Of a DNA stretch of 64,000 nucleotides, positions 1 through 64,000 are shown piece after piece. The notes below the pieces were generated by a model. It was not told where the DNA came from and searched no databases. It saw only the letters and a program-made list of their open reading frames with translations. The position numbers were made by a program, and so were the translations under genes. Every line of letters begins with the position of its first letter. The stretch's first letter is position 1. The stretch spans positions 1,364,001-1,428,000 of the forward strand of contig NZ_CP101114.1 of NCBI RefSeq assembly GCF_024297065.1, in the 5' to 3' direction. Origin of the DNA: Bartonella harrusi. GTDB lineage: Bacteria > Pseudomonadota > Alphaproteobacteria > Rhizobiales > Rhizobiaceae.

Positions 1-383
1 TCCTTATTTGGAGTATTTTATCTATTATCTTTACAATACCTGGGCTTCATGTGATTGGTAACACCGATAATACATGGGTCGCTCTATCAGTTATCACAGG
101 AATGCTATGCATTATGAGTTTTTATACATCCATCGCTGGTATTGTAAAATCAGAAACATTTCCTGCTTCAGTACGAGCAATAGGCGTTGGACTCTCTTAT
201 GCTATTGCCAATGCACTATTCGGCGGTTCCGCTGAATACGTAGCACTTGAATTAAAAGATCTTGGGTATGAAACTGTCTTCTATTTTTATATAACTGGCA
301 TGATGGTTATTGCATTCATTGCTATTCTCTTAATGCCCGATGCCCGCAAAGGGGGATATCTTCAAAATGATGATATCCATTAA
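1..383 (+). CDS. MFS transporter, metabolite:H+ symporter (KgtP/ProP-like), 3' part only
   Basis: This is the C-terminal third of a major facilitator transporter whose 5' end lies before the window. The frame is open from base 3, and its translation aligns with the last 127 residues or so of the two complete paralogues that follow, including the loop before TM10 and the closing acidic tail after the Gly-Gly-Tyr-Leu motif. The family (metabolite:H+ symporters such as KgtP and ProP) imports small organic acids or osmolytes with protons across the inner membrane. The substrate here cannot be read from the sequence. An intrinsic terminator follows 20 bases after the stop. Confidence 0.85.
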   Translation, partial: LIWSILSIIFTIPGLHVIGNTDNTWVALSVITGMLCIMSFYTSIAGIVKSETFPASVRAIGVGLSYAIANALFGGSAEYVALELKDLGYETVFYFYITGMMVIAFIAILLMPDARKGGYLQNDDIH

Positions 384-403
384 ATCTTTCTATGAAATTA
401 AAC

Positions 404-432
404 AAAAAAGCTCAATTTTTTGAGCTTTTTTT
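404..432 (+). terminator. Rho-independent terminator of the first MFS gene
   Basis: The arms AAAAAAGCTCAA and TTGAGCTTTTTT pair perfectly around a TTTT loop, and a T run follows. It lies directly downstream of the MFS stop codon. Confidence 0.85.
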
Positions 433-1514
433 ATTACAAAACTCATATAGAAAATTGAATATTTACAAAATGTTATACATATTTACTCAATAAGAAAAAC
501 AAGTAACTCTTCCCACTCTAGCATAAGCTTTGAAAAACCATCTCACTTTACTATAAGTGCATTATTTCCTCATTATCCTCATTTTATTACCTTTAAAATT
601 TATTTGATATATTTCAAAAAGCATCCGTTTTTTATCAAAATCAAAGCTAACAGAAGCTTTTTCAATAATAATCTCTTTGCTAGAAGTGACTTCTTCTTAT
701 GAAAAAAGCACACCTCTCCCCTTTAAAAGTGTTTTTTACAGCAAAAAAATTTTAACAAAGAAGGAACGACGTCTCCAGCTGTCAAGAAGGTGGACTATAA
801 CATTTTATGCATAGCAAGAACCATCTAAGAAAACACACGTTCATTGCTCCATGTGTAATCATTTCAATATAAAGCATATTACAGGCACCCTATATTTGTC
901 GATAAACAACAAACTATGACCTAACAAACAATGATGCTCTCTTTGTAAAGAAAAATTGAAAAACAAAATACAACAATAGTTTTCTTAATTAAACTTCAAA
1001 GCCGCCTTATCAATAAAGATAACATCCGTCAAAACTTAATAACAAAAGCTTTTGTTAGAATTAAAGAAAAAAATATTTTTGACAAAGCTATTGATTATAA
1101 AGAAATATACATTCTTTAAGCATACCATTTTTATATTCTCTCCTAAAAAGTCAACAAGGCAACTAATTTTAAGAAAAAATACAAGTTCCCTCTTCCCCAA
1201 ACGGAACACATAACCTATAAATTAAATCGTATTTGTGAACATAAGCTCACCTCCTCTTTCACTACCTTTTCAACCTAAACAAGCCGTGCCCTTGTTAAAC
1301 AAGCAATAAAAATTCAAGAAACACCTTCGTGTAAGTATTACCGTTGCTTTTATTTTAACACAAAAAAGAAAAACGCAAAATTTTATAAAAAGATACCTCT
1401 CATAAAGCAACTCAAACATCTTTCAAAAAAGAATTATTATAATTGAATTTTTGTAACTTAAACTGTAAACAACTTTAAAGAGAAAAAATAAAAGAATTAA
1501 AAGGGGAATACTTC
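433..1514. other. Long AT-rich intergenic region, no convincing gene
   Basis: About 1.1 kb of very AT-rich sequence separates two transporter paralogues. I see no ORF with a ribosome binding site and no known RNA. The last 90 bases resemble the leader of the next paralogue (around 3262-3346): both carry an AATTATTATAA-type stretch, a TTGAATTTT block and the AAAAGGGGA ribosome binding site, so the leader was duplicated together with the gene. Confidence 0.6.
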
Positions 1515-2822
1515 ATGAAAAATGAAACAACTTTAGCACCACATGATACAAGAAAACGTATCTTTGCTATCATATCCAGCGCTTCAGGGAATCTGGTAGA
1601 ATGGTATGATTTTTACGCTTACTCATTTACGTCGATTTATTTTGCATCACAATTTTTTCCTTCAGATAATGATACCGTTACACAACTATTAAAAGTCGCC
1701 GGAATCTTTTTTATTGGTTTTCTTATGCGCCCAATTGGAGCATGGCTCTTCGGCTTTATTGCTGATCGTTATGGACGCAAACGCTCAATGCTTATTTCGG
1801 TTTTTATGATGTGTTGTGGCTCTTTTCTTATTGCTATACTTCCCACTTATGAAACTTGGGGAATAACAGCCGCATTCCTATTACTTTTAATCCGTATGTT
1901 TCAAGGGCTTTCAGTTGGCGGTGAATACGGTACAACAGCAACTTATATGAGTGAAGTTTCTCTCAAAAATCGTCGCGGGCTCCTTGCTTCCTTCCAATAT
2001 GCGACAACGATCTCAGGACAACTTATTGCCAGCTTTATTATATTTGCTTTATCACTTTATCTCACTGAAGATCAGTTAAAAGCATGGGGATGGCGCATTC
2101 CCTTTGTGATTGGTGGGATAGCAGCAATCGTTGCATTTTATCTGCGTCGTTCGCTTCATGAAACAACCACCAAAGAAAGCCGCTCTCAACAACATGCCGG
2201 TAGTATAAAAGAGCTTTTACGCAACCACAAAAAGGCTTTCTTTCTGGTTATCGGCTTTACCGCGGGAGGTTCGCTCACATTTTATACATACACCACTTAC
2301 ATGCAAAAATATCTGATCACAACCACCGGATTTGATAAACAAACTGCAACAACAATAATGACCGCTGCACTTTTTATTTTTGTGTTGCTCCAACCCCTCT
2401 TTGGTTTTCTAGCCGATAAAATTGGAGCAAGAGCTTCGCTCATCAGTTGGAGTAGCTTATCAATTATTTGCACAATTCCCGTGCTTAAAACGATTGGTAA
2501 TGCGCACAATCCATGGGTTGCACTTTTAATCATCATTGCAATGCTTTGTATTATGAGTCTTTATACCTCTATTGCTGGGATCATAAAAGCAGAACTATTC
2601 CCTGCTTCAATCCGAGCAATCGGCGTTGGATTTGCTTTTGCCATCGGTAATGCACTCTTTGGTGGTTCAGCTGAATATGTAGCATTTGGGCTAAAAACTA
2701 TGGGATATGAAACTGTCTTTTCTTTTTATATAATTGGTATGATGATCATTGCACTCATCTCAATTCTCTTAATGCCAGATATAGATAAAGGAGGATATCT
2801 TAAAGAGGATGAAATTCTTTAA
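1515..2822 (+). CDS. MFS transporter, metabolite:H+ symporter (KgtP/ProP-like), copy 2
   Basis: A 435-residue inner membrane transporter with about twelve hydrophobic segments. The N-terminus has the family hallmark Gly-Asn-Leu-Val-Glu-Trp-Tyr-Asp-Phe-Tyr near residues 26-35, typical of KgtP (alpha-ketoglutarate) and ProP (proline/betaine) symporters. The MFS motif A loop between TM2 and TM3 reads GFIADRYGRKRSM. A second motif A-like loop, FGFLADKIGAR, precedes TM9. The start is set by AAAAGGGGA eight bases before the ATG. It is a close paralogue of the genes on either side, so this is a tandem family expansion. Substrate: small dicarboxylate or zwitterion by family, unproven. Confidence 0.9.
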   Translation: MKNETTLAPHDTRKRIFAIISSASGNLVEWYDFYAYSFTSIYFASQFFPSDNDTVTQLLKVAGIFFIGFLMRPIGAWLFGFIADRYGRKRSMLISVFMMCCGSFLIAILPTYETWGITAAFLLLLIRMFQGLSVGGEYGTTATYMSEVSLKNRRGLLASFQYATTISGQLIASFIIFALSLYLTEDQLKAWGWRIPFVIGGIAAIVAFYLRRSLHETTTKESRSQQHAGSIKELLRNHKKAFFLVIGFTAGGSLTFYTYTTYMQKYLITTTGFDKQTATTIMTAALFIFVLLQPLFGFLADKIGARASLISWSSLSIICTIPVLKTIGNAHNPWVALLIIIAMLCIMSLYTSIAGIIKAELFPASIRAIGVGFAFAIGNALFGGSAEYVAFGLKTMGYETVFSFYIIGMMIIALISILLMPDIDKGGYLKEDEIL

Positions 2823-2838
2823 GTTTTCTACGCACAAT

Positions 2839-2868
2839 AAAAAAGCCCAAACACAATTGGGCTTTTTT
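2839..2868 (+). terminator. Rho-independent terminator of MFS copy 2
   Basis: AAAAAAGCCCAA and TTGGGCTTTTTT form a 12-bp stem with a six-base loop, 16 bases after the stop codon. The stem is nearly the same as that after MFS copy 3, so the terminator was copied with the gene. Confidence 0.88.
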
Positions 2869-3000
2869 ATCATGAAGATGCAAATATTCAATAAAAACAA
2901 CAACGAATATAAAATCTTTCACTTCTTATAGCGCACTCTACAGAAAAATACCCTTCTCATCTATAAGATAAAGAATACCCTTATAAGACTCTGTATAATA

Positions 3001-3195
3001 TAGATTTTATCAAATATCTTTAATTGCTCAACGACGAAATAATAAAAAGTTATATAACTTTTCTGCACTCTCTAAACATCCTCTTAGCAAAGTTTAGAAC
3101 AGCGATTTAAGCACTCTTTTGACCAATATTTCATCTCGCTTGAAGCTATTTTGCAACATACGTCGCTTTTATGTTCGATGTAATGACCTCCCTCC
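3001..3195 (-). pseudogene. Decayed copy of the DUF2853 gene
   Basis: Read beside the intact DUF2853 gene (4739-5044), this spacer shows clear DNA similarity in the same orientation and in the same place relative to the preceding MFS gene. It starts with TAGATTTTATCAA (intact copy TAAATTTTATCAA) and shares the AAATAATAAAAAGT block, a CTCT/CTCC-AAACATC / AGACATC block and an ACAGC...GCAC block. Small indels destroy the reading frame, and the middle of the gene is missing. The end near 3195 is less certain. There a TGACC-TCCCTCCCC stretch recalls the start and ribosome binding site of the intact gene. It is the relic of a duplicated MFS plus DUF2853 unit. Confidence 0.6.
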
Positions 3196-3346
3196 CCACA
3201 AAACACAATCCTCAAAAAACGCAAGCTTATATCCCCCGACAAGCCTTCTGAAAGAGCTTGCATAAAAAATTATTATTATAACAATTGAATTTTGATGATA
3301 CAATCGTAAAAAAATATAAACTATAAATCTAAAAGGGGAGCACTTC

Positions 3347-4654
3347 ATGAAAAATGAAACAACTTTAATACAACATAATACAAGAAAGCGTATTTTCGCC
3401 ATTATATCGAGTGCATCAGGAAATTTGGTAGAGTGGTATGATTTTTACGCTTACTCATTTACATCGATTTACTTTGCGCCACAATTTTTTCCTTCAGATG
3501 GCGATATTGTTACCCAATTTTTAAAAACAGCAGGAATCTTCTTTATTGGTTTTCTTATGCGCCCAATTGGCAGTTGGCTGTTTGGCTTTATTGCTGATCG
3601 TTATGGACGCAAAAACTCAATGCTTATCTCTATTCTTATGATGTGTGTGGGGTCTTTTCTCATTGCCGTACTTCCTACTTATGAAACTTTAGGGAGAACT
3701 GCTGTAATTCTTCTGCTCCTCATCCGAATGATGCAAGGACTTTCAGCAGGTGGTGAATATGGTACAGCGGCAACTTATATCAGCGAGATTTCCCTTAAAA
3801 ATCATCGTGGTCTCTTTGCTTCTTTCCAATCTGGCACACTCATTACTGGCCAACTTTTAGCCAGTTTTATTATCTTTATTTTGGCACTTTATCTAACAGA
3901 AGACCAATTAAGAACATGGGGCTGGCGTATTCCTTTTGCGATTGGTGGACTAGCAGCAGTAGTTGCACTTTATCTACGTCGTTCGCTTCATGAAACAACC
4001 ACAAAAGAAAGCCGTTCTAGGAAACAAACTGGGAGTCTTAAAGAACTTCTAAGTAAACACACAAAAGCCTTCTTTGTCATTGTTATCTTCGCCTCTGGAG
4101 GATCTCTAACATTTTACACCTGTACAACTTATATGCAAAAATATCTCATCACCACCACCGGATTTGATAAACATACCGCAACAACGATAATGACTGCGGC
4201 ACTCTTTATTTTCATACTACTCCAACCCATATTTGGTATCCTAGCGGATAAGATTGGGACAAAGAATTTGCTTATCCTTTGGAGTGCACTCTCAACTCTC
4301 TTTACGATTCCTGGACTTGTCATAATCGGTCACACACATAATCCATGGATTGCGCTGTCAACCATTCTTGGAATATTGTGTATTATGAGCATGTATACAT
4401 CCATCTCTGGTGTCGTAAAATCAGCGATGTTTCCTTCTTCAGTACGCGCACTAGGCGTTGGTGTCTCCCATGCTATTGGTAATGCATTACTTGGTGGTTC
4501 TGCCGAATATGTAGCACTTGGATTAAAAAATATGGGACATGAATCATTCTTCTACTTTTACGTAACCGTCGTGATGATCTTTGCATTCATTGCCACCCTC
4601 TTTATACCCGATATGAGTAAAGGAGGATATCTTCAAGAAGGCAAAATGAACTAA
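3347..4654 (+). CDS. MFS transporter, metabolite:H+ symporter (KgtP/ProP-like), copy 3
   Basis: A 435-residue, twelve-helix transporter of the same length as copy 2 and highly similar along its whole length. It keeps the N-terminal Gly-Asn-Leu-Val-Glu-Trp-Tyr-Asp motif and the loop 2-3 motif GFIADRYGRKNSM. The start ATG follows AAAAGGGGAGC, almost the same leader as copy 2. Differences cluster in the transmembrane segments (for example TM5, TM6 and the last helices), which could mean different substrates, but the sequence does not name them. A terminator follows 16 bases after the stop. The convergent DUF2853 gene lies downstream. Confidence 0.9.
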   Translation: MKNETTLIQHNTRKRIFAIISSASGNLVEWYDFYAYSFTSIYFAPQFFPSDGDIVTQFLKTAGIFFIGFLMRPIGSWLFGFIADRYGRKNSMLISILMMCVGSFLIAVLPTYETLGRTAVILLLLIRMMQGLSAGGEYGTAATYISEISLKNHRGLFASFQSGTLITGQLLASFIIFILALYLTEDQLRTWGWRIPFAIGGLAAVVALYLRRSLHETTTKESRSRKQTGSLKELLSKHTKAFFVIVIFASGGSLTFYTCTTYMQKYLITTTGFDKHTATTIMTAALFIFILLQPIFGILADKIGTKNLLILWSALSTLFTIPGLVIIGHTHNPWIALSTILGILCIMSMYTSISGVVKSAMFPSSVRALGVGVSHAIGNALLGGSAEYVALGLKNMGHESFFYFYVTVVMIFAFIATLFIPDMSKGGYLQEGKMN

Positions 4655-4670
4655 CCCCTCTTTGCAAAAC

Positions 4671-4698
4671 AAAAAGCCCAAAGAATTTTGGGCTTTTT
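4671..4698 (+). terminator. Rho-independent terminator of MFS copy 3
   Basis: AAAAAGCCCAA and TTTGGGCTTTTT pair around a short AGAAT loop and are followed by more T. The hairpin may also serve the convergent DUF2853 gene, since the stem carries A runs on one side and T runs on the other. Confidence 0.85.
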
Positions 4699-4738
4699 TA
4701 TCATTATCGAGATCGAGCAAAATTTCGTTGCAAATTGT

Positions 4739-5044
4739 TTAAATTTTATCAAGCGCGTTGAGTTGCTTGGCTACCAAATAATAAAAAGTCATACGACTTT
4801 TTCTACGATCTCCAGACATCATTTCTGCAACTTTCGCAACAGCTGTTTTAGCACTTTTCTCATCCGCCCCCAATACATCTTTAATCCATTTTTCAACACG
4901 CTCTAACTCTTTTGGATCCGATGTCGCAACAAGCGATGCATCCTGCTTTTTCATCACCAAAGCTAAGCGATGGCCCAGCCGTTTTATTGCATCCTCATCG
5001 GGATTTTGGTCATATAATTTAATATCTGCTAGATCACTGGTCAT
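4739..5044 (-). CDS. DUF2853 family protein
   Basis: A 101-residue soluble, charged protein that I match to the DUF2853 family (small alphaproteobacterial proteins of unknown function). It has a helical N-terminal half rich in Asp/Glu/Lys and a C-terminal Arg-rich stretch followed by FYYLVAKQLNAL. The start is the ATG at 5044, placed 7 bases after GGAGAGGAG. A TTG at 5065 would extend the frame but sits inside the ribosome binding site. It converges on MFS copy 3 and is followed on its other side by the tmRNA gene. A decayed copy is found behind MFS copy 2. Confidence 0.75.
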   Translation of the reverse strand: MTSDLADIKLYDQNPDEDAIKRLGHRLALVMKKQDASLVATSDPKELERVEKWIKDVLGADEKSAKTAVAKVAEMMSGDRRKSRMTFYYLVAKQLNALDKI

Positions 5045-5175
5045 TGTGCACCATCTCCTCTCCAAAAATTAGCGGATGTACTTTACAACCGCATAACATA
5101 GCTTCATAAATAACTAGAGGATTTAAAATATTAACAACCCCCCTTTTCTAAAGACTGTTCTTCATCTATATTTAA

Positions 5176-5485
5176 GGGGTTGGCTTGCCAGCTATGGTAA
5201 TAAATGGACAATGAAATAAACTTATTGGACCCGGGGGCGGTACCCGGCGCCTCCACCAAAATATAATGAAAATTATATTTTGGTGGGGGCGAAATAGGAT
5301 CGACAAGAGTGTAAAGATTGCTCTTTTACTCGGCATAGTACCACCGTTATCGGACTAAATGAGTAGTTGCAAATGACAACTATGCGGAAGCACGTCTCGC
5401 CGCTTGAGGTGGTGTGAATGCTTCAAATTAAGCCTTAAACCGTCGCAGGTTTAAGCGGGGTTCGAAGGCACCTGGCAACAGAAGC
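5176..5485 (+). ncRNA. ssrA: tmRNA, permuted two-piece form
   Basis: Rescues stalled ribosomes by acting as a tRNA and then as an mRNA for a degradation tag. The gene is circularly permuted as in alphaproteobacteria. The acceptor piece comes first and ends in CCA at 5256-5258. The coding piece starts at about 5285 with GGGGGCG, which pairs with CGCCTCC before the CCA (one G-U pair) to form the acceptor stem. The tag frame runs 5369-5407 and encodes ANDNYAEARLAA, then TGA. The long pairing that joins the two pieces is visible: TTGCCAG (5185-5191) with CTGGCAA (5472-5478). Outer ends are approximate. sspB, the adaptor for tagged proteins, is the next gene. Confidence 0.93.
5253..5286 (+). other. 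Processing hairpin between the two tmRNA pieces
   Basis: CCACCAAAATATAAT and ATTATATTTTGGTGG form a perfect 15-bp stem closed by a GAAA tetraloop. It extends the acceptor stem through the CCA end, so precursor cleavage must open this helix to free the 3' CCA and the 5' end of the coding piece. Confidence 0.8.
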
Positions 5486-5675
5486 CTTCACTTTTATAAA
5501 TATCACCAATTCATCTTCCAGATATTACCAGATATTATTTATCATAAAATCTCATATTATTTTTTCCGTTGATTTAAGTGCATATGAGACAAAATATTGC
5601 TAGCTTAAAAAGACATTCTATTGCACAATATCACGCATACTCATCTACCATGTGAAATAAAAGGAATAAACTTCG

Positions 5676-6221
5676 ATGATTCAAGATCAAATCCGCTACG
5701 ATATTCTCGTTCAGGATGCGCTTCGTGGGGTTATCCGTAAAGTTTTATCGGAGGTTTCTAAAGCAGGTCTTCCGGGAAACCACCATTTTTTTATTACCTT
5801 TTTGACAAATGCTCCAGGCGTAAAAATTTCTCCCCGGCTTAAAGGCCGCTATCCAGAGCAAATGACAATCGTCTTACAACACCAGTTTAGAGATTTAAGT
5901 GTTTCGGAAACTGCCTTCGAAGTTACTCTGTCTTTTAGAGAAATTAGCGAGAAACTCGTGATTCCCTTTACTTCTATTCAGGTATTTTATGACCCTATAG
6001 CAGCATTTGAAGCAGCATTTGACCTCCCTTCAAACTTGGTTTCTGGAGAAAGTGAAAATTCAGAAAATGCTCCAAGCACACCTCTTGCTTTATCAGACAA
6101 ACAAAAAAAAGAACACGCACTGATAAAAGAACAAAAAACGAGCACAAGTGAGGATTCCTCAAACAATGATATCAAGCAAAGTGCTGATGTTGTCTCTTTA
6201 GATTCTTTTCGAAAAAAATAA
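5676..6221 (+). CDS. sspB: SspB-like ClpXP adaptor (alphaproteobacterial type)
   Basis: A 181-residue soluble protein. Residues 1-115 form the SspB-type fold that binds the ssrA tag: a helical start, then beta strands with HHFFITFLTNAPGV and a TIVLQHQFRDL segment. The tail (about 125-181) is acidic, Ser/Gln-rich and disordered, and ends in a short SADVVSLDSFRKK segment, as expected for the ClpX-docking tail of SspB-alpha. It hands tmRNA-tagged proteins to ClpXP. It starts about 190 bases after ssrA on the same strand, which supports the call. The ATG follows AAAAGGAATAAACTTCG. Two small genes follow closely. Confidence 0.85.
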   Translation: MIQDQIRYDILVQDALRGVIRKVLSEVSKAGLPGNHHFFITFLTNAPGVKISPRLKGRYPEQMTIVLQHQFRDLSVSETAFEVTLSFREISEKLVIPFTSIQVFYDPIAAFEAAFDLPSNLVSGESENSENAPSTPLALSDKQKKEHALIKEQKTSTSEDSSNNDIKQSADVVSLDSFRKK

Positions 6222-6234
6222 CGAAAACTTGCTC

Positions 6235-6417
6235 ATGACTAAACTTATTAATCTTCGTCAGTTTCAAAAACAGAAAAAGCGTGCAAAACAAGCTCTTCAT
6301 GCAGAGGAAAAACGTTATCGTTTTGGCCGAACAAAAGCGGAAAAGCTTTTTGAACAAAAACAATCTTTGAAAACGCAAAGATTTCTTGATCAAAATTACT
6401 TAGAGCGCCAAGAATAA
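6235..6417 (+). CDS. DUF4169 family small basic protein
   Basis: A 60-residue, very basic, helical protein starting MTKLINLRQFQKQKKRAKQ, which I match to DUF4169 (function unknown). The start is the ATG at 6235, 13 bases after the sspB stop. A TTG at 6229 is a weaker alternative. The next gene starts 5 bases after its stop, so sspB, this gene and the ribbon-helix-helix gene probably form one operon. Confidence 0.65.
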   Translation: MTKLINLRQFQKQKKRAKQALHAEEKRYRFGRTKAEKLFEQKQSLKTQRFLDQNYLERQE

Positions 6418-6422
6418 AAATC

Positions 6423-6674
6423 ATGCATGAAGATTATTTCATCGATTGGTCAAAAGTAATTTTGCGAAAAATATCTGTTCGAATTGATGGACATGCAACA
6501 AGCGTATCTTTAGAACAACCTTTTTTAGACATTCTCAAAGCTATAGCGCGAAAAAAAGGACAATCTTTAGCCTTTATTATCACCGATATTGACAGCAAAA
6601 GACCACCGCAAGTGAATCTTTCGGCTTCGTTACGCATTTATGCACTTCAAAGCGTTCTCACCCAACGCATGTAA
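6423..6674 (+). CDS. Ribbon-helix-helix domain protein
   Basis: An 83-residue protein whose residues 12-65 fit the ribbon-helix-helix family found as single-domain proteins in alphaproteobacteria (RHH_4 type). There is a strand VRIDGHATSVSLEQPF, then helix FLDILKAIARKKG and helix LAFIITDIDSKRP, followed by a short SASLRIYALQSVL helix. Such domains bind DNA as dimers through the strand. The target is unknown. It is the third gene of the putative sspB operon. Confidence 0.7.
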   Translation: MHEDYFIDWSKVILRKISVRIDGHATSVSLEQPFLDILKAIARKKGQSLAFIITDIDSKRPPQVNLSASLRIYALQSVLTQRM

Positions 6675-6792
6675 TATTTGTTTTTAGTTTTTAAAATTTC
6701 TGTCTTATTACGTAACCAAAACTATTGCTTTTTAAAGAAAATATTTTTTGGCTCTAGCGCTTAAATGAAAAAAAGACTACACAAAAGATACA

Positions 6793-9012
6793 ATGAGTAA
6801 TTTTCTTAATAACATACCCTTTTTTGAAGACGACGCCTCTCTCCATAATAAAAAGAGCTCTAGAACCACTCCACACACTGTAAAAGAAAAAATGCAATGT
6901 GATGGCGATTATTTGCAACAACTCAATCCAGAACAGCGGCAAGCCGTCATGAATACAGAAGGGCCTCTTTTGGTTCTTGCCGGTGCTGGTACTGGAAAAA
7001 CGCGTGTTTTAACGACGCGCATTTCTCACATTTTACATTCTGGTTTTGCCTCTCCTAAGCAAATACTTGCTGTAACCTTCACCAACAAAGCAGCACGCGA
7101 AATGAAAATGCGTATTGGCACGCTTATTGGAGAAATTGTTGAAGGCATGCCTTGGCTTGGAACTTTTCATTCCACAGGAGCAAAAATTTTGCGCCGCCAC
7201 GCAGAACTTGTTGGCTTAAAAAACAACTTTACAATTCTTGATAGCGATGATGTCCTGCGACTATTAAAACAGCTTATTCAAGCTGAAGGATTAGATGATA
7301 AACGTTGGCCCGCACGCAACCTTTCTATAATGATTGATTCTTGGAAAAACCAAGGGCTTTCACCAGAACATCTTTCAGAAAAAGATGCTTATGCCTTTGG
7401 CAACGGTATGGGGCGAAAACTTTACCATAGCTACCAGGAAAGATTAAAAAGTCTCAATGCCTGTGACTTTGGCGACCTTCTTCTTCATTCACTCTCTCTT
7501 TTCCAACATAATCCAGATATTCTCCGCGGATATCATTCTGAATTTCGCTATATTCTTGTTGATGAATATCAAGACACCAATACAGCACAATATCTTTGGC
7601 TTCGTCTTTTGGCGCAACAGCTAGAAGGACAACCTGTCAACCTTTGTTGTGTTGGCGATGATGACCAATCTATTTACGGATGGCGTGGTGCTAAAGTCGA
7701 AAATATATTACGTTTTGAGAAAGATTTTCCTTCTGCAAAAATTATTCGCTTAGAACGCAATTATCGTTCAACATCACACATACTCAAAACAGCTTCTCAT
7801 CTCATTTCCCATAACCAAGAAAGACTTGGAAAAACACTTTTTTCTGATCAAATAACGACCGAAGGAGGAAAGGTAAAAGTCCATGAATCCTGGGATTCAA
7901 GAGAGGAAGCACGTGCAATTGGAGAAGAAATTGAACAAACGCAACAAGCCGGTCATTCATTAAATCATATAGCAATATTAGTGCGCGCATCATTTCAGAT
8001 GCGTGAATTTGAAGATCGCTTTGTAACTCTTGGTCTTAACTACCGTGTCATTGGTGGTCCACGCTTTTATGAACGAATGGAAATACGTGATGCCATGGCT
8101 TACTTACGTGTTGTGGTCCAACCAGCAGATGATTTAGCCTTTGAGCGCATTATTAATACACCTAGACGCGGCTTAGGAGATGCAACCTTACGCACTCTTT
8201 ATGAGAGTGCACGTGCACGCTCTATTCCCCTCTTTGCTTCTGCTACTGAAATCATTGAAACGGACGAGCTAAAGCCCAAGATACGCAGTGCCTTACGAAA
8301 TATTGTCGAAGATTTTCGCCGCTGGCAAAATATGCTGCCATACACACCCCATAAAGAACTTACCGAAACAATTCTTGATGAATCAGGCTACACAACGATG
8401 TGGCTAGAAGATCGCTCACCAGAAGCACCAACACGGCTAGAAAATCTCAAAGAAATGGTCCGCTCTATGGAACAATTTGAAAGCCTTCACAGCTTTTTAG
8501 AACATGTTGCACTGGTAATGGATGCTGAAAAAAATGACAATACTGATGCTGTTAACATCATGACTCTTCATTCAGCCAAAGGGCTTGAATTTGAAACAGT
8601 TTTTCTTCCTGGTTGGGAAGAAGGTCTCTTCCCCCACCAACGTTCATTAGATGAAGGCGGCCGTTTGGGTTTAGAAGAAGAACGGCGATTAGCTTATGTA
8701 GGGCTGACGAGAGCAAAAAAACATTTGCATATATGGTTTGTCTCTAATCGAAGAGTTCACGGACTTTGGCAATCCACACACCCCTCACGTTTTCTCGAAG
8801 AATTACCAGAAGAACATATAGAAGTTATAAAAATGGGAACCTCTTATGGTGGTTATGGCAACTCTTCTTTTAAACACCATAGTTCGTTTTATAATGATTA
8901 TTCCACACGGGAACAAAAGCGCACAAAAAAAATATTGAAGGAAAAGTCATTACCCAATCAGTCTCTCAAGCACCCTCCAATTTTGTCATCAATGATCGGA
9001 TTTTTCATATAA
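6793..9012 (+). CDS. uvrD: UvrD/PcrA-type ATP-dependent DNA helicase, C-terminus frameshifted
   Basis: Superfamily 1A 3'-5' DNA helicase for repair and replication-fork work. Visible motifs: Q-motif LNPEQRQAV (about 44-52), Walker A GAGTGKT (64-70), Walker B VDEYQDTN (about 255), motif III GDDDQSIYGWRG (about 288), motif V TLHSAKGLEFETVF (about 586) and motif VI YVGLTRAKK (about 636). As written the frame ends at 9012 with residues unlike the family. After an A8 tract (8925-8932) a different frame continues to a stop at 9117-9119. It encodes a segment from VINDRIFHIKFGYG to VLDNFVSKA that resembles the Tudor-like C-terminal domain of PcrA/UvrD, which contacts RNA polymerase. One more A would restore the full 775-residue protein. 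Confidence 0.9.
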   Translation: MSNFLNNIPFFEDDASLHNKKSSRTTPHTVKEKMQCDGDYLQQLNPEQRQAVMNTEGPLLVLAGAGTGKTRVLTTRISHILHSGFASPKQILAVTFTNKAAREMKMRIGTLIGEIVEGMPWLGTFHSTGAKILRRHAELVGLKNNFTILDSDDVLRLLKQLIQAEGLDDKRWPARNLSIMIDSWKNQGLSPEHLSEKDAYAFGNGMGRKLYHSYQERLKSLNACDFGDLLLHSLSLFQHNPDILRGYHSEFRYILVDEYQDTNTAQYLWLRLLAQQLEGQPVNLCCVGDDDQSIYGWRGAKVENILRFEKDFPSAKIIRLERNYRSTSHILKTASHLISHNQERLGKTLFSDQITTEGGKVKVHESWDSREEARAIGEEIEQTQQAGHSLNHIAILVRASFQMREFEDRFVTLGLNYRVIGGPRFYERMEIRDAMAYLRVVVQPADDLAFERIINTPRRGLGDATLRTLYESARARSIPLFASATEIIETDELKPKIRSALRNIVEDFRRWQNMLPYTPHKELTETILDESGYTTMWLEDRSPEAPTRLENLKEMVRSMEQFESLHSFLEHVALVMDAEKNDNTDAVNIMTLHSAKGLEFETVFLPGWEEGLFPHQRSLDEGGRLGLEEERRLAYVGLTRAKKHLHIWFVSNRRVHGLWQSTHPSRFLEELPEEHIEVIKMGTSYGGYGNSSFKHHSSFYNDYSTREQKRTKKILKEKSLPNQSLKHPPILSSMIGFFI

Positions 9013-9173
9013 AGTTTGGTTATGGTCATATCATAGCCATAGATGGTCATAAATTGACCATTGTTTTTGAGAAAGCGGGGGAAAAGCGTGTCCTCGACAA
9101 TTTTGTCAGCAAAGCGTGATAAGGTATCGGCATATCAAAGGAATCTTTCCAAACAAAAAGCTGTTTTTTCATT

Positions 9174-9815
9174 TTATGTTAAGCTCTCTTTCCATTTTCG
9201 AATAAAATCCTCGATTGGAAGGGTTTGCATATCAGGCAATGCGTTATAAATTTTATCAAGTGGCCAATTCCACCATGCCATCTCCAAAAGTTCCTGGATC
9301 ACATGATCTGAAAAACGCATACGCAAACACTTTGCAGGAACACCAGCAACAATCGTATAAGGTAAAACATTTTTTGTTATAACGGCGTTCGCTCCAATGA
9401 CAGCGCCATGCCCAATGGTTACGCTCGGCATAATAATCGCGCCATGTCCAATCCATACATCATGCCCAATGCTCACACGTTTTGCACAACGTCTTTCACG
9501 AAAAGAGCGATCTAACGGTTTATAGCGAAAATATTCGTTAGGACGATAAGTTATTTTATGCATCGAAAGGCGTTCTATAGGATGTTCTAATGCATTCACA
9601 CAAACATGAGAGGCAATAGAACAAAAGCGTCCAATATCGCTATAAATTGCTTCACTGTTACGCTCAAAATAAGAAAAATCTCCAACTGTTACATAACGTA
9701 AAACCACGCGTTCATTGATTTCTACATAGCGTCCCAATTTACAACCATGCAATCGTGCTGTCGTATGAACACGAGGCTCACTCTCATGAAATCTAAGATC
9801 TTTCTCACTATCCAT
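9174..9815 (-). CDS. Hexapeptide-repeat acetyltransferase (XAT / phosphonate-locus type)
   Basis: A 213-residue left-handed beta-helix acyltransferase, trimeric by family, that uses acetyl-CoA. Imperfect hexapeptide repeats start at about residue 20 and resume around residues 115-160 (VSIGHDVWIGHGAIIMPSV and following). The catalytic-type His sits in GHDVWIGHGA. A loop with PIERLSMHKITYR interrupts the helix, as in xenobiotic acetyltransferases. The C-terminal WWNWPLDKI helix is typical of the acyltransferases first named in phosphonate loci. No phosphonate genes are nearby, so the substrate is unknown; a chloramphenicol-type label would be by similarity only. Confidence 0.8.
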   Translation of the reverse strand: MDSEKDLRFHESEPRVHTTARLHGCKLGRYVEINERVVLRYVTVGDFSYFERNSEAIYSDIGRFCSIASHVCVNALEHPIERLSMHKITYRPNEYFRYKPLDRSFRERRCAKRVSIGHDVWIGHGAIIMPSVTIGHGAVIGANAVITKNVLPYTIVAGVPAKCLRMRFSDHVIQELLEMAWWNWPLDKIYNALPDMQTLPIEDFIRKWKESLT

Positions 9816-9952
9816 TTATCCCTCTCAATTTTTTTTTCCAATAAATAATATGGAAAAACATATCGACTAGAGAAACAAAATCAACCATAAAACAGAGATT
9901 GCAAAGTTACCCAGCCAATGTTACAATTTCTTATTCTATTGAGAAGAGTCAA

Positions 9953-10537
9953 ATGATGAAAAATGTAGTGCGCATCTTTGGGGTAACGGTCATATTTCTT
10001 GCGGGTATTTTCATTTATGATGCGTTAAGAAATAAGCCTTTAGGGGATGATTTTATACTCACTGATTCCAATGGAAAAATGATCACTGAAAAGGATATTA
10101 GAGGCAAACCTTCCGCAATTTTTTTTGGCTTCACTATGTGTCCTGAAAGTTGCCCTACTACATTGATCAATCTTGATCGATGGTTAACAGCTCTTGGGCC
10201 ACAGGCAGATAAATTAGGAATATGGTTTGTTACTGTTGACCCTGAACGTGATACACCGGAAGTTCTTCATAATTATCTCAATAATTTTAATAATAAAATT
10301 ATTGGGATTAGCGGAGATCCGGAAAAAGTTCATAAAATGGTAAAATCCTTTAACATTGTTGCTGAAAAAGTACCGGGAACAGATGGAAACTATACTTATA
10401 ACCATACGGCAGCGATTTTTTTACTCAAAAAAGGCGGAAAACTAGCTGGTGTTATTCCTTATGAAACGAAAGAGATCGATCCTGAAATAAAAGACAATAT
10501 CGCTATTGAACGTTTGAAGAAGCTGGTTACCAACTAA
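9953..10537 (+). CDS. SCO1/SenC family copper chaperone
   Basis: A 194-residue, membrane-anchored, thioredoxin-like protein that loads copper into cytochrome oxidase or keeps its cysteines reduced. An N-terminal transmembrane helix (about 4-23) is followed by the periplasmic domain. The copper ligands are present: Cys63 and Cys67 in MCPESCPTT and His151 in YNHTAAIF. VTVDPERDTPE is also typical. The ATG at 9953 is chosen over an upstream TTG because it follows GAGAAGAG and puts the membrane helix at the very N-terminus. No oxidase genes lie nearby. prmA follows 25 bases later. Confidence 0.88.
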   Translation: MMKNVVRIFGVTVIFLAGIFIYDALRNKPLGDDFILTDSNGKMITEKDIRGKPSAIFFGFTMCPESCPTTLINLDRWLTALGPQADKLGIWFVTVDPERDTPEVLHNYLNNFNNKIIGISGDPEKVHKMVKSFNIVAEKVPGTDGNYTYNHTAAIFLLKKGGKLAGVIPYETKEIDPEIKDNIAIERLKKLVTN

Positions 10538-10562
10538 AAAAACGATTAAAAGAAAGAACGGA

Positions 10563-11431
10563 ATGTCACAGCAAATTCGTCTGTATTATACTGCTTTCAA
10601 AAACGAAGCAGAGCGGTTTTATGCTCTTATGGAAACAGCCTTTGACGAAGAAGGATATCCCCTTGCTTTAACAGAGATAGATGAAAAACATGCTGTGTAT
10701 GAACTTTCACTTTATGTCAATAAAGAAAACCAAGAGAATGTTTCCAAACGTTTTGCAAATATTCTTTCTATAAATCCTGATAGAATTAAGAATGAAGTTT
10801 TACCAAATATTGATTGGGTTAAACAAAGCCTTGAAGGACTAACACCTGTCCATGCTGGTCCTTTTTTTTACACGGAAGCCATAATAGAAGCAGCATTCCT
10901 CCTAATGTTTTTCCGATTGAAATTGAAGCGAGTCAAGCTTTTGGTACCGGACATCATGGAACGACCGCTGGTTGTTTAGAAATGATTGCTAAAGTCATAC
11001 AAAAGGAAAATCCTCAAAATGTCCTTGATCTTGGCACTGGTAGCGGTGTCCTTGCCATTGGCATCGCAATGCTCAAGCCTGTTTCTATACTTGCATCCGA
11101 TATTGATCCAATTGCTATTCAAGTTGCACAACACAACATCGAACTCAATGGCGTAAAGGAACATATTACAGCTGTCACAGCAACAGGTTTTGCTCACGAT
11201 AAAATTGCATCACACGCACCCTTCGATCTGATCGTTGCTAATATCCTTGCTAATCCACTCATTGAACTTGCTCAAGAAATGGTACAGGCACTCAAAAAAG
11301 GTGGATCGCTGATACTCTCTGGGATTCTTGAAGAACAACACGACTCTGTGTTGAAAGCATATATAAAGCAAGGGCTAAAACATATTGAAACATACCACCG
11401 TCAAGAATGGGTTACTCTACATCTGAAATAA
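10563..11431 (+). pseudogene. prmA: Ribosomal protein L11 methyltransferase, split by a frameshift
   Basis: PrmA trimethylates ribosomal protein L11 using S-adenosylmethionine. The first frame (10563-10979) carries the N-terminal substrate-binding domain up to [19 protein letters not shown] and then becomes unrelated. The second frame (from 10982, but homologous from about 10870) carries [36 protein letters not shown], the cofactor motif [14 protein letters not shown] and [12 protein letters not shown]. The break lies in a T8 run (10862-10869); nine T would join the two halves into one normal protein of about 289 residues. It could be a real inactivation, slippage or a sequencing error. The 3' end overlaps the leader of the next gene. 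Confidence 0.88.
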
Positions 11432-11448
11432 ACAGAAAGGACGTTGTT

Positions 11449-13275
11449 ATGTATCAAACTTTTGAAGTGCTAACAAATCCCTCTCATGCGGCAGAGCGCA
11501 TTGCTTCTCTTCGTAAAGAACTCAATCGCCTCAGATTAGATGGCTTTCTTGTCCCATGTGCTGATGAACATCAAGGAGAGTATGTCCCACCACATGCTCA
11601 ACGTCTTGGCTGGCTTACTGGATTTACGGGGTCATCGGGTATTGCACTCATTTTAAAAAACAAAGCCATTATATTTACAGATGGACGCTATAAGCTTCAA
11701 GTTCGTCAACAAACTGATCCTGATATTTTTGACTATGAAGACCTCATAACTTGCCCCCCCTCACAATGGCTTGCAGAAAATGGACAAAAGCTTTCACTTG
11801 GCTTTGATCCATGGCTCCACACGATCTCTGCTACAGATACATTGAAAAAAACATTAGAAATGAAAACAGGCGGAAGACTTATCGCTGTTCAACAAAATCC
11901 TATTGATCTTATCTGGCATGATCAACCACCATTACCGCAATCAGCTCTATCGATTCATCCTCTTAAATATGCAGGGCGCGATACAAATGAAAAGCTAACC
12001 TTGATGTGCCAAAATATCAAGCAAGCAAATGCAGATGCTTTTATTTTTACAGATCCCTCCTCTATTGCGTGGACATTTAATATACGTGGCAATGATGTTT
12101 CCAACACACCTTTTGCTCTTTGTTTTGCTCTTATTCCTATTAAAGGAACACCTTCCTTATTCATTAACAGCAAAAAATTGGGAATAGAACAAAAACAATA
12201 TCTAAAACGCTATACAAAATTATATGAACCAGAACATCTTATTGTAAAAATTAAAGATTACGTTCAAAAAGGAATGGTTTTTGCTTTAGATCCGCAATTG
12301 ACATGCGAAAAATTACGCACCATTATTGAAGAACAAGGAGGCTCCTTTATAAGGCATACTGATCCTGCTTCTTTACCACGTGCCATTAAAAACAGCATAG
12401 AACTAAATGGTGCGCGTAAAGCACACCTGCGCGATGGTGTAGCCCTTACCCGTTTTTTTTCTTGGTTAGAGAAACAAACACCAGGCACAGTGAGTGAAAT
12501 TTCTACTGCTCAAAAATTAGAAGAATTTCGCGTAACAACAGCAAAGGAAATGGAAGAAAAACTTGAAGATCTTTCTTTTGATACAATCTCAGCAGCAGGT
12601 GCCAATGGTGCCATTGTTCATTATCGTGTGACGGCAAAAACAAATAAATTGCTAAATGCCGGTGAGCTTTATCTTATTGATTCAGGTGGACAGTACCGTG
12701 ATGGCACAACAGATGTCACACGCACAGTAGCAATTGGAAATATTGGAGAAGAAGAAAAACGCTGTTTTACGCTTGTTCTCAAAGGTATGATTGCTCTTTC
12801 AACCGCTTGCTTTCCAAAAGGAACACGCGGACAAGATCTTGACGCTCTAGCACGCATAGCCTTATGGAAAGCTGGCTTTGATTATGCCCATGGCACGGGT
12901 CATGGCGTTGGATCTTATCTCTCTGTTCATGAAGGGCCACAAAATATCTCCCGCAATGGGTGTCAAGAATTGATTCCTGGAATGATTATTTCTAATGAAC
13001 CTGGATATTATCGTGAAGATGCTTTTGGTATTCGTATTGAGAATTTGCTCATTGTAAAGCCAGAGCAAAGAATTAATGGTGGAGATAGAGAAATGCTCTC
13101 GTTTGAAACCCTCACAAATTGTCCCATTGACCGACGTTTAATCCTCCCAGAACTTTTGACATTACAGGAAAGACAATGGCTAAATGATTACCATGCACAT
13201 GTTTATCAAGTGAATGCACCTTATTTAAATGAAGAAGATAAAAAATGGGCAAAAGAAGCAACAAAGCCTCTTTAA
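11449..13275 (+). CDS. pepP: Aminopeptidase P family protein (M24B, long form)
   Basis: A 608-residue Xaa-Pro aminopeptidase that removes an N-terminal residue before proline. It has the long architecture: two creatinase-like N-terminal domains (about 10-310), the M24 pita-bread catalytic domain (about 320-535) and a C-terminal extension. Metal ligands can be seen: Asp in IDSGGQYRDGTTDVTR, His in GTGHGVGSYLSVHE, Glu in NEPGYY and Glu in GIRIENLL. The start is the ATG at 11449 after AGAAAGGA; an upstream in-frame start would overlap prmA. Cytoplasmic, no signal peptide. Confidence 0.9.
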   Translation: MYQTFEVLTNPSHAAERIASLRKELNRLRLDGFLVPCADEHQGEYVPPHAQRLGWLTGFTGSSGIALILKNKAIIFTDGRYKLQVRQQTDPDIFDYEDLITCPPSQWLAENGQKLSLGFDPWLHTISATDTLKKTLEMKTGGRLIAVQQNPIDLIWHDQPPLPQSALSIHPLKYAGRDTNEKLTLMCQNIKQANADAFIFTDPSSIAWTFNIRGNDVSNTPFALCFALIPIKGTPSLFINSKKLGIEQKQYLKRYTKLYEPEHLIVKIKDYVQKGMVFALDPQLTCEKLRTIIEEQGGSFIRHTDPASLPRAIKNSIELNGARKAHLRDGVALTRFFSWLEKQTPGTVSEISTAQKLEEFRVTTAKEMEEKLEDLSFDTISAAGANGAIVHYRVTAKTNKLLNAGELYLIDSGGQYRDGTTDVTRTVAIGNIGEEEKRCFTLVLKGMIALSTACFPKGTRGQDLDALARIALWKAGFDYAHGTGHGVGSYLSVHEGPQNISRNGCQELIPGMIISNEPGYYREDAFGIRIENLLIVKPEQRINGGDREMLSFETLTNCPIDRRLILPELLTLQERQWLNDYHAHVYQVNAPYLNEEDKKWAKEATKPL

Positions 13276-13626
13276 GTGGAATTGGGCAAACACCTCCTAA
13301 CTCTTCTTACATAATATTTTATCTCCTCTTTTAAAGAGAAGAATATATATCTCTATCAGGAAACACAAAAAATATTTTTATAATCTTCTTCAAGTTTTTA
13401 TCCTCATATGACAAACACTAACCTAAGTAGAACAAAATGAAATAGAATTACAAAAAGGGTAACACTTATTTTTGACTCTTCCTTCTCTTCCTCAAAATGG
13501 TTATTCTCGTATTTTCCTGATTCCATCACCATTCTAAAAAACAATATTTTATGGCACTAAAAATAAATCTCACCTCATGAAGTATAATAAATGCTGATAA
13601 ATTCATCCTATTTGCAGAATCTTTTC
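13276..13626. other. Intergenic region between convergent pepP and ligA
   Basis: About 350 bases, AT-rich. The only structure I see is a short CTCTTTTAAAGAG palindrome near 13333. No gene, RNA or clear terminator. Confidence 0.5.
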
Positions 13627-15828
<2,202 letters not shown>

Positions 15829-15872
15829 CTACACAAAGAGAATCTATACGGACACATGCGCACCAATTATAT

Positions 15873-17534
15873 CTATGTAAGAAGCTTTTGAGCAGCTGCA
15901 CGGGCTTCTTGCGTAATCTGCTCTCCTGCTAACATACGAGCAATTTCTTCTGCACGTTCATGCTCCTCCATTTTATGAACACCCGTCATGAAACGATCTT
16001 TATCACCACTTTCAACCTTTGAAATAAGAAAATGACTATGCGCTTTTGAAGCGACTTGTGGTGCATGTGTAATAGCAAAAACCTGAACACTTTTTGATAA
16101 ACGTTGCAATCGTTGCCCAATGGCAGCAGCGACAGCTCCCCCAACTCCTGTATCAATTTCGTCAAAAATCAATGTAGGAGCTGATCCACGATCAGATAAA
16201 ACAACTTTTAACGCTAACAAAAAACGAGACAGCTCACCACCAGAAGCTACACTGAGCATTGGTCCTGCTCGTGTTCCTGGATTTGTCCGAACCCAATATT
16301 CAACACGATCGATCCCTTCTGCACTTCGTTTTTCGGCATCACTTTGTATTTCAACGATAAATTCTGCTTTTTCTAACTTCAATGCTGGTAACTCAACCAT
16401 CACGCTTTCAGACAAGTGTTTTGCAGCTTCCTGGCGTTTTACTGACAATGCTTGTGCCAATATATCATAATTTTTTTGTGCTTCCCGTGCTTTATCTTCA
16501 AGATGGATTAATGTCGCTTGCGCATCCTCAAAATCAGCAAGATCCGCATCCATTTTATCACACAAAGAAACCAATTCATCCGCAGGAACCTGATATTTAC
16601 GAGAAAAACCACGAAGAGCAAAAAGACGCTCTTCTATCCGCTCCAATTCACCAATATCAAAATCCAACGCCTGCATTGCAGCCTCAACCCCTTCTTGCGC
16701 TGTTGCAAGTGCATGTAATGCTTCATCAATAGATTTCACTACAGGTGTAATGAGCTCTTGCGCTTCAGAGATTTTTCGCTCCAAACGCCTTACCAAATTA
16801 GAAAGGACAGGAATTGGTGATTTAGAACCGCTCAAGAGGTCATCAGCCTCCTTAATATCTGTCGCTATTTTTTCTAATTTAAGCATATCCGCACGCCGAA
16901 GAGACAAAGTCTCTTCTTCACCAACTTGAAAATCAAGCTTTTCAAGCTCTTTCACACATGCACGAAGATAATCAGCCTCACGCACAGCATTTTCTACTTT
17001 ACTACGCTGTTGTTGCAAACGCTCTTCAAATTCACACCATATCTGATAGGATTGGCGTAAATTGTCTGTTTCATCCTCAAGTCCCCCAAAAGCATCTAAT
17101 AACTGACGATGTGTCGCAACATCAACAAGTGCACGATCATCATGCTGCCCGTGGATTTCAACCAACAAACGACCAACACACCGCATAAAGGCGACACTAG
17201 CGACCTGATCATTGATAAAAACACGACTACGACCATCACTTGATTGTACACGCCGTAAAATAATATCACCCTCATCATCAAAACCATTGTCATGGAGAAG
17301 ATGACGCGCAGGATGTGAAAGAGGAACATCAAAGACAGCTGTCACCTGCCCTTGTGCCGCACCCTGGCGCACAAGCGAAGCGTCACCGCGCCCACCAAGA
17401 GCAAGCGACAAAGCATCAAGGAGAATAGACTTCCCAGCACCTGTTTCTCCAGTCAAAACCGACAAACCCGCTGTGAAATGAATATCAAGCGTTTCGATCA
17501 AAACAATATCATGAATCGAAAGCTGTATCAGCAT
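15873..17534 (-). CDS. recN: DNA repair protein RecN
   Basis: SMC-like ATPase of double-strand break repair. 553 residues: an N-terminal ATPase half with Walker A GETGAGKS (about 30-37), a central coiled coil (about 160-360), and a C-terminal half with signature SGGELSRFLLALK and Walker B TLIFDEIDTGVGG. The final helix region VFAITHAPQVASKA is the usual H-loop. It starts 6 bases after the bamD stop, so it is probably co-transcribed with bamD. Confidence 0.95.
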   Translation of the reverse strand: MLIQLSIHDIVLIETLDIHFTAGLSVLTGETGAGKSILLDALSLALGGRGDASLVRQGAAQGQVTAVFDVPLSHPARHLLHDNGFDDEGDIILRRVQSSDGRSRVFINDQVASVAFMRCVGRLLVEIHGQHDDRALVDVATHRQLLDAFGGLEDETDNLRQSYQIWCEFEERLQQQRSKVENAVREADYLRACVKELEKLDFQVGEEETLSLRRADMLKLEKIATDIKEADDLLSGSKSPIPVLSNLVRRLERKISEAQELITPVVKSIDEALHALATAQEGVEAAMQALDFDIGELERIEERLFALRGFSRKYQVPADELVSLCDKMDADLADFEDAQATLIHLEDKAREAQKNYDILAQALSVKRQEAAKHLSESVMVELPALKLEKAEFIVEIQSDAEKRSAEGIDRVEYWVRTNPGTRAGPMLSVASGGELSRFLLALKVVLSDRGSAPTLIFDEIDTGVGGAVAAAIGQRLQRLSKSVQVFAITHAPQVASKAHSHFLISKVESGDKDRFMTGVHKMEEHERAEEIARMLAGEQITQEARAAAQKLLT

Positions 17535-17540
17535 GTAAAA

Positions 17541-18434
17541 TCAATGTACCTTCTTCTTATCACCATTTAAAGCATGTGAGATCCAAGAAGATTTATGCTC
17601 CTGTGGAGATATGCTATTTTTTTGCAATAAATTATAAGAAAACTTATACCACTCACTTTTAGGGTAATTGCGTCCTAAAATAGCGGCTGCTGTCTGCGCT
17701 TCCGCAGTCAAACCAAGAGCAAGATTAATTTCCGTCAAACGGAAAAGTGCTTCTTCAATTTGATTTGTATCAGAATATTCTTCAACCACTGTACGAAATC
17801 TTCGACTTGCAGCAAGATAACGTCGCCCTTCTTCATAATAACGGCCAATCTGCATTTCCTTACCAGCCAACTGCTCTCGCCCAAAACGTATTTTTGCTTT
17901 AGCATCTTCGACATATTCAGAATTTGGATAGCGCTCCACGAGAAGCTGCATAGCAGCAATAGCACGTTTTGTATCACGTTGATCTCGTGTAACATCAGGA
18001 ATTCGACGGAAAGAAGAAAGACCGATAATATAATAAGCATAAGCGGAATCGCCTGCCTCTGGATAAAGAGTGATATAACGCTGGGCCATGCTAATTGAAT
18101 CATCATACTTACCAAGTCGATAATTTGTAAATGCACCCATCACCAAGGATTTACGACCCCAATCAGTATAAGCATACTGTTTTTCAATCGCTAGAAACTT
18201 TTTCGACGCATCCGCAAGTCGCCCACTCTCAAGGCTCGCAAGCGCCTGATTATATAAAACATCTGGCGGATCGATTTTTAACACATACGCAGACGAACTA
18301 AGAGTATTTTTCTCTTTAAACAAACAACCTGCTAACAAGCAGCTACTCCCCAAAAGCATCACCCCTAACACCTTGCGTACAAGGTTAGATTTCCTATCTG
18401 CCATATTTTCAATACATATATAAGATTTTGTCAT
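17541..18434 (-). CDS. bamD: Outer membrane protein assembly factor BamD
   Basis: A lipoprotein of the BAM complex that folds beta-barrel proteins into the outer membrane. It has an N-terminal signal with lipobox LLAGC (lipidated Cys near residue 37), then tetratricopeptide-like repeats from about residue 58 (PPDVLYNQALASLESGRLADASKKF, a stretch typical of the family, shown here in part). The signal is preceded by an unusually long polar stretch from the ATG at 18434, which has GGAGG and GGAAG upstream. An internal ATG at 18404 would give a more usual signal but lacks a good ribosome binding site. Lies between lpxC and recN. Confidence 0.9.
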   Translation of the reverse strand: MTKSYICIENMADRKSNLVRKVLGVMLLGSSCLLAGCLFKEKNTLSSSAYVLKIDPPDVLYNQALASLESGRLADASKKFLAIEKQYAYTDWGRKSLVMGAFTNYRLGKYDDSISMAQRYITLYPEAGDSAYAYYIIGLSSFRRIPDVTRDQRDTKRAIAAMQLLVERYPNSEYVEDAKAKIRFGREQLAGKEMQIGRYYEEGRRYLAASRRFRTVVEEYSDTNQIEEALFRLTEINLALGLTAEAQTAAAILGRNYPKSEWYKFSYNLLQKNSISPQEHKSSWISHALNGDKKKVH

Positions 18435-18603
18435 AGTTCTTCCGGCCTCCAGAGAATGTCACCTTATAGCAAAAATCATTTATTAGAAGTTTCTATACCA
18501 TATCACTTTAAAATCCACTAACCAATTTAGTGACTTAGGTCAACCATCCCCTTAAAAATCAAAAAGACTATAAAAATCTTTTTAATTTTTGTACGAGAAT
18601 TCC

Positions 18604-19479
18604 CTACAAGTAACTTTTTTCGTAACAAGTCTCATCCGCTAAAACAGCTTTTACCACTTGCGAATTCATCCTATGCCCACTACAATAGGAACGAAACAAT
18701 CCAATAAAAGGTGCTCCAAGTAAAGCGGTATCACCAATTGCATCAAGCATTTTATGTCGCACACATTCATTTTCCCAATAAGGACCATCGGGATTCATAA
18801 TCTTGTCATTAAATCCAATGATAAGAGAATTTTCTAAAGAAGACCCTATCCCTTTTCCAGAAGTCCATAATTTCTCGACATCTTTGACAAAACCAAAAGT
18901 ACGTGCACGTGATAAATCATCTCGAAATCCCGCTGAGGTAAGATCAAAATGAAAATGTTGCTTACCAATAGCCGAAGAAGGAAAAGAAATCATGATATCA
19001 AAACGACGCCCATCAAACGGCAAAAACTCCGCAAAACCATTAGAAATTTCAACACGCAGTGGTTTTTTGATAATGAAATAAGCACGCAACGCATTTTGCT
19101 GAACAACACCAACTTCTTCAAAAGCTTGACAATACTGCCATGCCCCACCATCCAAAATAGGAATCTCATGACTCGACACTTCAATAACAAGATTATCCAA
19201 ATTATAAGCGGCAATCGCAGCCATCAAATGTTCAATCGTTTCAATTCTAAACGCACCATTGCCAAGCACTGTTGATAATTCAGTCGCTCCTGTTTGTGAT
19301 GCATGCGCGTAAAGGACTTGATCTTTTTCTCCCACCCCACAACGCTTGAAAACAATACCACATCCCACCCCAGCCGGCTGTATCTTCACCTCAGAGAGAC
19401 ACCCACTGTGAACACCATAACCCTTTAATACTACGTTTTTTTTAAGAGTGGACTGATATTTCTGCATCAGATTCATCAT
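18604..19479 (-). CDS. lpxC: UDP-3-O-acyl-N-acetylglucosamine deacetylase
   Basis: Zinc amidase for the first committed step of lipid A synthesis. 291 residues, two-domain sandwich. The zinc ligands are in EHLMAAIAAYNLDN (His near 82) and HKMLDAIGD (His and Asp near 230). GSSLENSLI and a catalytic GHRMNSQ segment follow the family. The C-terminus is slightly shorter than in E. coli. Two ATG codons start the frame without a strong ribosome binding site. It lies downstream of ftsZ but beyond a terminator-like hairpin, so it may have its own promoter. Confidence 0.94.
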   Translation of the reverse strand: MMNLMQKYQSTLKKNVVLKGYGVHSGCLSEVKIQPAGVGCGIVFKRCGVGEKDQVLYAHASQTGATELSTVLGNGAFRIETIEHLMAAIAAYNLDNLVIEVSSHEIPILDGGAWQYCQAFEEVGVVQQNALRAYFIIKKPLRVEISNGFAEFLPFDGRRFDIMISFPSSAIGKQHFHFDLTSAGFRDDLSRARTFGFVKDVEKLWTSGKGIGSSLENSLIIGFNDKIMNPDGPYWENECVRHKMLDAIGDTALLGAPFIGLFRSYCSGHRMNSQVVKAVLADETCYEKSYL

Positions 19480-19550
19480 GTTACTTTATTGAAGTGTTTT
19501 TACAACCTTACATTTATAAAACTATAAAAATGATATGCATAGAAAATAAT

Positions 19551-19575
19551 AAACCCGTTTATTATAAACGGGTTT
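19551..19575 (-). terminator. Terminator-like hairpin between ftsZ and lpxC
   Basis: AAACCCGTTTA and TAAACGGGTTT form a perfect 11-bp stem around TTA. On the minus strand it is followed by ATTATTTTCT. It lies about 110 bases after the ftsZ stop, so it is placed to end the division transcript, at least partly. Confidence 0.65.
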
Positions 19576-19682
19576 ATAAAAAACAAACTATTTTTCATCA
19601 CAACACATCGTACTTTACCATTTAAGGTTTTCAATAATCATGAAAAGCCTATGAAAAGAGCTTTTTTCTCAATTTTGAGCAA

Positions 19683-21428
19683 TTAATTGACCTTACGACG
19701 CAAAAATGCTGGTATTTCTAATTGATCTTCTTCGCTTATAAAGTTACGTTGATCTTGTGGAACCTGAGGGTGTAATTCACCAGAACGACGTGGAACATAA
19801 ACAGAAGCATCTTGAGAACTTTTATTATAAACCGGCACTTCTTTCTGCTGAGAAGGTCTCACAGCAGGTTCTAACCGAGCCTCGGGTTCAACTTCCTCGC
19901 GATGTGTCAAGCTCTGTTTCAAACGCTGCCAAAGATTGCGCGGCCCTTCTTGGCTGACTGCGGGTGCTCTCTCACGCTGTGCATGAACAACAGGAGGAAA
20001 ATCTTTTAACTCAGGCATACGCATTGGTGAACGTACGTGCATCTGTTGTACTTGTTTGTCTTTCTGCTGCACACTCTCTGTCATCTCATCAAGGACATGC
20101 GCCGTTGCCTCCATACTTACCGGCGCAACCATTGATTGCTGAGAAGTACGGCGAACTTGCATACGTGGCGCATTTGATACCTGACTATGCACAACATTTG
20201 AACTATAAGGAGCTGCATTCGCACTTCGTGTAACAACAGCATCTGCAGGCTGTGCAAAAATTTGACTCTTAGGACGGAACTGTTCTCCAGCCGATTTACC
20301 CTTTTCTATTTCAAGAGCTTCTATCACTTCTACCATTGACTCAGAACGCAAAGGAGGTGACTGAACATGAAAAGAAGTCTGTGACACTGCGGAATCACTC
20401 TTACGAATTGAAGCGGCAGGTCTTTGAAGTTGAGGATGAGACGGTTGAATGATATCACTCACCTCACGATCAATACCCGTTGCAACCACAGAGACACGAA
20501 TAACACCTTCTAATGACTCATCATCAATAGCACCAAAGATAACATTGGCATCTGCATCCACTTCTTCGCGAATACGATTAGCAGCTTCATCGACTTCAAA
20601 GAGAGTCATATCACGCCCCCCCGTAATAGAAATGAGCAAACCACGCGCACCCCGCATAGAAGTATCATCCAACAGTGGATTCGCAATAGCAGCTTCAGCA
20701 GCAGACAAAGCACGACCTTCACCAGAAGCTTCACCCGTCCCCATCATTGCACGCCCCATTTCATGCATAACAGAACGCACATCAGCAAAATCAAGGTTAA
20801 TGAGCCCTTCTTTAATCATAAGGTCCGTAATAGAGGCAACACCAGAATAAAGCACTTGATCAGCCATAGCAAAAGCATCAGCAAATGTCGTTTTGTCATC
20901 TGCAATACGGAAAAGATTCTGATTGGGAATAACAATTAGTGTATCAACAGACTTTTGTAATTCTTCGATACCGGCCTCTGCCGTTTTCATACGCCGTGCA
21001 CCTTCAAACTGAAATGGCTTTGTAACCACACCAACGGTCAAAATACCTTTTTCACGCGCTGCGCGAGCCACAACGGGTGCCGCCCCAGTTCCAGTGCCTC
21101 CCCCCATACCAGCAGTAATAAAAACCATATGAGAATCTGCTAGATGGTCAATAATTTCATCGATACACTCTTCTGCTGCTGCTTGTCCAACTTCAGGCAG
21201 AGCACCAGCACCTAGACCTTCCGTAACGGCTGCACCAAGCTGGATAACACGTTCAGCTTTTGACATAGCCAAAGCCTGTGCATCTGTATTTGCCACAACA
21301 AAATCAACTCCCTGAAGACCAGCATTAATCATATTATTCACGGCATTTCCACCACCACCGCCAACACCAAAAACGGTAATACGTGGTTTTAATTCCGCGA
21401 TATCTGGCCGATGCAGATTAATCGTCAT
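19683..21428 (-). CDS. ftsZ: Cell division protein FtsZ, long-tailed
   Basis: Tubulin-like GTPase that forms the division ring. 581 residues. Residues 1-320 are the conserved GTPase core with [14 protein letters not shown] and the tubulin signature [10 protein letters not shown]. Then comes a long Gln/Ser/Pro-rich linker of about 240 residues. The C-terminal peptide [15 protein letters not shown] binds FtsA and other partners. Most bacterial FtsZ are under 400 residues; long tails are known in Bartonella. The start at 21428 is chosen because AAGGA precedes it; an upstream in-frame ATG would overlap that site. It follows ftsA after 69 bases. Confidence 0.97.
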
Positions 21429-21497
21429 TTTCTTTTCCTTCTCATAAAACATCGCAAGCCCAAGCGATTGAAATTTAACTCACCTCAACAAACTTAT

Positions 21498-22799
21498 TTA
21501 AAAACTCTCACGCAACCATTGACCAACACGCTGAAAATATCCGCGCGTGCCCGTCGATAAATGTTTTACTGCACCCTGCATTGTTTTTTCTTCGAACCCC
21601 ACCAATTGCGGATAAATCAACAATCCAACAGCAGATGTAAACGCCGCCCCTTTTGCAAGAGAAGGAAGCCTTGAGATACCTAAAGGCCGTCCTATGCGAA
21701 CATTTCTTCCCAAAATACTCCGTGCCATTTCTGGCAATCCTGTTAACTGACTTGCTCCTCCAGTCAAAATAACACGCTTACCAATAATGTGACCAAAACC
21801 AGAACGATTTAAACAATCACGTACCATCTCTAGAATTTCTTCAATACGCGCACGAATGATACGACCAAGAACAGCACGAGGATATTGCGTTTCACGCTGC
21901 CCATTCCCAATCTCTGCCACATTAATCATATGCCGTTCATCAGCACTTGTCAGAAGTGCTGAGCCATAGACAACCTTTAAACGCTCTGCCTCTGCAAGTG
22001 ACATAGAGAATCCACGTGCAACATCAAGCGTTACATGATGTCCACCAATCGCAAGCGCATCTGCATGGACAAATTTTCCTTCAAAAAACACTGAAAATGT
22101 TGTTGTTCCACCACCAAAATCAATACATGCAGCCCCCAAATGTGCCTCATCATTCATCAAAACAGCAAGACCACTTGCAAAGGGCGTTGCAACCATTGTT
22201 TCAACACTCAAATGTGCACGATTAATACAGGTTTCTAAATTACGCAAAGACGCTGTTTCCGCGGATACCACATGCACATTGACACCAAACAATTCTCCCG
22301 CCATTCCAATAGGGTCAGAAATTCCTTTATCTCCATCCAATACATAAGAAATCGGAACGGAATGCATGACATGACGTTCAGCATCAAAAGCTTTGCGAGA
22401 AACATCTGAAAAGGCCACACGTACATCGCGCTGGGTTACTTCACGACCATTCAAACGCACCATGCCATTGATAAAAGCACTTTGTAAACGGCTTGAAGAA
22501 AAGTTTACAATCACCGAATCCACAACCAAACCAGCCATTTTTTCTGCGGCATCAACAGCCAATCGTATTGATTGCTCTGCCGCGAACATATCCATCACAA
22601 CACCGGATTTTATACCGCGTGAGCGCTGCACTCCAAAGCCTAGAATCTCCATAGAATGTGTACGACCATGTAAATAGTGCGTATGTTTCAAAGGACGCAA
22701 ACAAGCAATAAGACAGACAATCTTACTTGATCCAACATCAAGCACCGTTAAAAAGCGTGTTTTACGTCCTCCCATATGCTTTGATCCGAGCAACATCAT
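21498..22799 (-). CDS. ftsA: Cell division protein FtsA
   Basis: Actin-like ATPase that ties FtsZ to the membrane. 433 residues, with an N-terminal VLDVGSSKIVCLI phosphate loop, the SHS2/1C subdomain, ACIDFGGGTTTFSVF (phosphate 2, about 220) and RVILTGGASQLTGL (adenosine motif). The C-terminal GYFQRVGQWLRESF is the amphipathic membrane helix. It overlaps the ftsQ stop by 4 bases, which points to coupled translation. Confidence 0.95.
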   Translation of the reverse strand: MMLLGSKHMGGRKTRFLTVLDVGSSKIVCLIACLRPLKHTHYLHGRTHSMEILGFGVQRSRGIKSGVVMDMFAAEQSIRLAVDAAEKMAGLVVDSVIVNFSSSRLQSAFINGMVRLNGREVTQRDVRVAFSDVSRKAFDAERHVMHSVPISYVLDGDKGISDPIGMAGELFGVNVHVVSAETASLRNLETCINRAHLSVETMVATPFASGLAVLMNDEAHLGAACIDFGGGTTTFSVFFEGKFVHADALAIGGHHVTLDVARGFSMSLAEAERLKVVYGSALLTSADERHMINVAEIGNGQRETQYPRAVLGRIIRARIEEILEMVRDCLNRSGFGHIIGKRVILTGGASQLTGLPEMARSILGRNVRIGRPLGISRLPSLAKGAAFTSAVGLLIYPQLVGFEEKTMQGAVKHLSTGTRGYFQRVGQWLRESF

Positions 22800-23704
22800 A
22801 GGCTTCCTGCCTTTCGTGCTTTCAAAATGCGCTCTTTTTCTGCCACAGTAGCACTACGACGTTCCAAAGCTTCATCGGACAAGGAAACTGTGATACGGTC
22901 AGAAAGACGTAAATCAATACTGAGAATATCGCGAGAAAAAAGGTCTTCTACTGTACCTGTTTCAATCAAAGAAGAAAGCTTTTCAAGTGCATCATTTTCA
23001 GGCAACATAATGCGTAGTCCATTATCCAAAACAAGATCCCAGCGCCGATCACCTACACGCACAAAAGCACGAACACGACTATATAACTGTGAATACGAAG
23101 AAAGCTCTTGAAGAAACATTTTGGCAGCATTTTGTGCACCCTGCCCAACCAAAAGAGGCAAATCTCGAATAGCCCCGCCTTTAAAAGGCAAAATGATACG
23201 ACCTGTATCATCAACAACATCCATCATACCATCATGTTGCCAAATTGCATAAGGTTTACGCTCTACGATTAAAATATGCACTTTGTTGGGATAGATTTTT
23301 TGAACATTAGCCGATTGAACCCAAGCTTGCTGTTCTAAAACAGAACGCGCCCTATCAACATCAAAAGTGAAGACAGATTGAGCAGAATCAAGCTCTAAGA
23401 GCTTTAAAATCTCCTGTTTTCCCAAGCGCTTATTACCACTAACATCAATATCAGTGACAAAAAAACCAACATCCGACATTAGAGTCTTCACAATCACTCC
23501 CATATGACCGCTTGATGAAAATCCATAAAGCCCTGTAAAAAAGAAAAACAACAAAACTGCAAAAGAACCTAAATGGTGAGGAACATGAATACTGGCGATA
23601 AACTCAAACAGAACCCGAAGAACGCGACGATAAAGACGTGGCAAAACTGACACGAACGGCCCCTCCATCGAAACATTTGTTTTATTAACATTCAACGCAT
23701 ACAC
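22796..23704 (-). CDS. ftsQ: Cell division protein FtsQ
   Basis: Bitopic divisome protein linking early and late proteins. About 302 residues, with a cytoplasmic start, one transmembrane helix (about 44-62), a POTRA domain beginning [25 protein letters not shown] (shown in part: [15 protein letters not shown]) and a beta domain. The start is uncertain. The GTG at 23704 has an ideal GGAGGA six bases upstream and overlaps the ddl stop by 13 bases. A GTG at 23725 and an ATG at 23668 are alternatives with weaker signals. Confidence 0.9.
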
Positions 23705-24612
23705 GACGCGTCCTCCACCATCCACTGAACAATATCGCCGTAAGTACGACCACTCGCTTTTGCAATATCAGGAACAAGAGAAGAGGGTGTCATACCGGGC
23801 TGGGTATTAATTTCAAGCCAAACCAATTCTCCTGTTTCATCATCAAAACGAAAATCAGAACGGCTAACACCTCGACAACCAATCGCCTGATGCGCAGCTA
23901 AAGACATTCTTTGCACCTTTTGGTAAATATTTGATGAAAGTTGTGCAGGACAAATATGAAGAGAGCCACCCATGTTATATTTCGAGTCATAATTATAGAA
24001 TTGAAAGTGCTGATTGGGAATAATTTCACAGACATCCAGCATTTCATTTCCCAAAACGGCACAAGTGAGTTCTCGGCCAGGAATATATTTTTCAACAATC
24101 ACCTCATCTGCATAAACCCATTCAGTCCCCACAATATTATGAGGCGGTGCAGTTTCACTTTCTTTGACAATCACAACACCAAAACTCGACCCTTCGCACA
24201 CAGGCTTAATCACATAAGGGGGCTCCATGGGATGCTCTCGCCCAACCGCAAAACGGCTCATAACAACAGAAGGCGCAACAGGAACTCCAGCACTTGCAAC
24301 AACAATTTTTGCACGCCCCTTATCCATTGCCAATGCAGACGCCATAACTCCAGAATGCGTATAAGGAATTTTCAAATATTCAAGAATACCCTGAATACGG
24401 CCATCTTCTCCAAAGAGACCATGCAAAGCATTGAAAGCGATATCAGGCTGCAACTGTTCAAGAACAGAAGCAATATGACCATCAACATCCACACGGCTTA
24501 CACGATACCCATGCGCTTCAAGAATATCAGCACAAGCAGTACCTGAAGACAAACTTACAGACCGCTCAGAGGAGATCCCCCCCATCAATACAGCTATATG
24601 TTCATCTTTCAT
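23692..24612 (-). CDS. ddl: D-alanine--D-alanine ligase
   Basis: ATP-grasp enzyme that makes D-Ala-D-Ala for the peptidoglycan stem. 306 residues, with N-terminal [17 protein letters not shown], a central ATP-grasp with [14 protein letters not shown], and a C-terminal metal-binding stretch [16 protein letters not shown]. DdlB type, placed between murB and ftsQ as in other division clusters. The end overlaps ftsQ. A gap of 238 bases separates it from murB. Confidence 0.95.
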
Positions 24613-24850
24613 AACAACTCACCCTCCTCTGTCTACTATATATAGACTATATAAAAACCACTGATACCATATACAGAAAATACTAAGATTTATCCTTGCG
24701 AATCAATTACCTAGCATTTTTCGTAATGAATCAGACTCAGGCGCAAGACGCAAGAGCTTCTCTGTTAATTTATTGATTCTTAATGGAATTTTTTTATTAT
24801 CTCTTTGATATGACTCAATTTTTTATTGCATTTTTAATGCACGCAATAAA
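24613..24850. other. Spacer inside the division cluster, upstream of ddl
   Basis: The longest gap within the cluster (238 bases). No hairpin terminator is evident. It is a likely place for an internal promoter driving ddl-ftsQAZ, but I cannot point to convincing -35 and -10 boxes. Confidence 0.35.
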
Positions 24851-25828
24851 TCAAGGAAACTGTTCAAAAGAGACAACATTTCGACCTCGTTCAAATTGAC
24901 CGACACGCCATATTTCCCACTGTAAGAGATGGGCTGAGTGTGCAAAAACACGTGCACGAACTGTTTCTCCCAAAGCCTCAAGATCATAGCCTGTCGCTTG
25001 CCCCGTATTAATCATAAAATTACAGTGCATTTCGCTCATTTGTGCACCACCAACTTGCAAACCACGGCATCCTGCTTCATCAATCACACGCCACGCAGAT
25101 GTCCCTTCAGGATTGCGGAAAGTTGAACCACCTGTTTTTTCGCGAATAGGCTGCACTGTTTCCCGATGATGTGCCACTTCATTCATAGCAGCACGAATAT
25201 CTTCTTTATTTCCTAAGTGTCCTTCCAACAAAGCTGCTGTAAAAATAAGATCTTCAGAAACATTACAATGACGATAAGAATATTGCATATCTTTTAAGCG
25301 CAAGATATGGCGCTGTCCTTTACGATCAAAGGCATAAACCTCCACAACACGTGCCGCTGTCTCAATACCATTAGCCCCGGCATTCATTTTAAGTGCTCCT
25401 CCAAGACCACCAGGAATACCATGATAAAAATGAAAGCCTGCAACCTCAGCTTCTAAAGCAGCCGCGGCTAAATGTTTGTCTGCTACAGCAGCACCAACAA
25501 AAAAACGTTTTGGAGAAACGCGTCGCACTTGCCCAAAGCCTTTCGCTGAAAGACGAATAACAACACCAGGAATTCCCCCATCACGTACCAAAAGATTAGA
25601 ACCGATTCCCACAATAGTCACAGGAATAGATTGAGGGAGATTTTGCAGGAAAAGAGCTAAATCTGCTTCATCAGCAGGTTGATAGAAAAGTTCTGCTAAT
25701 CCACCAGTGCGAAACCACGTCACCTTACGCATTTCTACATTAGGCGTAAGTTTACCTTTTATTCCGCAAAGCAGCGGCTGCAATTGCGCTAAAAGCGCCT
25801 CACCATCAATGCGTTGAAAATTTATCAT
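24851..25828 (-). CDS. murB: UDP-N-acetylenolpyruvoylglucosamine reductase
   Basis: FAD enzyme that reduces the enolpyruvyl group to form UDP-MurNAc. About 325 residues from the ATG at 25828 ([10 protein letters not shown]). A longer frame to 25948 lies wholly inside murC and is unlikely. FAD domain motifs include [11 protein letters not shown] and [32 protein letters not shown] is the pyrophosphate loop; [10 protein letters not shown] carries the catalytic Ser, and EMHCNFMIN precedes the end. It overlaps the murC stop by 23 bases. Confidence 0.95.
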
Positions 25829-27236
25829 TGCTATCCAACACCGCCAACTGATGAGGTAAGGCACAAGCCCACTGTGTGATATTGCCCGCACTAAGAAAAA
25901 TAACATAATCCCCCGCTTGAGCAAATGTAGAAACAATAGAAACAACATCCTCTAGAGAATGAATCAAACGTACATCACGATGACCAGCCATTTTAATATG
26001 TTCGACAAGCTCTTGAGCACCAAAACCAGCAATAGGCTCTTCACCAGCGGCATAAACAGGCGTAATCAACACTGTATCTGCATTATTAAAACAAGCAGCA
26101 AAGTCATCAAATAAGTGATACAAACGCGAGTAACGATGTGGTTGTGCAATCGCAATTACACGCCCTTTTGCACTTTCACGCGCGGCACATAAAACAGCTT
26201 TTATTTCAACAGGATGATGTCCATAATCATCAAATATTTCAATGCCGCGCCAACTTCCTGTTTGTGTAAAACGCCGTTTGACTCCAGCAAATTCTGCTAA
26301 ACCCTTTTTTATCGATTCATTTGAAATGCCAAGTTCATGAGCAATAGCAATCGCTGCTGTTGCATTAGAAACATTGTGTTGCCCAGACATTGGCAAAATT
26401 AAATTTTTTAACTCAGTCTTTTTACCAGTCTTGCGTGAACGAATAAGAACATCAAAATGCGTTTTTTGACCATCCATCGAAAGATTTAAAAAACGAACAT
26501 CAGCTTGCGGATTGGCACCATAAGTGATCATCCAACGATCATCAATACGGCTGGCCAACGATTGCACCTCCGGATGGTCAAGGCACAAAATAGCAAAACC
26601 ATAAAAAGGGACATTCTCTACAAATTGCTGAAAAGCTTCACGCACAGCATCAAAACTCCCGTAATGGTCTAAATGCTCAGCATCAATATTGGTAACAACG
26701 GCAATGTCAGCAGGCAACCTCAAAAATGTACCATCACTTTCATCAGCCTCAACAATCATCCAATCACCTTCTCCCATACGAGTATTCGTACCATAAGCAT
26801 TGATAATACCACCATTAATCACTACTGGATCCAAGTGACCAGCGACAAGAAGTGCAGCAACCATAGATGTCGTCGTCGTTTTACCATGCGTTCCACCAAC
26901 AGCAATTGCCCGACGAAACCGCATAAGCTCCGCTAGCATTTCCGCACGTCTTACAAGTGGTAAATGCCTTTCTTTGGCAGCGATATATTCAGCATTTGTT
27001 TTTTTAACGGCAGTAGAAAAAACAACAACCTCTGCATATCCTAAATTTTTAGCATGATGACCTATATGAACGTTAATTCCTTTTTTCCGTAAACGTTCAA
27101 CATTTGCACTCTCCACTTGATCTGAACCTTGAACTTTATAGCCAAGATCATGAAAAACCTCAGCAATTCCACTCATGCCAATACCACCAATTCCGATAAA
27201 ATGGATAACGCCTATATTAAGCGGCATTTTCATCAA
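25806..27236 (-). CDS. murC: UDP-N-acetylmuramate--L-alanine ligase
   Basis: Adds L-Ala to UDP-MurNAc. 476 residues: an N-terminal Rossmann domain with [19 protein letters not shown] loop [11 protein letters not shown] (about 118-128), [10 protein letters not shown] and HHPVEIKA motifs, and a C-terminal ligase domain. It overlaps the murG stop by about 20 bases. Several adjacent ATG codons could serve as the start. Confidence 0.96.
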
Positions 27237-28353
27237 AAAACTCCTCTCTTATATCTGACAATGATTGCCCTGCAATCAACGCTTCAGCCATATCAGCAAG
27301 GCGGCTGGTTGCATGAGGTTGTCCAACTTTTTTTGCAGCAAGCGCTTGTTTTTCCAACAAGTGAGGAGAATCCAAAGCCTCTGTTAAAAGAGAAGCAAGT
27401 CTTTGTGTGCTTAAATCTTTTTCTGCGACAATTTGAGCTCCCCCCACAGCAGCAAGCAATGCAGCATTTTCTGCCTGATCATGATCTAAAGCATGAGGAT
27501 ATGGGATAAGCAAAGCGGGACGACCAATGACAGCTATTTCACAAACAGATGAAGCACCAGCACGTGATAAAATAAAATGAGATCGCGCCATACGTTCAGC
27601 AATATCTTCAAAGAAAGAAGCAACCTCTGCTTGCACACCCATCTTATGATAGATTTCTATCAACTCTTCAGCTCTACCGCGAATTTGCTGAACAATTCGT
27701 AAGCGTTTACGGTTCTCATCATCCAGCAAAGCAATTGCTTCTGGAACAATTCGTGAAAAAGAAGAAGCCCCTTGACTCCCACCAAAAACCAAGAAATGAA
27801 ATGGATTTTTATCCGTTGAAGGATAGTAGGGAATTTCTGCTGCTTTAAGAACAGCCTCACGCACAGGATTCCCCGTAAGAAGTATTTTATGAGCATGAGT
27901 ATCATTAGGCGACAACAATCCCCCTGCTATTGCACGCACAAAAGGTGCCAATGCCCGATTAGCACGCCCCATAATCGCATTTTGTTCATGAATAAATGTT
28001 GTGCGTCGACTCAAAGCCGCAATCAAAAGAGGCGGAAAGGTAGGATATCCGCCAAATCCACCAACAAGCATAGGGCGCAGCTTATAAAAGAGTACTAACG
28101 ATTGCCCCATGCCTTTTAATAAAGCCAAAAATGTCTTTATAAGTGCAAAAGGATGACGTCGTGTAAATGTTGCTGACGAAACTATATGTGTATGCTCTTC
28201 ATCAAAGCAGCGGACAAAACCTTGCGCTCTTGCATCAGTTACCAAATGGACATCATATCCACGTTGCCTTAATTCAACGGCAAGCGCTTCAGCAGGGAAA
28301 AGATGCCCACCTGTACCACCAGCCACCAAAACAATAACTTTATTATCCATCAT
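27217..28353 (-). CDS. murG: Lipid II synthase, N-acetylglucosaminyltransferase MurG
   Basis: Transfers GlcNAc to lipid I at the inner face of the membrane. 378 residues, GT-B fold, with the N-terminal glycine loop [15 protein letters not shown], the second loop [13 protein letters not shown] (about 190), and [12 protein letters not shown] followed by [15 protein letters not shown] for nucleotide-sugar binding. It overlaps ftsW by 11 bases. Confidence 0.96.
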
Positions 28354-29509
28354 AAGTAATATCCAAGGCAGAAGGAGAGGAAAAGGCAGAAGGGCGTGCT
28401 TCGGGCCAGCGGCGTGTTAAACCAAGCAAAATGCCCATTGAAAATGCAATCGCCAACATTGATGAACCACCATAAGAAATAAATGGCAATGTCATACCTT
28501 TGGGAGGAATTAAATGAAGATTGACCGCCATATTAATCGCTGCTTGAAAGCCAACCATCATCGCTATACCAGTAATACCAAGACGTATAAACGAATCACG
28601 TGTATTCAACGCTATATACAATGAGCGTACAACAATAAAACCAAAAAGCATCATAATGAAGAGACACAGGATAATACCATATTCTTCAGCAGCAACGGAA
28701 AACACAAAATCTGTATGACTATCAGGAATGATCCGTTTCACTGTTCCCTCTCCCGGACCTTGCCCAAACCAACCACCATTTAAAATAGCCTCACGTCCTA
28801 CATCCACTTGAAAGGTATCGCCTTCCCCTGTCAAAAAACTATTGATACGTTCGCGTACATGGTGAAGAAAAAAATAGGTGAGAATAATTCCAACTATGCC
28901 CAAAACGATAAATAAGAAAATAATGGTAAGAGGCACACCAGCAACAAAAAACAAACCTCCCCATGTTGCGCTTAATAAAAATGTTTGACCGATATCAGGC
29001 TGTAAAACAAGAAGCACACAACAAAAAGCATAAAGCGCAATAGCCAACAGAGAGCCAAGAAGACCTTTACGCCGCATCTGTTCCGAAAAAAGCCAAGCAG
29101 ACATCACCACAAAAGCTGGTTTCATAAATTCTGAAGCCTGTACAGAAAAACCAAAGAGAGGAATCCACCGACGCGCTCCCTTTAATTCTGGACCAATGAA
29201 CAAAGTTGCAATCATAAGAACGAGCGTTACAACAAGCAAAAGAGCACATAAACGGCGAATATTACGCAGCGAGAAAAAAGAAAGTGTAATCATCGTAAAA
29301 AACGCCGGAATACTAAAAATGATATGCCATCGAACGAAATAAAAACTATCAGAAATTCCGATTTTTTTTGCAATAGTAGGGCTTGCAGCAAAAGAGAGCA
29401 TAATGCCAATCCCCATTAAAATTAAACAAGCGGCAAAGATAGAACGATCAATCGTCCACCACCAATTAGCTATTGGGTCTCTATCCGCACGTGTAACCAT
29501 TATACCCAT
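28343..29509 (-). CDS. ftsW: Peptidoglycan glycosyltransferase FtsW
   Basis: SEDS-family polymerase that works with the FtsI transpeptidase at the septum. 388 residues with about ten membrane helices. Conserved pieces are visible: KGARRWIPLFGFSVQASEFMK (shown in part as GARRWIP and QASEFMK), the periplasmic loop with the catalytic-type Asp region, GGWFGQGPGEG, SHTDFVFSVAAEE and GMTLPFISYGGSS. Follows murD after 123 bases. Confidence 0.95.
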   Translation of the reverse strand: MGIMVTRADRDPIANWWWTIDRSIFAACLILMGIGIMLSFAASPTIAKKIGISDSFYFVRWHIIFSIPAFFTMITLSFFSLRNIRRLCALLLVVTLVLMIATLFIGPELKGARRWIPLFGFSVQASEFMKPAFVVMSAWLFSEQMRRKGLLGSLLAIALYAFCCVLLVLQPDIGQTFLLSATWGGLFFVAGVPLTIIFLFIVLGIVGIILTYFFLHHVRERINSFLTGEGDTFQVDVGREAILNGGWFGQGPGEGTVKRIIPDSHTDFVFSVAAEEYGIILCLFIMMLFGFIVVRSLYIALNTRDSFIRLGITGIAMMVGFQAAINMAVNLHLIPPKGMTLPFISYGGSSMLAIAFSMGILLGLTRRWPEARPSAFSSPSALDITYDG

Positions 29510-29632
29510 CGTATCTTTTTCATAACTCTAATCAAAGTGATAGAGTTCCTCTCTTTTTAGCAAACACTTAAAAAACTAAATTACATAAAAAAAAGATTCT
29601 TGAATATTAACATAAAAGTGTTTTTTAAAAGT

Positions 29633-31033
29633 TTATGTTTCTTTTAACTGGCGAACAAAAGAAACAAAGGCTTTCCCACGCATTTCATAATTTTGAAATT
29701 GATCATAACTTGCACAGGCAGGCGAAAAGAGAACCACCACTTCCTTTGCCTTACAACGCATCGCATCAGCAGCAGCTTCGTGCACAGCATTTTCCAAAGT
29801 TAAGCTCATCGAAAAGGGAACAGCAGATCCAATAACGCTAGCAAATTCTTCTGCTGCAGTTCCAATTAAATAAGCTTTACGAATTTTATGAAAAAATCCT
29901 CTCAAAGCCTCAATCCCACCTTCTTTCGCCTGCCCTCCAACAATCCAAAAAATATCATGAAAAGCAGCAAGTGCAGGAGCCGATGCATCTGCATTTGTAG
30001 CCTTACTATCATTGATAAACAACACCGCTCCTATCTTACACACCTGCTGCATACGATGAGCCAAGCCTTTATAACTTGCCAAATGCTTTTCTATCTGTGG
30101 ATCAGTGATTTTTAAAGCCTGTAATGTTGCTAACGCCATAAGAGCATTTTGTGCATTGTGACGACCGCGCAATGCAATCATATGAGCGAGATTTGCAAGC
30201 ATATGAGGTCGACCATGGCGAACAAAAAAGAGTTTTGTCCCCTCTGCATAAAAGCCATTTTCAACAAAATACTCCTTAGAAATTGCTTCAACTTGATGAT
30301 TTTCATGGAGTAATTGTTGATATAAAGCCTGACAAGCTGCATCATCAACTGAAATAAAAGCATGAGAAGCCTCAGCAACCAAACGTCTTTTGGTTTGCAC
30401 ATAATGCGCAAAACTACCATGTCGATCAATATGATCAGGCGTCAAATTCAATAAAAGTCCAATAGTTGGCTGAAGAGAGGGTGTGAGATCAATTTGAAAC
30501 GATGAACATTCAATCACATAAATACGTTTTTGAACAAAGGGCTTAAGAGTTAATATTGCAGTTCCAATATTTCCCCCCATCTGTACATCATAACCCATTT
30601 GTTCTAACAAATGAGTAAGCAAAGCTGTCGTCGTTGATTTCCCATTCGTGCCTGTAATCGCAATAAACGGAACATCCTGATCACAAAAACTATTATGCTG
30701 TAAAAAATGATTGCGCGCACGAACAAATAATTCAATATCACCGATAATTTCTATATCTTTTTGACGCGCTTTCTCAACAACCCAATGGGGTTTAGGATAC
30801 GTTAAAGGAACGCCAGGTGCTAAAATCAATGCGACAAATTTTGACCAATCCTCATAACGAAGATCTCTCGTTGGAATATTTTGCTGAAAAGCTGCTTGTA
30901 AACCTAAGGGATTATCATCCCAAGCAACTACTTCTGCACCACCATTGATCAATGCACGCGCAGCAGCTAATCCGGATTGCCCCAACCCAAACAAAGCAAC
31001 TGTCTGATCTTTATAACAGGTAACAGAAATCAA
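29633..31033 (-). CDS. murD: UDP-N-acetylmuramoyl-L-alanine--D-glutamate ligase
   Basis: Adds D-Glu to the growing stem peptide. About 466 residues, with an N-terminal [17 protein letters not shown]ossmann loop, ATP loop [14 protein letters not shown] (about 130), and [11 protein letters not shown] and [10 protein letters not shown] motifs near the end. There is no ATG at the expected place. I prefer the TTG at 31033 ([10 protein letters not shown]), which starts just after the mraY stop. Another TTG at 31066 would overlap mraY. Confidence 0.93.
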
Positions 31034-31037
31034 ATTT

Positions 31038-32108
31038 TTACCGCAATTTAAGTGTTGAAAGACCAATCAAAGCAAGAACAATCGAAATAATCCAAAAACG
31101 TATCACAACTTGGCTTTCAGTCCATCCTTTTTTCTCGAAATGATGATGTATGGGTGCCATAAGAAAGACGCGCTTTTTGGTTAGTTTGAAATAACCAACT
31201 TGGATAACAACTGAAAACCCTTCCACAACAAAAAGTCCCCCAATCAGAGCCAAAACAATTTCATGCTTTGTAGCAACAGCAATAACACCTAAAAGTCCTC
31301 CAAGAGCTAACGAACCAGTATCTCCCATAAAAATAGCCGCTGGTGGTGCATTAAACCATAAAAATCCAAGCCCCGCACCAACAACAGCACCCAATAAAAC
31401 AGCCAGTTCACCAGTTCCCGATACATAACAAATTTGCAAATAATCAGCAAAATTGATATTACCAGAAAGATAAGCAATCAGAGCAAAAGACAAGGCAGCA
31501 ACCATAACAGGAACGATAGCAAGTCCATCAAGACCATCGGTCAAATTAACCGCATTCCCTGTTGATACCATGACAAAAGCAGAAAAAGGAATAAAAAACC
31601 AACTCAAATTGATAAAATAATCTTTTACAAAAGGCAAAGCTAATCTAGGCGAGCCAACTTGTAAGATAATAAAGGCAGCAATCGCGGCAATAAAAAATTC
31701 TAAACTTAACCGAGCCTTACCAGAAAACCCTTTATGTGTTTGTTTTGTAACCTTAAGATAATCATCATAAAAACCAATTGCTCCAAAGGAAAGCATAACA
31801 AAGAATGATACCCAAAAATAAATATTCGATAAATTACACCACAAAAGTGCTGATATCACAACGCCCGTTAGAATCATCAACCCACCCATTGTAGGTGTTC
31901 CTGCCTTTTTGAAATGTGTCTGAGGACCGTCAGCGCGAATGGGTTGTCCTTTTCCCTGCCGCAATTTAAGAGAGGCAATAATGCTAGGGCCAAACAAAAA
32001 AACAATAAGCCCTGATGTAAGCATCGCAGCTATAGTACGAAAAGTAATATAACGGAAGACATTGACACCTGGAAACCAATCACTAAACGCAGATAAAAAC
32101 AACATCAT
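31038..32108 (-). CDS. mraY: Phospho-N-acetylmuramoyl-pentapeptide transferase
   Basis: Membrane enzyme that makes lipid I on undecaprenyl phosphate. 356 residues, about ten membrane helices. Signature motifs: [20 protein letters not shown] (Asp pair), [13 protein letters not shown] and [12 protein letters not shown]. It lies in the conserved murF-mraY-murD order. Confidence 0.96.
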
Positions 32109-32128
32109 GAAACAAAAAACCTATTCAA

Positions 32129-33550
32129 TTATAGAGAAACGACTTTATAGCGATCAAGCAAAGCAGTCACAATATCCGATGAATAAAGACTACGAGATGA
32201 TTTAATCATAAGCAGATCTCCGTTGGAAATTTCTGCCAAGATAAGCGGTAAAATTTTTTCAACACTTTCAGCATAATGAACCTCAACATATGCACACAGA
32301 TCCGTGGCTAAAAACTTCATTGCCTCACCAAATAAAAAAACCAGATGAGCACCAGAATGATACACAGGCTTTACCAAATCACGATGAAGTTTCTCACTAT
32401 GCTCTCCTAACTCCAACATATCACCTAAAATAGCAATTCGCCGACCATCCCCCGCTACTGGCCCTGTAGCAAGCAGATCAAGAGCCGCACGCATTGACGC
32501 GGGATTCGCATTATAGCTTTCATCAATTAAATGAAATTCACCTCCATTTGGCAAAGACAATCGATAACGAACACCACGCCCCTCTTGAGGAGAAAAACGT
32601 CTCAAAGAAAGCAAAACACGCTCTAAATCAACGCCAATTGCATCACAAACAGCAATAACACCTAAACTATTTTGCACAATATGTCGTCCAGGAGCACCAA
32701 TTTCAATGACCTGATCTTGACCAGAAATACGGACGATCAGAGAGGAACGGTCTGTTAAAAGACATATATCTCTCGCTTGATAATCGCAATTTTTAGACTC
32801 ACCAAAGCTTAAAAACTTTTTCACACCCCATTTTTTTGCTTTTTGCACTAAGTAAGAAAAAAAATCATTATCTGCATTTAAAACAGCAATGCCCTTCTCA
32901 TCCATCCCTTCAAAAATTTCAGCTTTTGCATCTGCTATCTCCTCAAGATTTTTGAAAAATCCCAGATGTGCCGCACAAATATGCGTAATGAGAACAACAT
33001 GCGGATGAACTAACTTAACTAGGGGACGAATTTCATCTTTATGATTCATACCAATTTCAAAAATACCATAATCACTCTCAGCAGGCATTCGTGCCAAAGT
33101 AAGCGGTACACCCCAGTGATTATTCAAAGAAGCAGAATTAGCATGCACCTTCCCCACAGTTGCAAGCACTTGTTTCAAAGCTTCTTTTGTCGTTGTTTTT
33201 CCAACAGAACCTGTTACCGCTACAATTTTAGCTTTTGAGCGCTTGCGTGCCGCCTGCGCAAGTTTTTCTAAGGCTTGCAAAACATCAGGAACAACAATCA
33301 GTGGAGCAGATATTTTTTTCATGTCATTCAAACGCTCTTGCGCAACAATAAAAACGCCTGCTCCTCTTTGATAAGCTTGCACAGCAAAATCATGACCATC
33401 AAAACAATGCCCTTTAATACAGAAAAAAATATCGCCTTTTGCAAGCGTGCGACTATCAATAGAAACTCCAGAAAAAGCTTCTGGTAGGCATCCAATTACA
33501 AAACCTTCAATTGCGGCAACAAGCGCTTGTTTATCCCATAAAACTGTCAT
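32129..33550 (-). CDS. murF: UDP-MurNAc-tripeptide--D-alanyl-D-alanine ligase
   Basis: Adds the D-Ala-D-Ala dipeptide. 473 residues, Mur ligase fold with N-terminal [21 protein letters not shown] loop [14 protein letters not shown] (about 115), the GMNHKDEI motif and [12 protein letters not shown]. The ATG overlaps the murE TGA (ATGA), so translation is probably coupled. Confidence 0.95.
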
Positions 33551-35001
33551 TCATTACGCTCCCGCAAAGCATCAATCACTTTTAAACGATCTGAAAAAGG
33601 AGTTGTTTTTTCCCCTATAATTTGACCATTCTCGTGTCCTTTTCCAGCGATAATTAATGTATCCCCTGCTTTTAAAAGTCCAACTGCATAAGTAATAGCT
33701 TCACCACGATCTGCTATTTCCATTGCTTTTGGAACAGCTTGTAAAATATCCTTACGGATTTTTTCAGGCCTTTCCGTGCGTGGATTATCATCCGTTACAA
33801 TAACAAGATCAGCCTGGTTTTTTGCAATTTTTCCCATCAAAGATCTTTTCCCTTGATCACGATCGCCTCCACAACCAAAAACAAGGATTAAACGTCCTTG
33901 CGTAAAGGGACGGACAGAAAGCAATACCTGTTCTAAAGCCTCCGGTTTATGTGCATAGTCTATATAAACAGGTGCATTATCCTTCGTCTTTCCAACCAAT
34001 TCTAATCGCCCGGGCGCTCCCTGCAAAGCTTCAAGTGAACGAAAAACCTTATCAGGAGAAACACCTGTTGCAATTGCTAGTCCAGCAGCCATAAGCGCAT
34101 TTGTCACTTGAAAATCTCCAGCTAAAGGCAAATCAAATGTATAAATATTATTTTCCACACGACATTCAACACACTGTTTCGAACGTTGATGCTCAACACG
34201 ATTAATGGTGATAAACTGGCCTTTCCGCCCAATTGTTAAGACACAGCGGTGCGCTTGTCTCACATGATCAATAACCTTTTGCGAATAAACATCATCGGCA
34301 AAAATCAAAGCAGGTGCATCTTGCGGTAACAGCGTATCAAACAAGCGCATTTTAGCACGTAAATAATCCTCTACGCATATATGATAATCCATATGATCCC
34401 GTCCTAAATTGGTAAAAGCACCAGCGGTTAAACCTACCCCGTCAAGTCGACGTTGATCAAGCCCATGCGAAGACGCTTCAAGGGCGGCATGTGTAACACC
34501 TTCATGGGAAATTTCAGAAAGGAGGCGCTGCAAAACGACGGGATCAGGTGTGGTAAGAAGAGCTCCCTCTTCATTCCGATGAGGAGAAACAACACCTACC
34601 GTCCCTATACTAGCAGCACATAATCCAACATGTGTCCAAATTTGCCGCACAAAAGAGACAACGGATGTTTTTCCACTTGTTCCTGTCACAGCAACGACAG
34701 TTTCAGGTTGAGAACCATAAAAACGTGCAGCGGCCATTGCTAAACTATGACGAACATCCAAAACCCGTAAAATGGGAGCAGCTAAATTCTCAAGCATCAT
34801 ATCACGATCTGTAACGATTGCTCGTGCACCCCGCTTTAATGCATCATTAATATAGTGCCTACCATCACCGTGCTTTCCTTGAACAGCTACAAAAACATAG
34901 CCCGGTAAAACGTACCGAGAATCAGCACTTATTCCTGTTATTTCCATTGAAGAAAGGTTTTCATCTTCAATACATTCTGTAAAAACTGTTCCAAACAACA
35001 T
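33547..35001 (-). CDS. murE: UDP-MurNAc-dipeptide--2,6-diaminopimelate ligase
   Basis: Adds the third residue of the stem peptide. 484 residues, with ATP loop [13 protein letters not shown] (about 105-117), [15 protein letters not shown] and [10 protein letters not shown] motifs. The [13 protein letters not shown] stretch (DNPR) is the signature for meso-diaminopimelate rather than lysine. It starts 24 bases after ftsI. Confidence 0.96.
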
Positions 35002-35024
35002 GATAACACACCTTTATATTCATT

Positions 35025-36770
35025 TTACTGTTGTTTAACAAATCTCAAACTGTCCCCTGTGCTCAAAAGAGGCGCGTACTCTTTTTCAAAATCTGGTTTT
35101 ATTCCCAAAAGACTTGCTGAACGGCGAATAATATTAGCAAGCATTGGCCCTGCATTCATTGCTGCTGTTGCTGAACGCTGCCCCTCTTCAGGCTGAGGTT
35201 CATCAATAATTGTTAAAACAACATAAGCAGGATTTTCAATAGGAAAAGCAGCAAGAAAACTATTGAAATTTTTTGTTTTAGAATATTTCCCATTTTCAAC
35301 TTTTTCAGCTGTTCCTGTTTTACCACCAACCCGATAGCCTTCTACTTTTGCACTACGCCCAGAACCGATATCACTGTTTAACTTATAAAGATAACGCATA
35401 TTTTGACTGGTTTTGAAGTTTAAAACCTGTTTTGCATATTTCAAAGTTTCCATTTTTGTGCGTTTCAAAAAGGTCGGTTCAATCAACCAACCATCATTCA
35501 TTAAAGCAGCAGCACCTACTGCTGTTTGCAAAGGTGTTGTTGCCATACCATGTCCAAAAGCAATGGTCATAGAATGAATATCCTTCCAATGACGTGGTAC
35601 AACAGGATGGGCAACTTCAGGCAATTCTGTTGTCAATCGATCAAGCAGACCAAGTCGTTTCAAAAAATTACGATGTCCATCAATTCCTACCGCCAAGGCC
35701 TCCTTAGCAGAACCAATATTAGAAGAATAAATAAAAACTTCCCAAAGTGCTAAAGGACGGTTTTTTCCATGAAAATCATGAATAAAATAATGATTGCCTG
35801 CTTGAAGAGGTCGTGAAGCATCAATAACACTGTTTAAATGAAAAAGACCTGAATCAAGTGCCATGGCGGTCGTAAAACTTTTAATGATAGACCCCATTTC
35901 AAAAGTTCCAGCACTCATCCGATTGAGGCGATCACTTTTCAAAGCTTCAACGGGATTTCTAGGATCAAAATCTGGGAGTGATGCCAAAGCCAAAATTTCA
36001 CCAGTATGGATATTTAAAATAACAGCTCCAGCAGCAAGCGCTTTATAACGCTTCATTGCCTTCATAAGTTCATCATGCACAATGCTTTGAATACGCACAT
36101 CAATCGAAAGTTGAACTGGCTTTAAGGATTCTTCAGTTGCAAGACCAGCCGCGCGCAGGGCACTCAAACCCGCATCATCAATATATTTTTCCATTCCCGC
36201 TATACCCTGATTATCAACATTAACCATACCGAGAATATGTGAAACCACCGATCCACTTGGATAAAAACGACGGATTTCGGTGCGAAAACCAATTCCTGGA
36301 ATACCAAGAGCCATAATTTGCGTCTTTTGCGTTGGTGTTAACCCCCGTTGTATCCAAGAAAAACTAGATTTTTTTTTGAGACGTTTATAAGTTTCCTGCC
36401 AATTAAGATCGGGTAAAACCGTTGAGAGCAATTCTATTGTTTCATCGACATCAATAATCCGTCGTGGTTCAGCAAAAAGCGAATAAGTTTTAATATCCGT
36501 TGCTAACAAACGCTTATTACGATCAATAATATCAGGTCGCGCAGTCAATTGAGAGACACTTGGCCCTTTTGCCTCTTCAATCTGCCCCCCTTCCAACCCA
36601 TAAGAAATAAGACAAACCCCCATCACACCATATAAAAGAACAAAACAGAGCAAAGAAAAAAGCAAGCGAGGACGACTAGAAAAAGAACGATGAACAGACA
36701 AGTTATGAACATCTAATGGAGGTTTTAAGCACTTTTTTTTCTGCGAAAACAGCAAGATCGATTTCATCAC
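35025..36770 (-). CDS. ftsI: Septal penicillin-binding protein 3 (FtsI)
   Basis: Class B transpeptidase that crosslinks septal peptidoglycan with FtsW. 581 residues: a short cytoplasmic start, one membrane helix (about 35-57), a dimerisation/pedestal domain, and the transpeptidase domain with active-site Ser in GSIIK (about 292), SSN (about 351) and KTGTAEK (about 481). The start overlaps the ftsL stop by 4 bases. Intact despite A8 and A9 homopolymers in its first part. Confidence 0.95.
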   Translation of the reverse strand: MMKSILLFSQKKKCLKPPLDVHNLSVHRSFSSRPRLLFSLLCFVLLYGVMGVCLISYGLEGGQIEEAKGPSVSQLTARPDIIDRNKRLLATDIKTYSLFAEPRRIIDVDETIELLSTVLPDLNWQETYKRLKKKSSFSWIQRGLTPTQKTQIMALGIPGIGFRTEIRRFYPSGSVVSHILGMVNVDNQGIAGMEKYIDDAGLSALRAAGLATEESLKPVQLSIDVRIQSIVHDELMKAMKRYKALAAGAVILNIHTGEILALASLPDFDPRNPVEALKSDRLNRMSAGTFEMGSIIKSFTTAMALDSGLFHLNSVIDASRPLQAGNHYFIHDFHGKNRPLALWEVFIYSSNIGSAKEALAVGIDGHRNFLKRLGLLDRLTTELPEVAHPVVPRHWKDIHSMTIAFGHGMATTPLQTAVGAAALMNDGWLIEPTFLKRTKMETLKYAKQVLNFKTSQNMRYLYKLNSDIGSGRSAKVEGYRVGGKTGTAEKVENGKYSKTKNFNSFLAAFPIENPAYVVLTIIDEPQPEEGQRSATAAMNAGPMLANIIRRSASLLGIKPDFEKEYAPLLSTGDSLRFVKQQ

Positions 36771-37171
36771 CGCTTGCCTTCTTGAACAAGGTTTTTCACC
36801 TGAGAAATACGATTATTTGCTAAAATACCCTTTTCTTTCTCCAAGATATTTTGTTTAATCACTTCTTCAATTTGATCATAGACACGTACCGGAATATCTT
36901 TAAACTCTACGACTTGACGAGGCTGTATAATCTCTAAACCAAGCTCTTTTTGATAACGCTTCGCAAGTTTTTGCATGCGTGTGGGCTCTATCATCATAGC
37001 CCACTCAGCACGAAGTAAATTCACGGTATTTTTTTCTGCAACAATTTCATGTTCAAGATGACGGATTTCACTCATACGCTTTTGCACATCATATTTCACC
37101 TTATAAGTAAGACCTGCCATACAAACCATAACCATTACTAAAATCATATCAAATGTACGAAAAACTGTCAT
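36767..37171 (-). CDS. ftsL: FtsL-like cell division protein
   Basis: A 134-residue bitopic protein. It has a single membrane helix near the N-terminus (about 5-24), then a coiled coil ([23 protein letters not shown], shown in part: [14 protein letters not shown]) as in FtsL, which pairs with FtsB and activates FtsWI. Identity rests mainly on its position: it overlaps rsmH and ftsI by 4 bases each. Sequence conservation in this family is low. Confidence 0.85.
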
Positions 37172-38196
37172 TTCTTGCCGCCCTCAAAACGAGCAATCTC
37201 TACCATACCAAATAAATTCATATCTTCAGCAAGACTATCCGCCTTAGTGCGGACACCAATACGTAATCGTGCAGAACGTGAACGAGGATTTTTCTGCAAT
37301 TCCTCTTCACTTGCAGTTATTCCTCCTTTAAACAAAGGAAAGAATGTTGCTGGTGCTGTCTCTATTTCAGGAAGATAGCGCGATTGCATACGCTCTCCTG
37401 AACGAGCAGAAAAAAATCTCTTGACCATCCGATCTTCAAGAGAATGAAAACTGACAACAGCCAAACGACCTCCTGCTTTTAAAATGCGTTCAGCAGCAAA
37501 TAAACCACGTGCAAGTTCACCAATTTCATCATTAACATAAAGCCGAAGAGCTTGAAAAACACGCGTTGCAGGATGAATGCGATCTCCACTTTTACGGCCT
37601 ACCAATGCCTCGATAGCATGAGCAAGGTCCCCTGTACGCAAAAAAGGCCGAAGACTGCGACGCTTTTCAATCATCCGTGCAATGCGCCTCGCATAACGTT
37701 CTTCTCCTAATATTTTAAAAACTCGCGCTAAATCATCAACTTTTAAACGATTGACAACATCTGCAGCGGTAAAACCAGTCTGAGCCATTCGCATATCTAA
37801 TGGACCATCTTTGTGAAAAGAAAAACCTCGCTCTGCTTCATCAAGCTGCATTGAAGAAACTCCAATATCTAAAATAACAGCATCCACCTTTTCTTCAACA
37901 ACACGATCTAACTGAGAAAACTCCATTTGCACCAAACGAAGCCGTGGAGAAAATTCATCAACAAGAGGTTGCCCATAACCAATAGCATAAGGATCACGAT
38001 CAAGAGCAATAACCTGTGCACCCGCATTTAACAACGCGCGCGTATACCCCCCAGCACCAAAAGTACCATCAATCACTCTTGCTCCAACCAATGGCATAAG
38101 CCCAGCCAAAACTGGCTGTAATAACACTGGAATATGGCGCTCAGCTTTATCACCCTGCTCTGTCAAAATAATCCGTCTTGATTTATGCTTTTTCAA
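37168..38196 (-). CDS. rsmH: 16S rRNA (cytosine(1402)-N(4))-methyltransferase
   Basis: Methylates C1402 of 16S rRNA. 342 residues, with an N-terminal [13 protein letters not shown], the cofactor motif [38 protein letters not shown] (shown in part: [10 protein letters not shown]), GPLDMRM and the C-terminal [15 protein letters not shown]. It is the first gene of the division cluster. mraZ, which usually precedes it, is not seen. Confidence 0.96.
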
Positions 38197-38451
38197 ATCA
38201 ACAATCGTTCATGGTAACTGGTCCCCAAACAACCACAACTTTAACCATCATCTCCATCACAATGAAAGTCAAAGCCAACCATATGTGCATTCTAACGCAT
38301 TATACTTAAAAAAATATTATAATTGTAAAAGAAGCTTTCCTTTGAATGTACACTTCAAAAATACCCGCTCCCTAGAAAAAGCTTATATAAAATCACATCA
38401 CAATATCAATTATCCCTAACATTCATGATATAAGATAGAATTCAACAACAA
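38197..38451. other. Upstream region of the division cluster
   Basis: About 255 AT-rich bases between rnpB and rsmH. No gene is seen, and in particular no mraZ. It must hold the promoter for rsmH-ftsL-ftsI unless transcription runs through from rnpB. Confidence 0.5.
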
Positions 38452-38845
38452 ATATCAGTCGGCCTATAAGCCGGGTTCTGTATGGTAAAGCTTACACTTT
38501 CCATGGCAACCATTCATCTAGGACGGATGTTACCATCCGCCTCGTGCAACCTACCCGAATGACTCGCCCGGAAACCGGCTGCAAGTTAAGCCTTGCGCGT
38601 CATTTCTATTTGGTCTTGCTCCCGGTGGGGTTTACCTTGCCACATTCATTACTGAATGCGCGGTGGGCTCTTACCCCACCCTTTCACCCTTACCTATAAA
38701 AATAGGCGGTTTGCTTTCTGTGGCACTTTCCCTAGGGTCGCCCCCGCCGGGTGTTACCCGGCACCGTCTTTCCATGGAGCCCGGACTTTCCTCACCTGCC
38801 GCCTTTCAGCATAAGACAAGCGCGGCTGCCCAGCCGACTGACATA
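38452..38845 (-). ncRNA. rnpB: RNase P RNA, bacterial type A
   Basis: Catalytic RNA that matures tRNA 5' ends. On the minus strand it has the conserved GAGGAAAGTCCGGGCTCC near the 5' end and the 3' GGCTTATAGGCCGACTGA. The P1 helix can be seen: TCAGTCGGC at the 5' end (38841-38833) pairs with GCCGACTGA at the 3' end (38463-38455). The GGGTAAGGGTGAAA-type core is also present. Ends are approximate to a few bases. Confidence 0.95.
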
Positions 38846-38985
38846 TTACCTATAAAACATTTTTCATGACGTGAAAATACCACCCTTAAGATATTTTATA
38901 GCAAATGCATCCTCTCAAGTTCATTTTCATTTTAAGGAAGCCAAATACATTTTCACTTTTGAACAATATTTTGCTGAAATGGAAT

Positions 38986-39435
38986 TCATTTTTTTGCAGC
39001 ATGACCTGCATTATATTTAAGGATCGTACCACAAGTCTTTCCACCACTGAGCCTATAGGCCCGCGCCAAATAACGCATCCCATACTCAAGATTGATGGCA
39101 GGATCGTAAAGATCTTGCACAGAACCATTAAAACCCAACCCTCGCGCCGTAGATGGTTTAATTTGCATCAAGCCTATTTCGCCAGCAGCCCCCTTTGTGC
39201 GCGCCTTATAATTACTTTCAACTTTTACAACAGCATGTGCTAAATTAACAGGAACATCATACTTATTTGCAAATCTCTGAATAAGAGATTCATAAGGACG
39301 AGTAAGCACCTTAGAAGTAATAGTCACTGAGCTTTCCTTTGAATCTGCAACATTCAAGACAATATGCGCCCAACTGATATCAAACACAAAAAATACAGCA
39401 CATGCTGAACATAAAAGGATTTTCAAAAATTGCAT
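38986..39435 (-). CDS. Small lytic transglycosylase (SLT domain), 3' end frameshifted
   Basis: A periplasmic muramidase-like enzyme of about 149 residues. A signal peptide (about 1-25) is followed by the SLT domain with catalytic-type Glu in VVKVESNYK (about 80), GEIGLMQIKPSTARGLG, NLEYGMRYLARAY and KYNAGHAAKK. Start at 39435 after GAGAAAGAAA; an upstream start gives a poor signal peptide. At the stop the frame meets a seven-A run (38989-38995 on the plus strand are T). One more A gives a continuation MNSISAKYCSKVKMYLASLK to a stop at 38927, which fits the end of related proteins. Confidence 0.82.
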   Translation of the reverse strand: MQFLKILLCSACAVFFVFDISWAHIVLNVADSKESSVTITSKVLTRPYESLIQRFANKYDVPVNLAHAVVKVESNYKARTKGAAGEIGLMQIKPSTARGLGFNGSVQDLYDPAINLEYGMRYLARAYRLSGGKTCGTILKYNAGHAAKK

Positions 39436-40297
39436 TTTCTTTCTCTTCACAAAGACATTTCTAAACCCTAGCCACAAGAGCTTTGTGAATGCATTTTACA
39501 GAAAAAAAAAAGCTAAAGAGCGGTATGAAAATGAAAATATTAAGACAATTTCAAGTTATTTTTTTGCAAAAAAAGAAAACCACTCAAATGATTTATTATA
39601 TCTCTCTGTATATCAAAAAGTAAAAAAATATAATAAAATTTTTAACATGCTAAAGGAGAGAATATATTCTACAAATTGTTAAAAGAAAACATAGCATACC
39701 AATCTTTTAAAAACTGAAAACAACATAAACAAGAAAAAATCTACCCAAAGCTCTTGATATCGTCAAATTTTCTTTGCAAGAGAAACCGTTATCAATTCTT
39801 CCCATTGGCTGATGTACACTTGCTAAAACAATTTTATATCAAATAAGCCATCTATGAAAAACGGCTCCATCGACCAAAACAAACATTGTATATGAGAAGC
39901 CCAGGAATAGGCATAAACATATTAAATGTTTGTGCCGTATAGAAAAACTTAATAATCACATTTCTCTGCTTTATCATTCTATAAAGAGGACAATACAAAG
40001 AACGCAAAACCATCAGAATAAAATGTGGATTATCTCCCCCCATTCAACTATTTCTCCCACACAGTATGACTTCATCGAACTCGTAGAATGAGATTCCTAT
40101 CTTTTAAAAACTATATAAATAAATCTCTTATAAACCTGCAGAAAAAAGAATTCCAAAAATTTCATCCTTTTCTATCCAGCTATCATATCAAATAAAAAAG
40201 AGACCGCATAACTTTTCTACGCTTTTCTCAAAACTCCACGAAAAGTGACAAAAAGATCCTCAAAACAAACTGTAAACACAACTTTTAAAAGAAATGA
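39436..40297. other. AT-rich intergenic region, no convincing gene
   Basis: About 860 bases. Short open frames are present on both strands, including one around 39852-40043 on the minus strand, but none has a ribosome binding site plus a protein-like composition. No RNA or repeat was recognised. Confidence 0.5.
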
Positions 40298-40675
40298 CTA
40301 AAAATAACTATCAGCAATGGAAGGACGAGAAATCGTCTTCAATAAAATCATAACAACAGTTCCACCCAACTTCTGAGCCTGCTCATTATTCTGACCATTT
40401 GCGGAAGCAGCCGCAACGACATAGCGACGTACCTGCTCAATCAATTGCTTTTGTTGCTGAGGACTCAACTGAGAAAGTTGTGTTATAATATCAGGAAAAG
40501 AAACTGCCAATCTCTCTAAAATCATCCCCTCTGTCATATCATCCTGATGAGAAGAAAAAGACTGGTTAAATAAAAACTTATGAACAGAAACACTCCGAAA
40601 AGCAAAAGTGCTGGTGAAAAATATAGAAAACACAAACAAAATAAAAAGAATACGACGCCAGCAAAATCCCATCAT
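40298..40675 (-). CDS. Small secreted or membrane-anchored protein, unknown function
   Basis: About 125 residues from the ATG at 40675, which has AGG six bases upstream; an ATG at 40690 is also possible. A basic start and a hydrophobic stretch (WRRILFILFVFSIFF) ending in TSTFAF look like a signal peptide. The mature part is helical, with LSPQQQKQLIEQVRRYV and a Gln/Asn-rich patch. I do not recognise the family. It lies about 190 bases downstream of the terminator of the candidate small RNA on the same strand. Confidence 0.55.
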   Translation of the reverse strand: MMGFCWRRILFILFVFSIFFTSTFAFRSVSVHKFLFNQSFSSHQDDMTEGMILERLAVSFPDIITQLSQLSPQQQKQLIEQVRRYVVAAASANGQNNEQAQKLGGTVVMILLKTISRPSIADSYF

Positions 40676-40864
40676 CTCGTACCTAAGCATCACAGCACAC
40701 ACTCTTCTGCAGAGAACACACTGAACTTTCAATCAAAAAATCTCTCTTATCACTGAAAATACCGCAAAAACAGTATCACACCGCTTTTAATTTTTCCTCA
40801 CACATAAAATAAAGAGCCTATATTTTCCCCCTGCAACACTTGATAAAAATTAAAACCATAAAAA

Positions 40865-40892
40865 GCCTGACTGAGGATTTCCTCAGTCAGGC
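40865..40892 (-). terminator. Rho-independent terminator of the candidate small RNA
   Basis: GCCTGACTGAGG and CCTCAGTCAGGC pair perfectly over 12 bp around a four-base loop. On the minus strand TTTTTATGGTTTT follows. No protein gene ends just upstream of it, which points to an RNA gene. Confidence 0.85.
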
Positions 40893-40982
40893 CAGACAAT
40901 CTAAGGGATCCACGCGGGGGGGGGGAGGAGGTTCCCTGATCGTCTTCTCGCATCAGCTATTAAGATAGCCGATGCAATATTT
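40865..40982 (-). ncRNA. Candidate CCUCCUCCC-loop small RNA (cuckoo / alpha-r14-like)
   Basis: Three consecutive hairpins are seen on the minus strand. SL1 (40975-40950): GCATCGGCTAT with ATAGCTGATGC, 11 bp with one G-U, loop CTTA. SL2 (40945-40894): AGACGATCAGGGAACC with GGATCCCTTAGATTGTCT, and its loop begins with CCTCCTCCC and runs into ten C. SL3 (40892-40865): a GC-rich 12-bp terminator followed by TTTTTATGG. About 120 nt. Alphaproteobacterial cuckoo/alpha-r14 RNAs have this order and an exposed CCUCCUCCC anti-Shine-Dalgarno motif. In those RNAs SL1 usually carries the motif too, which it does not here. The promoter is not resolved; the 5' end is approximate. Confidence 0.65.
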
Positions 40983-40985
40983 ATG

Positions 40986-42075
40986 CTATGGAATAAAACG
41001 TTCTAAACAACAAGAAATTCTTATCACCTTCCATGAAAAAAAACAAAAAAAAATTATAAATTGTTTAAAAATGGAAAAATTTAGGCAAAAAATACTCAAA
41101 ATGATCCAATTTGAAGCAATTTTATTTCGCGGGATATCAATGAGAATCGACGATCATCATAATGCTCATTTTTTCAGAAGAAGCCTCAATTTGTATAAAC
41201 TTTTCTTATAAACGGCACAGTGCATAAAAATAAGAATCACTTGTTCAAAAGCTCTTACCAAAACAGTAAAAACATAAGCCTTTCCCGTACATAATTTATT
41301 TTGAATCATCCACTATCAGGATTTTACGTAATGGCAGATTATTTATAGCTAACAATGTAATGACAATGTATTATGATAACGACAATGAAGGATATGATTT
41401 TCTTCCTATCCCCACGCCTTAAACTCTCTTGCAAAGTGATAAAAGCGCAATTCCTGTATGTAAATTTTATCCCTCATTCTCTTTAACGAGACTCCACAGT
41501 ACCTTCTTTTTACTGTTCGCATAACTGTAATAAATTCATACCCCACACAAAAAGCTGTATGTTGCGACACTAGCTCATTCATATCCTTGTTCAACATCAC
41601 CTCTAAAATTCTCATCTAACCTCTAGACACCATCGGTAAATGATATAGAATATGCTCTTTTTGGATCATTATCCTCATAATGAGTAAAGTAACAAAACAA
41701 CAACATCGTTATATTTACCAGCCCCTCAAATATTGCCACTATTTTTGTATTTTAAAAAGCGATGCTTTTTTCTCAAATGTTTTCTATTCGAACATTGATC
41801 TCTCTTAGCAATATGTAAAGAACCATTTTAGAGATTGTATCAAAAGATTTGAAACAAGAAATCTTGTCTTCAAGACTCTCATTCAAATTGCAAAACAACA
41901 AATTGCCACCCATAAAGTTAATCTATTGATTCATCAATAAATACTGTATCAATAATCAACACGCAAAAGACACAATGCGGAACCCCAAAACGATAGCTCT
42001 TCAAAGTTTACTAAAATTCTCTCTTCACACTTCTGAGTGCAAAAAGCCAAAAATAAAGCATGTTAATAAACATAA
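40986..42075. other. AT-rich intergenic region
   Basis: About 1.1 kb. An open frame at 41406-41615 (minus, 69 aa, basic) and one at 40972-41211 (plus) have no ribosome binding site or recognisable family. The part next to 40986 should contain the promoter of the candidate small RNA. Confidence 0.45.
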
Positions 42076-43014
42076 TTATGCAAAATCTACTTTTTTGTCT
42101 TTGAGGTCATCGACCAATAAACGCATATCACGTGCAAGCCAAAGTTTAATTATGAGCCCTTCATGATTTTCATTGTGCACAGGAAGAAGACAAACCGTTT
42201 TTTCCGAACGAATCCCTACATTTTTAAGCCATTGTTTTATTTGTGAATCCGGAAATCCAAAATGCTTATAAGCATGGAAAGAATGTAGATCAACTTCATG
42301 ACAAAAAAAATCTACAATCAGCAACCGCCCTTGAGGGCGCAAAACACGTGCTATTTCATTAATCGCCAGCTCAGGACTTTCAAAAAAATGTAAAGCCCAA
42401 TAAAGAATAACCAAATCAAAAGTTGTCTCGCCAACAGATAAATGCACAACATCATTCTCAGGCACAACTTCAACAGCACGCGTATAAAGACCTGAAAACA
42501 GTTTTAAAACAGAACATATATCTGTACCAATCCCTAACAATGTTTCAAATGGTTTACCGCCAATAATTTCGAGTAAAGCACTTTCCACCCTATGATCTGA
42601 AAAATAGGATAGCCGTAATGCATTCCACTGCATGACATTTTGTAAAAAAGTTTGTTTCCTCACCGCTTGACGCTGTTTTTGAACATCTAATAAACGTTCC
42701 AAATCATATGTTAATATCACATCATACTTTGACAAAACTGCAAGAGCCGCCATCACAATATCTTTACCAAAACAGCTGTGACAAAACTTATAATAAGTCC
42801 ATTCCCCCTTTTGATAAAAAGTAATCAGCCCTACTTCACACAATAAACGTAAATGCTGTGATACATGCGATTGCGACTGACCAAGGATAAAAGTAAAATC
42901 AGCAACTGTTAAATCGTCACGGCACAAAAGTGCAAGAATACGCAAACAACTTGTCTCTGCTATGGTTTTCAGCAGCATAATCATTGTATCCAAACTAACT
43001 TGTTTTTTCATCAA
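42076..43014 (-). CDS. ArsR-type regulator fused to a SAM-dependent methyltransferase domain
   Basis: 312 residues. Residues 5-100 are an ArsR/SmtB winged helix (TIAETSCLRILALL and the recognition helix SQSHVSQHLRLLCEVGLITFYQKG, shown in part: QSHVSQHLRLL). From about 150 comes a class I methyltransferase fold. This fusion is common in rhizobia, often near metF. The cofactor motif is poor: LLGIGTDICSVLKLF where relatives have a DLGTGTG-type loop. The following stretch that should hold the acidic ribose-binding residue is missing, so the chain jumps to VVHLSVGETTFDLVILYWALHFF. It may act only as a regulator. Confidence 0.78.
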   Translation of the reverse strand: MMKKQVSLDTMIMLLKTIAETSCLRILALLCRDDLTVADFTFILGQSQSHVSQHLRLLCEVGLITFYQKGEWTYYKFCHSCFGKDIVMAALAVLSKYDVILTYDLERLLDVQKQRQAVRKQTFLQNVMQWNALRLSYFSDHRVESALLEIIGGKPFETLLGIGTDICSVLKLFSGLYTRAVEVVPENDVVHLSVGETTFDLVILYWALHFFESPELAINEIARVLRPQGRLLIVDFFCHEVDLHSFHAYKHFGFPDSQIKQWLKNVGIRSEKTVCLLPVHNENHEGLIIKLWLARDMRLLVDDLKDKKVDFA

Positions 43015-43449
43015 TATTCCTTACTGCTCAAATGAACATTTATTTCTACAAATAGAAAATCAAGCAGAAGGCATAAAGTTGCATCACTCCTATTCGTATT
43101 GTTTTCTGTGATAATATAAAAAAGAACGCCCCCTCCCACTCTTCTCAAACAAAACAAGCGAAAGGTCTTGTATTATAATGATCCACACGCATCATGAAAA
43201 CTTATAATCCTCGATTAAAACCTGATGAATAATGGGTTCTCATATCCGTCATAAAGGCATGATTAATAGATCATAAAGACATAATAAGGTACTTCCTGAA
43301 GAATAATATCCATATTCTTAGTTTTTTATCCTATCTTAAAGATGATGGATAAAAAACTTACAATACAGCAAAAGCATTCTCTTTTGAAAAATAAAGAGAA
43401 CACCAAACGGCATCACCATTTTCTTAATCAAATAAAGCAATAAGAAATT
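43015..43449. other. Intergenic region with one AT-rich inverted repeat
   Basis: About 435 bases. AGTTTTTTATCC (43320-43331) and GGATAAAAAACT (43347-43358) are perfect inverted arms with a 15-base spacer. They could end the ettA transcript, whose stop lies 90 bases upstream on the minus strand, or be a regulatory site. Nothing else was seen. Confidence 0.45.
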
Positions 43450-45099
43450 TTAGCGTGTAAGTGGCTTATAATTTCCACGTTTTGGATTGAGAGCGTCTAC
43501 ACCAAGACGACGAACCTTATCATCCTCATATTCAGCAAAATTACCTTCAAACCATTCTACATGGCCATCACCTTCAAAGGCTAAAATATGCGTTGCCAAT
43601 CGATCAAGAAACATACGATCGTGCGATATAATAACTGCACAACCAGCAAAGCTTTCCAATGCATCTTCTAATGCCCCTAATGTTTCAGTATCAAGATCAT
43701 TTGTCGGTTCATCAAGGAGAAGAACATTTCCTCCCTCCTTTAAAAGTTTAGCCAAATGGACGCGATTACGCTGCCCTCCTGATAAATTTGCTACCTTTTG
43801 TTGCTGATCTGCCCCCTTAAAATTAAAAGCACCGCAATAAGCACGGCTATTCATCTCATATTTTCCCAACTTAATAACATCATTTCCGCCGGAAATTTCC
43901 TCCCAAACGGTTTTATCACCCACCAACGAATCACGACTCTGATCAACATAACTCATATGAACTGTTTCACCGATACGTATTTGACCTGAATCCGGCTGTT
44001 CCTGTCCGGTCAACATTTTAAATAAAGTAGACTTTCCCATACCATTGGCACCAATGACTCCAACAATACCACCAGCAGGGAGTTTAAAAGAAAGAGAATC
44101 AATCAATACACGCTCACTATATGCCTTAGAAAGCTTATCAACTTCAATAACAACCTGCCCCAATCTCTCACCAATAGGAATGATGATTTGTGCTTCTCCA
44201 GGACGGCGTTCACCTGCAGCCTGAACCAACGCATCATAGGCCTTAATACGCGCTTTTGACTTTGCTTGCCGGCCTTTTGGACTAGAAGCTATCCATTCTT
44301 TTTCACGTGACAGCGCGCGCTGACGAGCAGCCTCTTCACGACCTTCCTGAGCCAAACGTTTAGCTTTTGCCCCCAAATAAGCAGAATAGTTCCCCTCATA
44401 AGGAATACCTTTACCGCGATCCAATTCTAAAATCCAACCAGTTACATTGTCGAGAAAATAACGGTCATGTGTAATTAAAAGCACCGCTCCAGGATATTCA
44501 CGCAAATGCCTTTCAAGCCAAGCGGTCGTTTCTGCATCCAAGTGATTTGTTGGTTCATCCAAAAGTAATAAGTCAGGCTTTGACAAAAAAAGTTTACAAA
44601 GTGCAATACGCCGCTTCTCTCCTCCTGAAAGTTTTTCCACACTCTCATTGGCTGGAGGACAGCCAAGAGCAGCCATAGCCATTTCAACTTGACTTTCTAA
44701 ATCCCAAAGATTCTGACTGTCTATAATATCCTGAAGTCGAGCACCTTCATCAGCAGTTTCCTCACTATAATTCATCATCAAGGCGTTATAACGCTCAACA
44801 ATTTCCTGCTTATCTGCAACACCTTCCATTACATTACCACGGACATCTTTGCTTGCATCAAGAACGGGCTCTTGAGGAAGATAACCACAGCGTGCACCTT
44901 CAGAAAGCCATGCTTCTCCGGTATATTCCTTATCTAGCCCAGCCATAATCCGTAAAATGGTTGATTTACCTGCACCATTCGGCCCTAAAATACCGATTTT
45001 TGCATCTGGATAAAAAGACAAATGAATATTTTCTAAAATTTTTTTATTGCCGTAAGCTTTGTTAAGCCCAGCCATGTGATAGATAAATTGACGTGCCAT
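43450..45099 (-). CDS. ettA: Energy-dependent translational throttle protein EttA
   Basis: ABC-F ATPase that binds the ribosomal E site and gates elongation by energy state. 549 residues with two ABC domains: Walker A GPNGAGKST (about 39-47) and GANGMGKST (about 351), signatures LSGGEKRR and LSGGQRNR, and Walker B LLLLDEPTNHLD and VLLLDEPTNDLD. The linker between them carries the arm and basic PtIM-like region (SPKGRQAKSKARIKAYDAL, shown in part: GRQAKSKARIKAY). The C-terminus KRGNYKPLTR matches EttA. No membrane segments. Confidence 0.95.
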   Translation of the reverse strand: MARQFIYHMAGLNKAYGNKKILENIHLSFYPDAKIGILGPNGAGKSTILRIMAGLDKEYTGEAWLSEGARCGYLPQEPVLDASKDVRGNVMEGVADKQEIVERYNALMMNYSEETADEGARLQDIIDSQNLWDLESQVEMAMAALGCPPANESVEKLSGGEKRRIALCKLFLSKPDLLLLDEPTNHLDAETTAWLERHLREYPGAVLLITHDRYFLDNVTGWILELDRGKGIPYEGNYSAYLGAKAKRLAQEGREEAARQRALSREKEWIASSPKGRQAKSKARIKAYDALVQAAGERRPGEAQIIIPIGERLGQVVIEVDKLSKAYSERVLIDSLSFKLPAGGIVGVIGANGMGKSTLFKMLTGQEQPDSGQIRIGETVHMSYVDQSRDSLVGDKTVWEEISGGNDVIKLGKYEMNSRAYCGAFNFKGADQQQKVANLSGGQRNRVHLAKLLKEGGNVLLLDEPTNDLDTETLGALEDALESFAGCAVIISHDRMFLDRLATHILAFEGDGHVEWFEGNFAEYEDDKVRRLGVDALNPKRGNYKPLTR

Positions 45100-45264
45100 A
45101 AATTTCTCTTTATATTGTACAGTAATAAAAGTTAGGGCTTTAAAGAAATTTCTTTGCTTTTCTCAAACTGTGCGGTAAAAAAAGCGCTTGTCTTGTATCA
45201 AGAAACTTTCTCTTTTATATTGATACATTTTTTCTAATCTCACAACCCCCCAATACGGTTCTGA

Positions 45265-45810
45265 ATGCAAAAAAATGCCCCCTCAAAGAGCAAAAAACAA
45301 ATCTTTTTAGCTGTACCCGAAACATGCCATCAAACATCACCTCTTTTTTCCCTACCAGATACAAGCTTGTGTTTTTATCGTATTAAACCCACTTATCAAT
45401 GCAAGAGTGCTCCCCCAAGAAAACCAATTCTCTATGCTCCCTCTTTTTTTGCCTTATGGGCTTTAGATTACGCAACACAAAACCCTTGTCTTTTTTCATC
45501 AATTGTATGCCATGGAAAACAATGGACTTCTCCACCTGCTTTGCTGTGGCTTAAATTGTGTTTACAAAATGACCGCCGCCTTATGGGATCTGATGTTCCA
45601 AGCTTGAGGATCATGAAAGCTTTACACCAACATATTGCTATTGGTAGCTACAGTGCACTTTCTATTGGAACATGGTTGCAATTCGTAAAAAACTATAAAA
45701 AGAATCGTAGAAACCTTTCTATTCCCCTTTTGTGGCTTGATAATGACAAAAATAATACCAATATCCACGAAATTATTTCAAAACTTCTAGATAATAATAA
45801 AACCGCTTAA
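45265..45810 (+). CDS. Unknown protein next to pncA
   Basis: 181 residues, basic, rich in Leu, Ser and Lys, with no signal peptide and no clear membrane helix. A central stretch ILYAPSFFALWALDYATQNP faintly recalls the nucleophile-elbow region of alpha/beta hydrolases, but no GxSxG is present, so I do not assign a family. The start ATG has no obvious ribosome binding site. The spacing to pncA (39 bases) suggests co-transcription. It could be a diverged or decaying gene. Confidence 0.5.
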   Translation: MQKNAPSKSKKQIFLAVPETCHQTSPLFSLPDTSLCFYRIKPTYQCKSAPPRKPILYAPSFFALWALDYATQNPCLFSSIVCHGKQWTSPPALLWLKLCLQNDRRLMGSDVPSLRIMKALHQHIAIGSYSALSIGTWLQFVKNYKKNRRNLSIPLLWLDNDKNNTNIHEIISKLLDNNKTA

Positions 45811-45849
45811 AGGTATCATAAAAGGCAAGTCTCTTATAGGAATATGTTG

Positions 45850-46458
45850 ATGGAAAAAAAAGCTTTAATCGTCATTGATGTTCAAAATGACTTCTTACCA
45901 AATGGAGCACTTGCAGTACCACAAAGTGATGTTATTTTACCCGCTGTTAATAACCTCATAAACCATTTTGATCATGTTATTTTAACCCAAGACTGGCATC
46001 CCAAAAATCATTGCAGCTTTGCTTCCTCCTATCCTGAAAAAGCTCCCTATGATACCGTTGAACTTGACTATGGTCCGCAAATACTTTGGCCTGATCATTG
46101 CATACAAGGAACACAAGGAGCAGATTTTCATACATCTCTTAGAGTTGAAAAAGCACAACTTATTCTTAGAAAAGGTTATAATAAAAAAATTGATAGCTAT
46201 TCCGCTTTTTTTGAGAATGATCAAAAAACACCAACAGGCTTACAAGTTTATCTCAAAGAACAGGGTTTTACAAAACTTGCTATGTGTGGTTTGGCAACCG
46301 ATTTTTGTGTGGGATTTTCCGCACTTCACGCCACACAATGCGGGTTCAAAGTAAGTGTTTCACTAAACGCCTGCGCAGGTATTGATCTCAACGGGTCACT
46401 AAATACTATGCTTAAAACAATGAATGAATCCGGTATAGAACTCTTAATGGCTTCCTAA
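45850..46458 (+). CDS. pncA: Nicotinamidase
   Basis: Hydrolyses nicotinamide to nicotinate for NAD salvage. About 202 residues, isochorismatase fold. The catalytic triad is visible: Asp10 in VIDVQNDF, Lys in LILRKGYNK (near 109) and Cys in GLATDFCVGFSA (near 156). The metal site is DWHPKNHCSF (Asp, two His). The ATG at 45850 is preferred, with AGGA eight bases upstream; another ATG lies two codons earlier. Confidence 0.94.
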   Translation: MEKKALIVIDVQNDFLPNGALAVPQSDVILPAVNNLINHFDHVILTQDWHPKNHCSFASSYPEKAPYDTVELDYGPQILWPDHCIQGTQGADFHTSLRVEKAQLILRKGYNKKIDSYSAFFENDQKTPTGLQVYLKEQGFTKLAMCGLATDFCVGFSALHATQCGFKVSVSLNACAGIDLNGSLNTMLKTMNESGIELLMAS

Positions 46459-46506
46459 AAAACACCTTACTTATTTGCTATATATTAACACAGAAAAATT
46501 TTCAAT

Positions 46507-47559
46507 TCACTCAGAGACGCCATGTTTATTCAATTCCTGATGCTTAAAACGAAGAGAAGCGTAAAATGCCATGCCAATAATACATACCCCTAAAAGTCCT
46601 GTTAATATTTCAGGAACCGATATAATAGTTTGCAGATACATAATTACTGCGAGTAGCAAGATTGCGTAAAAAGCACCATGCTCCAAATAACGATAATGCA
46701 ACAACACCTCTGATTCGACCAACATAATTGTCATAGAACGAACATAGAATGCACCAATACCAAGACCAATTGCAATAATAAAAAGGTTGTGTGAAAAAGC
46801 AAAAGCACCAACAACACCATCAAAAGAAAAACTCGCATCTAGAATCTCTAGATAAAGAAAGGCACCAGCCCCCCCTTTAGCAACGGTAGCTAAAGTCGCT
46901 TTTGGACCATCCAAAAGCGAACCAATCGCTTCAACAGCGATAAACGTCAAAAGCCCATAAAGGCTAGCAAATAAAAAAGTCACTTTATCTTCTGTTACAA
47001 TCTGCCCTGAAAAAAACAATATCAAAGCTAAAACGATTGCAATATCAATGCCAACAAGTGTTCCAAACTTTTGAGCTGGCTTTTCTATAAAAGCAAGCCA
47101 ATGCACCTCTTTTTCAGAATCAAAAAAATATCTCAAACCAACCATTATCAGGAAAGTTCCTCCAAAAGCGGCAATTCCTACATGAGCATCTGTTAAAATT
47201 GCGGCATATTGATGTGGTTCCCATATTGCTAACTTTACTGCTGCAATTGGGTTAATCCCAACAGCAGCAACAACCACCAGTAATGGAAAAACAATCCGCA
47301 TCCCAAATACCGCTACCAAAATACCCCACACCAAAAAACGACGACGCCATATTGGATCCATTTTTCTAAGAACACGAGCATTGATGATAGAATTATCAAA
47401 AGATAAAGAAATTTCTAAAATTCCTAAAACGCAGCAAATAAAAAAATATTTAAGAAAACCAGTAAAACTTTCTGTTTCCAACCAACCAATTGCCCCTCCC
47501 ATAAAGACGCCAACAATTGTGAAAAAAAAAGCCCACCTAAAATAACCTAATCGGGCCAT
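46507..47559 (-). CDS. DUF475 family integral membrane protein (TerC-like)
   Basis: 350 residues with about nine hydrophobic helices. It contains ILEISLSFDNSIINARVL and, in the second half, EILDASFSFDGVVGAFAF. These paired acidic S-F-D-N/G motifs are the hallmark of DUF475/TerC-like membrane proteins, thought to handle metal ions (manganese or calcium) or tellurite stress. The start is MARLGYF at 47559, six bases after GAGGA; the frame also has an ATG two codons earlier. Convergent with pncA. Confidence 0.85.
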   Translation of the reverse strand: MARLGYFRWAFFFTIVGVFMGGAIGWLETESFTGFLKYFFICCVLGILEISLSFDNSIINARVLRKMDPIWRRRFLVWGILVAVFGMRIVFPLLVVVAAVGINPIAAVKLAIWEPHQYAAILTDAHVGIAAFGGTFLIMVGLRYFFDSEKEVHWLAFIEKPAQKFGTLVGIDIAIVLALILFFSGQIVTEDKVTFLFASLYGLLTFIAVEAIGSLLDGPKATLATVAKGGAGAFLYLEILDASFSFDGVVGAFAFSHNLFIIAIGLGIGAFYVRSMTIMLVESEVLLHYRYLEHGAFYAILLLAVIMYLQTIISVPEILTGLLGVCIIGMAFYASLRFKHQELNKHGVSE

Positions 47560-47818
47560 GATCATTCCTCAAAATCCACTTCTCCAAATTCATCTGTAGC
47601 GTCAATTAAAAGACTGCATCTCTTAACGCAAAGATAGAGAGAATCTATACGGCAAACTTATATGGAATTTCTAACAGAAAAAACAAGAAAAGTACCACTA
47701 ATCCCATTATTCTCTCTAAAATGAAGACCAATTTTAAATAACATTGAGTACAACAGATCAAAAATTGCTTTCTATCCACTAAAATTAAAAAAAATAAAGA
47801 AAAATAAAACTATAAATA

Positions 47819-47847
47819 TTGACATTGTATCAAGAGTTATTAATACA
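47819..47847 (+). promoter_or_regulatory. Candidate promoter of the XRE regulator gene
   Basis: TTGACA at 47819-47824 and TAATAC at 47841-47846, 16 bases apart, about 60 bases before the GTG start of the regulator. The -35 box is perfect, the -10 box is weak. Confidence 0.45.
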
Positions 47848-47905
47848 TAGTGTGCCTTTATTGGCTAAAAGCTATACCATGATGATTTACTGAGGGAGAT
47901 AATTC

Positions 47906-48445
47906 GTGGCCCGTCCTGAAACTGAATCGAAAACTATATTTGGAAAACGTTTACGTTATGTACGTCTTGCTTTAGGGGACCCATCACGTGAAGCATTGGC
48001 TAAAAGTTTTAGCATGACGAAAAATTCTATCGCTTTTTATGAGCGTGGAGAAAGAGAACCAAATCTTAATGTTTTACAAACATATCGCACATTGTACGGT
48101 GTCAATATTAATTGGCTTTTAACTGGACAAGGAAAAATGTTTGACACAGAGTATACGAAAAGTGACTTTGATTGGAATTATTTTATAAAAAAAATTGAAG
48201 GTCTTGAAGAAATTCTTACCAAGAATGATCATGGTGAGAAACTAAATCAGAAAACAATCGATAGCTCTTATAAAAAATTGCAGCAATATTTATCAAAACA
48301 AGGCTTATCCAATAGCCTTACCCCAAAAGCAGCAACTTCGCTGATCGATATGAAAGCAAAAATGGCTAATTCTTACACCCTCAGCTTATTCATTGATTTA
48401 CTCATTCGAAGTATGGCACAACAGGAAATTATCGCTAATCAATGA
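47906..48445 (+). CDS. XRE-family helix-turn-helix regulator
   Basis: 179 residues. An N-terminal Cro/CI-type helix-turn-helix (about 10-70) with FGKRLRYVRLAL, EALAKSFSMTKNSIAFYERGEREPN (shown in part: SMTKNSIAFYERGERE) and the phage-repressor-like VNINWLLTGQGKMFD. The C-terminal part is helical and without a known domain, so it is not a LexA/CI peptidase. The GTG start follows GAGGGAG. Target and signal are unknown. It opens a gene-poor, accessory-looking stretch. Confidence 0.85.
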   Translation: MARPETESKTIFGKRLRYVRLALGDPSREALAKSFSMTKNSIAFYERGEREPNLNVLQTYRTLYGVNINWLLTGQGKMFDTEYTKSDFDWNYFIKKIEGLEEILTKNDHGEKLNQKTIDSSYKKLQQYLSKQGLSNSLTPKAATSLIDMKAKMANSYTLSLFIDLLIRSMAQQEIIANQ

Positions 48446-48853
48446 ATATTTTTATCACAAAGGATAACAAACGAGGTGCAAACTTTATCAGCATGAAAGA
48501 AAAAGTTCTTCTTTTTCATACTGGTGAAATTTGATTAAACGTATGAAATTTTATAATAAAAAACGGGATATGTTCGCTCAATAGCAATAAAAAAAATTAC
48601 TAAAATAGTCTAAAAATACAGCGTAATGAAATTATTAAAAGTAGATTTTTTAGCATAAAGCAATTGTTTATAGCTTATTGACAATAAATATTTTCTTGTT
48701 ACAAAATGCTGCTTTCATAGGAATTTGGTTTGAGATTAAAAAAAATGAGAGGAATATATTGACTACTCACTATAGAGACATACTTTAGTGCTCATAGTCA
48801 TGTTATTTGAGCGTTTATCCTACGAATTACAGCTATTTTATGAGGTGGAAAGC
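48446..48853. other. Intergenic region between the XRE and DUF1508 genes
   Basis: About 400 AT-rich bases. A TTGACT at 48759 could be part of the promoter for the DUF1508 gene. No other signal is clear. Confidence 0.4.
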
Positions 48854-49033
48854 ATGTTTTTTGAGGTATTTCAAGGTGTTCACAATCAATGGTATTGGCG
48901 TTTAATCTCAGGAGACAAACAAAAAATCGCTTTTTCTAGTAAAGGTTATCCAACAAAACAAGATATTCTGGTAAATATTGAGCAGATAAGAGAAATCACA
49001 CATAAAGCCCTTATCAGAGAATTACAATCCTGA
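48854..49033 (+). CDS. DUF1508 (YegP-like) small protein
   Basis: 59 residues from the ATG at 48854, which has GAGGTGG five bases upstream; an upstream ATG at 48788 would add an unrelated hydrophobic start. FEVFQGVHNQWYWRLIS and KIAFSSKGYPTKQDILVNIEQIR fit the single DUF1508 repeat (beta-beta-beta-alpha), whose function is unknown. E. coli YegP has two repeats, this one has one. Confidence 0.75.
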   Translation: MFFEVFQGVHNQWYWRLISGDKQKIAFSSKGYPTKQDILVNIEQIREITHKALIRELQS

Positions 49034-49045
49034 CGTTCTTTACTA

Positions 49046-49076
49046 TTAATATAAAAAATTTTACTTTTTATATTAA
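49046..49076. terminator. AT-only inverted repeat behind the DUF1508 gene
   Basis: TTAATATAAAAA and TTTTTATATTAA are perfect 12-base arms. Their position 13 bases after the stop suggests a weak terminator, but the stem contains no G-C pair. Confidence 0.35.
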
Positions 49077-49777
49077 AAATCTCATCCTGCGCTTTTATAA
49101 TGCGTAAGAAAGGTTTTTTCTCAAGAGAAGAAATTTTTATGTAATTCCTCTAATATACCGAATAACTGAAAAAATTCTACAGGGTGTTCCCTTCTATAAA
49201 ATCAATAATCAAATCGCTATTCAATCTATCAACCCTCACTCTTACAAAGAATGTATCTTTTCGTAAAAATGAGATAGTATTAAAATGCATACGACGCATA
49301 ACTTATGAATATCCTGCCTAATTTCCAAGAGCTTTTGATACATCTTTTTCTTTCTATCCCTTTTATTCAATCATTATAACTATTTCTCCCATTCTCTTCA
49401 AAAAAACAAGCACCCATCTCGCTCTTCCTATACCTCTTTTTATACCTGATTGAGAGTAACAATAGATATACCTCGTTCTCCAAATAAACATACCACTTAC
49501 AACATTGTTTTTAGTAATATGTATAGTCATCACCAACACTACATTTTCATTAATCGCTGCGAGATGAGATATGTATTTAAAAGAATTTTAGCATCTCTAT
49601 AAACTGATATATAAACTTTTATTACCAACGATGACTCCTTTCCTATACATGGAAGATTTTCATAAACCATAGATTGGTATAAAGTTGACCACGATCAAAA
49701 CACATAGCTGAACCGCCATCCCTAACGTTATTTTCATGACTGAAATTTATCTCTTCCACTCTCCCAAATCTCTTTCA
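49077..49777. other. AT-rich intergenic region, no gene seen
   Basis: About 700 bases. No frame with a ribosome binding site, no repeat and no recognisable RNA. Confidence 0.5.
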
Positions 49778-50089
49778 TCATCTTTTTATATCCTCTTTAG
49801 ATTGCATTTCTTTTTGATATTTTTTATCTTCCTCATATTGCTTAATTTGTTTTTTCAGTTTTTCAATTGTTTGATCGCGTCTTTTAACCATCATACTTTG
49901 CTCTCTAATCATCCTATCTCGTTCTTCCGTCATCTTCATGGAATCTCTTAAAAAATCATGCTTTAGCTTTCTTACTTCTTCTTTAAGAGCTTTAACCTGA
50001 CTGCGATAGTAAAAAGCAAACCGAAACATGCCCCCACTAAAAAGAAAAACAACAATCACCACTCCTAATAAAATTTCATTTACACCCAT
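49778..50089 (-). CDS. Membrane-anchored coiled-coil protein, unknown function
   Basis: 103 residues. One N-terminal membrane helix (about 5-28, LLGVVIVVFLFSGGMF) is followed by a long charged coiled coil (about 30-100) rich in Lys, Glu, Arg and Met. A phage-spanin-like or holin-associated role is conceivable, but nothing in the sequence proves it. The ATG follows AAAGGAAATCAAA. It stands alone in an accessory stretch. Confidence 0.6.
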   Translation of the reverse strand: MGVNEILLGVVIVVFLFSGGMFRFAFYYRSQVKALKEEVRKLKHDFLRDSMKMTEERDRMIREQSMMVKRRDQTIEKLKKQIKQYEEDKKYQKEMQSKEDIKR

Positions 50090-51185
50090 TTTGATTTCCT
50101 TTAACTACCGTGAAGTTGATTATCTTGACCAATTGGTTTGGTTTCACGCTCTCATCAAAAAAGAACGCAAAATCATACCTACCAGGTATGATAAATCACA
50201 CCCAGCACCCTTATCCTCTCCACAAAACATGCTAAAAAATAATACAAAGCAGCCCTCTGAAAGCCACTCATCATATAATCACAGCAATTTTCATCGTTTC
50301 ACTTTATACAAAACGCAAAAATGCAACTTTCTATGCGAAACTCTTTGTCATTACGAAAATCTTCATAGTCATAAACCTCTGTATTGCCATAAACTTTTGC
50401 CCTCCTATCAATCTTTGTATAGGCACAAAATAAAGCATCAACATAAATTTTAGAATTTTAAGAATCTTATAGTTATAAACTTGAATAATACTATAAATAC
50501 AAACATTCACCGATCAATACATTACCATACACGCAAATGACACTGTAAATAGGAGATACAATATATCCATGCCATATCACACCGAGTGCTGCCACCACAA
50601 ATAGGAATATCTTTATAAATCATAGTACCAGAAACCACACATTTATCTTTGATAAAAGATCAATCGCCTTTGTAATTAAAAATCCATTTATGCTCTATAA
50701 AATTACCAAAATCATTTTTTTAATATTTTTAACTCCTTTTAAACGTACACATATAAAACACCATCTGATTGTAATTTAATCTATTAAAAACAAAGAAAAA
50801 AAATCCTATACGCTCATGAACTCATTGTAATTTTTCTACAGCAACAATCCTTTTTTAAGGCCATAAAGCCTCTCTCTCATCGGCTCATCACCTTAATGCA
50901 GAAACTTCTTACAAATGCCAATGTTAGGGTATATCTTGATTTATAATAGTGCTGCGTATACTATTAGTGACATTTAATGAACACGTCAGGTGTATTTCCA
51001 TCTTTGGTCATACACACTCATCCTGTCACAATCATGAAACTAAGCAACTATTTCTTATTGATTCAAATTTGAAAGTGTATGGGGACATTTTGTTATTAGT
51101 TAAAAACAACTCTATATCCTTCATAAGCGAAAAGCTACGCATGGATATTTTTACGCTCCTTGTATCATATATTCTGGATTCGCAA
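50090..51185. other. Long AT-rich intergenic region
   Basis: About 1.1 kb. Open frames at 50028-50453 and 50949-51209 (plus) have low-complexity, His/Tyr/Ser-rich or atypical translations and no ribosome binding sites. Around 50350-50430 a CATAAAC/CATAGTCAT-like word recurs irregularly. I see no gene. Confidence 0.45.
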
Positions 51186-51195
51186 CGTAATATTA

Positions 51196-51207
51196 ACGCT
51201 ATAGCGT
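51196..51207. promoter_or_regulatory. Operator-like palindrome ACGCTATAGCGT before the XRE gene
   Basis: A perfect 12-base palindrome ending 20 bases before the start codon of the regulator and just after a TAATAT that could be its -10 box. The same word with one change (ACGCTAAAGCGT) precedes the convergent partner gene, so it is probably the binding site of the regulator itself. Confidence 0.6.
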
Positions 51208-51227
51208 AAATATGTAAAGGTCTAAAA

Positions 51228-51542
51228 ATGACAAAGACTGAAAAAGATTGGTTCCAACGCTTAATTGAATTAATAAAAAGTGATGGACGCACAATGATTG
51301 AAATAAGCAAAGCAGCGGGCTGTGGACAAAATTACGTACAACAAATGATAAAAGGAGGGAAAAGACCCTCTGTAGATAAATTAATGGCTATTCTTAACAC
51401 CCTCGGAAATGCTAGCGCCATATATGTCATAACTGGTTTTAACATCTCCGATGAAGATTTAAAACTCATCGCTTTGATTTCCTCTGGAGATAAAAAGAAG
51501 ATTGAAGCTTTAAATATTCTCTTAACTGAGCAACATTTGTAG
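51228..51542 (+). CDS. Small XRE-type helix-turn-helix regulator
   Basis: 104 residues. The helix-turn-helix spans about 10-65, with RTMIEISKAAGCGQNYVQQMIKGGKRPSVDKLMAIL (shown in part: MIEISKAAGCGQNYVQQMI). The rest is a short helical tail with SSGDKKKIEALNILL. The ATG follows AAAGG. Its 3' end overlaps by 77 bases the convergent small gene on the minus strand. The shared palindrome in front of both genes suggests that it represses itself and its partner. Distantly similar in type, not in sequence, to the regulator at 47906. Confidence 0.82.
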   Translation: MTKTEKDWFQRLIELIKSDGRTMIEISKAAGCGQNYVQQMIKGGKRPSVDKLMAILNTLGNASAIYVITGFNISDEDLKLIALISSGDKKKIEALNILLTEQHL

Positions 51543-51648
51543 AATTTTCTACTATTCTCAATACCTCTTGCTTTTGAGCCGTAGAAAGGGCCTCCCATTT
51601 CACGATAATATCGGACAAAGCTGCTTCAAATTTTTCCTCGTTCTTCAT
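51466..51648 (-). CDS. Small acidic-to-basic helical protein, convergent partner of the XRE gene
   Basis: 60 residues starting MKNEEKFEAALSDIIVKW, highly helical, with a basic end QRKSKR. I do not recognise the family. The ATG has GGAG seven bases upstream, and a palindrome shared with the XRE gene lies 29 bases further up. The last 77 bases overlap the 3' end of the XRE gene on the other strand. Could be a partner or toxin-like protein of the regulator, but nothing proves that. Confidence 0.6.
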   Translation of the reverse strand: MKNEEKFEAALSDIIVKWEALSTAQKQEVLRIVENSTNVAQLREYLKLQSSFYLQRKSKR

Positions 51649-51676
51649 AGTTATACTCCATGTCGTCACACTATAT

Positions 51677-51690
51677 AACGCTAAAGCGTT
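51677..51690. promoter_or_regulatory. Operator-like palindrome AACGCTAAAGCGTT before the small convergent gene
   Basis: AACGCT and AGCGTT are perfect arms around AA. On the minus strand TATATA follows directly and may be the -10 box, so a bound repressor would block this promoter. It matches the site at 51196-51207 in 11 of 12 core bases. Confidence 0.6.
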
Positions 51691-51794
51691 GAAACATATC
51701 CCATACCCTAGAAAAAAATATTTGCAATAGACAGCAGTATGGAAGCAATTGCGCATAAGCTCATTTTATAACATTAGATAAAATTCTGTTGATT

Positions 51795-52001
51795 ATGTAC
51801 CATGATGAAACAGAAAACATCGCACGGTCCAAACCTTTTTATGATAAAATTGACACGACCACTTTTATCAACAACCTTAATAAGATTACTCAGATCTTGT
51901 GATTCGAACCAACAACTAATCGACGTAAAGATATCTCTGAAAATGCTGCTAACTTCTACGTGAAAGAATATGAAAAAGCTTATTTTGAAAAAAACATATA
52001 G
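51795..52001 (+). pseudogene. Possible small gene broken by an in-frame TGA
   Basis: From the ATG at 51795 the frame reads 35 codons (with FYDKIDTTTFINNLNKITQIL) to TGA at 51900-51902. In the same frame it continues for 32 more codons of protein-like composition (ENAANFYVKEYEKAYFEKNI) to TAG at 51999. The two halves together would give about 69 residues. No ribosome binding site is clear and no family is recognised, so this is a weak call. Confidence 0.3.
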
Positions 52002-53308
52002 CAGTTTTATTTTATACAGCACCAATGATATTTTTCAAACGATATCGCAAAATAAAAACACAACAAAGCGATATGGATAGCAGCGCTTCTTACGACCCTG
52101 TGATATGCTTTGCAAAAAGTTTGCCTTCTTTCCGAAACCACCCTTGAAATTGAGCTGAGAGATCCATTATAATCAAAAACGACAATACTTAAAAAGATAC
52201 AATAGATAATCTCTAATCAGATCCAAACATAACTGACCGAGTATTTATAAAACGGAAAATTCACTTCTTCTTTCGACAAAATTTCAAACAATCGTTAACA
52301 GCTTTACATAAAAGAGAAGACTAATAATAAAGGTCTCTAAAACAAACACAGAAAAAAGTAAACTTTACACAAAACTCTAAATCTTATTAGAATAAGAATT
52401 AAAAAAGATCCTATAAATTCGCTCCTCGATGACAATGCAAACACCGATGAAACAGAATGAACAAATATCACTTAACAAAAAACATAAAAAAACGAATTGC
52501 ATCTTGATAAAAGTACCTTGCATTTCATAAGAAGTATTCCTCATAAAGCAAGAAAAAACGTGTATTACAGTAAGAATTGAACAATGCAAAAAAAATACGC
52601 AAACACAATCACAAAAAATTTTCTGAAAACACGCAATAAGCTCTTAAAAGGACAATGAGTCAAAAGCTTTGAGGGAATCACCTAACAATCAGCTATAAAT
52701 TTTTTTCTTAAAAAGAAAAAGAAATGATCAGCTTAGAAAAAGAAAACATCCATAAATGTGATTGTCCTTAATATATAGCACATGAATATCTGCAGAACTC
52801 TTCTTCTGTACAGACTTGAATCATAGTGAGACAGCTCAAATTGAACGAAAAGACACCGTAGCAAATAGCATTCACTAAAAAATAAAAAAACACTTTAAAA
52901 CAAAATATTGTCTCGCAGATTTTATCTGAATCGATAAGAACCTGAAAGCACTCTATTGAGATAAAGTGTTTATTTTCTGGAAAAAGAAAAATAAATCCAT
53001 CAAAGAAAATTTTAACATCCTGTTTTATGAAAAACATACTGCAGCAGAAAGGAAAAGAGCAATTCATGGGTAAAGAAAATGCATATAAGCTTAGCGCAGT
53101 TGCTACAACGCCACAAACGAAAGCCTTTTACTAGTTTTACTAGATTGATAAGAGCACCACCACTCCTCTATACAAAAGAGCAAAACCTTGCCTCACCATA
53201 GAGCAATTTAAAAACTACAAAAAGATTAAAAAATTCACGGTCGATAGAAAATAACTTAAAAACACAAAGGAAGTAAAATCTCAAGACCTCTCTACGAATT
53301 CTTTATGA
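52002..53308. other. Gene-poor AT-rich region
   Basis: About 1.3 kb. Minus-strand frames at 52377-52589 and 52768-53067 are Cys/Phe/Ile-rich, without ribosome binding sites, and look like chance frames in AT-rich DNA. No repeats or RNAs were recognised. The tRNA closes the region. Confidence 0.5.
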
Positions 53309-53385
53309 TGGTGGGCCTGGAGGGACTCGAACCCCCAACCAAGCGGTTATGAGCCGCTGGCTCTAACCAATTGAGCTACAGGCCC
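53309..53385 (-). tRNA. tRNA with CAT anticodon, probably tRNA-Ile2
   Basis: 77 bases including an encoded CCA. The acceptor stem GGGCCTG pairs with CAGGCCC; D-arm AGCTCAATTGGTTAGAGC; anticodon stem AGCGG / CCGCT with loop CTCATAA; T-loop GGTTCGAGTCC. CAT means Met or, after lysidine modification, Ile (AUA). The acceptor and T-arm sequence fits the Ile2 type better than either Met tRNA. Annotation programs often label it tRNA-Met. Confidence 0.9.
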
Positions 53386-53557
53386 CACACAGATTGCTTT
53401 CCTCTAAACTAAAATGCCCTATGATACAAGGGCTGGATCGAATTATAATCCATATTTTTTCTTTTATCTATCGGTTTTTTTCTCTAGTACCCTAATTTCT
53501 TTACAAAAACTTCCAAAAATGAGAAAATAGTAAATTGATAAGTATAAAGGAGCAGAT

Positions 53558-54292
53558 ATGAAAAAAATAATTTTCCAACCGCTAAATCATTATAGTGTTA
53601 AAATAGCTATAGTAGCATTTGCACTGCTAACCGGTTCACTTCCCATAAATGCTGAAGAAAGCATAATGAAAAACGCAACGATTACAGTGACTGCAACTGG
53701 TGAAAGCCAAGCAACACCAGATATGGCAATTCTCAATCTCGCTGTTGTTACAGAAGACAAAACGGCCCAAAAAGCATTAACTGCCAATAATAAATCTATG
53801 AATGATATTGTAACTGCTTTTAAGAACAATGGAATCCAAGCAAATGATTTGCAAACATCAGGCTTGTCTATTTATCAAACGAGCTCCGATCAACATCGTG
53901 AAAAAAAGAATAATGAAAAATACTATCATGTTTCAAATTCTTTAACCGTACGCATTCGTGACCTCGCCAATGCGGGTAAAATATTTGATCAAGCGATGGC
54001 ACTGGGTGTAAACTCAGTCAATGGCATTACCTTTACCAACGCCGATACAAAACCCTTTTATAAAGAAGCACGTCAAAAAGCTATCGCTGAAGCGATTGAA
54101 AAAGCTGAAACTATAGCACAAGCAGCAAACTTAAAATTAGGAAAAATCATCCAAATCAGTGAAAATAATAATAATTATCCAAGCCCACGCCTTATGAGCA
54201 GCGCAACACGTATAAGTTACGACAATACAAATTTCTCAGGAGGTGAATTAGGCTACAATGTTAGTGTGAACGTAGTCTTTTCCATAGACTAA
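53558..54292 (+). CDS. SIMPL (DUF541) domain periplasmic protein, BP26/Omp28-like, copy 1
   Basis: 244 residues. The signal peptide (about 1-32, cut near INAEES) leads to the SIMPL domain (about 38-244) with ITVTATGESQATPDMAILNLAVV (shown in part: VTATGESQATPDMA), KALTANNKSMNDIV, IQANDLQTSGLSIYQ and FYKEARQKAIAEAIEKAETIA (part). Relatives include the Brucella immunogenic protein BP26, which forms ring-like oligomers. Function is unknown. The ATG follows AAAGGAGCAG. It is a close paralogue of the next gene, with duplicated leader and trailer. Confidence 0.9.
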   Translation: MKKIIFQPLNHYSVKIAIVAFALLTGSLPINAEESIMKNATITVTATGESQATPDMAILNLAVVTEDKTAQKALTANNKSMNDIVTAFKNNGIQANDLQTSGLSIYQTSSDQHREKKNNEKYYHVSNSLTVRIRDLANAGKIFDQAMALGVNSVNGITFTNADTKPFYKEARQKAIAEAIEKAETIAQAANLKLGKIIQISENNNNYPSPRLMSSATRISYDNTNFSGGELGYNVSVNVVFSID

Positions 54293-54678
54293 ATAACAAC
54301 ATTTCATAGATCGTTCCATGAAACAATCATATCACTGGCCTTCATAAAGAAGACCAGTGATATGGTGGAGATGATCTTCTTCAGACACTGATTTGTAAAT
54401 TTTTATCTGTCAATGCATGGGGAATTGCACCTAATACATCGTCTGAAGATTCTTGACACTACACACTAGCTGATATCATCGGACACCATTTCTTTCATTA
54501 ATCAGGTCGATAAGTGTAATCTTCTGATAGCCACAAACTCATTTTAGCTGCTGTAATAGATGACGCTAAATCTTCTCTTTATTTATCGCTTTTTTTTCAA
54601 AATGCTCTAATTTCTTTACAAGAATTCTTAAAAATGAGAAAATGATCATCCGTAAATATAAAGGAAGAAAGAAGAAAC

Positions 54679-55425
54679 ATGACAAAAACAATTTTTCAAT
54701 CGTTGAATTATTACAAAGTTAAAATAGCTATGATAATGCTTGCTCTGCTAGCATGTTCATTCCCCATACACGCTGCAGAAAGTAAAACGAAAGATAGAAC
54801 CATTACAGTTTCTGCGACTGGTGAAACCAGCGTAACACCGGATGTAGCAATCATCAACCTGGCAATTGTTACAGAGGACACCACAGCCCAAAAAGCATTA
54901 ACTGCCAATAATAAATCTATGAATGATATTATAAACGCTTTTAAGAAAAATGGAATTCAAGAAAATGATTTACAAACATCAAACTTGAACATATATCCAT
55001 ATAACCCACATAATGAGCATAAAGATAATGAAAAAAAGACACATGAGAAACTGTATCGTGTATCACATTCTCTAACAGTATATATTCGTGACTTCGCCAA
55101 TGCTGGTAAAATATTTGATCAAGCAATGGCGCTTGATGTTAAGTCGGTGAATAATATTTACTTTACCAATAACAATACAGAACCATTTTATAAAGAAGCA
55201 CGTAAAAATGCTATCGCTAAAGCCATTGAAAAAGCTAAAACTATAGCGCAAGAAGCTAATTTAAAATTAGGAAAAATAATTACAATCAATGAAGGTAGTA
55301 ATAATCACTATCCACGAGAACACCTTCGAAGTGGTTCAATAGAGGACGACTACGACAATACAAACCTTGCAGGAGGTGAATTGAGCTATGTTGTCAATAT
55401 TACCATGGTATTTGATATAGAATAG
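54679..55425 (+). CDS. SIMPL (DUF541) domain periplasmic protein, BP26/Omp28-like, copy 2
   Basis: 248 residues, clearly similar to copy 1 throughout. The signal peptide ends near IHAAES. The SIMPL domain contains VSATGETSVTPDVAIINLAIV (shown in part: GETSVTPDVAI), the identical KALTANNKSMNDI block, IQENDLQTSNLNIYP and AIEKAKTIAQEANLKLGKI. Divergence is greatest in the middle (HNEHKDNEKKTHEK) and near the end. The ATG follows AAAGGAAGAAAGAAG. It has its own copy of the upstream leader, so it is probably transcribed separately. Confidence 0.9.
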   Translation: MTKTIFQSLNYYKVKIAMIMLALLACSFPIHAAESKTKDRTITVSATGETSVTPDVAIINLAIVTEDTTAQKALTANNKSMNDIINAFKKNGIQENDLQTSNLNIYPYNPHNEHKDNEKKTHEKLYRVSHSLTVYIRDFANAGKIFDQAMALDVKSVNNIYFTNNNTEPFYKEARKNAIAKAIEKAKTIAQEANLKLGKIITINEGSNNHYPREHLRSGSIEDDYDNTNLAGGELSYVVNITMVFDIE

Positions 55426-56586
55426 ACTATGTAGTCTTATCAATTGCTGCATGAAGCCATCAAGATCACTGGCTTTCACGCAGAAGACTTTATAATATTG
55501 GGGGGGGGATTCAGACGATGATTCCTTTATTTATCTTTGTAAATTTTTATCTGTCCATATACAGGAAATTGTTTTTTATACACTCACTGTCTAAAAATTC
55601 CTAGTACTAGCTGATTTCACAAAGATCTTTTCCCTAATTAATCAGAACCGATAAATACAGATTTTTGTAACAAACGGCCTATTTTAGCTGTCGCAACATC
55701 CAACACTATAATTTGAAACGATTATAACAATGGACATACCTATGATACCGCCAAGCCTCCTTATCTAAAAAAGATGGCAAGCAACACTGGTTACATAAAT
55801 AAATATCACCCGTATCATCATCTTCTACTTTCTGTAAATAACAACATCTAATCCATGGCAGAAACCTTCCCACTCAGACATAGAAATTTCTTCTAACTTT
55901 TTTCATTTTCCAAAAGAGAACTTTTTTACTCATAAAATCAGGAATATTTTTTCTTTTTGGAATAAAAAATCTATGAAAAAGCAAAATAATAAAATTAGAC
56001 CACATTACCTCTCAAGACAAGTTATCCAAAAACTTATTAAATAAAAAATATACCCTATCTTTAGCAAACACCCCATACGCAGAAAAATAATGCACCAAAA
56101 TATCTATTGTAAACAAACATAAGAAACAACAAAATGTGCAAATCAAAATGTTTTACAAAATAAAATAATATAATCGGAATGAAATATCTAAACTTCTCCA
56201 CATTCCCATAATTCGCTTGTGTGAATGCTTCTATAGTACAAAAAAAAGAATCATAACCAATAACAAGTTGACATCTCTCAACGTCAACTATTCTTAAATA
56301 TGATATCTTCTAATAGACCTACTATCACACGCAAGACAATGCTTTCGATATCGTTCACTCCTTTGAGAAATCACCCTATAATTTTATTTCCACTATCGAT
56401 TGCTTTTATAAACAGTAGCACAAATATCAAAGCCAAGAAAAATATTGGACACATAAGTTTTGCATGAATTGTTTAATACCCACTCGCCTTACCCCTCTTC
56501 AAAAAAATATTTCAAAAACGACACGATATGCTTTTTGTTCACACGCATCAAAAAGAACACATCTTTGAAAAGGTACAAGTCTCTTA
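55426..56586. other. Intergenic region behind the SIMPL pair
   Basis: About 1.16 kb. The first 300 bases (to about 55720) resemble the spacer between the two SIMPL genes (54300-54570), as blocks such as TGTAAATTTTTATCTGTC and a TTAATCAG-GATAA stretch, so the duplication included the trailer. A G9 run lies at 55500-55508. The rest is AT-rich with no gene seen; a frame at 56460-56825 is antisense to the rpoD end. Confidence 0.55.
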
Positions 56587-58599
56587 TTAAGAGTCAAGAA
56601 AACTACGCAATTTGCGTGAACGGCTTGGATGCTTCAACTTACGAAGCGCCTTTGCTTCAATTTGTCGAATACGCTCCCTTGTCACTGAAAATTGTTGCCC
56701 AACTTCTTCCAACGTGTGATCTGTATTCATCCCGATACCAAAACGCATTCGCAAAACACGTTCTTCACGTGGTGTTAATGAAGCAAGCACACGCGTCGTT
56801 GTATCCCGTAGATTTGCCTGAATAGCTGCATCAATCGGCAATAATGCATTTCTATCCTCAATAAAATCGCCCAAATGCGAATCATCTTCATCACCTACAG
56901 GTGTTTCAAGTGAAATGGGCTCTTTTGCAATTTTAAGGACTTTTCGTACTTTTTCTAACGGCATAGAAAGTTTGCTAGACAATTCTTCTGGTGTAGGCTC
57001 GCGTCCAATTTCATGGAGAATCTGTCGTGATGTACGAACAATTTTGTTAATTGTTTCAATCATATGAACAGGGATACGAATAGTACGTGCCTGATCAGCA
57101 ATAGAACGAGTAATTGCCTGACGAATCCACCATGTTGCATAAGTTGAAAATTTGTATCCACGGCGATATTCAAATTTATCCACGGCTTTCATCAAGCCAA
57201 TATTTCCTTCTTGAATAAGATCAAGAAACTGCAAACCACGATTAGTGTATTTTTTTGCAATTGAAATGACGAGACGAAGATTAGCTTCTACCATTTCTTT
57301 TTTAGCAATTGTTGATTCGCGTTCACCTTTTTGCACCTGCGTAACAATGCAACGAAATTCGCCAATTGAAATAGCGGTTTCTTGTGCAAGATTTTGTATT
57401 TCGCTACGCAACCTTTGAATTTCTTTTGCTTCACGCCTTGAGAATTCTTTCCACCCCGATCCTGGTAAAGTCGCAACATAATTTACCCAATCGGCATCTA
57501 ATTCACGTCCTTGATATTCTTTTAAAAAATCCTCATGACCAATACCATAACTATTAGCAACCCGCTTCAGCTTACCCTCATTATGAATAAGTCTCTTATT
57601 GATGTCATAAAGTTGCTCAACCAAAGATTCGATACGATTTTGGTTCAACGAAAGGGATTTTACGGCTTGAACCAACTCACCCTTTAATTGCATATATTTT
57701 TTTCTCTGAGACGGTGTAAGAGCGCCCTCTTTACGCTCTGCCAAACTGCTCTCAACATGCTGATCTTGTAGTTTCCGCAATTTTATATAAGTCTGCGCAA
57801 TAAAATCCAATGTTTCCATGACTTGAGGACAGAGTTCATTTTCCATTGCAGCAAGTGACAAATTCGCTTCGTCATCATCTTCATCCTCGTCCTCAGTGTT
57901 TCTCTCTCCAGCAATTCCCTCCATATTACGTATGCTAGAAGATATTTTTTCCTCTTTTATCTTATCAACTTCACTTCGCTCAACAATAGGAGCCTGCTTT
58001 GCCTCGGGACCAGCATAAGTCATTTCAAGATCAATAATTTCACGAAGAAGGATACGCTGCTCTCTCAATTCTTCCCGCCAAATAATGAGGGCTTGAAAAG
58101 TCAAGGGGCTCTCACAAAGCCCTGCAATCATTGTCTCCCGCCCTGCTTCGATACGTTTGGCAATAGCAATTTCGCCTTCCCGCGACAGCAACTCAACAGC
58201 ACCCATTTCACGTAAATACATACGCACGGGATCATCCGTACGATCTGTAATTTCACGCTTGTTCGTTGTCGTTGCGATCGCGTGACTAGAAGCCTCGACG
58301 AGATCTCCGCCCTCTACTGTAACTTCTTCTACATCAGGTTCAGAATCGATTTCATCTTCATCGTCGACAACATTAATACCCATCTCAGAAAACATCGCCA
58401 AGATATCTTCAATTTGTTCAGACGTAACCTCTTCAGATGGAAGAACTGCATTCAGTTCGTCCATCGTCACATAACCATTTTTTTTAGCAAGCTTAACCAT
58501 TTTCTTAATGGCGTCATCAGAAAAATCAAGAAGAGGGCTATCCAAACTCGCTTGGCTTATTACTTCCACATTATCTTTCTGTTTAACCTTTGTTGCCAT
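56587..58599 (-). CDS. rpoD: Primary sigma factor RpoD (sigma-70)
   Basis: Housekeeping sigma factor. 670 residues: region 1.1 at the N-terminus (about 25-75), region 1.2 ([21 protein letters not shown], part shown: [14 protein letters not shown]), a long non-conserved insert with an acidic run [11 protein letters not shown] (about 245), region 2 with [19 protein letters not shown] (about 490), region 3 and region 4.2 with [27 protein letters not shown] (part: [16 protein letters not shown]). The start is MATKVKQ at 58599, after GGAG; the longer frame lacks a site. Its neighbour dnaG fits the usual dnaG-rpoD macromolecular synthesis order. Confidence 0.96.
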
Positions 58600-58940
58600 A
58601 CCGTAACTCCACTTGATCACTTCACAGCCTTCACGTGACCAGCTTTTCCCGTTCTTACCTAACGTCTCTAAACTTCTCCGATATATACTTCCTCTGAGAG
58701 AAGATTGCTACCGGAAAGAAGACACTTTGTATACGCATTTCACTCACACAAAAACGCGGGAAAACTCCAGAAGCTTCCCCGACACCTCTCAGCTTTTCTG
58801 AGATAATCTCTGTAGCATATTGTTAAGAACCAATTTCCCGCTTTTCCTAAAATTTAATCGTCATTCTTTATAAAAATGTTTCTCTACATAAAATTCCTCA
58901 TTTTAAGCCTTAGGTGACTGATTCGCATCAAAAAAGCGAA
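58600..58940. other. Spacer between dnaG and rpoD
   Basis: About 340 bases. No hairpin terminator for dnaG and no clear promoter boxes. Expected to hold the rpoD promoter. Confidence 0.4.
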
Positions 58941-60878
58941 TCATTTTATCGTATCTTGGTTATTCCCGTCTATTTTTTCGTCCAACCAACTTCCAAATCC
59001 TTCAATTAATGCTTCTGTCGCTTGCATCTGCTGTAATTCACTTTTTATTTCACGAAGCAGATTAAAGACCTCACTGTTAGGATTCTCTACAAGTTGCTCT
59101 TCAATATCTTGTAATCTCTTATGTAGGTGGTGTTCTTGAAGATGCAAGTAGAGAGCCTGTTTTAATATAGCACGAGCATCTTCTATCGGAGCTCCAATAA
59201 AAACCGTGCGCATACCAACATGTTGCACAAGATGTTTCATACGTTCTAACAGAGCTTTTTGCCCTTTTTCTTCTAAAAGCGCAATCATTGTCTCTTTATC
59301 ATGAAGTTGCTGGTTCCCAAGAATTTCCAACATCGATTGATGGAAACAAACCAATTGCGTATTTTGTAACGCCAGTTCAGCAAGAACTTCAAAATTTTCA
59401 TACCATAATTCAGGATAGTACGCTAAAATCAATAAAATAACGGCTTCACGCAGTGGAATAGATTGTGACGAATGACGCACGATGTCAGAATTTGCCAAAA
59501 CAGAAAAAGACGGATCTTTCAACATTCTATTTTGGGAAAGCTGTTGAGAGCGCCCTGTACCTTTTTTTTTCGAAAAATCGGGACGAAAAAAATCAAAAAG
59601 TCGTTTTTTTATATCTTGCAAATAATAACGGCGTATATCATCATCCTTAATCGTGAAAATTTGTTGTTTCAGTTGTTTTTCTAGCGCTGCCCGTGCTTCT
59701 GGAGTTTCAAAATTCTTTCCATAAGCAGCACGCCACCACAAAAGCTCAATCAATGGAATTGCTTTTTGCAAAAAGGAAGAAAAAAGTTGTGCACCACCAG
59801 CAGAAACAATTTCATCTGGATCCTGCCCCTGTGGCAATAAAACAAAGCGTATAGAAACCCCTGCCTTCAAAAGCGGCAAAACGCGATCAGCAACACGAAA
59901 AGCAGCTTTTAAACCAGCCTCATCACCATCGAAACACAAAATAGGCTCAGTCCCCATTTGCCATAAAAGCCCAATTTGCTCTTCCGTTATTGCTGTCCCC
60001 AAAGGTGCTACCACGCCTTCAAAACCAACTTTTGTCAACGCAATCACATCCATATAACCTTCAACAACTAGGAGTGAATGGATCTTTTCATCGCCAACGA
60101 AGCGACTATTTTTGCGAGCAGCTGCTGCATTATAAAGAATATTTCCTTTATGAAACAGCACTGTTTCAGGACTATTGAGATATTTTGCTGGTGCATCTTT
60201 TTCTAACGCACGCCCTCCAAACGCCACTACACGTCCGCGTAAATCCTCAATGGGGAACATAATACGATTTCTAAATCGATCATAGGAAATTGTATTATCT
60301 TCACTCGATTTAAGAAGTCCACAATCTTCCATTTGCTTGATGGAAATACCACGCGCACTTAAAGCATCCTTCAAAGCAGTACGTTTCCCTGGAGCAAAAC
60401 CAATTCGAAAACGCTCTGCAAGCTTTGGCGATACCCCCCGTGCATCAAGATAACGACGTGCATTGACACCGCTTTTATCATGTAAGCTCTGTTGAAAAAA
60501 TTCCGTAGCAATTTTCATAACATCATAAAGATCAGCCTTTTCCATTTGACGCTTAAAACTTTGTGGATCAGAATGAGGTAATTTTATCCCCGCAAAATCA
60601 GCCAAACGTTCTACGCTTTCTGAAAAGTGCAATCCATCAAGCTCACAAAGAAAAGTAAAAATATCACCACTCACACCACAGCCAAAACAATAATAGCGTC
60701 CTTTACGATCATCACAATGAAAACTTGGAGTCTTCTCACCATGGAATGGGCAACAGCACCAAAAGTCTCCTCGCGAAGGTTTGCTTTTCTTGGAATCAAA
60801 TGTCACCCTTTGACCAATAACTATCGAAATTGGTAATCTCGTGCGGAGATCATCAAGAAAATCGGGTGAAAAGCGCAT
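58941..60878 (-). CDS. dnaG: DNA primase
   Basis: Makes RNA primers at the replication fork. 645 residues. The N-terminal CHC2 zinc domain (CCPFHGEKTPSF...YYCFGCG, about 42-70), the catalytic core with KYLNSPETVLFHKGNILY (part: NSPETVLFHKG) and TOPRIM motifs LLVVEGYMDVIAL (Glu near 270) and ILCFDGDEAGLKAA (Asp pair near 315), and a helical C-terminal DnaB-binding domain (about 480-645). Upstream of rpoD on the same strand. Confidence 0.95.
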   Translation of the reverse strand: MRFSPDFLDDLRTRLPISIVIGQRVTFDSKKSKPSRGDFWCCCPFHGEKTPSFHCDDRKGRYYCFGCGVSGDIFTFLCELDGLHFSESVERLADFAGIKLPHSDPQSFKRQMEKADLYDVMKIATEFFQQSLHDKSGVNARRYLDARGVSPKLAERFRIGFAPGKRTALKDALSARGISIKQMEDCGLLKSSEDNTISYDRFRNRIMFPIEDLRGRVVAFGGRALEKDAPAKYLNSPETVLFHKGNILYNAAAARKNSRFVGDEKIHSLLVVEGYMDVIALTKVGFEGVVAPLGTAITEEQIGLLWQMGTEPILCFDGDEAGLKAAFRVADRVLPLLKAGVSIRFVLLPQGQDPDEIVSAGGAQLFSSFLQKAIPLIELLWWRAAYGKNFETPEARAALEKQLKQQIFTIKDDDIRRYYLQDIKKRLFDFFRPDFSKKKGTGRSQQLSQNRMLKDPSFSVLANSDIVRHSSQSIPLREAVILLILAYYPELWYENFEVLAELALQNTQLVCFHQSMLEILGNQQLHDKETMIALLEEKGQKALLERMKHLVQHVGMRTVFIGAPIEDARAILKQALYLHLQEHHLHKRLQDIEEQLVENPNSEVFNLLREIKSELQQMQATEALIEGFGSWLDEKIDGNNQDTIK

Positions 60879-61013
60879 TATCTCTCACAAAGTTTTAAAA
60901 TTCTTTTTTGCATATTTAACCACTTTAGAGCATAATTCCAATACTTCCTGTTAAACGATTGAACATTTTTAAAGGTTCAGCCGTATATTTTTCAAAAATG
61001 GAGAGTAAATAAA

Positions 61014-62231
61014 GTGATAAAATTTCTTGTTCAATATCCTTTGCTAGAATCAATTGTTTGGCTCATTATTCTTATTATCATTGCGCTTTTAGTCAATTTT
61101 TTAGCACGAAGTCTGCTCTTTCATGGAGCAAAGAGGCTCTCTTCCTTCCTTCCTAAAAAGACCTCCGTTGATATTGAGTCTACCATTCGATATATAGCAA
61201 ATATTATTGCGGCCTTTATCCTCTCAATTGGCATCAATTTTATCCCAACACTCCCTGAGGCCCTTAACACTATTATCGGCAATGTTGCTAACGCCTTCAT
61301 TATTTTTGTGGTCGCCCTAGCAATTTCTTCTCTCCTTAATGTTATTAATATCCTCTATGAACAACAGCCAACGGCGCGTTTAAAACCAATAAAGGGTTAC
61401 ATTCAAATCGCCAAAATTGCGCTTTTTACTGTAGCAGCAATTCTCATGGTAGCGACATTAATTGACCGCTCACCGCTTATCCTTCTCTCCAGTCTTGGTG
61501 CAATGGCCGCTGTTCTCATGCTGATTTTCCAAGATACGCTTCTTTCTCTGATTGCAGGCATCCAAATTTCATCCACCGATATGGTACGTGTTGGTGATTG
61601 GATTCAAATCCCTAGTCTCGATGTAGACGGCGATGTCACTGAAATTGCACTTCATACCGTTAAAGTTCAAAATTTTGATAAAACAATCACAACTGTCCCC
61701 ATCCGTAAACTCGTAACTGACCCTTTTAAGAATTGGCGTGGAATGGAAGAAGCAGGTGGACGACGGATTAAACGGTCCCTCTTTATTGATCAATCAAGTA
61801 TCCGCTTTCACACAGAAGAAGAACAAAAATATCTTTCTAGATTTAATTTGTTAGAAAATTATTTCACACAAAAAATACCAGAAATCGATCAATGGAATAC
61901 GCAATTAGACAAAAATCATGACGTGTTAGCCAATACTCGCCGTTTAACCAATATTGGAACATTCCGTGCTTATGTTTTTGCTTACTTAGAAAACCATAGC
62001 AACATTGAACAAAATATGACTCTCATGGCACGACAATTACCTCCTACACCTGATGGTTTACCTTTGGAAATTTATTGTTTTACCAATACAACTGTTTGGC
62101 TAGAGTACGAACAAATTCAATCTGATATTTTCGACCACCTTTATTCCATTCTCCCTAGTTTTGGTCTAAAGATTTTTCAAAATCCAAGCGGCTATGATTT
62201 TCGTCATCTATTAGAAACAAAAGAAAAGTAG
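61014..62231 (+). CDS. MscS-family mechanosensitive channel (YbdG-like)
   Basis: 405 residues with five membrane helices in the first 190 residues. The last is the pore-type helix around LILLSSLGAMAAVLMLIFQDTLLSLIAGIQ (part: LGAMAAVLMLIFQDTLL), followed by the MscS beta domain with VRVGDWIQIPSLDVDGDVTEI (part: VRVGDWIQI) and a YbdG-like C-terminal domain. Releases solutes under osmotic stress by family. The GTG start follows GGAGAGTAAATAAA. A Na/Pi cotransporter-like gene follows 70 bases later on the same strand. Divergent from dnaG. Confidence 0.88.
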   Translation: MIKFLVQYPLLESIVWLIILIIIALLVNFLARSLLFHGAKRLSSFLPKKTSVDIESTIRYIANIIAAFILSIGINFIPTLPEALNTIIGNVANAFIIFVVALAISSLLNVINILYEQQPTARLKPIKGYIQIAKIALFTVAAILMVATLIDRSPLILLSSLGAMAAVLMLIFQDTLLSLIAGIQISSTDMVRVGDWIQIPSLDVDGDVTEIALHTVKVQNFDKTITTVPIRKLVTDPFKNWRGMEEAGGRRIKRSLFIDQSSIRFHTEEEQKYLSRFNLLENYFTQKIPEIDQWNTQLDKNHDVLANTRRLTNIGTFRAYVFAYLENHSNIEQNMTLMARQLPPTPDGLPLEIYCFTNTTVWLEYEQIQSDIFDHLYSILPSFGLKIFQNPSGYDFRHLLETKEK

Positions 62232-62301
62232 AAAAATGGACCTCAAATTATAATTTTTTTAAACCAACACTCTTTATAACAACAAAGAAAGAGAAAGTAT
62301 C

Positions 62302-63999
62302 ATGAATAGTTCATTGGTACTCCTTCATCTTGCCGGCGCTATTTCTTTACTTCTTTGGGCCACACGCATGGTCCGCACAGGCGTTGAACGTGCTTATGGT
62401 GATAGACTGAAATATAAAATGCGTCACGTCATTTCCAAACCCTTGTTTGCTGTAAGTTTTGGACTTTTTTCAGCGATGATTTTACAAAGCTCTACAGCAA
62501 TCACACTCCTTGTTGGTTCTTTTGTTGAATCTGGTTTTGTCTCCGGTATAGCAGGACTGATGGCTGTCCGTGGAGGAGAATTAGGATCAGCATTCGTTGT
62601 CAAAATTCTTTCCTATGACCTTACTATTGTTGTGCCCCTGTGCCTTTTAATTGGCACATGTATCTTCATGACGACTGAAAAACGTGAATGGCGTCAAGTA
62701 GGGCGTATTGTCATTGGTATTGGCCTGTTGATTTTATCTTTACAAATGATAAGCGCAGCCACAGAGCCTTTACGTGATAGCGCTCTTTTACCTAGCATCA
62801 TTCATTATCTTTCAACCGATCCTGTTTCTACTTTTTTGTTGGCAGCAGCACTTACCTATCTCTTACATTCATCCATTGCAGGGATTATTTTGCTGGTCAA
62901 TTTCGCTAACTACGGTCTTATCCACGCTCAACTCTGTGTTGTCATGGTCCTTGGCGTTAATTTTGGTTCCTCTCTTATAGCACCACTTTTAACACGCAAT
63001 GCCCCCCCTAATGCTCGCCTCGTTCCCTTGGGGAATTTACTCATGCGTGGTGCTGGTTCTATCCTAATCCTTGTCTTATTTCTCTCCTTTCAACCACCTA
63101 TCACGTGGCTTGGCAATACCCCCTCTACTCAAGTTATTAATGCCCACATCATTTTTAACGTTTTTATTCTCCTTGCAAGCATACCACTCTCTCAATCGGT
63201 TTTAAAACTAACCACTAAAATTGTCCACGTAAGTACAAAAAAAACGCAAAACGATAAAACGCTGAATTTATCTGATCAAACAGCCCTTGATGATAGCGTT
63301 CTTGAACGTCCAACTTTAGCGCTTTCTAATGTCATGCGAGAAGTTATCCATATTTGCGACCTTGTGGATATCATGCTAGAAAAAATCATGGGACTTTATG
63401 AAAAACCTGATCCCGATATCATCCGTGAGCTTAACCAACTGAACGTCATATTGGATAAAAAGCATATCGCAATCAAACTTTATCTCGCACAATTAGCTGG
63501 ACAAAAATTATCTGATGAGCAAGCCCTTCAAACACAAGAGCTTTTAGGTGCTTGTATAAAATTAGATCAAGCAGGAGACATCATTATCCATAATATGCTT
63601 ATGCTCGTGAAAAAGAAACAACAAAAAGGCCTACAATTTAGTAGTGATGGATGGAATGACCTCCTGCGTTTCCATAGCATTGTTCTAGCCAATGCGCATA
63701 TTGCCTTTAATGTTCTTGTTTCGCGGGATACCCACACCGCGCGTTTACTGGTGCAGAAAAAAGATCAACTCCGAAACTTAGAAAAAGAGATGAGCTTAAA
63801 GCATTTTAAACGCCTTCGTGAAGGTGATCTTAAAAACATAGAGTCGTCCAGCCTTCATCTCGACACTGTACGCGATTTGAAACAAATCAATTCTCTTTTA
63901 ACCTCAATGATCTATCCAATTTTAGAAGCACAAGGACTTCTCCAAAGTTCCCGCCTACAAAATTCTGCTGAACAACAAACAGCGAAACCTTCATCTTGA
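62302..63999 (+). CDS. Na/Pi cotransporter family protein with PhoU-like C-terminus
   Basis: 565 residues. Two inverted Na/Pi-cotransporter repeats fill the first 330 residues. The first has the intact QSSTA motif (MILQSSTAITLLVGSF, about 60-75). The second reads LHSSIAGIILLVNF (about 185-200), where Gln is replaced by His, as in other bacterial members. The C-terminal part (about 350-565) is helical and PhoU-like. By family a sodium-driven phosphate carrier, but bacterial members are poorly characterised. The ATG follows AAAGAGAAAG. Ends at the window edge, complete. Confidence 0.88.
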   Translation: MNSSLVLLHLAGAISLLLWATRMVRTGVERAYGDRLKYKMRHVISKPLFAVSFGLFSAMILQSSTAITLLVGSFVESGFVSGIAGLMAVRGGELGSAFVVKILSYDLTIVVPLCLLIGTCIFMTTEKREWRQVGRIVIGIGLLILSLQMISAATEPLRDSALLPSIIHYLSTDPVSTFLLAAALTYLLHSSIAGIILLVNFANYGLIHAQLCVVMVLGVNFGSSLIAPLLTRNAPPNARLVPLGNLLMRGAGSILILVLFLSFQPPITWLGNTPSTQVINAHIIFNVFILLASIPLSQSVLKLTTKIVHVSTKKTQNDKTLNLSDQTALDDSVLERPTLALSNVMREVIHICDLVDIMLEKIMGLYEKPDPDIIRELNQLNVILDKKHIAIKLYLAQLAGQKLSDEQALQTQELLGACIKLDQAGDIIIHNMLMLVKKKQQKGLQFSSDGWNDLLRFHSIVLANAHIAFNVLVSRDTHTARLLVQKKDQLRNLEKEMSLKHFKRLREGDLKNIESSSLHLDTVRDLKQINSLLTSMIYPILEAQGLLQSSRLQNSAEQQTAKPSS

Positions 64000-64000
64000 A

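Follow-up and report, generated by a model that had tools for sequence, protein, structure and literature searches.

The systems that most resemble the small RNA described here are the ar14 and cuckoo RNAs and two further RNAs with C-rich loops. NfeR1, an ar14 RNA, is described as an Hfq-independent RNA of 123 nt whose hairpins all bear the motif (PMC10746234), and in the cuckoo family each hairpin loop carries CCUCCUCCC (PMC3927594). CcsR-like RNAs often adjoin the gene of a short DUF1127 protein, an arrangement that is frequent and not obligatory (PMC10253847). In Bartonella bacilliformis the sRNA BbsR14 has anti-Shine-Dalgarno loops (PMC7717549). The mycobacterial sRNA B11 represses a target with a six-G tract in its leader, and this repression is abolished when both C-rich loops are mutated (PMC10470900). 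Helicobacter pylori RepG uses a single C/U-rich loop to pair with homopolymeric G tracts, and the length of the repeat sets the outcome (PMC8295292).

Here we describe a predicted sRNA gene on the minus strand of the window, by which we mean the whole stretch of 64,000 nucleotides of the Bartonella harrusi genome (G000) that was analysed. The sRNA resembles ar14/NfeR1 in its length near 123 nt, its three hairpins, its terminator and its C-rich loop. It differs from them in that the motif is found in one loop only, where it is not conserved, and in that the genus has separate ar14 orthologs. With the cuckoo RNAs (SmelA075/SmelA099, CcsR) the sRNA shares hairpin modules, a C-rich loop and a terminator; unlike them, it carries the motif in one of three loops at most. 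Unlike CcsR, it was not found to adjoin a DUF1127-type frame: 10 of the 18 frames of at least 25 aa over 40733-42075 were scanned and gave no DUF1127 match at E <= 1.

The 6C/B11 RNAs likewise have a C-run in a hairpin loop, but B11 has two C-rich loops as compared with one in the sRNA and comes from an unrelated phylum; no 6C family was among the Rfam matches listed for the sRNA locus. RepG also has a single loop, rich in C/U. There, however, it is the loop of the terminator that pairs and the variable repeat lies in the target, whereas in the sRNA the C-rich loop tops the middle hairpin and the sRNA itself contains the variable run. BbsR14 is, like the sRNA, a Bartonella sRNA, but its two published loop sequences are present in an ar14 ortholog (L165) and absent from the sRNA.

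Results

Structure of the sRNA gene

An earlier note on this DNA had proposed a structured small RNA gene without annotation, consisting of three consecutive stem-loops on the minus strand with a terminator as the last one. The features which we assign to the locus are collected in Table 1; the 5' end of the predicted transcript was placed with the help of the promoter-like element. The region 40977-40860 (minus strand) folds with a minimum free energy of -61.9 kcal/mol, as compared with a mean of -31.07 (sd 3.57) for 200 dinucleotide shuffles (z -8.64), and none of the 200 shuffles folded as well. The terminator SL3 was also picked up by a pattern scan, which found one terminator (mean in shuffles 0.4). 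Fold and terminator scan thus agree with the three stem-loops proposed before, and the existence of a structured RNA gene is supported by the fold together with the compensatory changes given below.

Table 1. Features of the sRNA locus, in window positions
Feature	Position	Strand	Basis
sRNA gene (transcript predicted at about 119 nt)	40860..40978	-	Fold, genus-wide conservation, compensatory changes
SL1, 13 pairs in the window's copy	40948..40977	-	Predicted fold and genus alignment
SL2, C-rich 18-nt apical loop 40929-40912	40894..40945	-	Predicted fold and genus alignment
SL3, 13-pair hairpin 40893-40864 followed by a T tail; intrinsic terminator	40860..40893	-	Fold and pattern scan
Uninterrupted C10 in the SL2 loop, proposed seed	40916..40925	-	Sequence and loop counts
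CCTCCTCCC, anti-Shine-Dalgarno-like, lineage-specific	40923..40931	-	Pattern search; overlaps start of C10
Promoter-like element CTTG-N20-CATAGC	40985..41014	-	Pattern CTTG-N20-YAWA across copies
AT-rich block, possibly a regulator site, ahead of the promoter-like element	41067..41090	-	Alignment, by eye

In the SL2 loop region CCUCCU is followed by C10 and then by GCGUGG. Since the first CC of the motif is predicted to close the loop by pairing with GG, the exposed loop would consist chiefly of the C-run. SL1 had been noted before to lack the motif, and this holds for the genus: CCTCC was found outside the SL2 loop in 0/61 copies, SL3 being likewise free of CCTCC in all 61.

A lack of compensatory stem changes in related genomes had been named in advance as one of the results that would speak against the gene; such changes were found. 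In the 38-row alignment used for counting, from which the structure itself had been derived so that the counts are favoured, 97.8% of the cells are paired, both sides are changed in 12/37 pairs (shuffles 8.4 +/- 1.4, as high in 4/500), and 59 cells show changes on both sides, as compared with 19.6 +/- 3.4 in shuffled and 5 to 14 in slid controls. Further pair types were only slightly above the shuffles (41 versus 38.7, as high in 55/500). In the genus alignment both-side changes occur in four of the nine modelled pairs of SL1, where 95.8% of the cells are paired, and in two of the 15 modelled pairs of SL2, where six pairs are invariant and 98.9% of the cells are paired. SL3 has both-side changes in six of its 13 modelled pairs.

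Distribution of the sRNA in Bartonella

The sRNA was found in 61/61 same-genus genomes searched, in 48 of them by blastn (the window's own genome included) and in 13 by R1, a covariance model based on 38 of the 48 blastn-found copies. The 13 Bartonella genomes missed by blastn, which we refer to as deep-branching, all gave R1 matches (best E 8.7e-10 to 5.2e-5). An exact 19-nt pattern taken from the core of the sRNA matched 19 stretches, and all of them are from Bartonella (one genome per species). Two R1 matches were obtained in the window's genome, one being the sRNA locus and the other its own terminator on the opposite strand; consequently, the sRNA is single-copy in this genome.

Outside the genus, matches to R1 were found in 13/196 genomes at E <= 1 under stricter filters. 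The best one (L073, 38.2 bits, G136:C1:89165-89278) has three hairpins, the middle one with a C-rich loop, and comes from a same-family genome of 1.4 Mb that has no ar14 match. It is not convincing as a homolog of the sRNA beyond Bartonella. Another of these matches, L081, has a stretch of loop sequence in common with the sRNA and probably represents a cuckoo-type hairpin. No match was obtained with R1 (default filters) around EttA in 13 outgroup stretches, nor for the sRNA in a plasmid collection. In the passages compared from two articles on Bartonella sRNAs (PMC7717549, PMC5387305) the locus is unnamed, and it may be one of the 153 unnamed candidates in PMC7717549.

Within the SL2 loop, five C's followed by GC (C5GC) are present in 48/48 blastn-found and 13/13 deep-branching copies (61/61) and six C's followed by GC (C6GC) in 46/48 and 13/13 (59/61). 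The distribution of the motif is different. CCUCCUCCC occurs in 35/61 copies and in none of the 13 deep-branching ones; CCTCCTCCC was found in 35/48 and CCTCC in 42/48 blastn-found copies, and both in 0/13 deep-branching copies. Judged from these sequences, the feature common to all copies is the C-run followed by GC, and the anti-Shine-Dalgarno motif is restricted to particular lineages. The loop motif, taken previously as the mark of the cuckoo type, is missing in 26/61 copies, among them 13/13 deep-branching ones.

The longest C-run comprises 9 to 14 residues in 45/48 blastn-found copies and 6 or 7 in the other three; in the deep-branching copies it is 6 or 7 throughout (13/13). In B. vinsonii the run is 9, 10, and 11 residues long in three subspecies, respectively, and the copies L047 and L049, which are similar, differ in having 7 versus 14. 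These differences between close relatives could be due to slippage or to homopolymer sequencing error. It is a speculation of low probability that the C-run through which the sRNA would pair serves as a contingency tract and that cells may carry regulators differing in target reach; phase variation would then, again with low probability, reside in the seed of a regulator and not in a promoter or a reading frame. A coding frame at 40953-40798 was considered and is disfavoured, because the length of the C-run varies irrespective of frame; Pfam gave no match for it or for nearby small frames.

Relation to the ar14 RNAs

The gathering cut-off of the Rfam model ar14 (RF02344) is 58.8 bits. At the sRNA locus the model scores 24.0 bits (E 0.012), and no gathering-level match was obtained. 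Among same-family genomes 183/199 have ar14 matches over the cut-off, many of them with several copies; 9/14 control genomes gave matches at E <= 10, none of which was over the cut-off.

We scanned 29 Bartonella genomes (from the 61, plus G227) with the ar14 model at E <= 5. A match was found in 27/29, the exceptions being G009 and G048, and in 26 of these 27 genomes the best match lies away from the sRNA locus; the remaining one is the window's own genome. The best scores away from this locus range from 22.2 bits (G036, by score only) to 87.2 bits. In seven deep-branching genomes ar14 scores 72.7 to 87.2 bits, in each case above the cut-off and elsewhere than the sRNA, and in these copies two loops carry CCTCCTCCC exactly, the third being of the CTCCTCCC type. 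The ar14 ortholog of the window's genome (L187, L244) is situated at G000:C2:2194089-2194198, about 790 kb from the sRNA. It is too eroded for the ar14 model and was found by DNA comparison, being 91% identical to the ortholog of G010. The ar14 copy of G051 (L165) contains twice the BbsR14 loop sequence given in PMC7717549, and for this reason BbsR14 is probably ar14.

In the ar14 copies of Bartonella the number of motif loops declines from three to one or two. In the copies L161, L164, and L166 the motif of SL2 is replaced by a C-run.

Of the traits of the ar14/cuckoo RNAs, adjacent hairpins with the terminator in last place are found in the sRNA. CCUCCUCCC in each hairpin loop is not found, the motif being confined to SL2 and to 35/61 copies. 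With a score of 24.0 versus 58.8 bits, an ar14 ortholog at another site of the genome and the motif absent from 26/61 copies, orthology to ar14/cuckoo is rejected. Despite its resemblance the sRNA is a different gene from ar14, and the family membership proposed in the earlier note, which the covariance score and the second gene contradict, attached the wrong name to it.

There is a small but appreciable chance that the sRNA is a strongly diverged ar14 paralog, cuckoo by descent, which has lost the motif from SL1 and SL3 and changed that of SL2. Such an origin would fit the three-hairpin layout and the length, both of which match ar14, as well as the several ar14 copies in many same-family genomes, the drift of some Bartonella ar14 orthologs to longer C-runs in SL2 and the weak ar14 scores at the sRNA locus in 3/29 genomes, namely 24.0 bits in G000, 30.9 bits (E 5.5e-4) in G003, and 18.2 bits in G036. 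In the other 26/29 Bartonella genomes scanned, however, there is no ar14 match at the locus at E <= 5. The deepest-branching copies, which would be expected to be nearest to the ancestor, are without CCUCC in any loop (0/13), and among the matches listed those of R1 outside the genus (13/196) do not overlap with the ar14 places. The question of a paralog concerns the origin of the sRNA more than its action, since the pairing of loop and target would remain.

Other CCTCCTCCC sites in G000 were considered as sister RNAs and rejected on their overall number, 18 sites versus 17 for a backwards control pattern. A four-fold cluster of CCTCCTCCC in this genome is an intergenic minisatellite. Intergenic C/T-rich minisatellites were observed at L066 (G000:C2 about 1763.0-1764.4 kb), with units of about 364 bp, and at L240 (G000:C2 1766-1785 kb), with units of 133, 291, 357, 381, and 387 bp.

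Start sites and G tracts

Start regions were surveyed in about 464 kb of G000 (the window and 20 stretches, 247 start regions) and in 400 kb of G053 (241 start regions), the starts being called crudely as the first ATG of frames of at least 150 aa. Complements of the conserved seed were counted at positions -30 to -1: GCGGG was found in 3/247 (G000) and 6/241 (G053) regions and GGGGG in 5/247 and 1/241, respectively, neither with an excess over other regions, which speaks against a wide reach. AGGAG does show an excess in start regions (25 in G000 and 18 in G053). Duplexes below -13 kcal/mol with the window's loop are predicted for 35 start versus 21 control regions of 247 in G000, a modest excess, and for 43 versus 34 in G053; this result speaks for a wide reach. 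For the deep-branching loop no excess was seen, with 19 start versus 17 control regions in G000 and 18 versus 20 of 241 in G053.

Eighteen poly-G tracts were examined in G000. One is the sRNA locus, and 10/17 others are inside a sense frame of at least 60 aa and not in leaders. The survey and the placement of the poly-G tracts make specific targets likelier than general targets.

G tracts of 8 to 11 residues occur in G000, for example at 55500-55508 of the window; several are in reading frames and are possible contingency loci. Two G tracts, at C2:673035 and C2:882781, have identical surroundings.

A true ar14/cuckoo regulator, blocking the ribosome-binding sites of many mRNAs by means of CCUCCUCCC, would explain the motif in the window's copy and in 35/61 copies overall and also the 35 versus 21 regions counted for the window's loop. 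Nevertheless we regard it as improbable, with the ar14 score far below the cut-off, an ar14 ortholog present in addition to the sRNA, a motif that occupies one of three loops and is missing from 13/13 deep-branching copies, and no DUF1127-type frame found alongside.

Alternatively, the C-run loop could act as a decoy that titrates an RNA-binding protein rather than pairing with mRNAs. A long, open and near-invariant loop suits protein binding as well as pairing, and its complements are not enriched at start sites; we know of no C-run-binding protein of Bartonella, though, which counts against a decoy. All C-rich-loop precedents compared act by pairing, and we consider a decoy highly improbable.

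Upstream region and gene neighbourhood

The pattern CTTG-N20-YAWA, which was picked post hoc, is present in 55/61 copies, which are related to one another (44/48 blastn-found, 11/13 deep-branching; shuffles mean 0.6, maximum 3), and is located 84 to 97 nt ahead of C5GC. The promoter-like element was not among the listings of a general sigma-70 scan. When the upstream regions of the 48 blastn-found copies are aligned, the AT-rich block further upstream appears conserved by eye. On the other side of the gene, similarity stops shortly past the terminator in most blastn-found relatives.

The neighbourhood was compared for 55 loci (48 blastn-found and 7 of the 13 deep-branching), the flanks being often about 1.5 kb long. 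EttA is encoded upstream on the same strand in 20/20 loci where it was found (35 without a match), and an ArsR-type methyltransferase upstream on the same strand in 30/30 (25 without a match). The gene of an SLT transglycosylase follows downstream, with the same orientation, in 26/26 (29 without a match). Other arrangements of these three genes were seen in 0 of 55 loci. Many of the missing matches result from the short flanks, and others may be genuine absences. In 5/7 deep-branching loci both EttA and the methyltransferase are upstream, and neither is at L184 and L186. This common neighbourhood supports the view that the sRNA sits at one shared locus across the genus.

A gene for 144 aa follows downstream. 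It is on the same strand in 48/55 loci, inverted in 5/55 and not found in 2/55; in 6/7 deep-branching loci it gives a weak match (22-30%) at a distance of 1.1 to 3.2 kb. At the loci with the inverted gene (L039, L040, L042, L045, and L046) the order of EttA, sRNA, and SLT is unchanged.

That the sRNA is a cis-acting leader or attenuator of this 144-aa gene, as its usual position on the same strand could imply, is scarcely credible, for the sRNA is kept where the gene is inverted, not found or 1.1-3.2 kb off, and it ends with a strong terminator.

Discussion

The explanation which we favour, and hold to be probable though by no means certain, is that of a single-copy, Bartonella-wide, independently transcribed and trans-acting sRNA with the C-run of SL2 as seed for G-rich target stretches. 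Its own promoter and terminator would give rise to a transcript of about 119 nt. SL1 and SL3 would be mainly structural, and in the loop of SL2 an unpaired run of at least five C's, followed by GC, would serve as the putative seed. Its partners may be G-rich stretches that lie within or close to the 5' portion of a restricted number of mRNAs, and the pairing would change the translation or stability of these targets. CCUCCUCCC would represent an elaborated form of the loop that is confined to some Bartonella. By analogy, we infer that the C-run loop acts like that of mycobacterial 6C/B11 or Helicobacter RepG.

The sRNA adds an apparent genus-wide RNA regulator to Bartonella, whose members are pathogens and insect symbionts and in which few sRNAs have been studied. 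The analysis also corrects a tempting misfiling of this RNA under ar14 and directs attention to the true ar14 of Bartonella, which is probably the published BbsR14. If it is true that the C-run is a seed of variable length, phase variation within a regulatory RNA would be directly testable.
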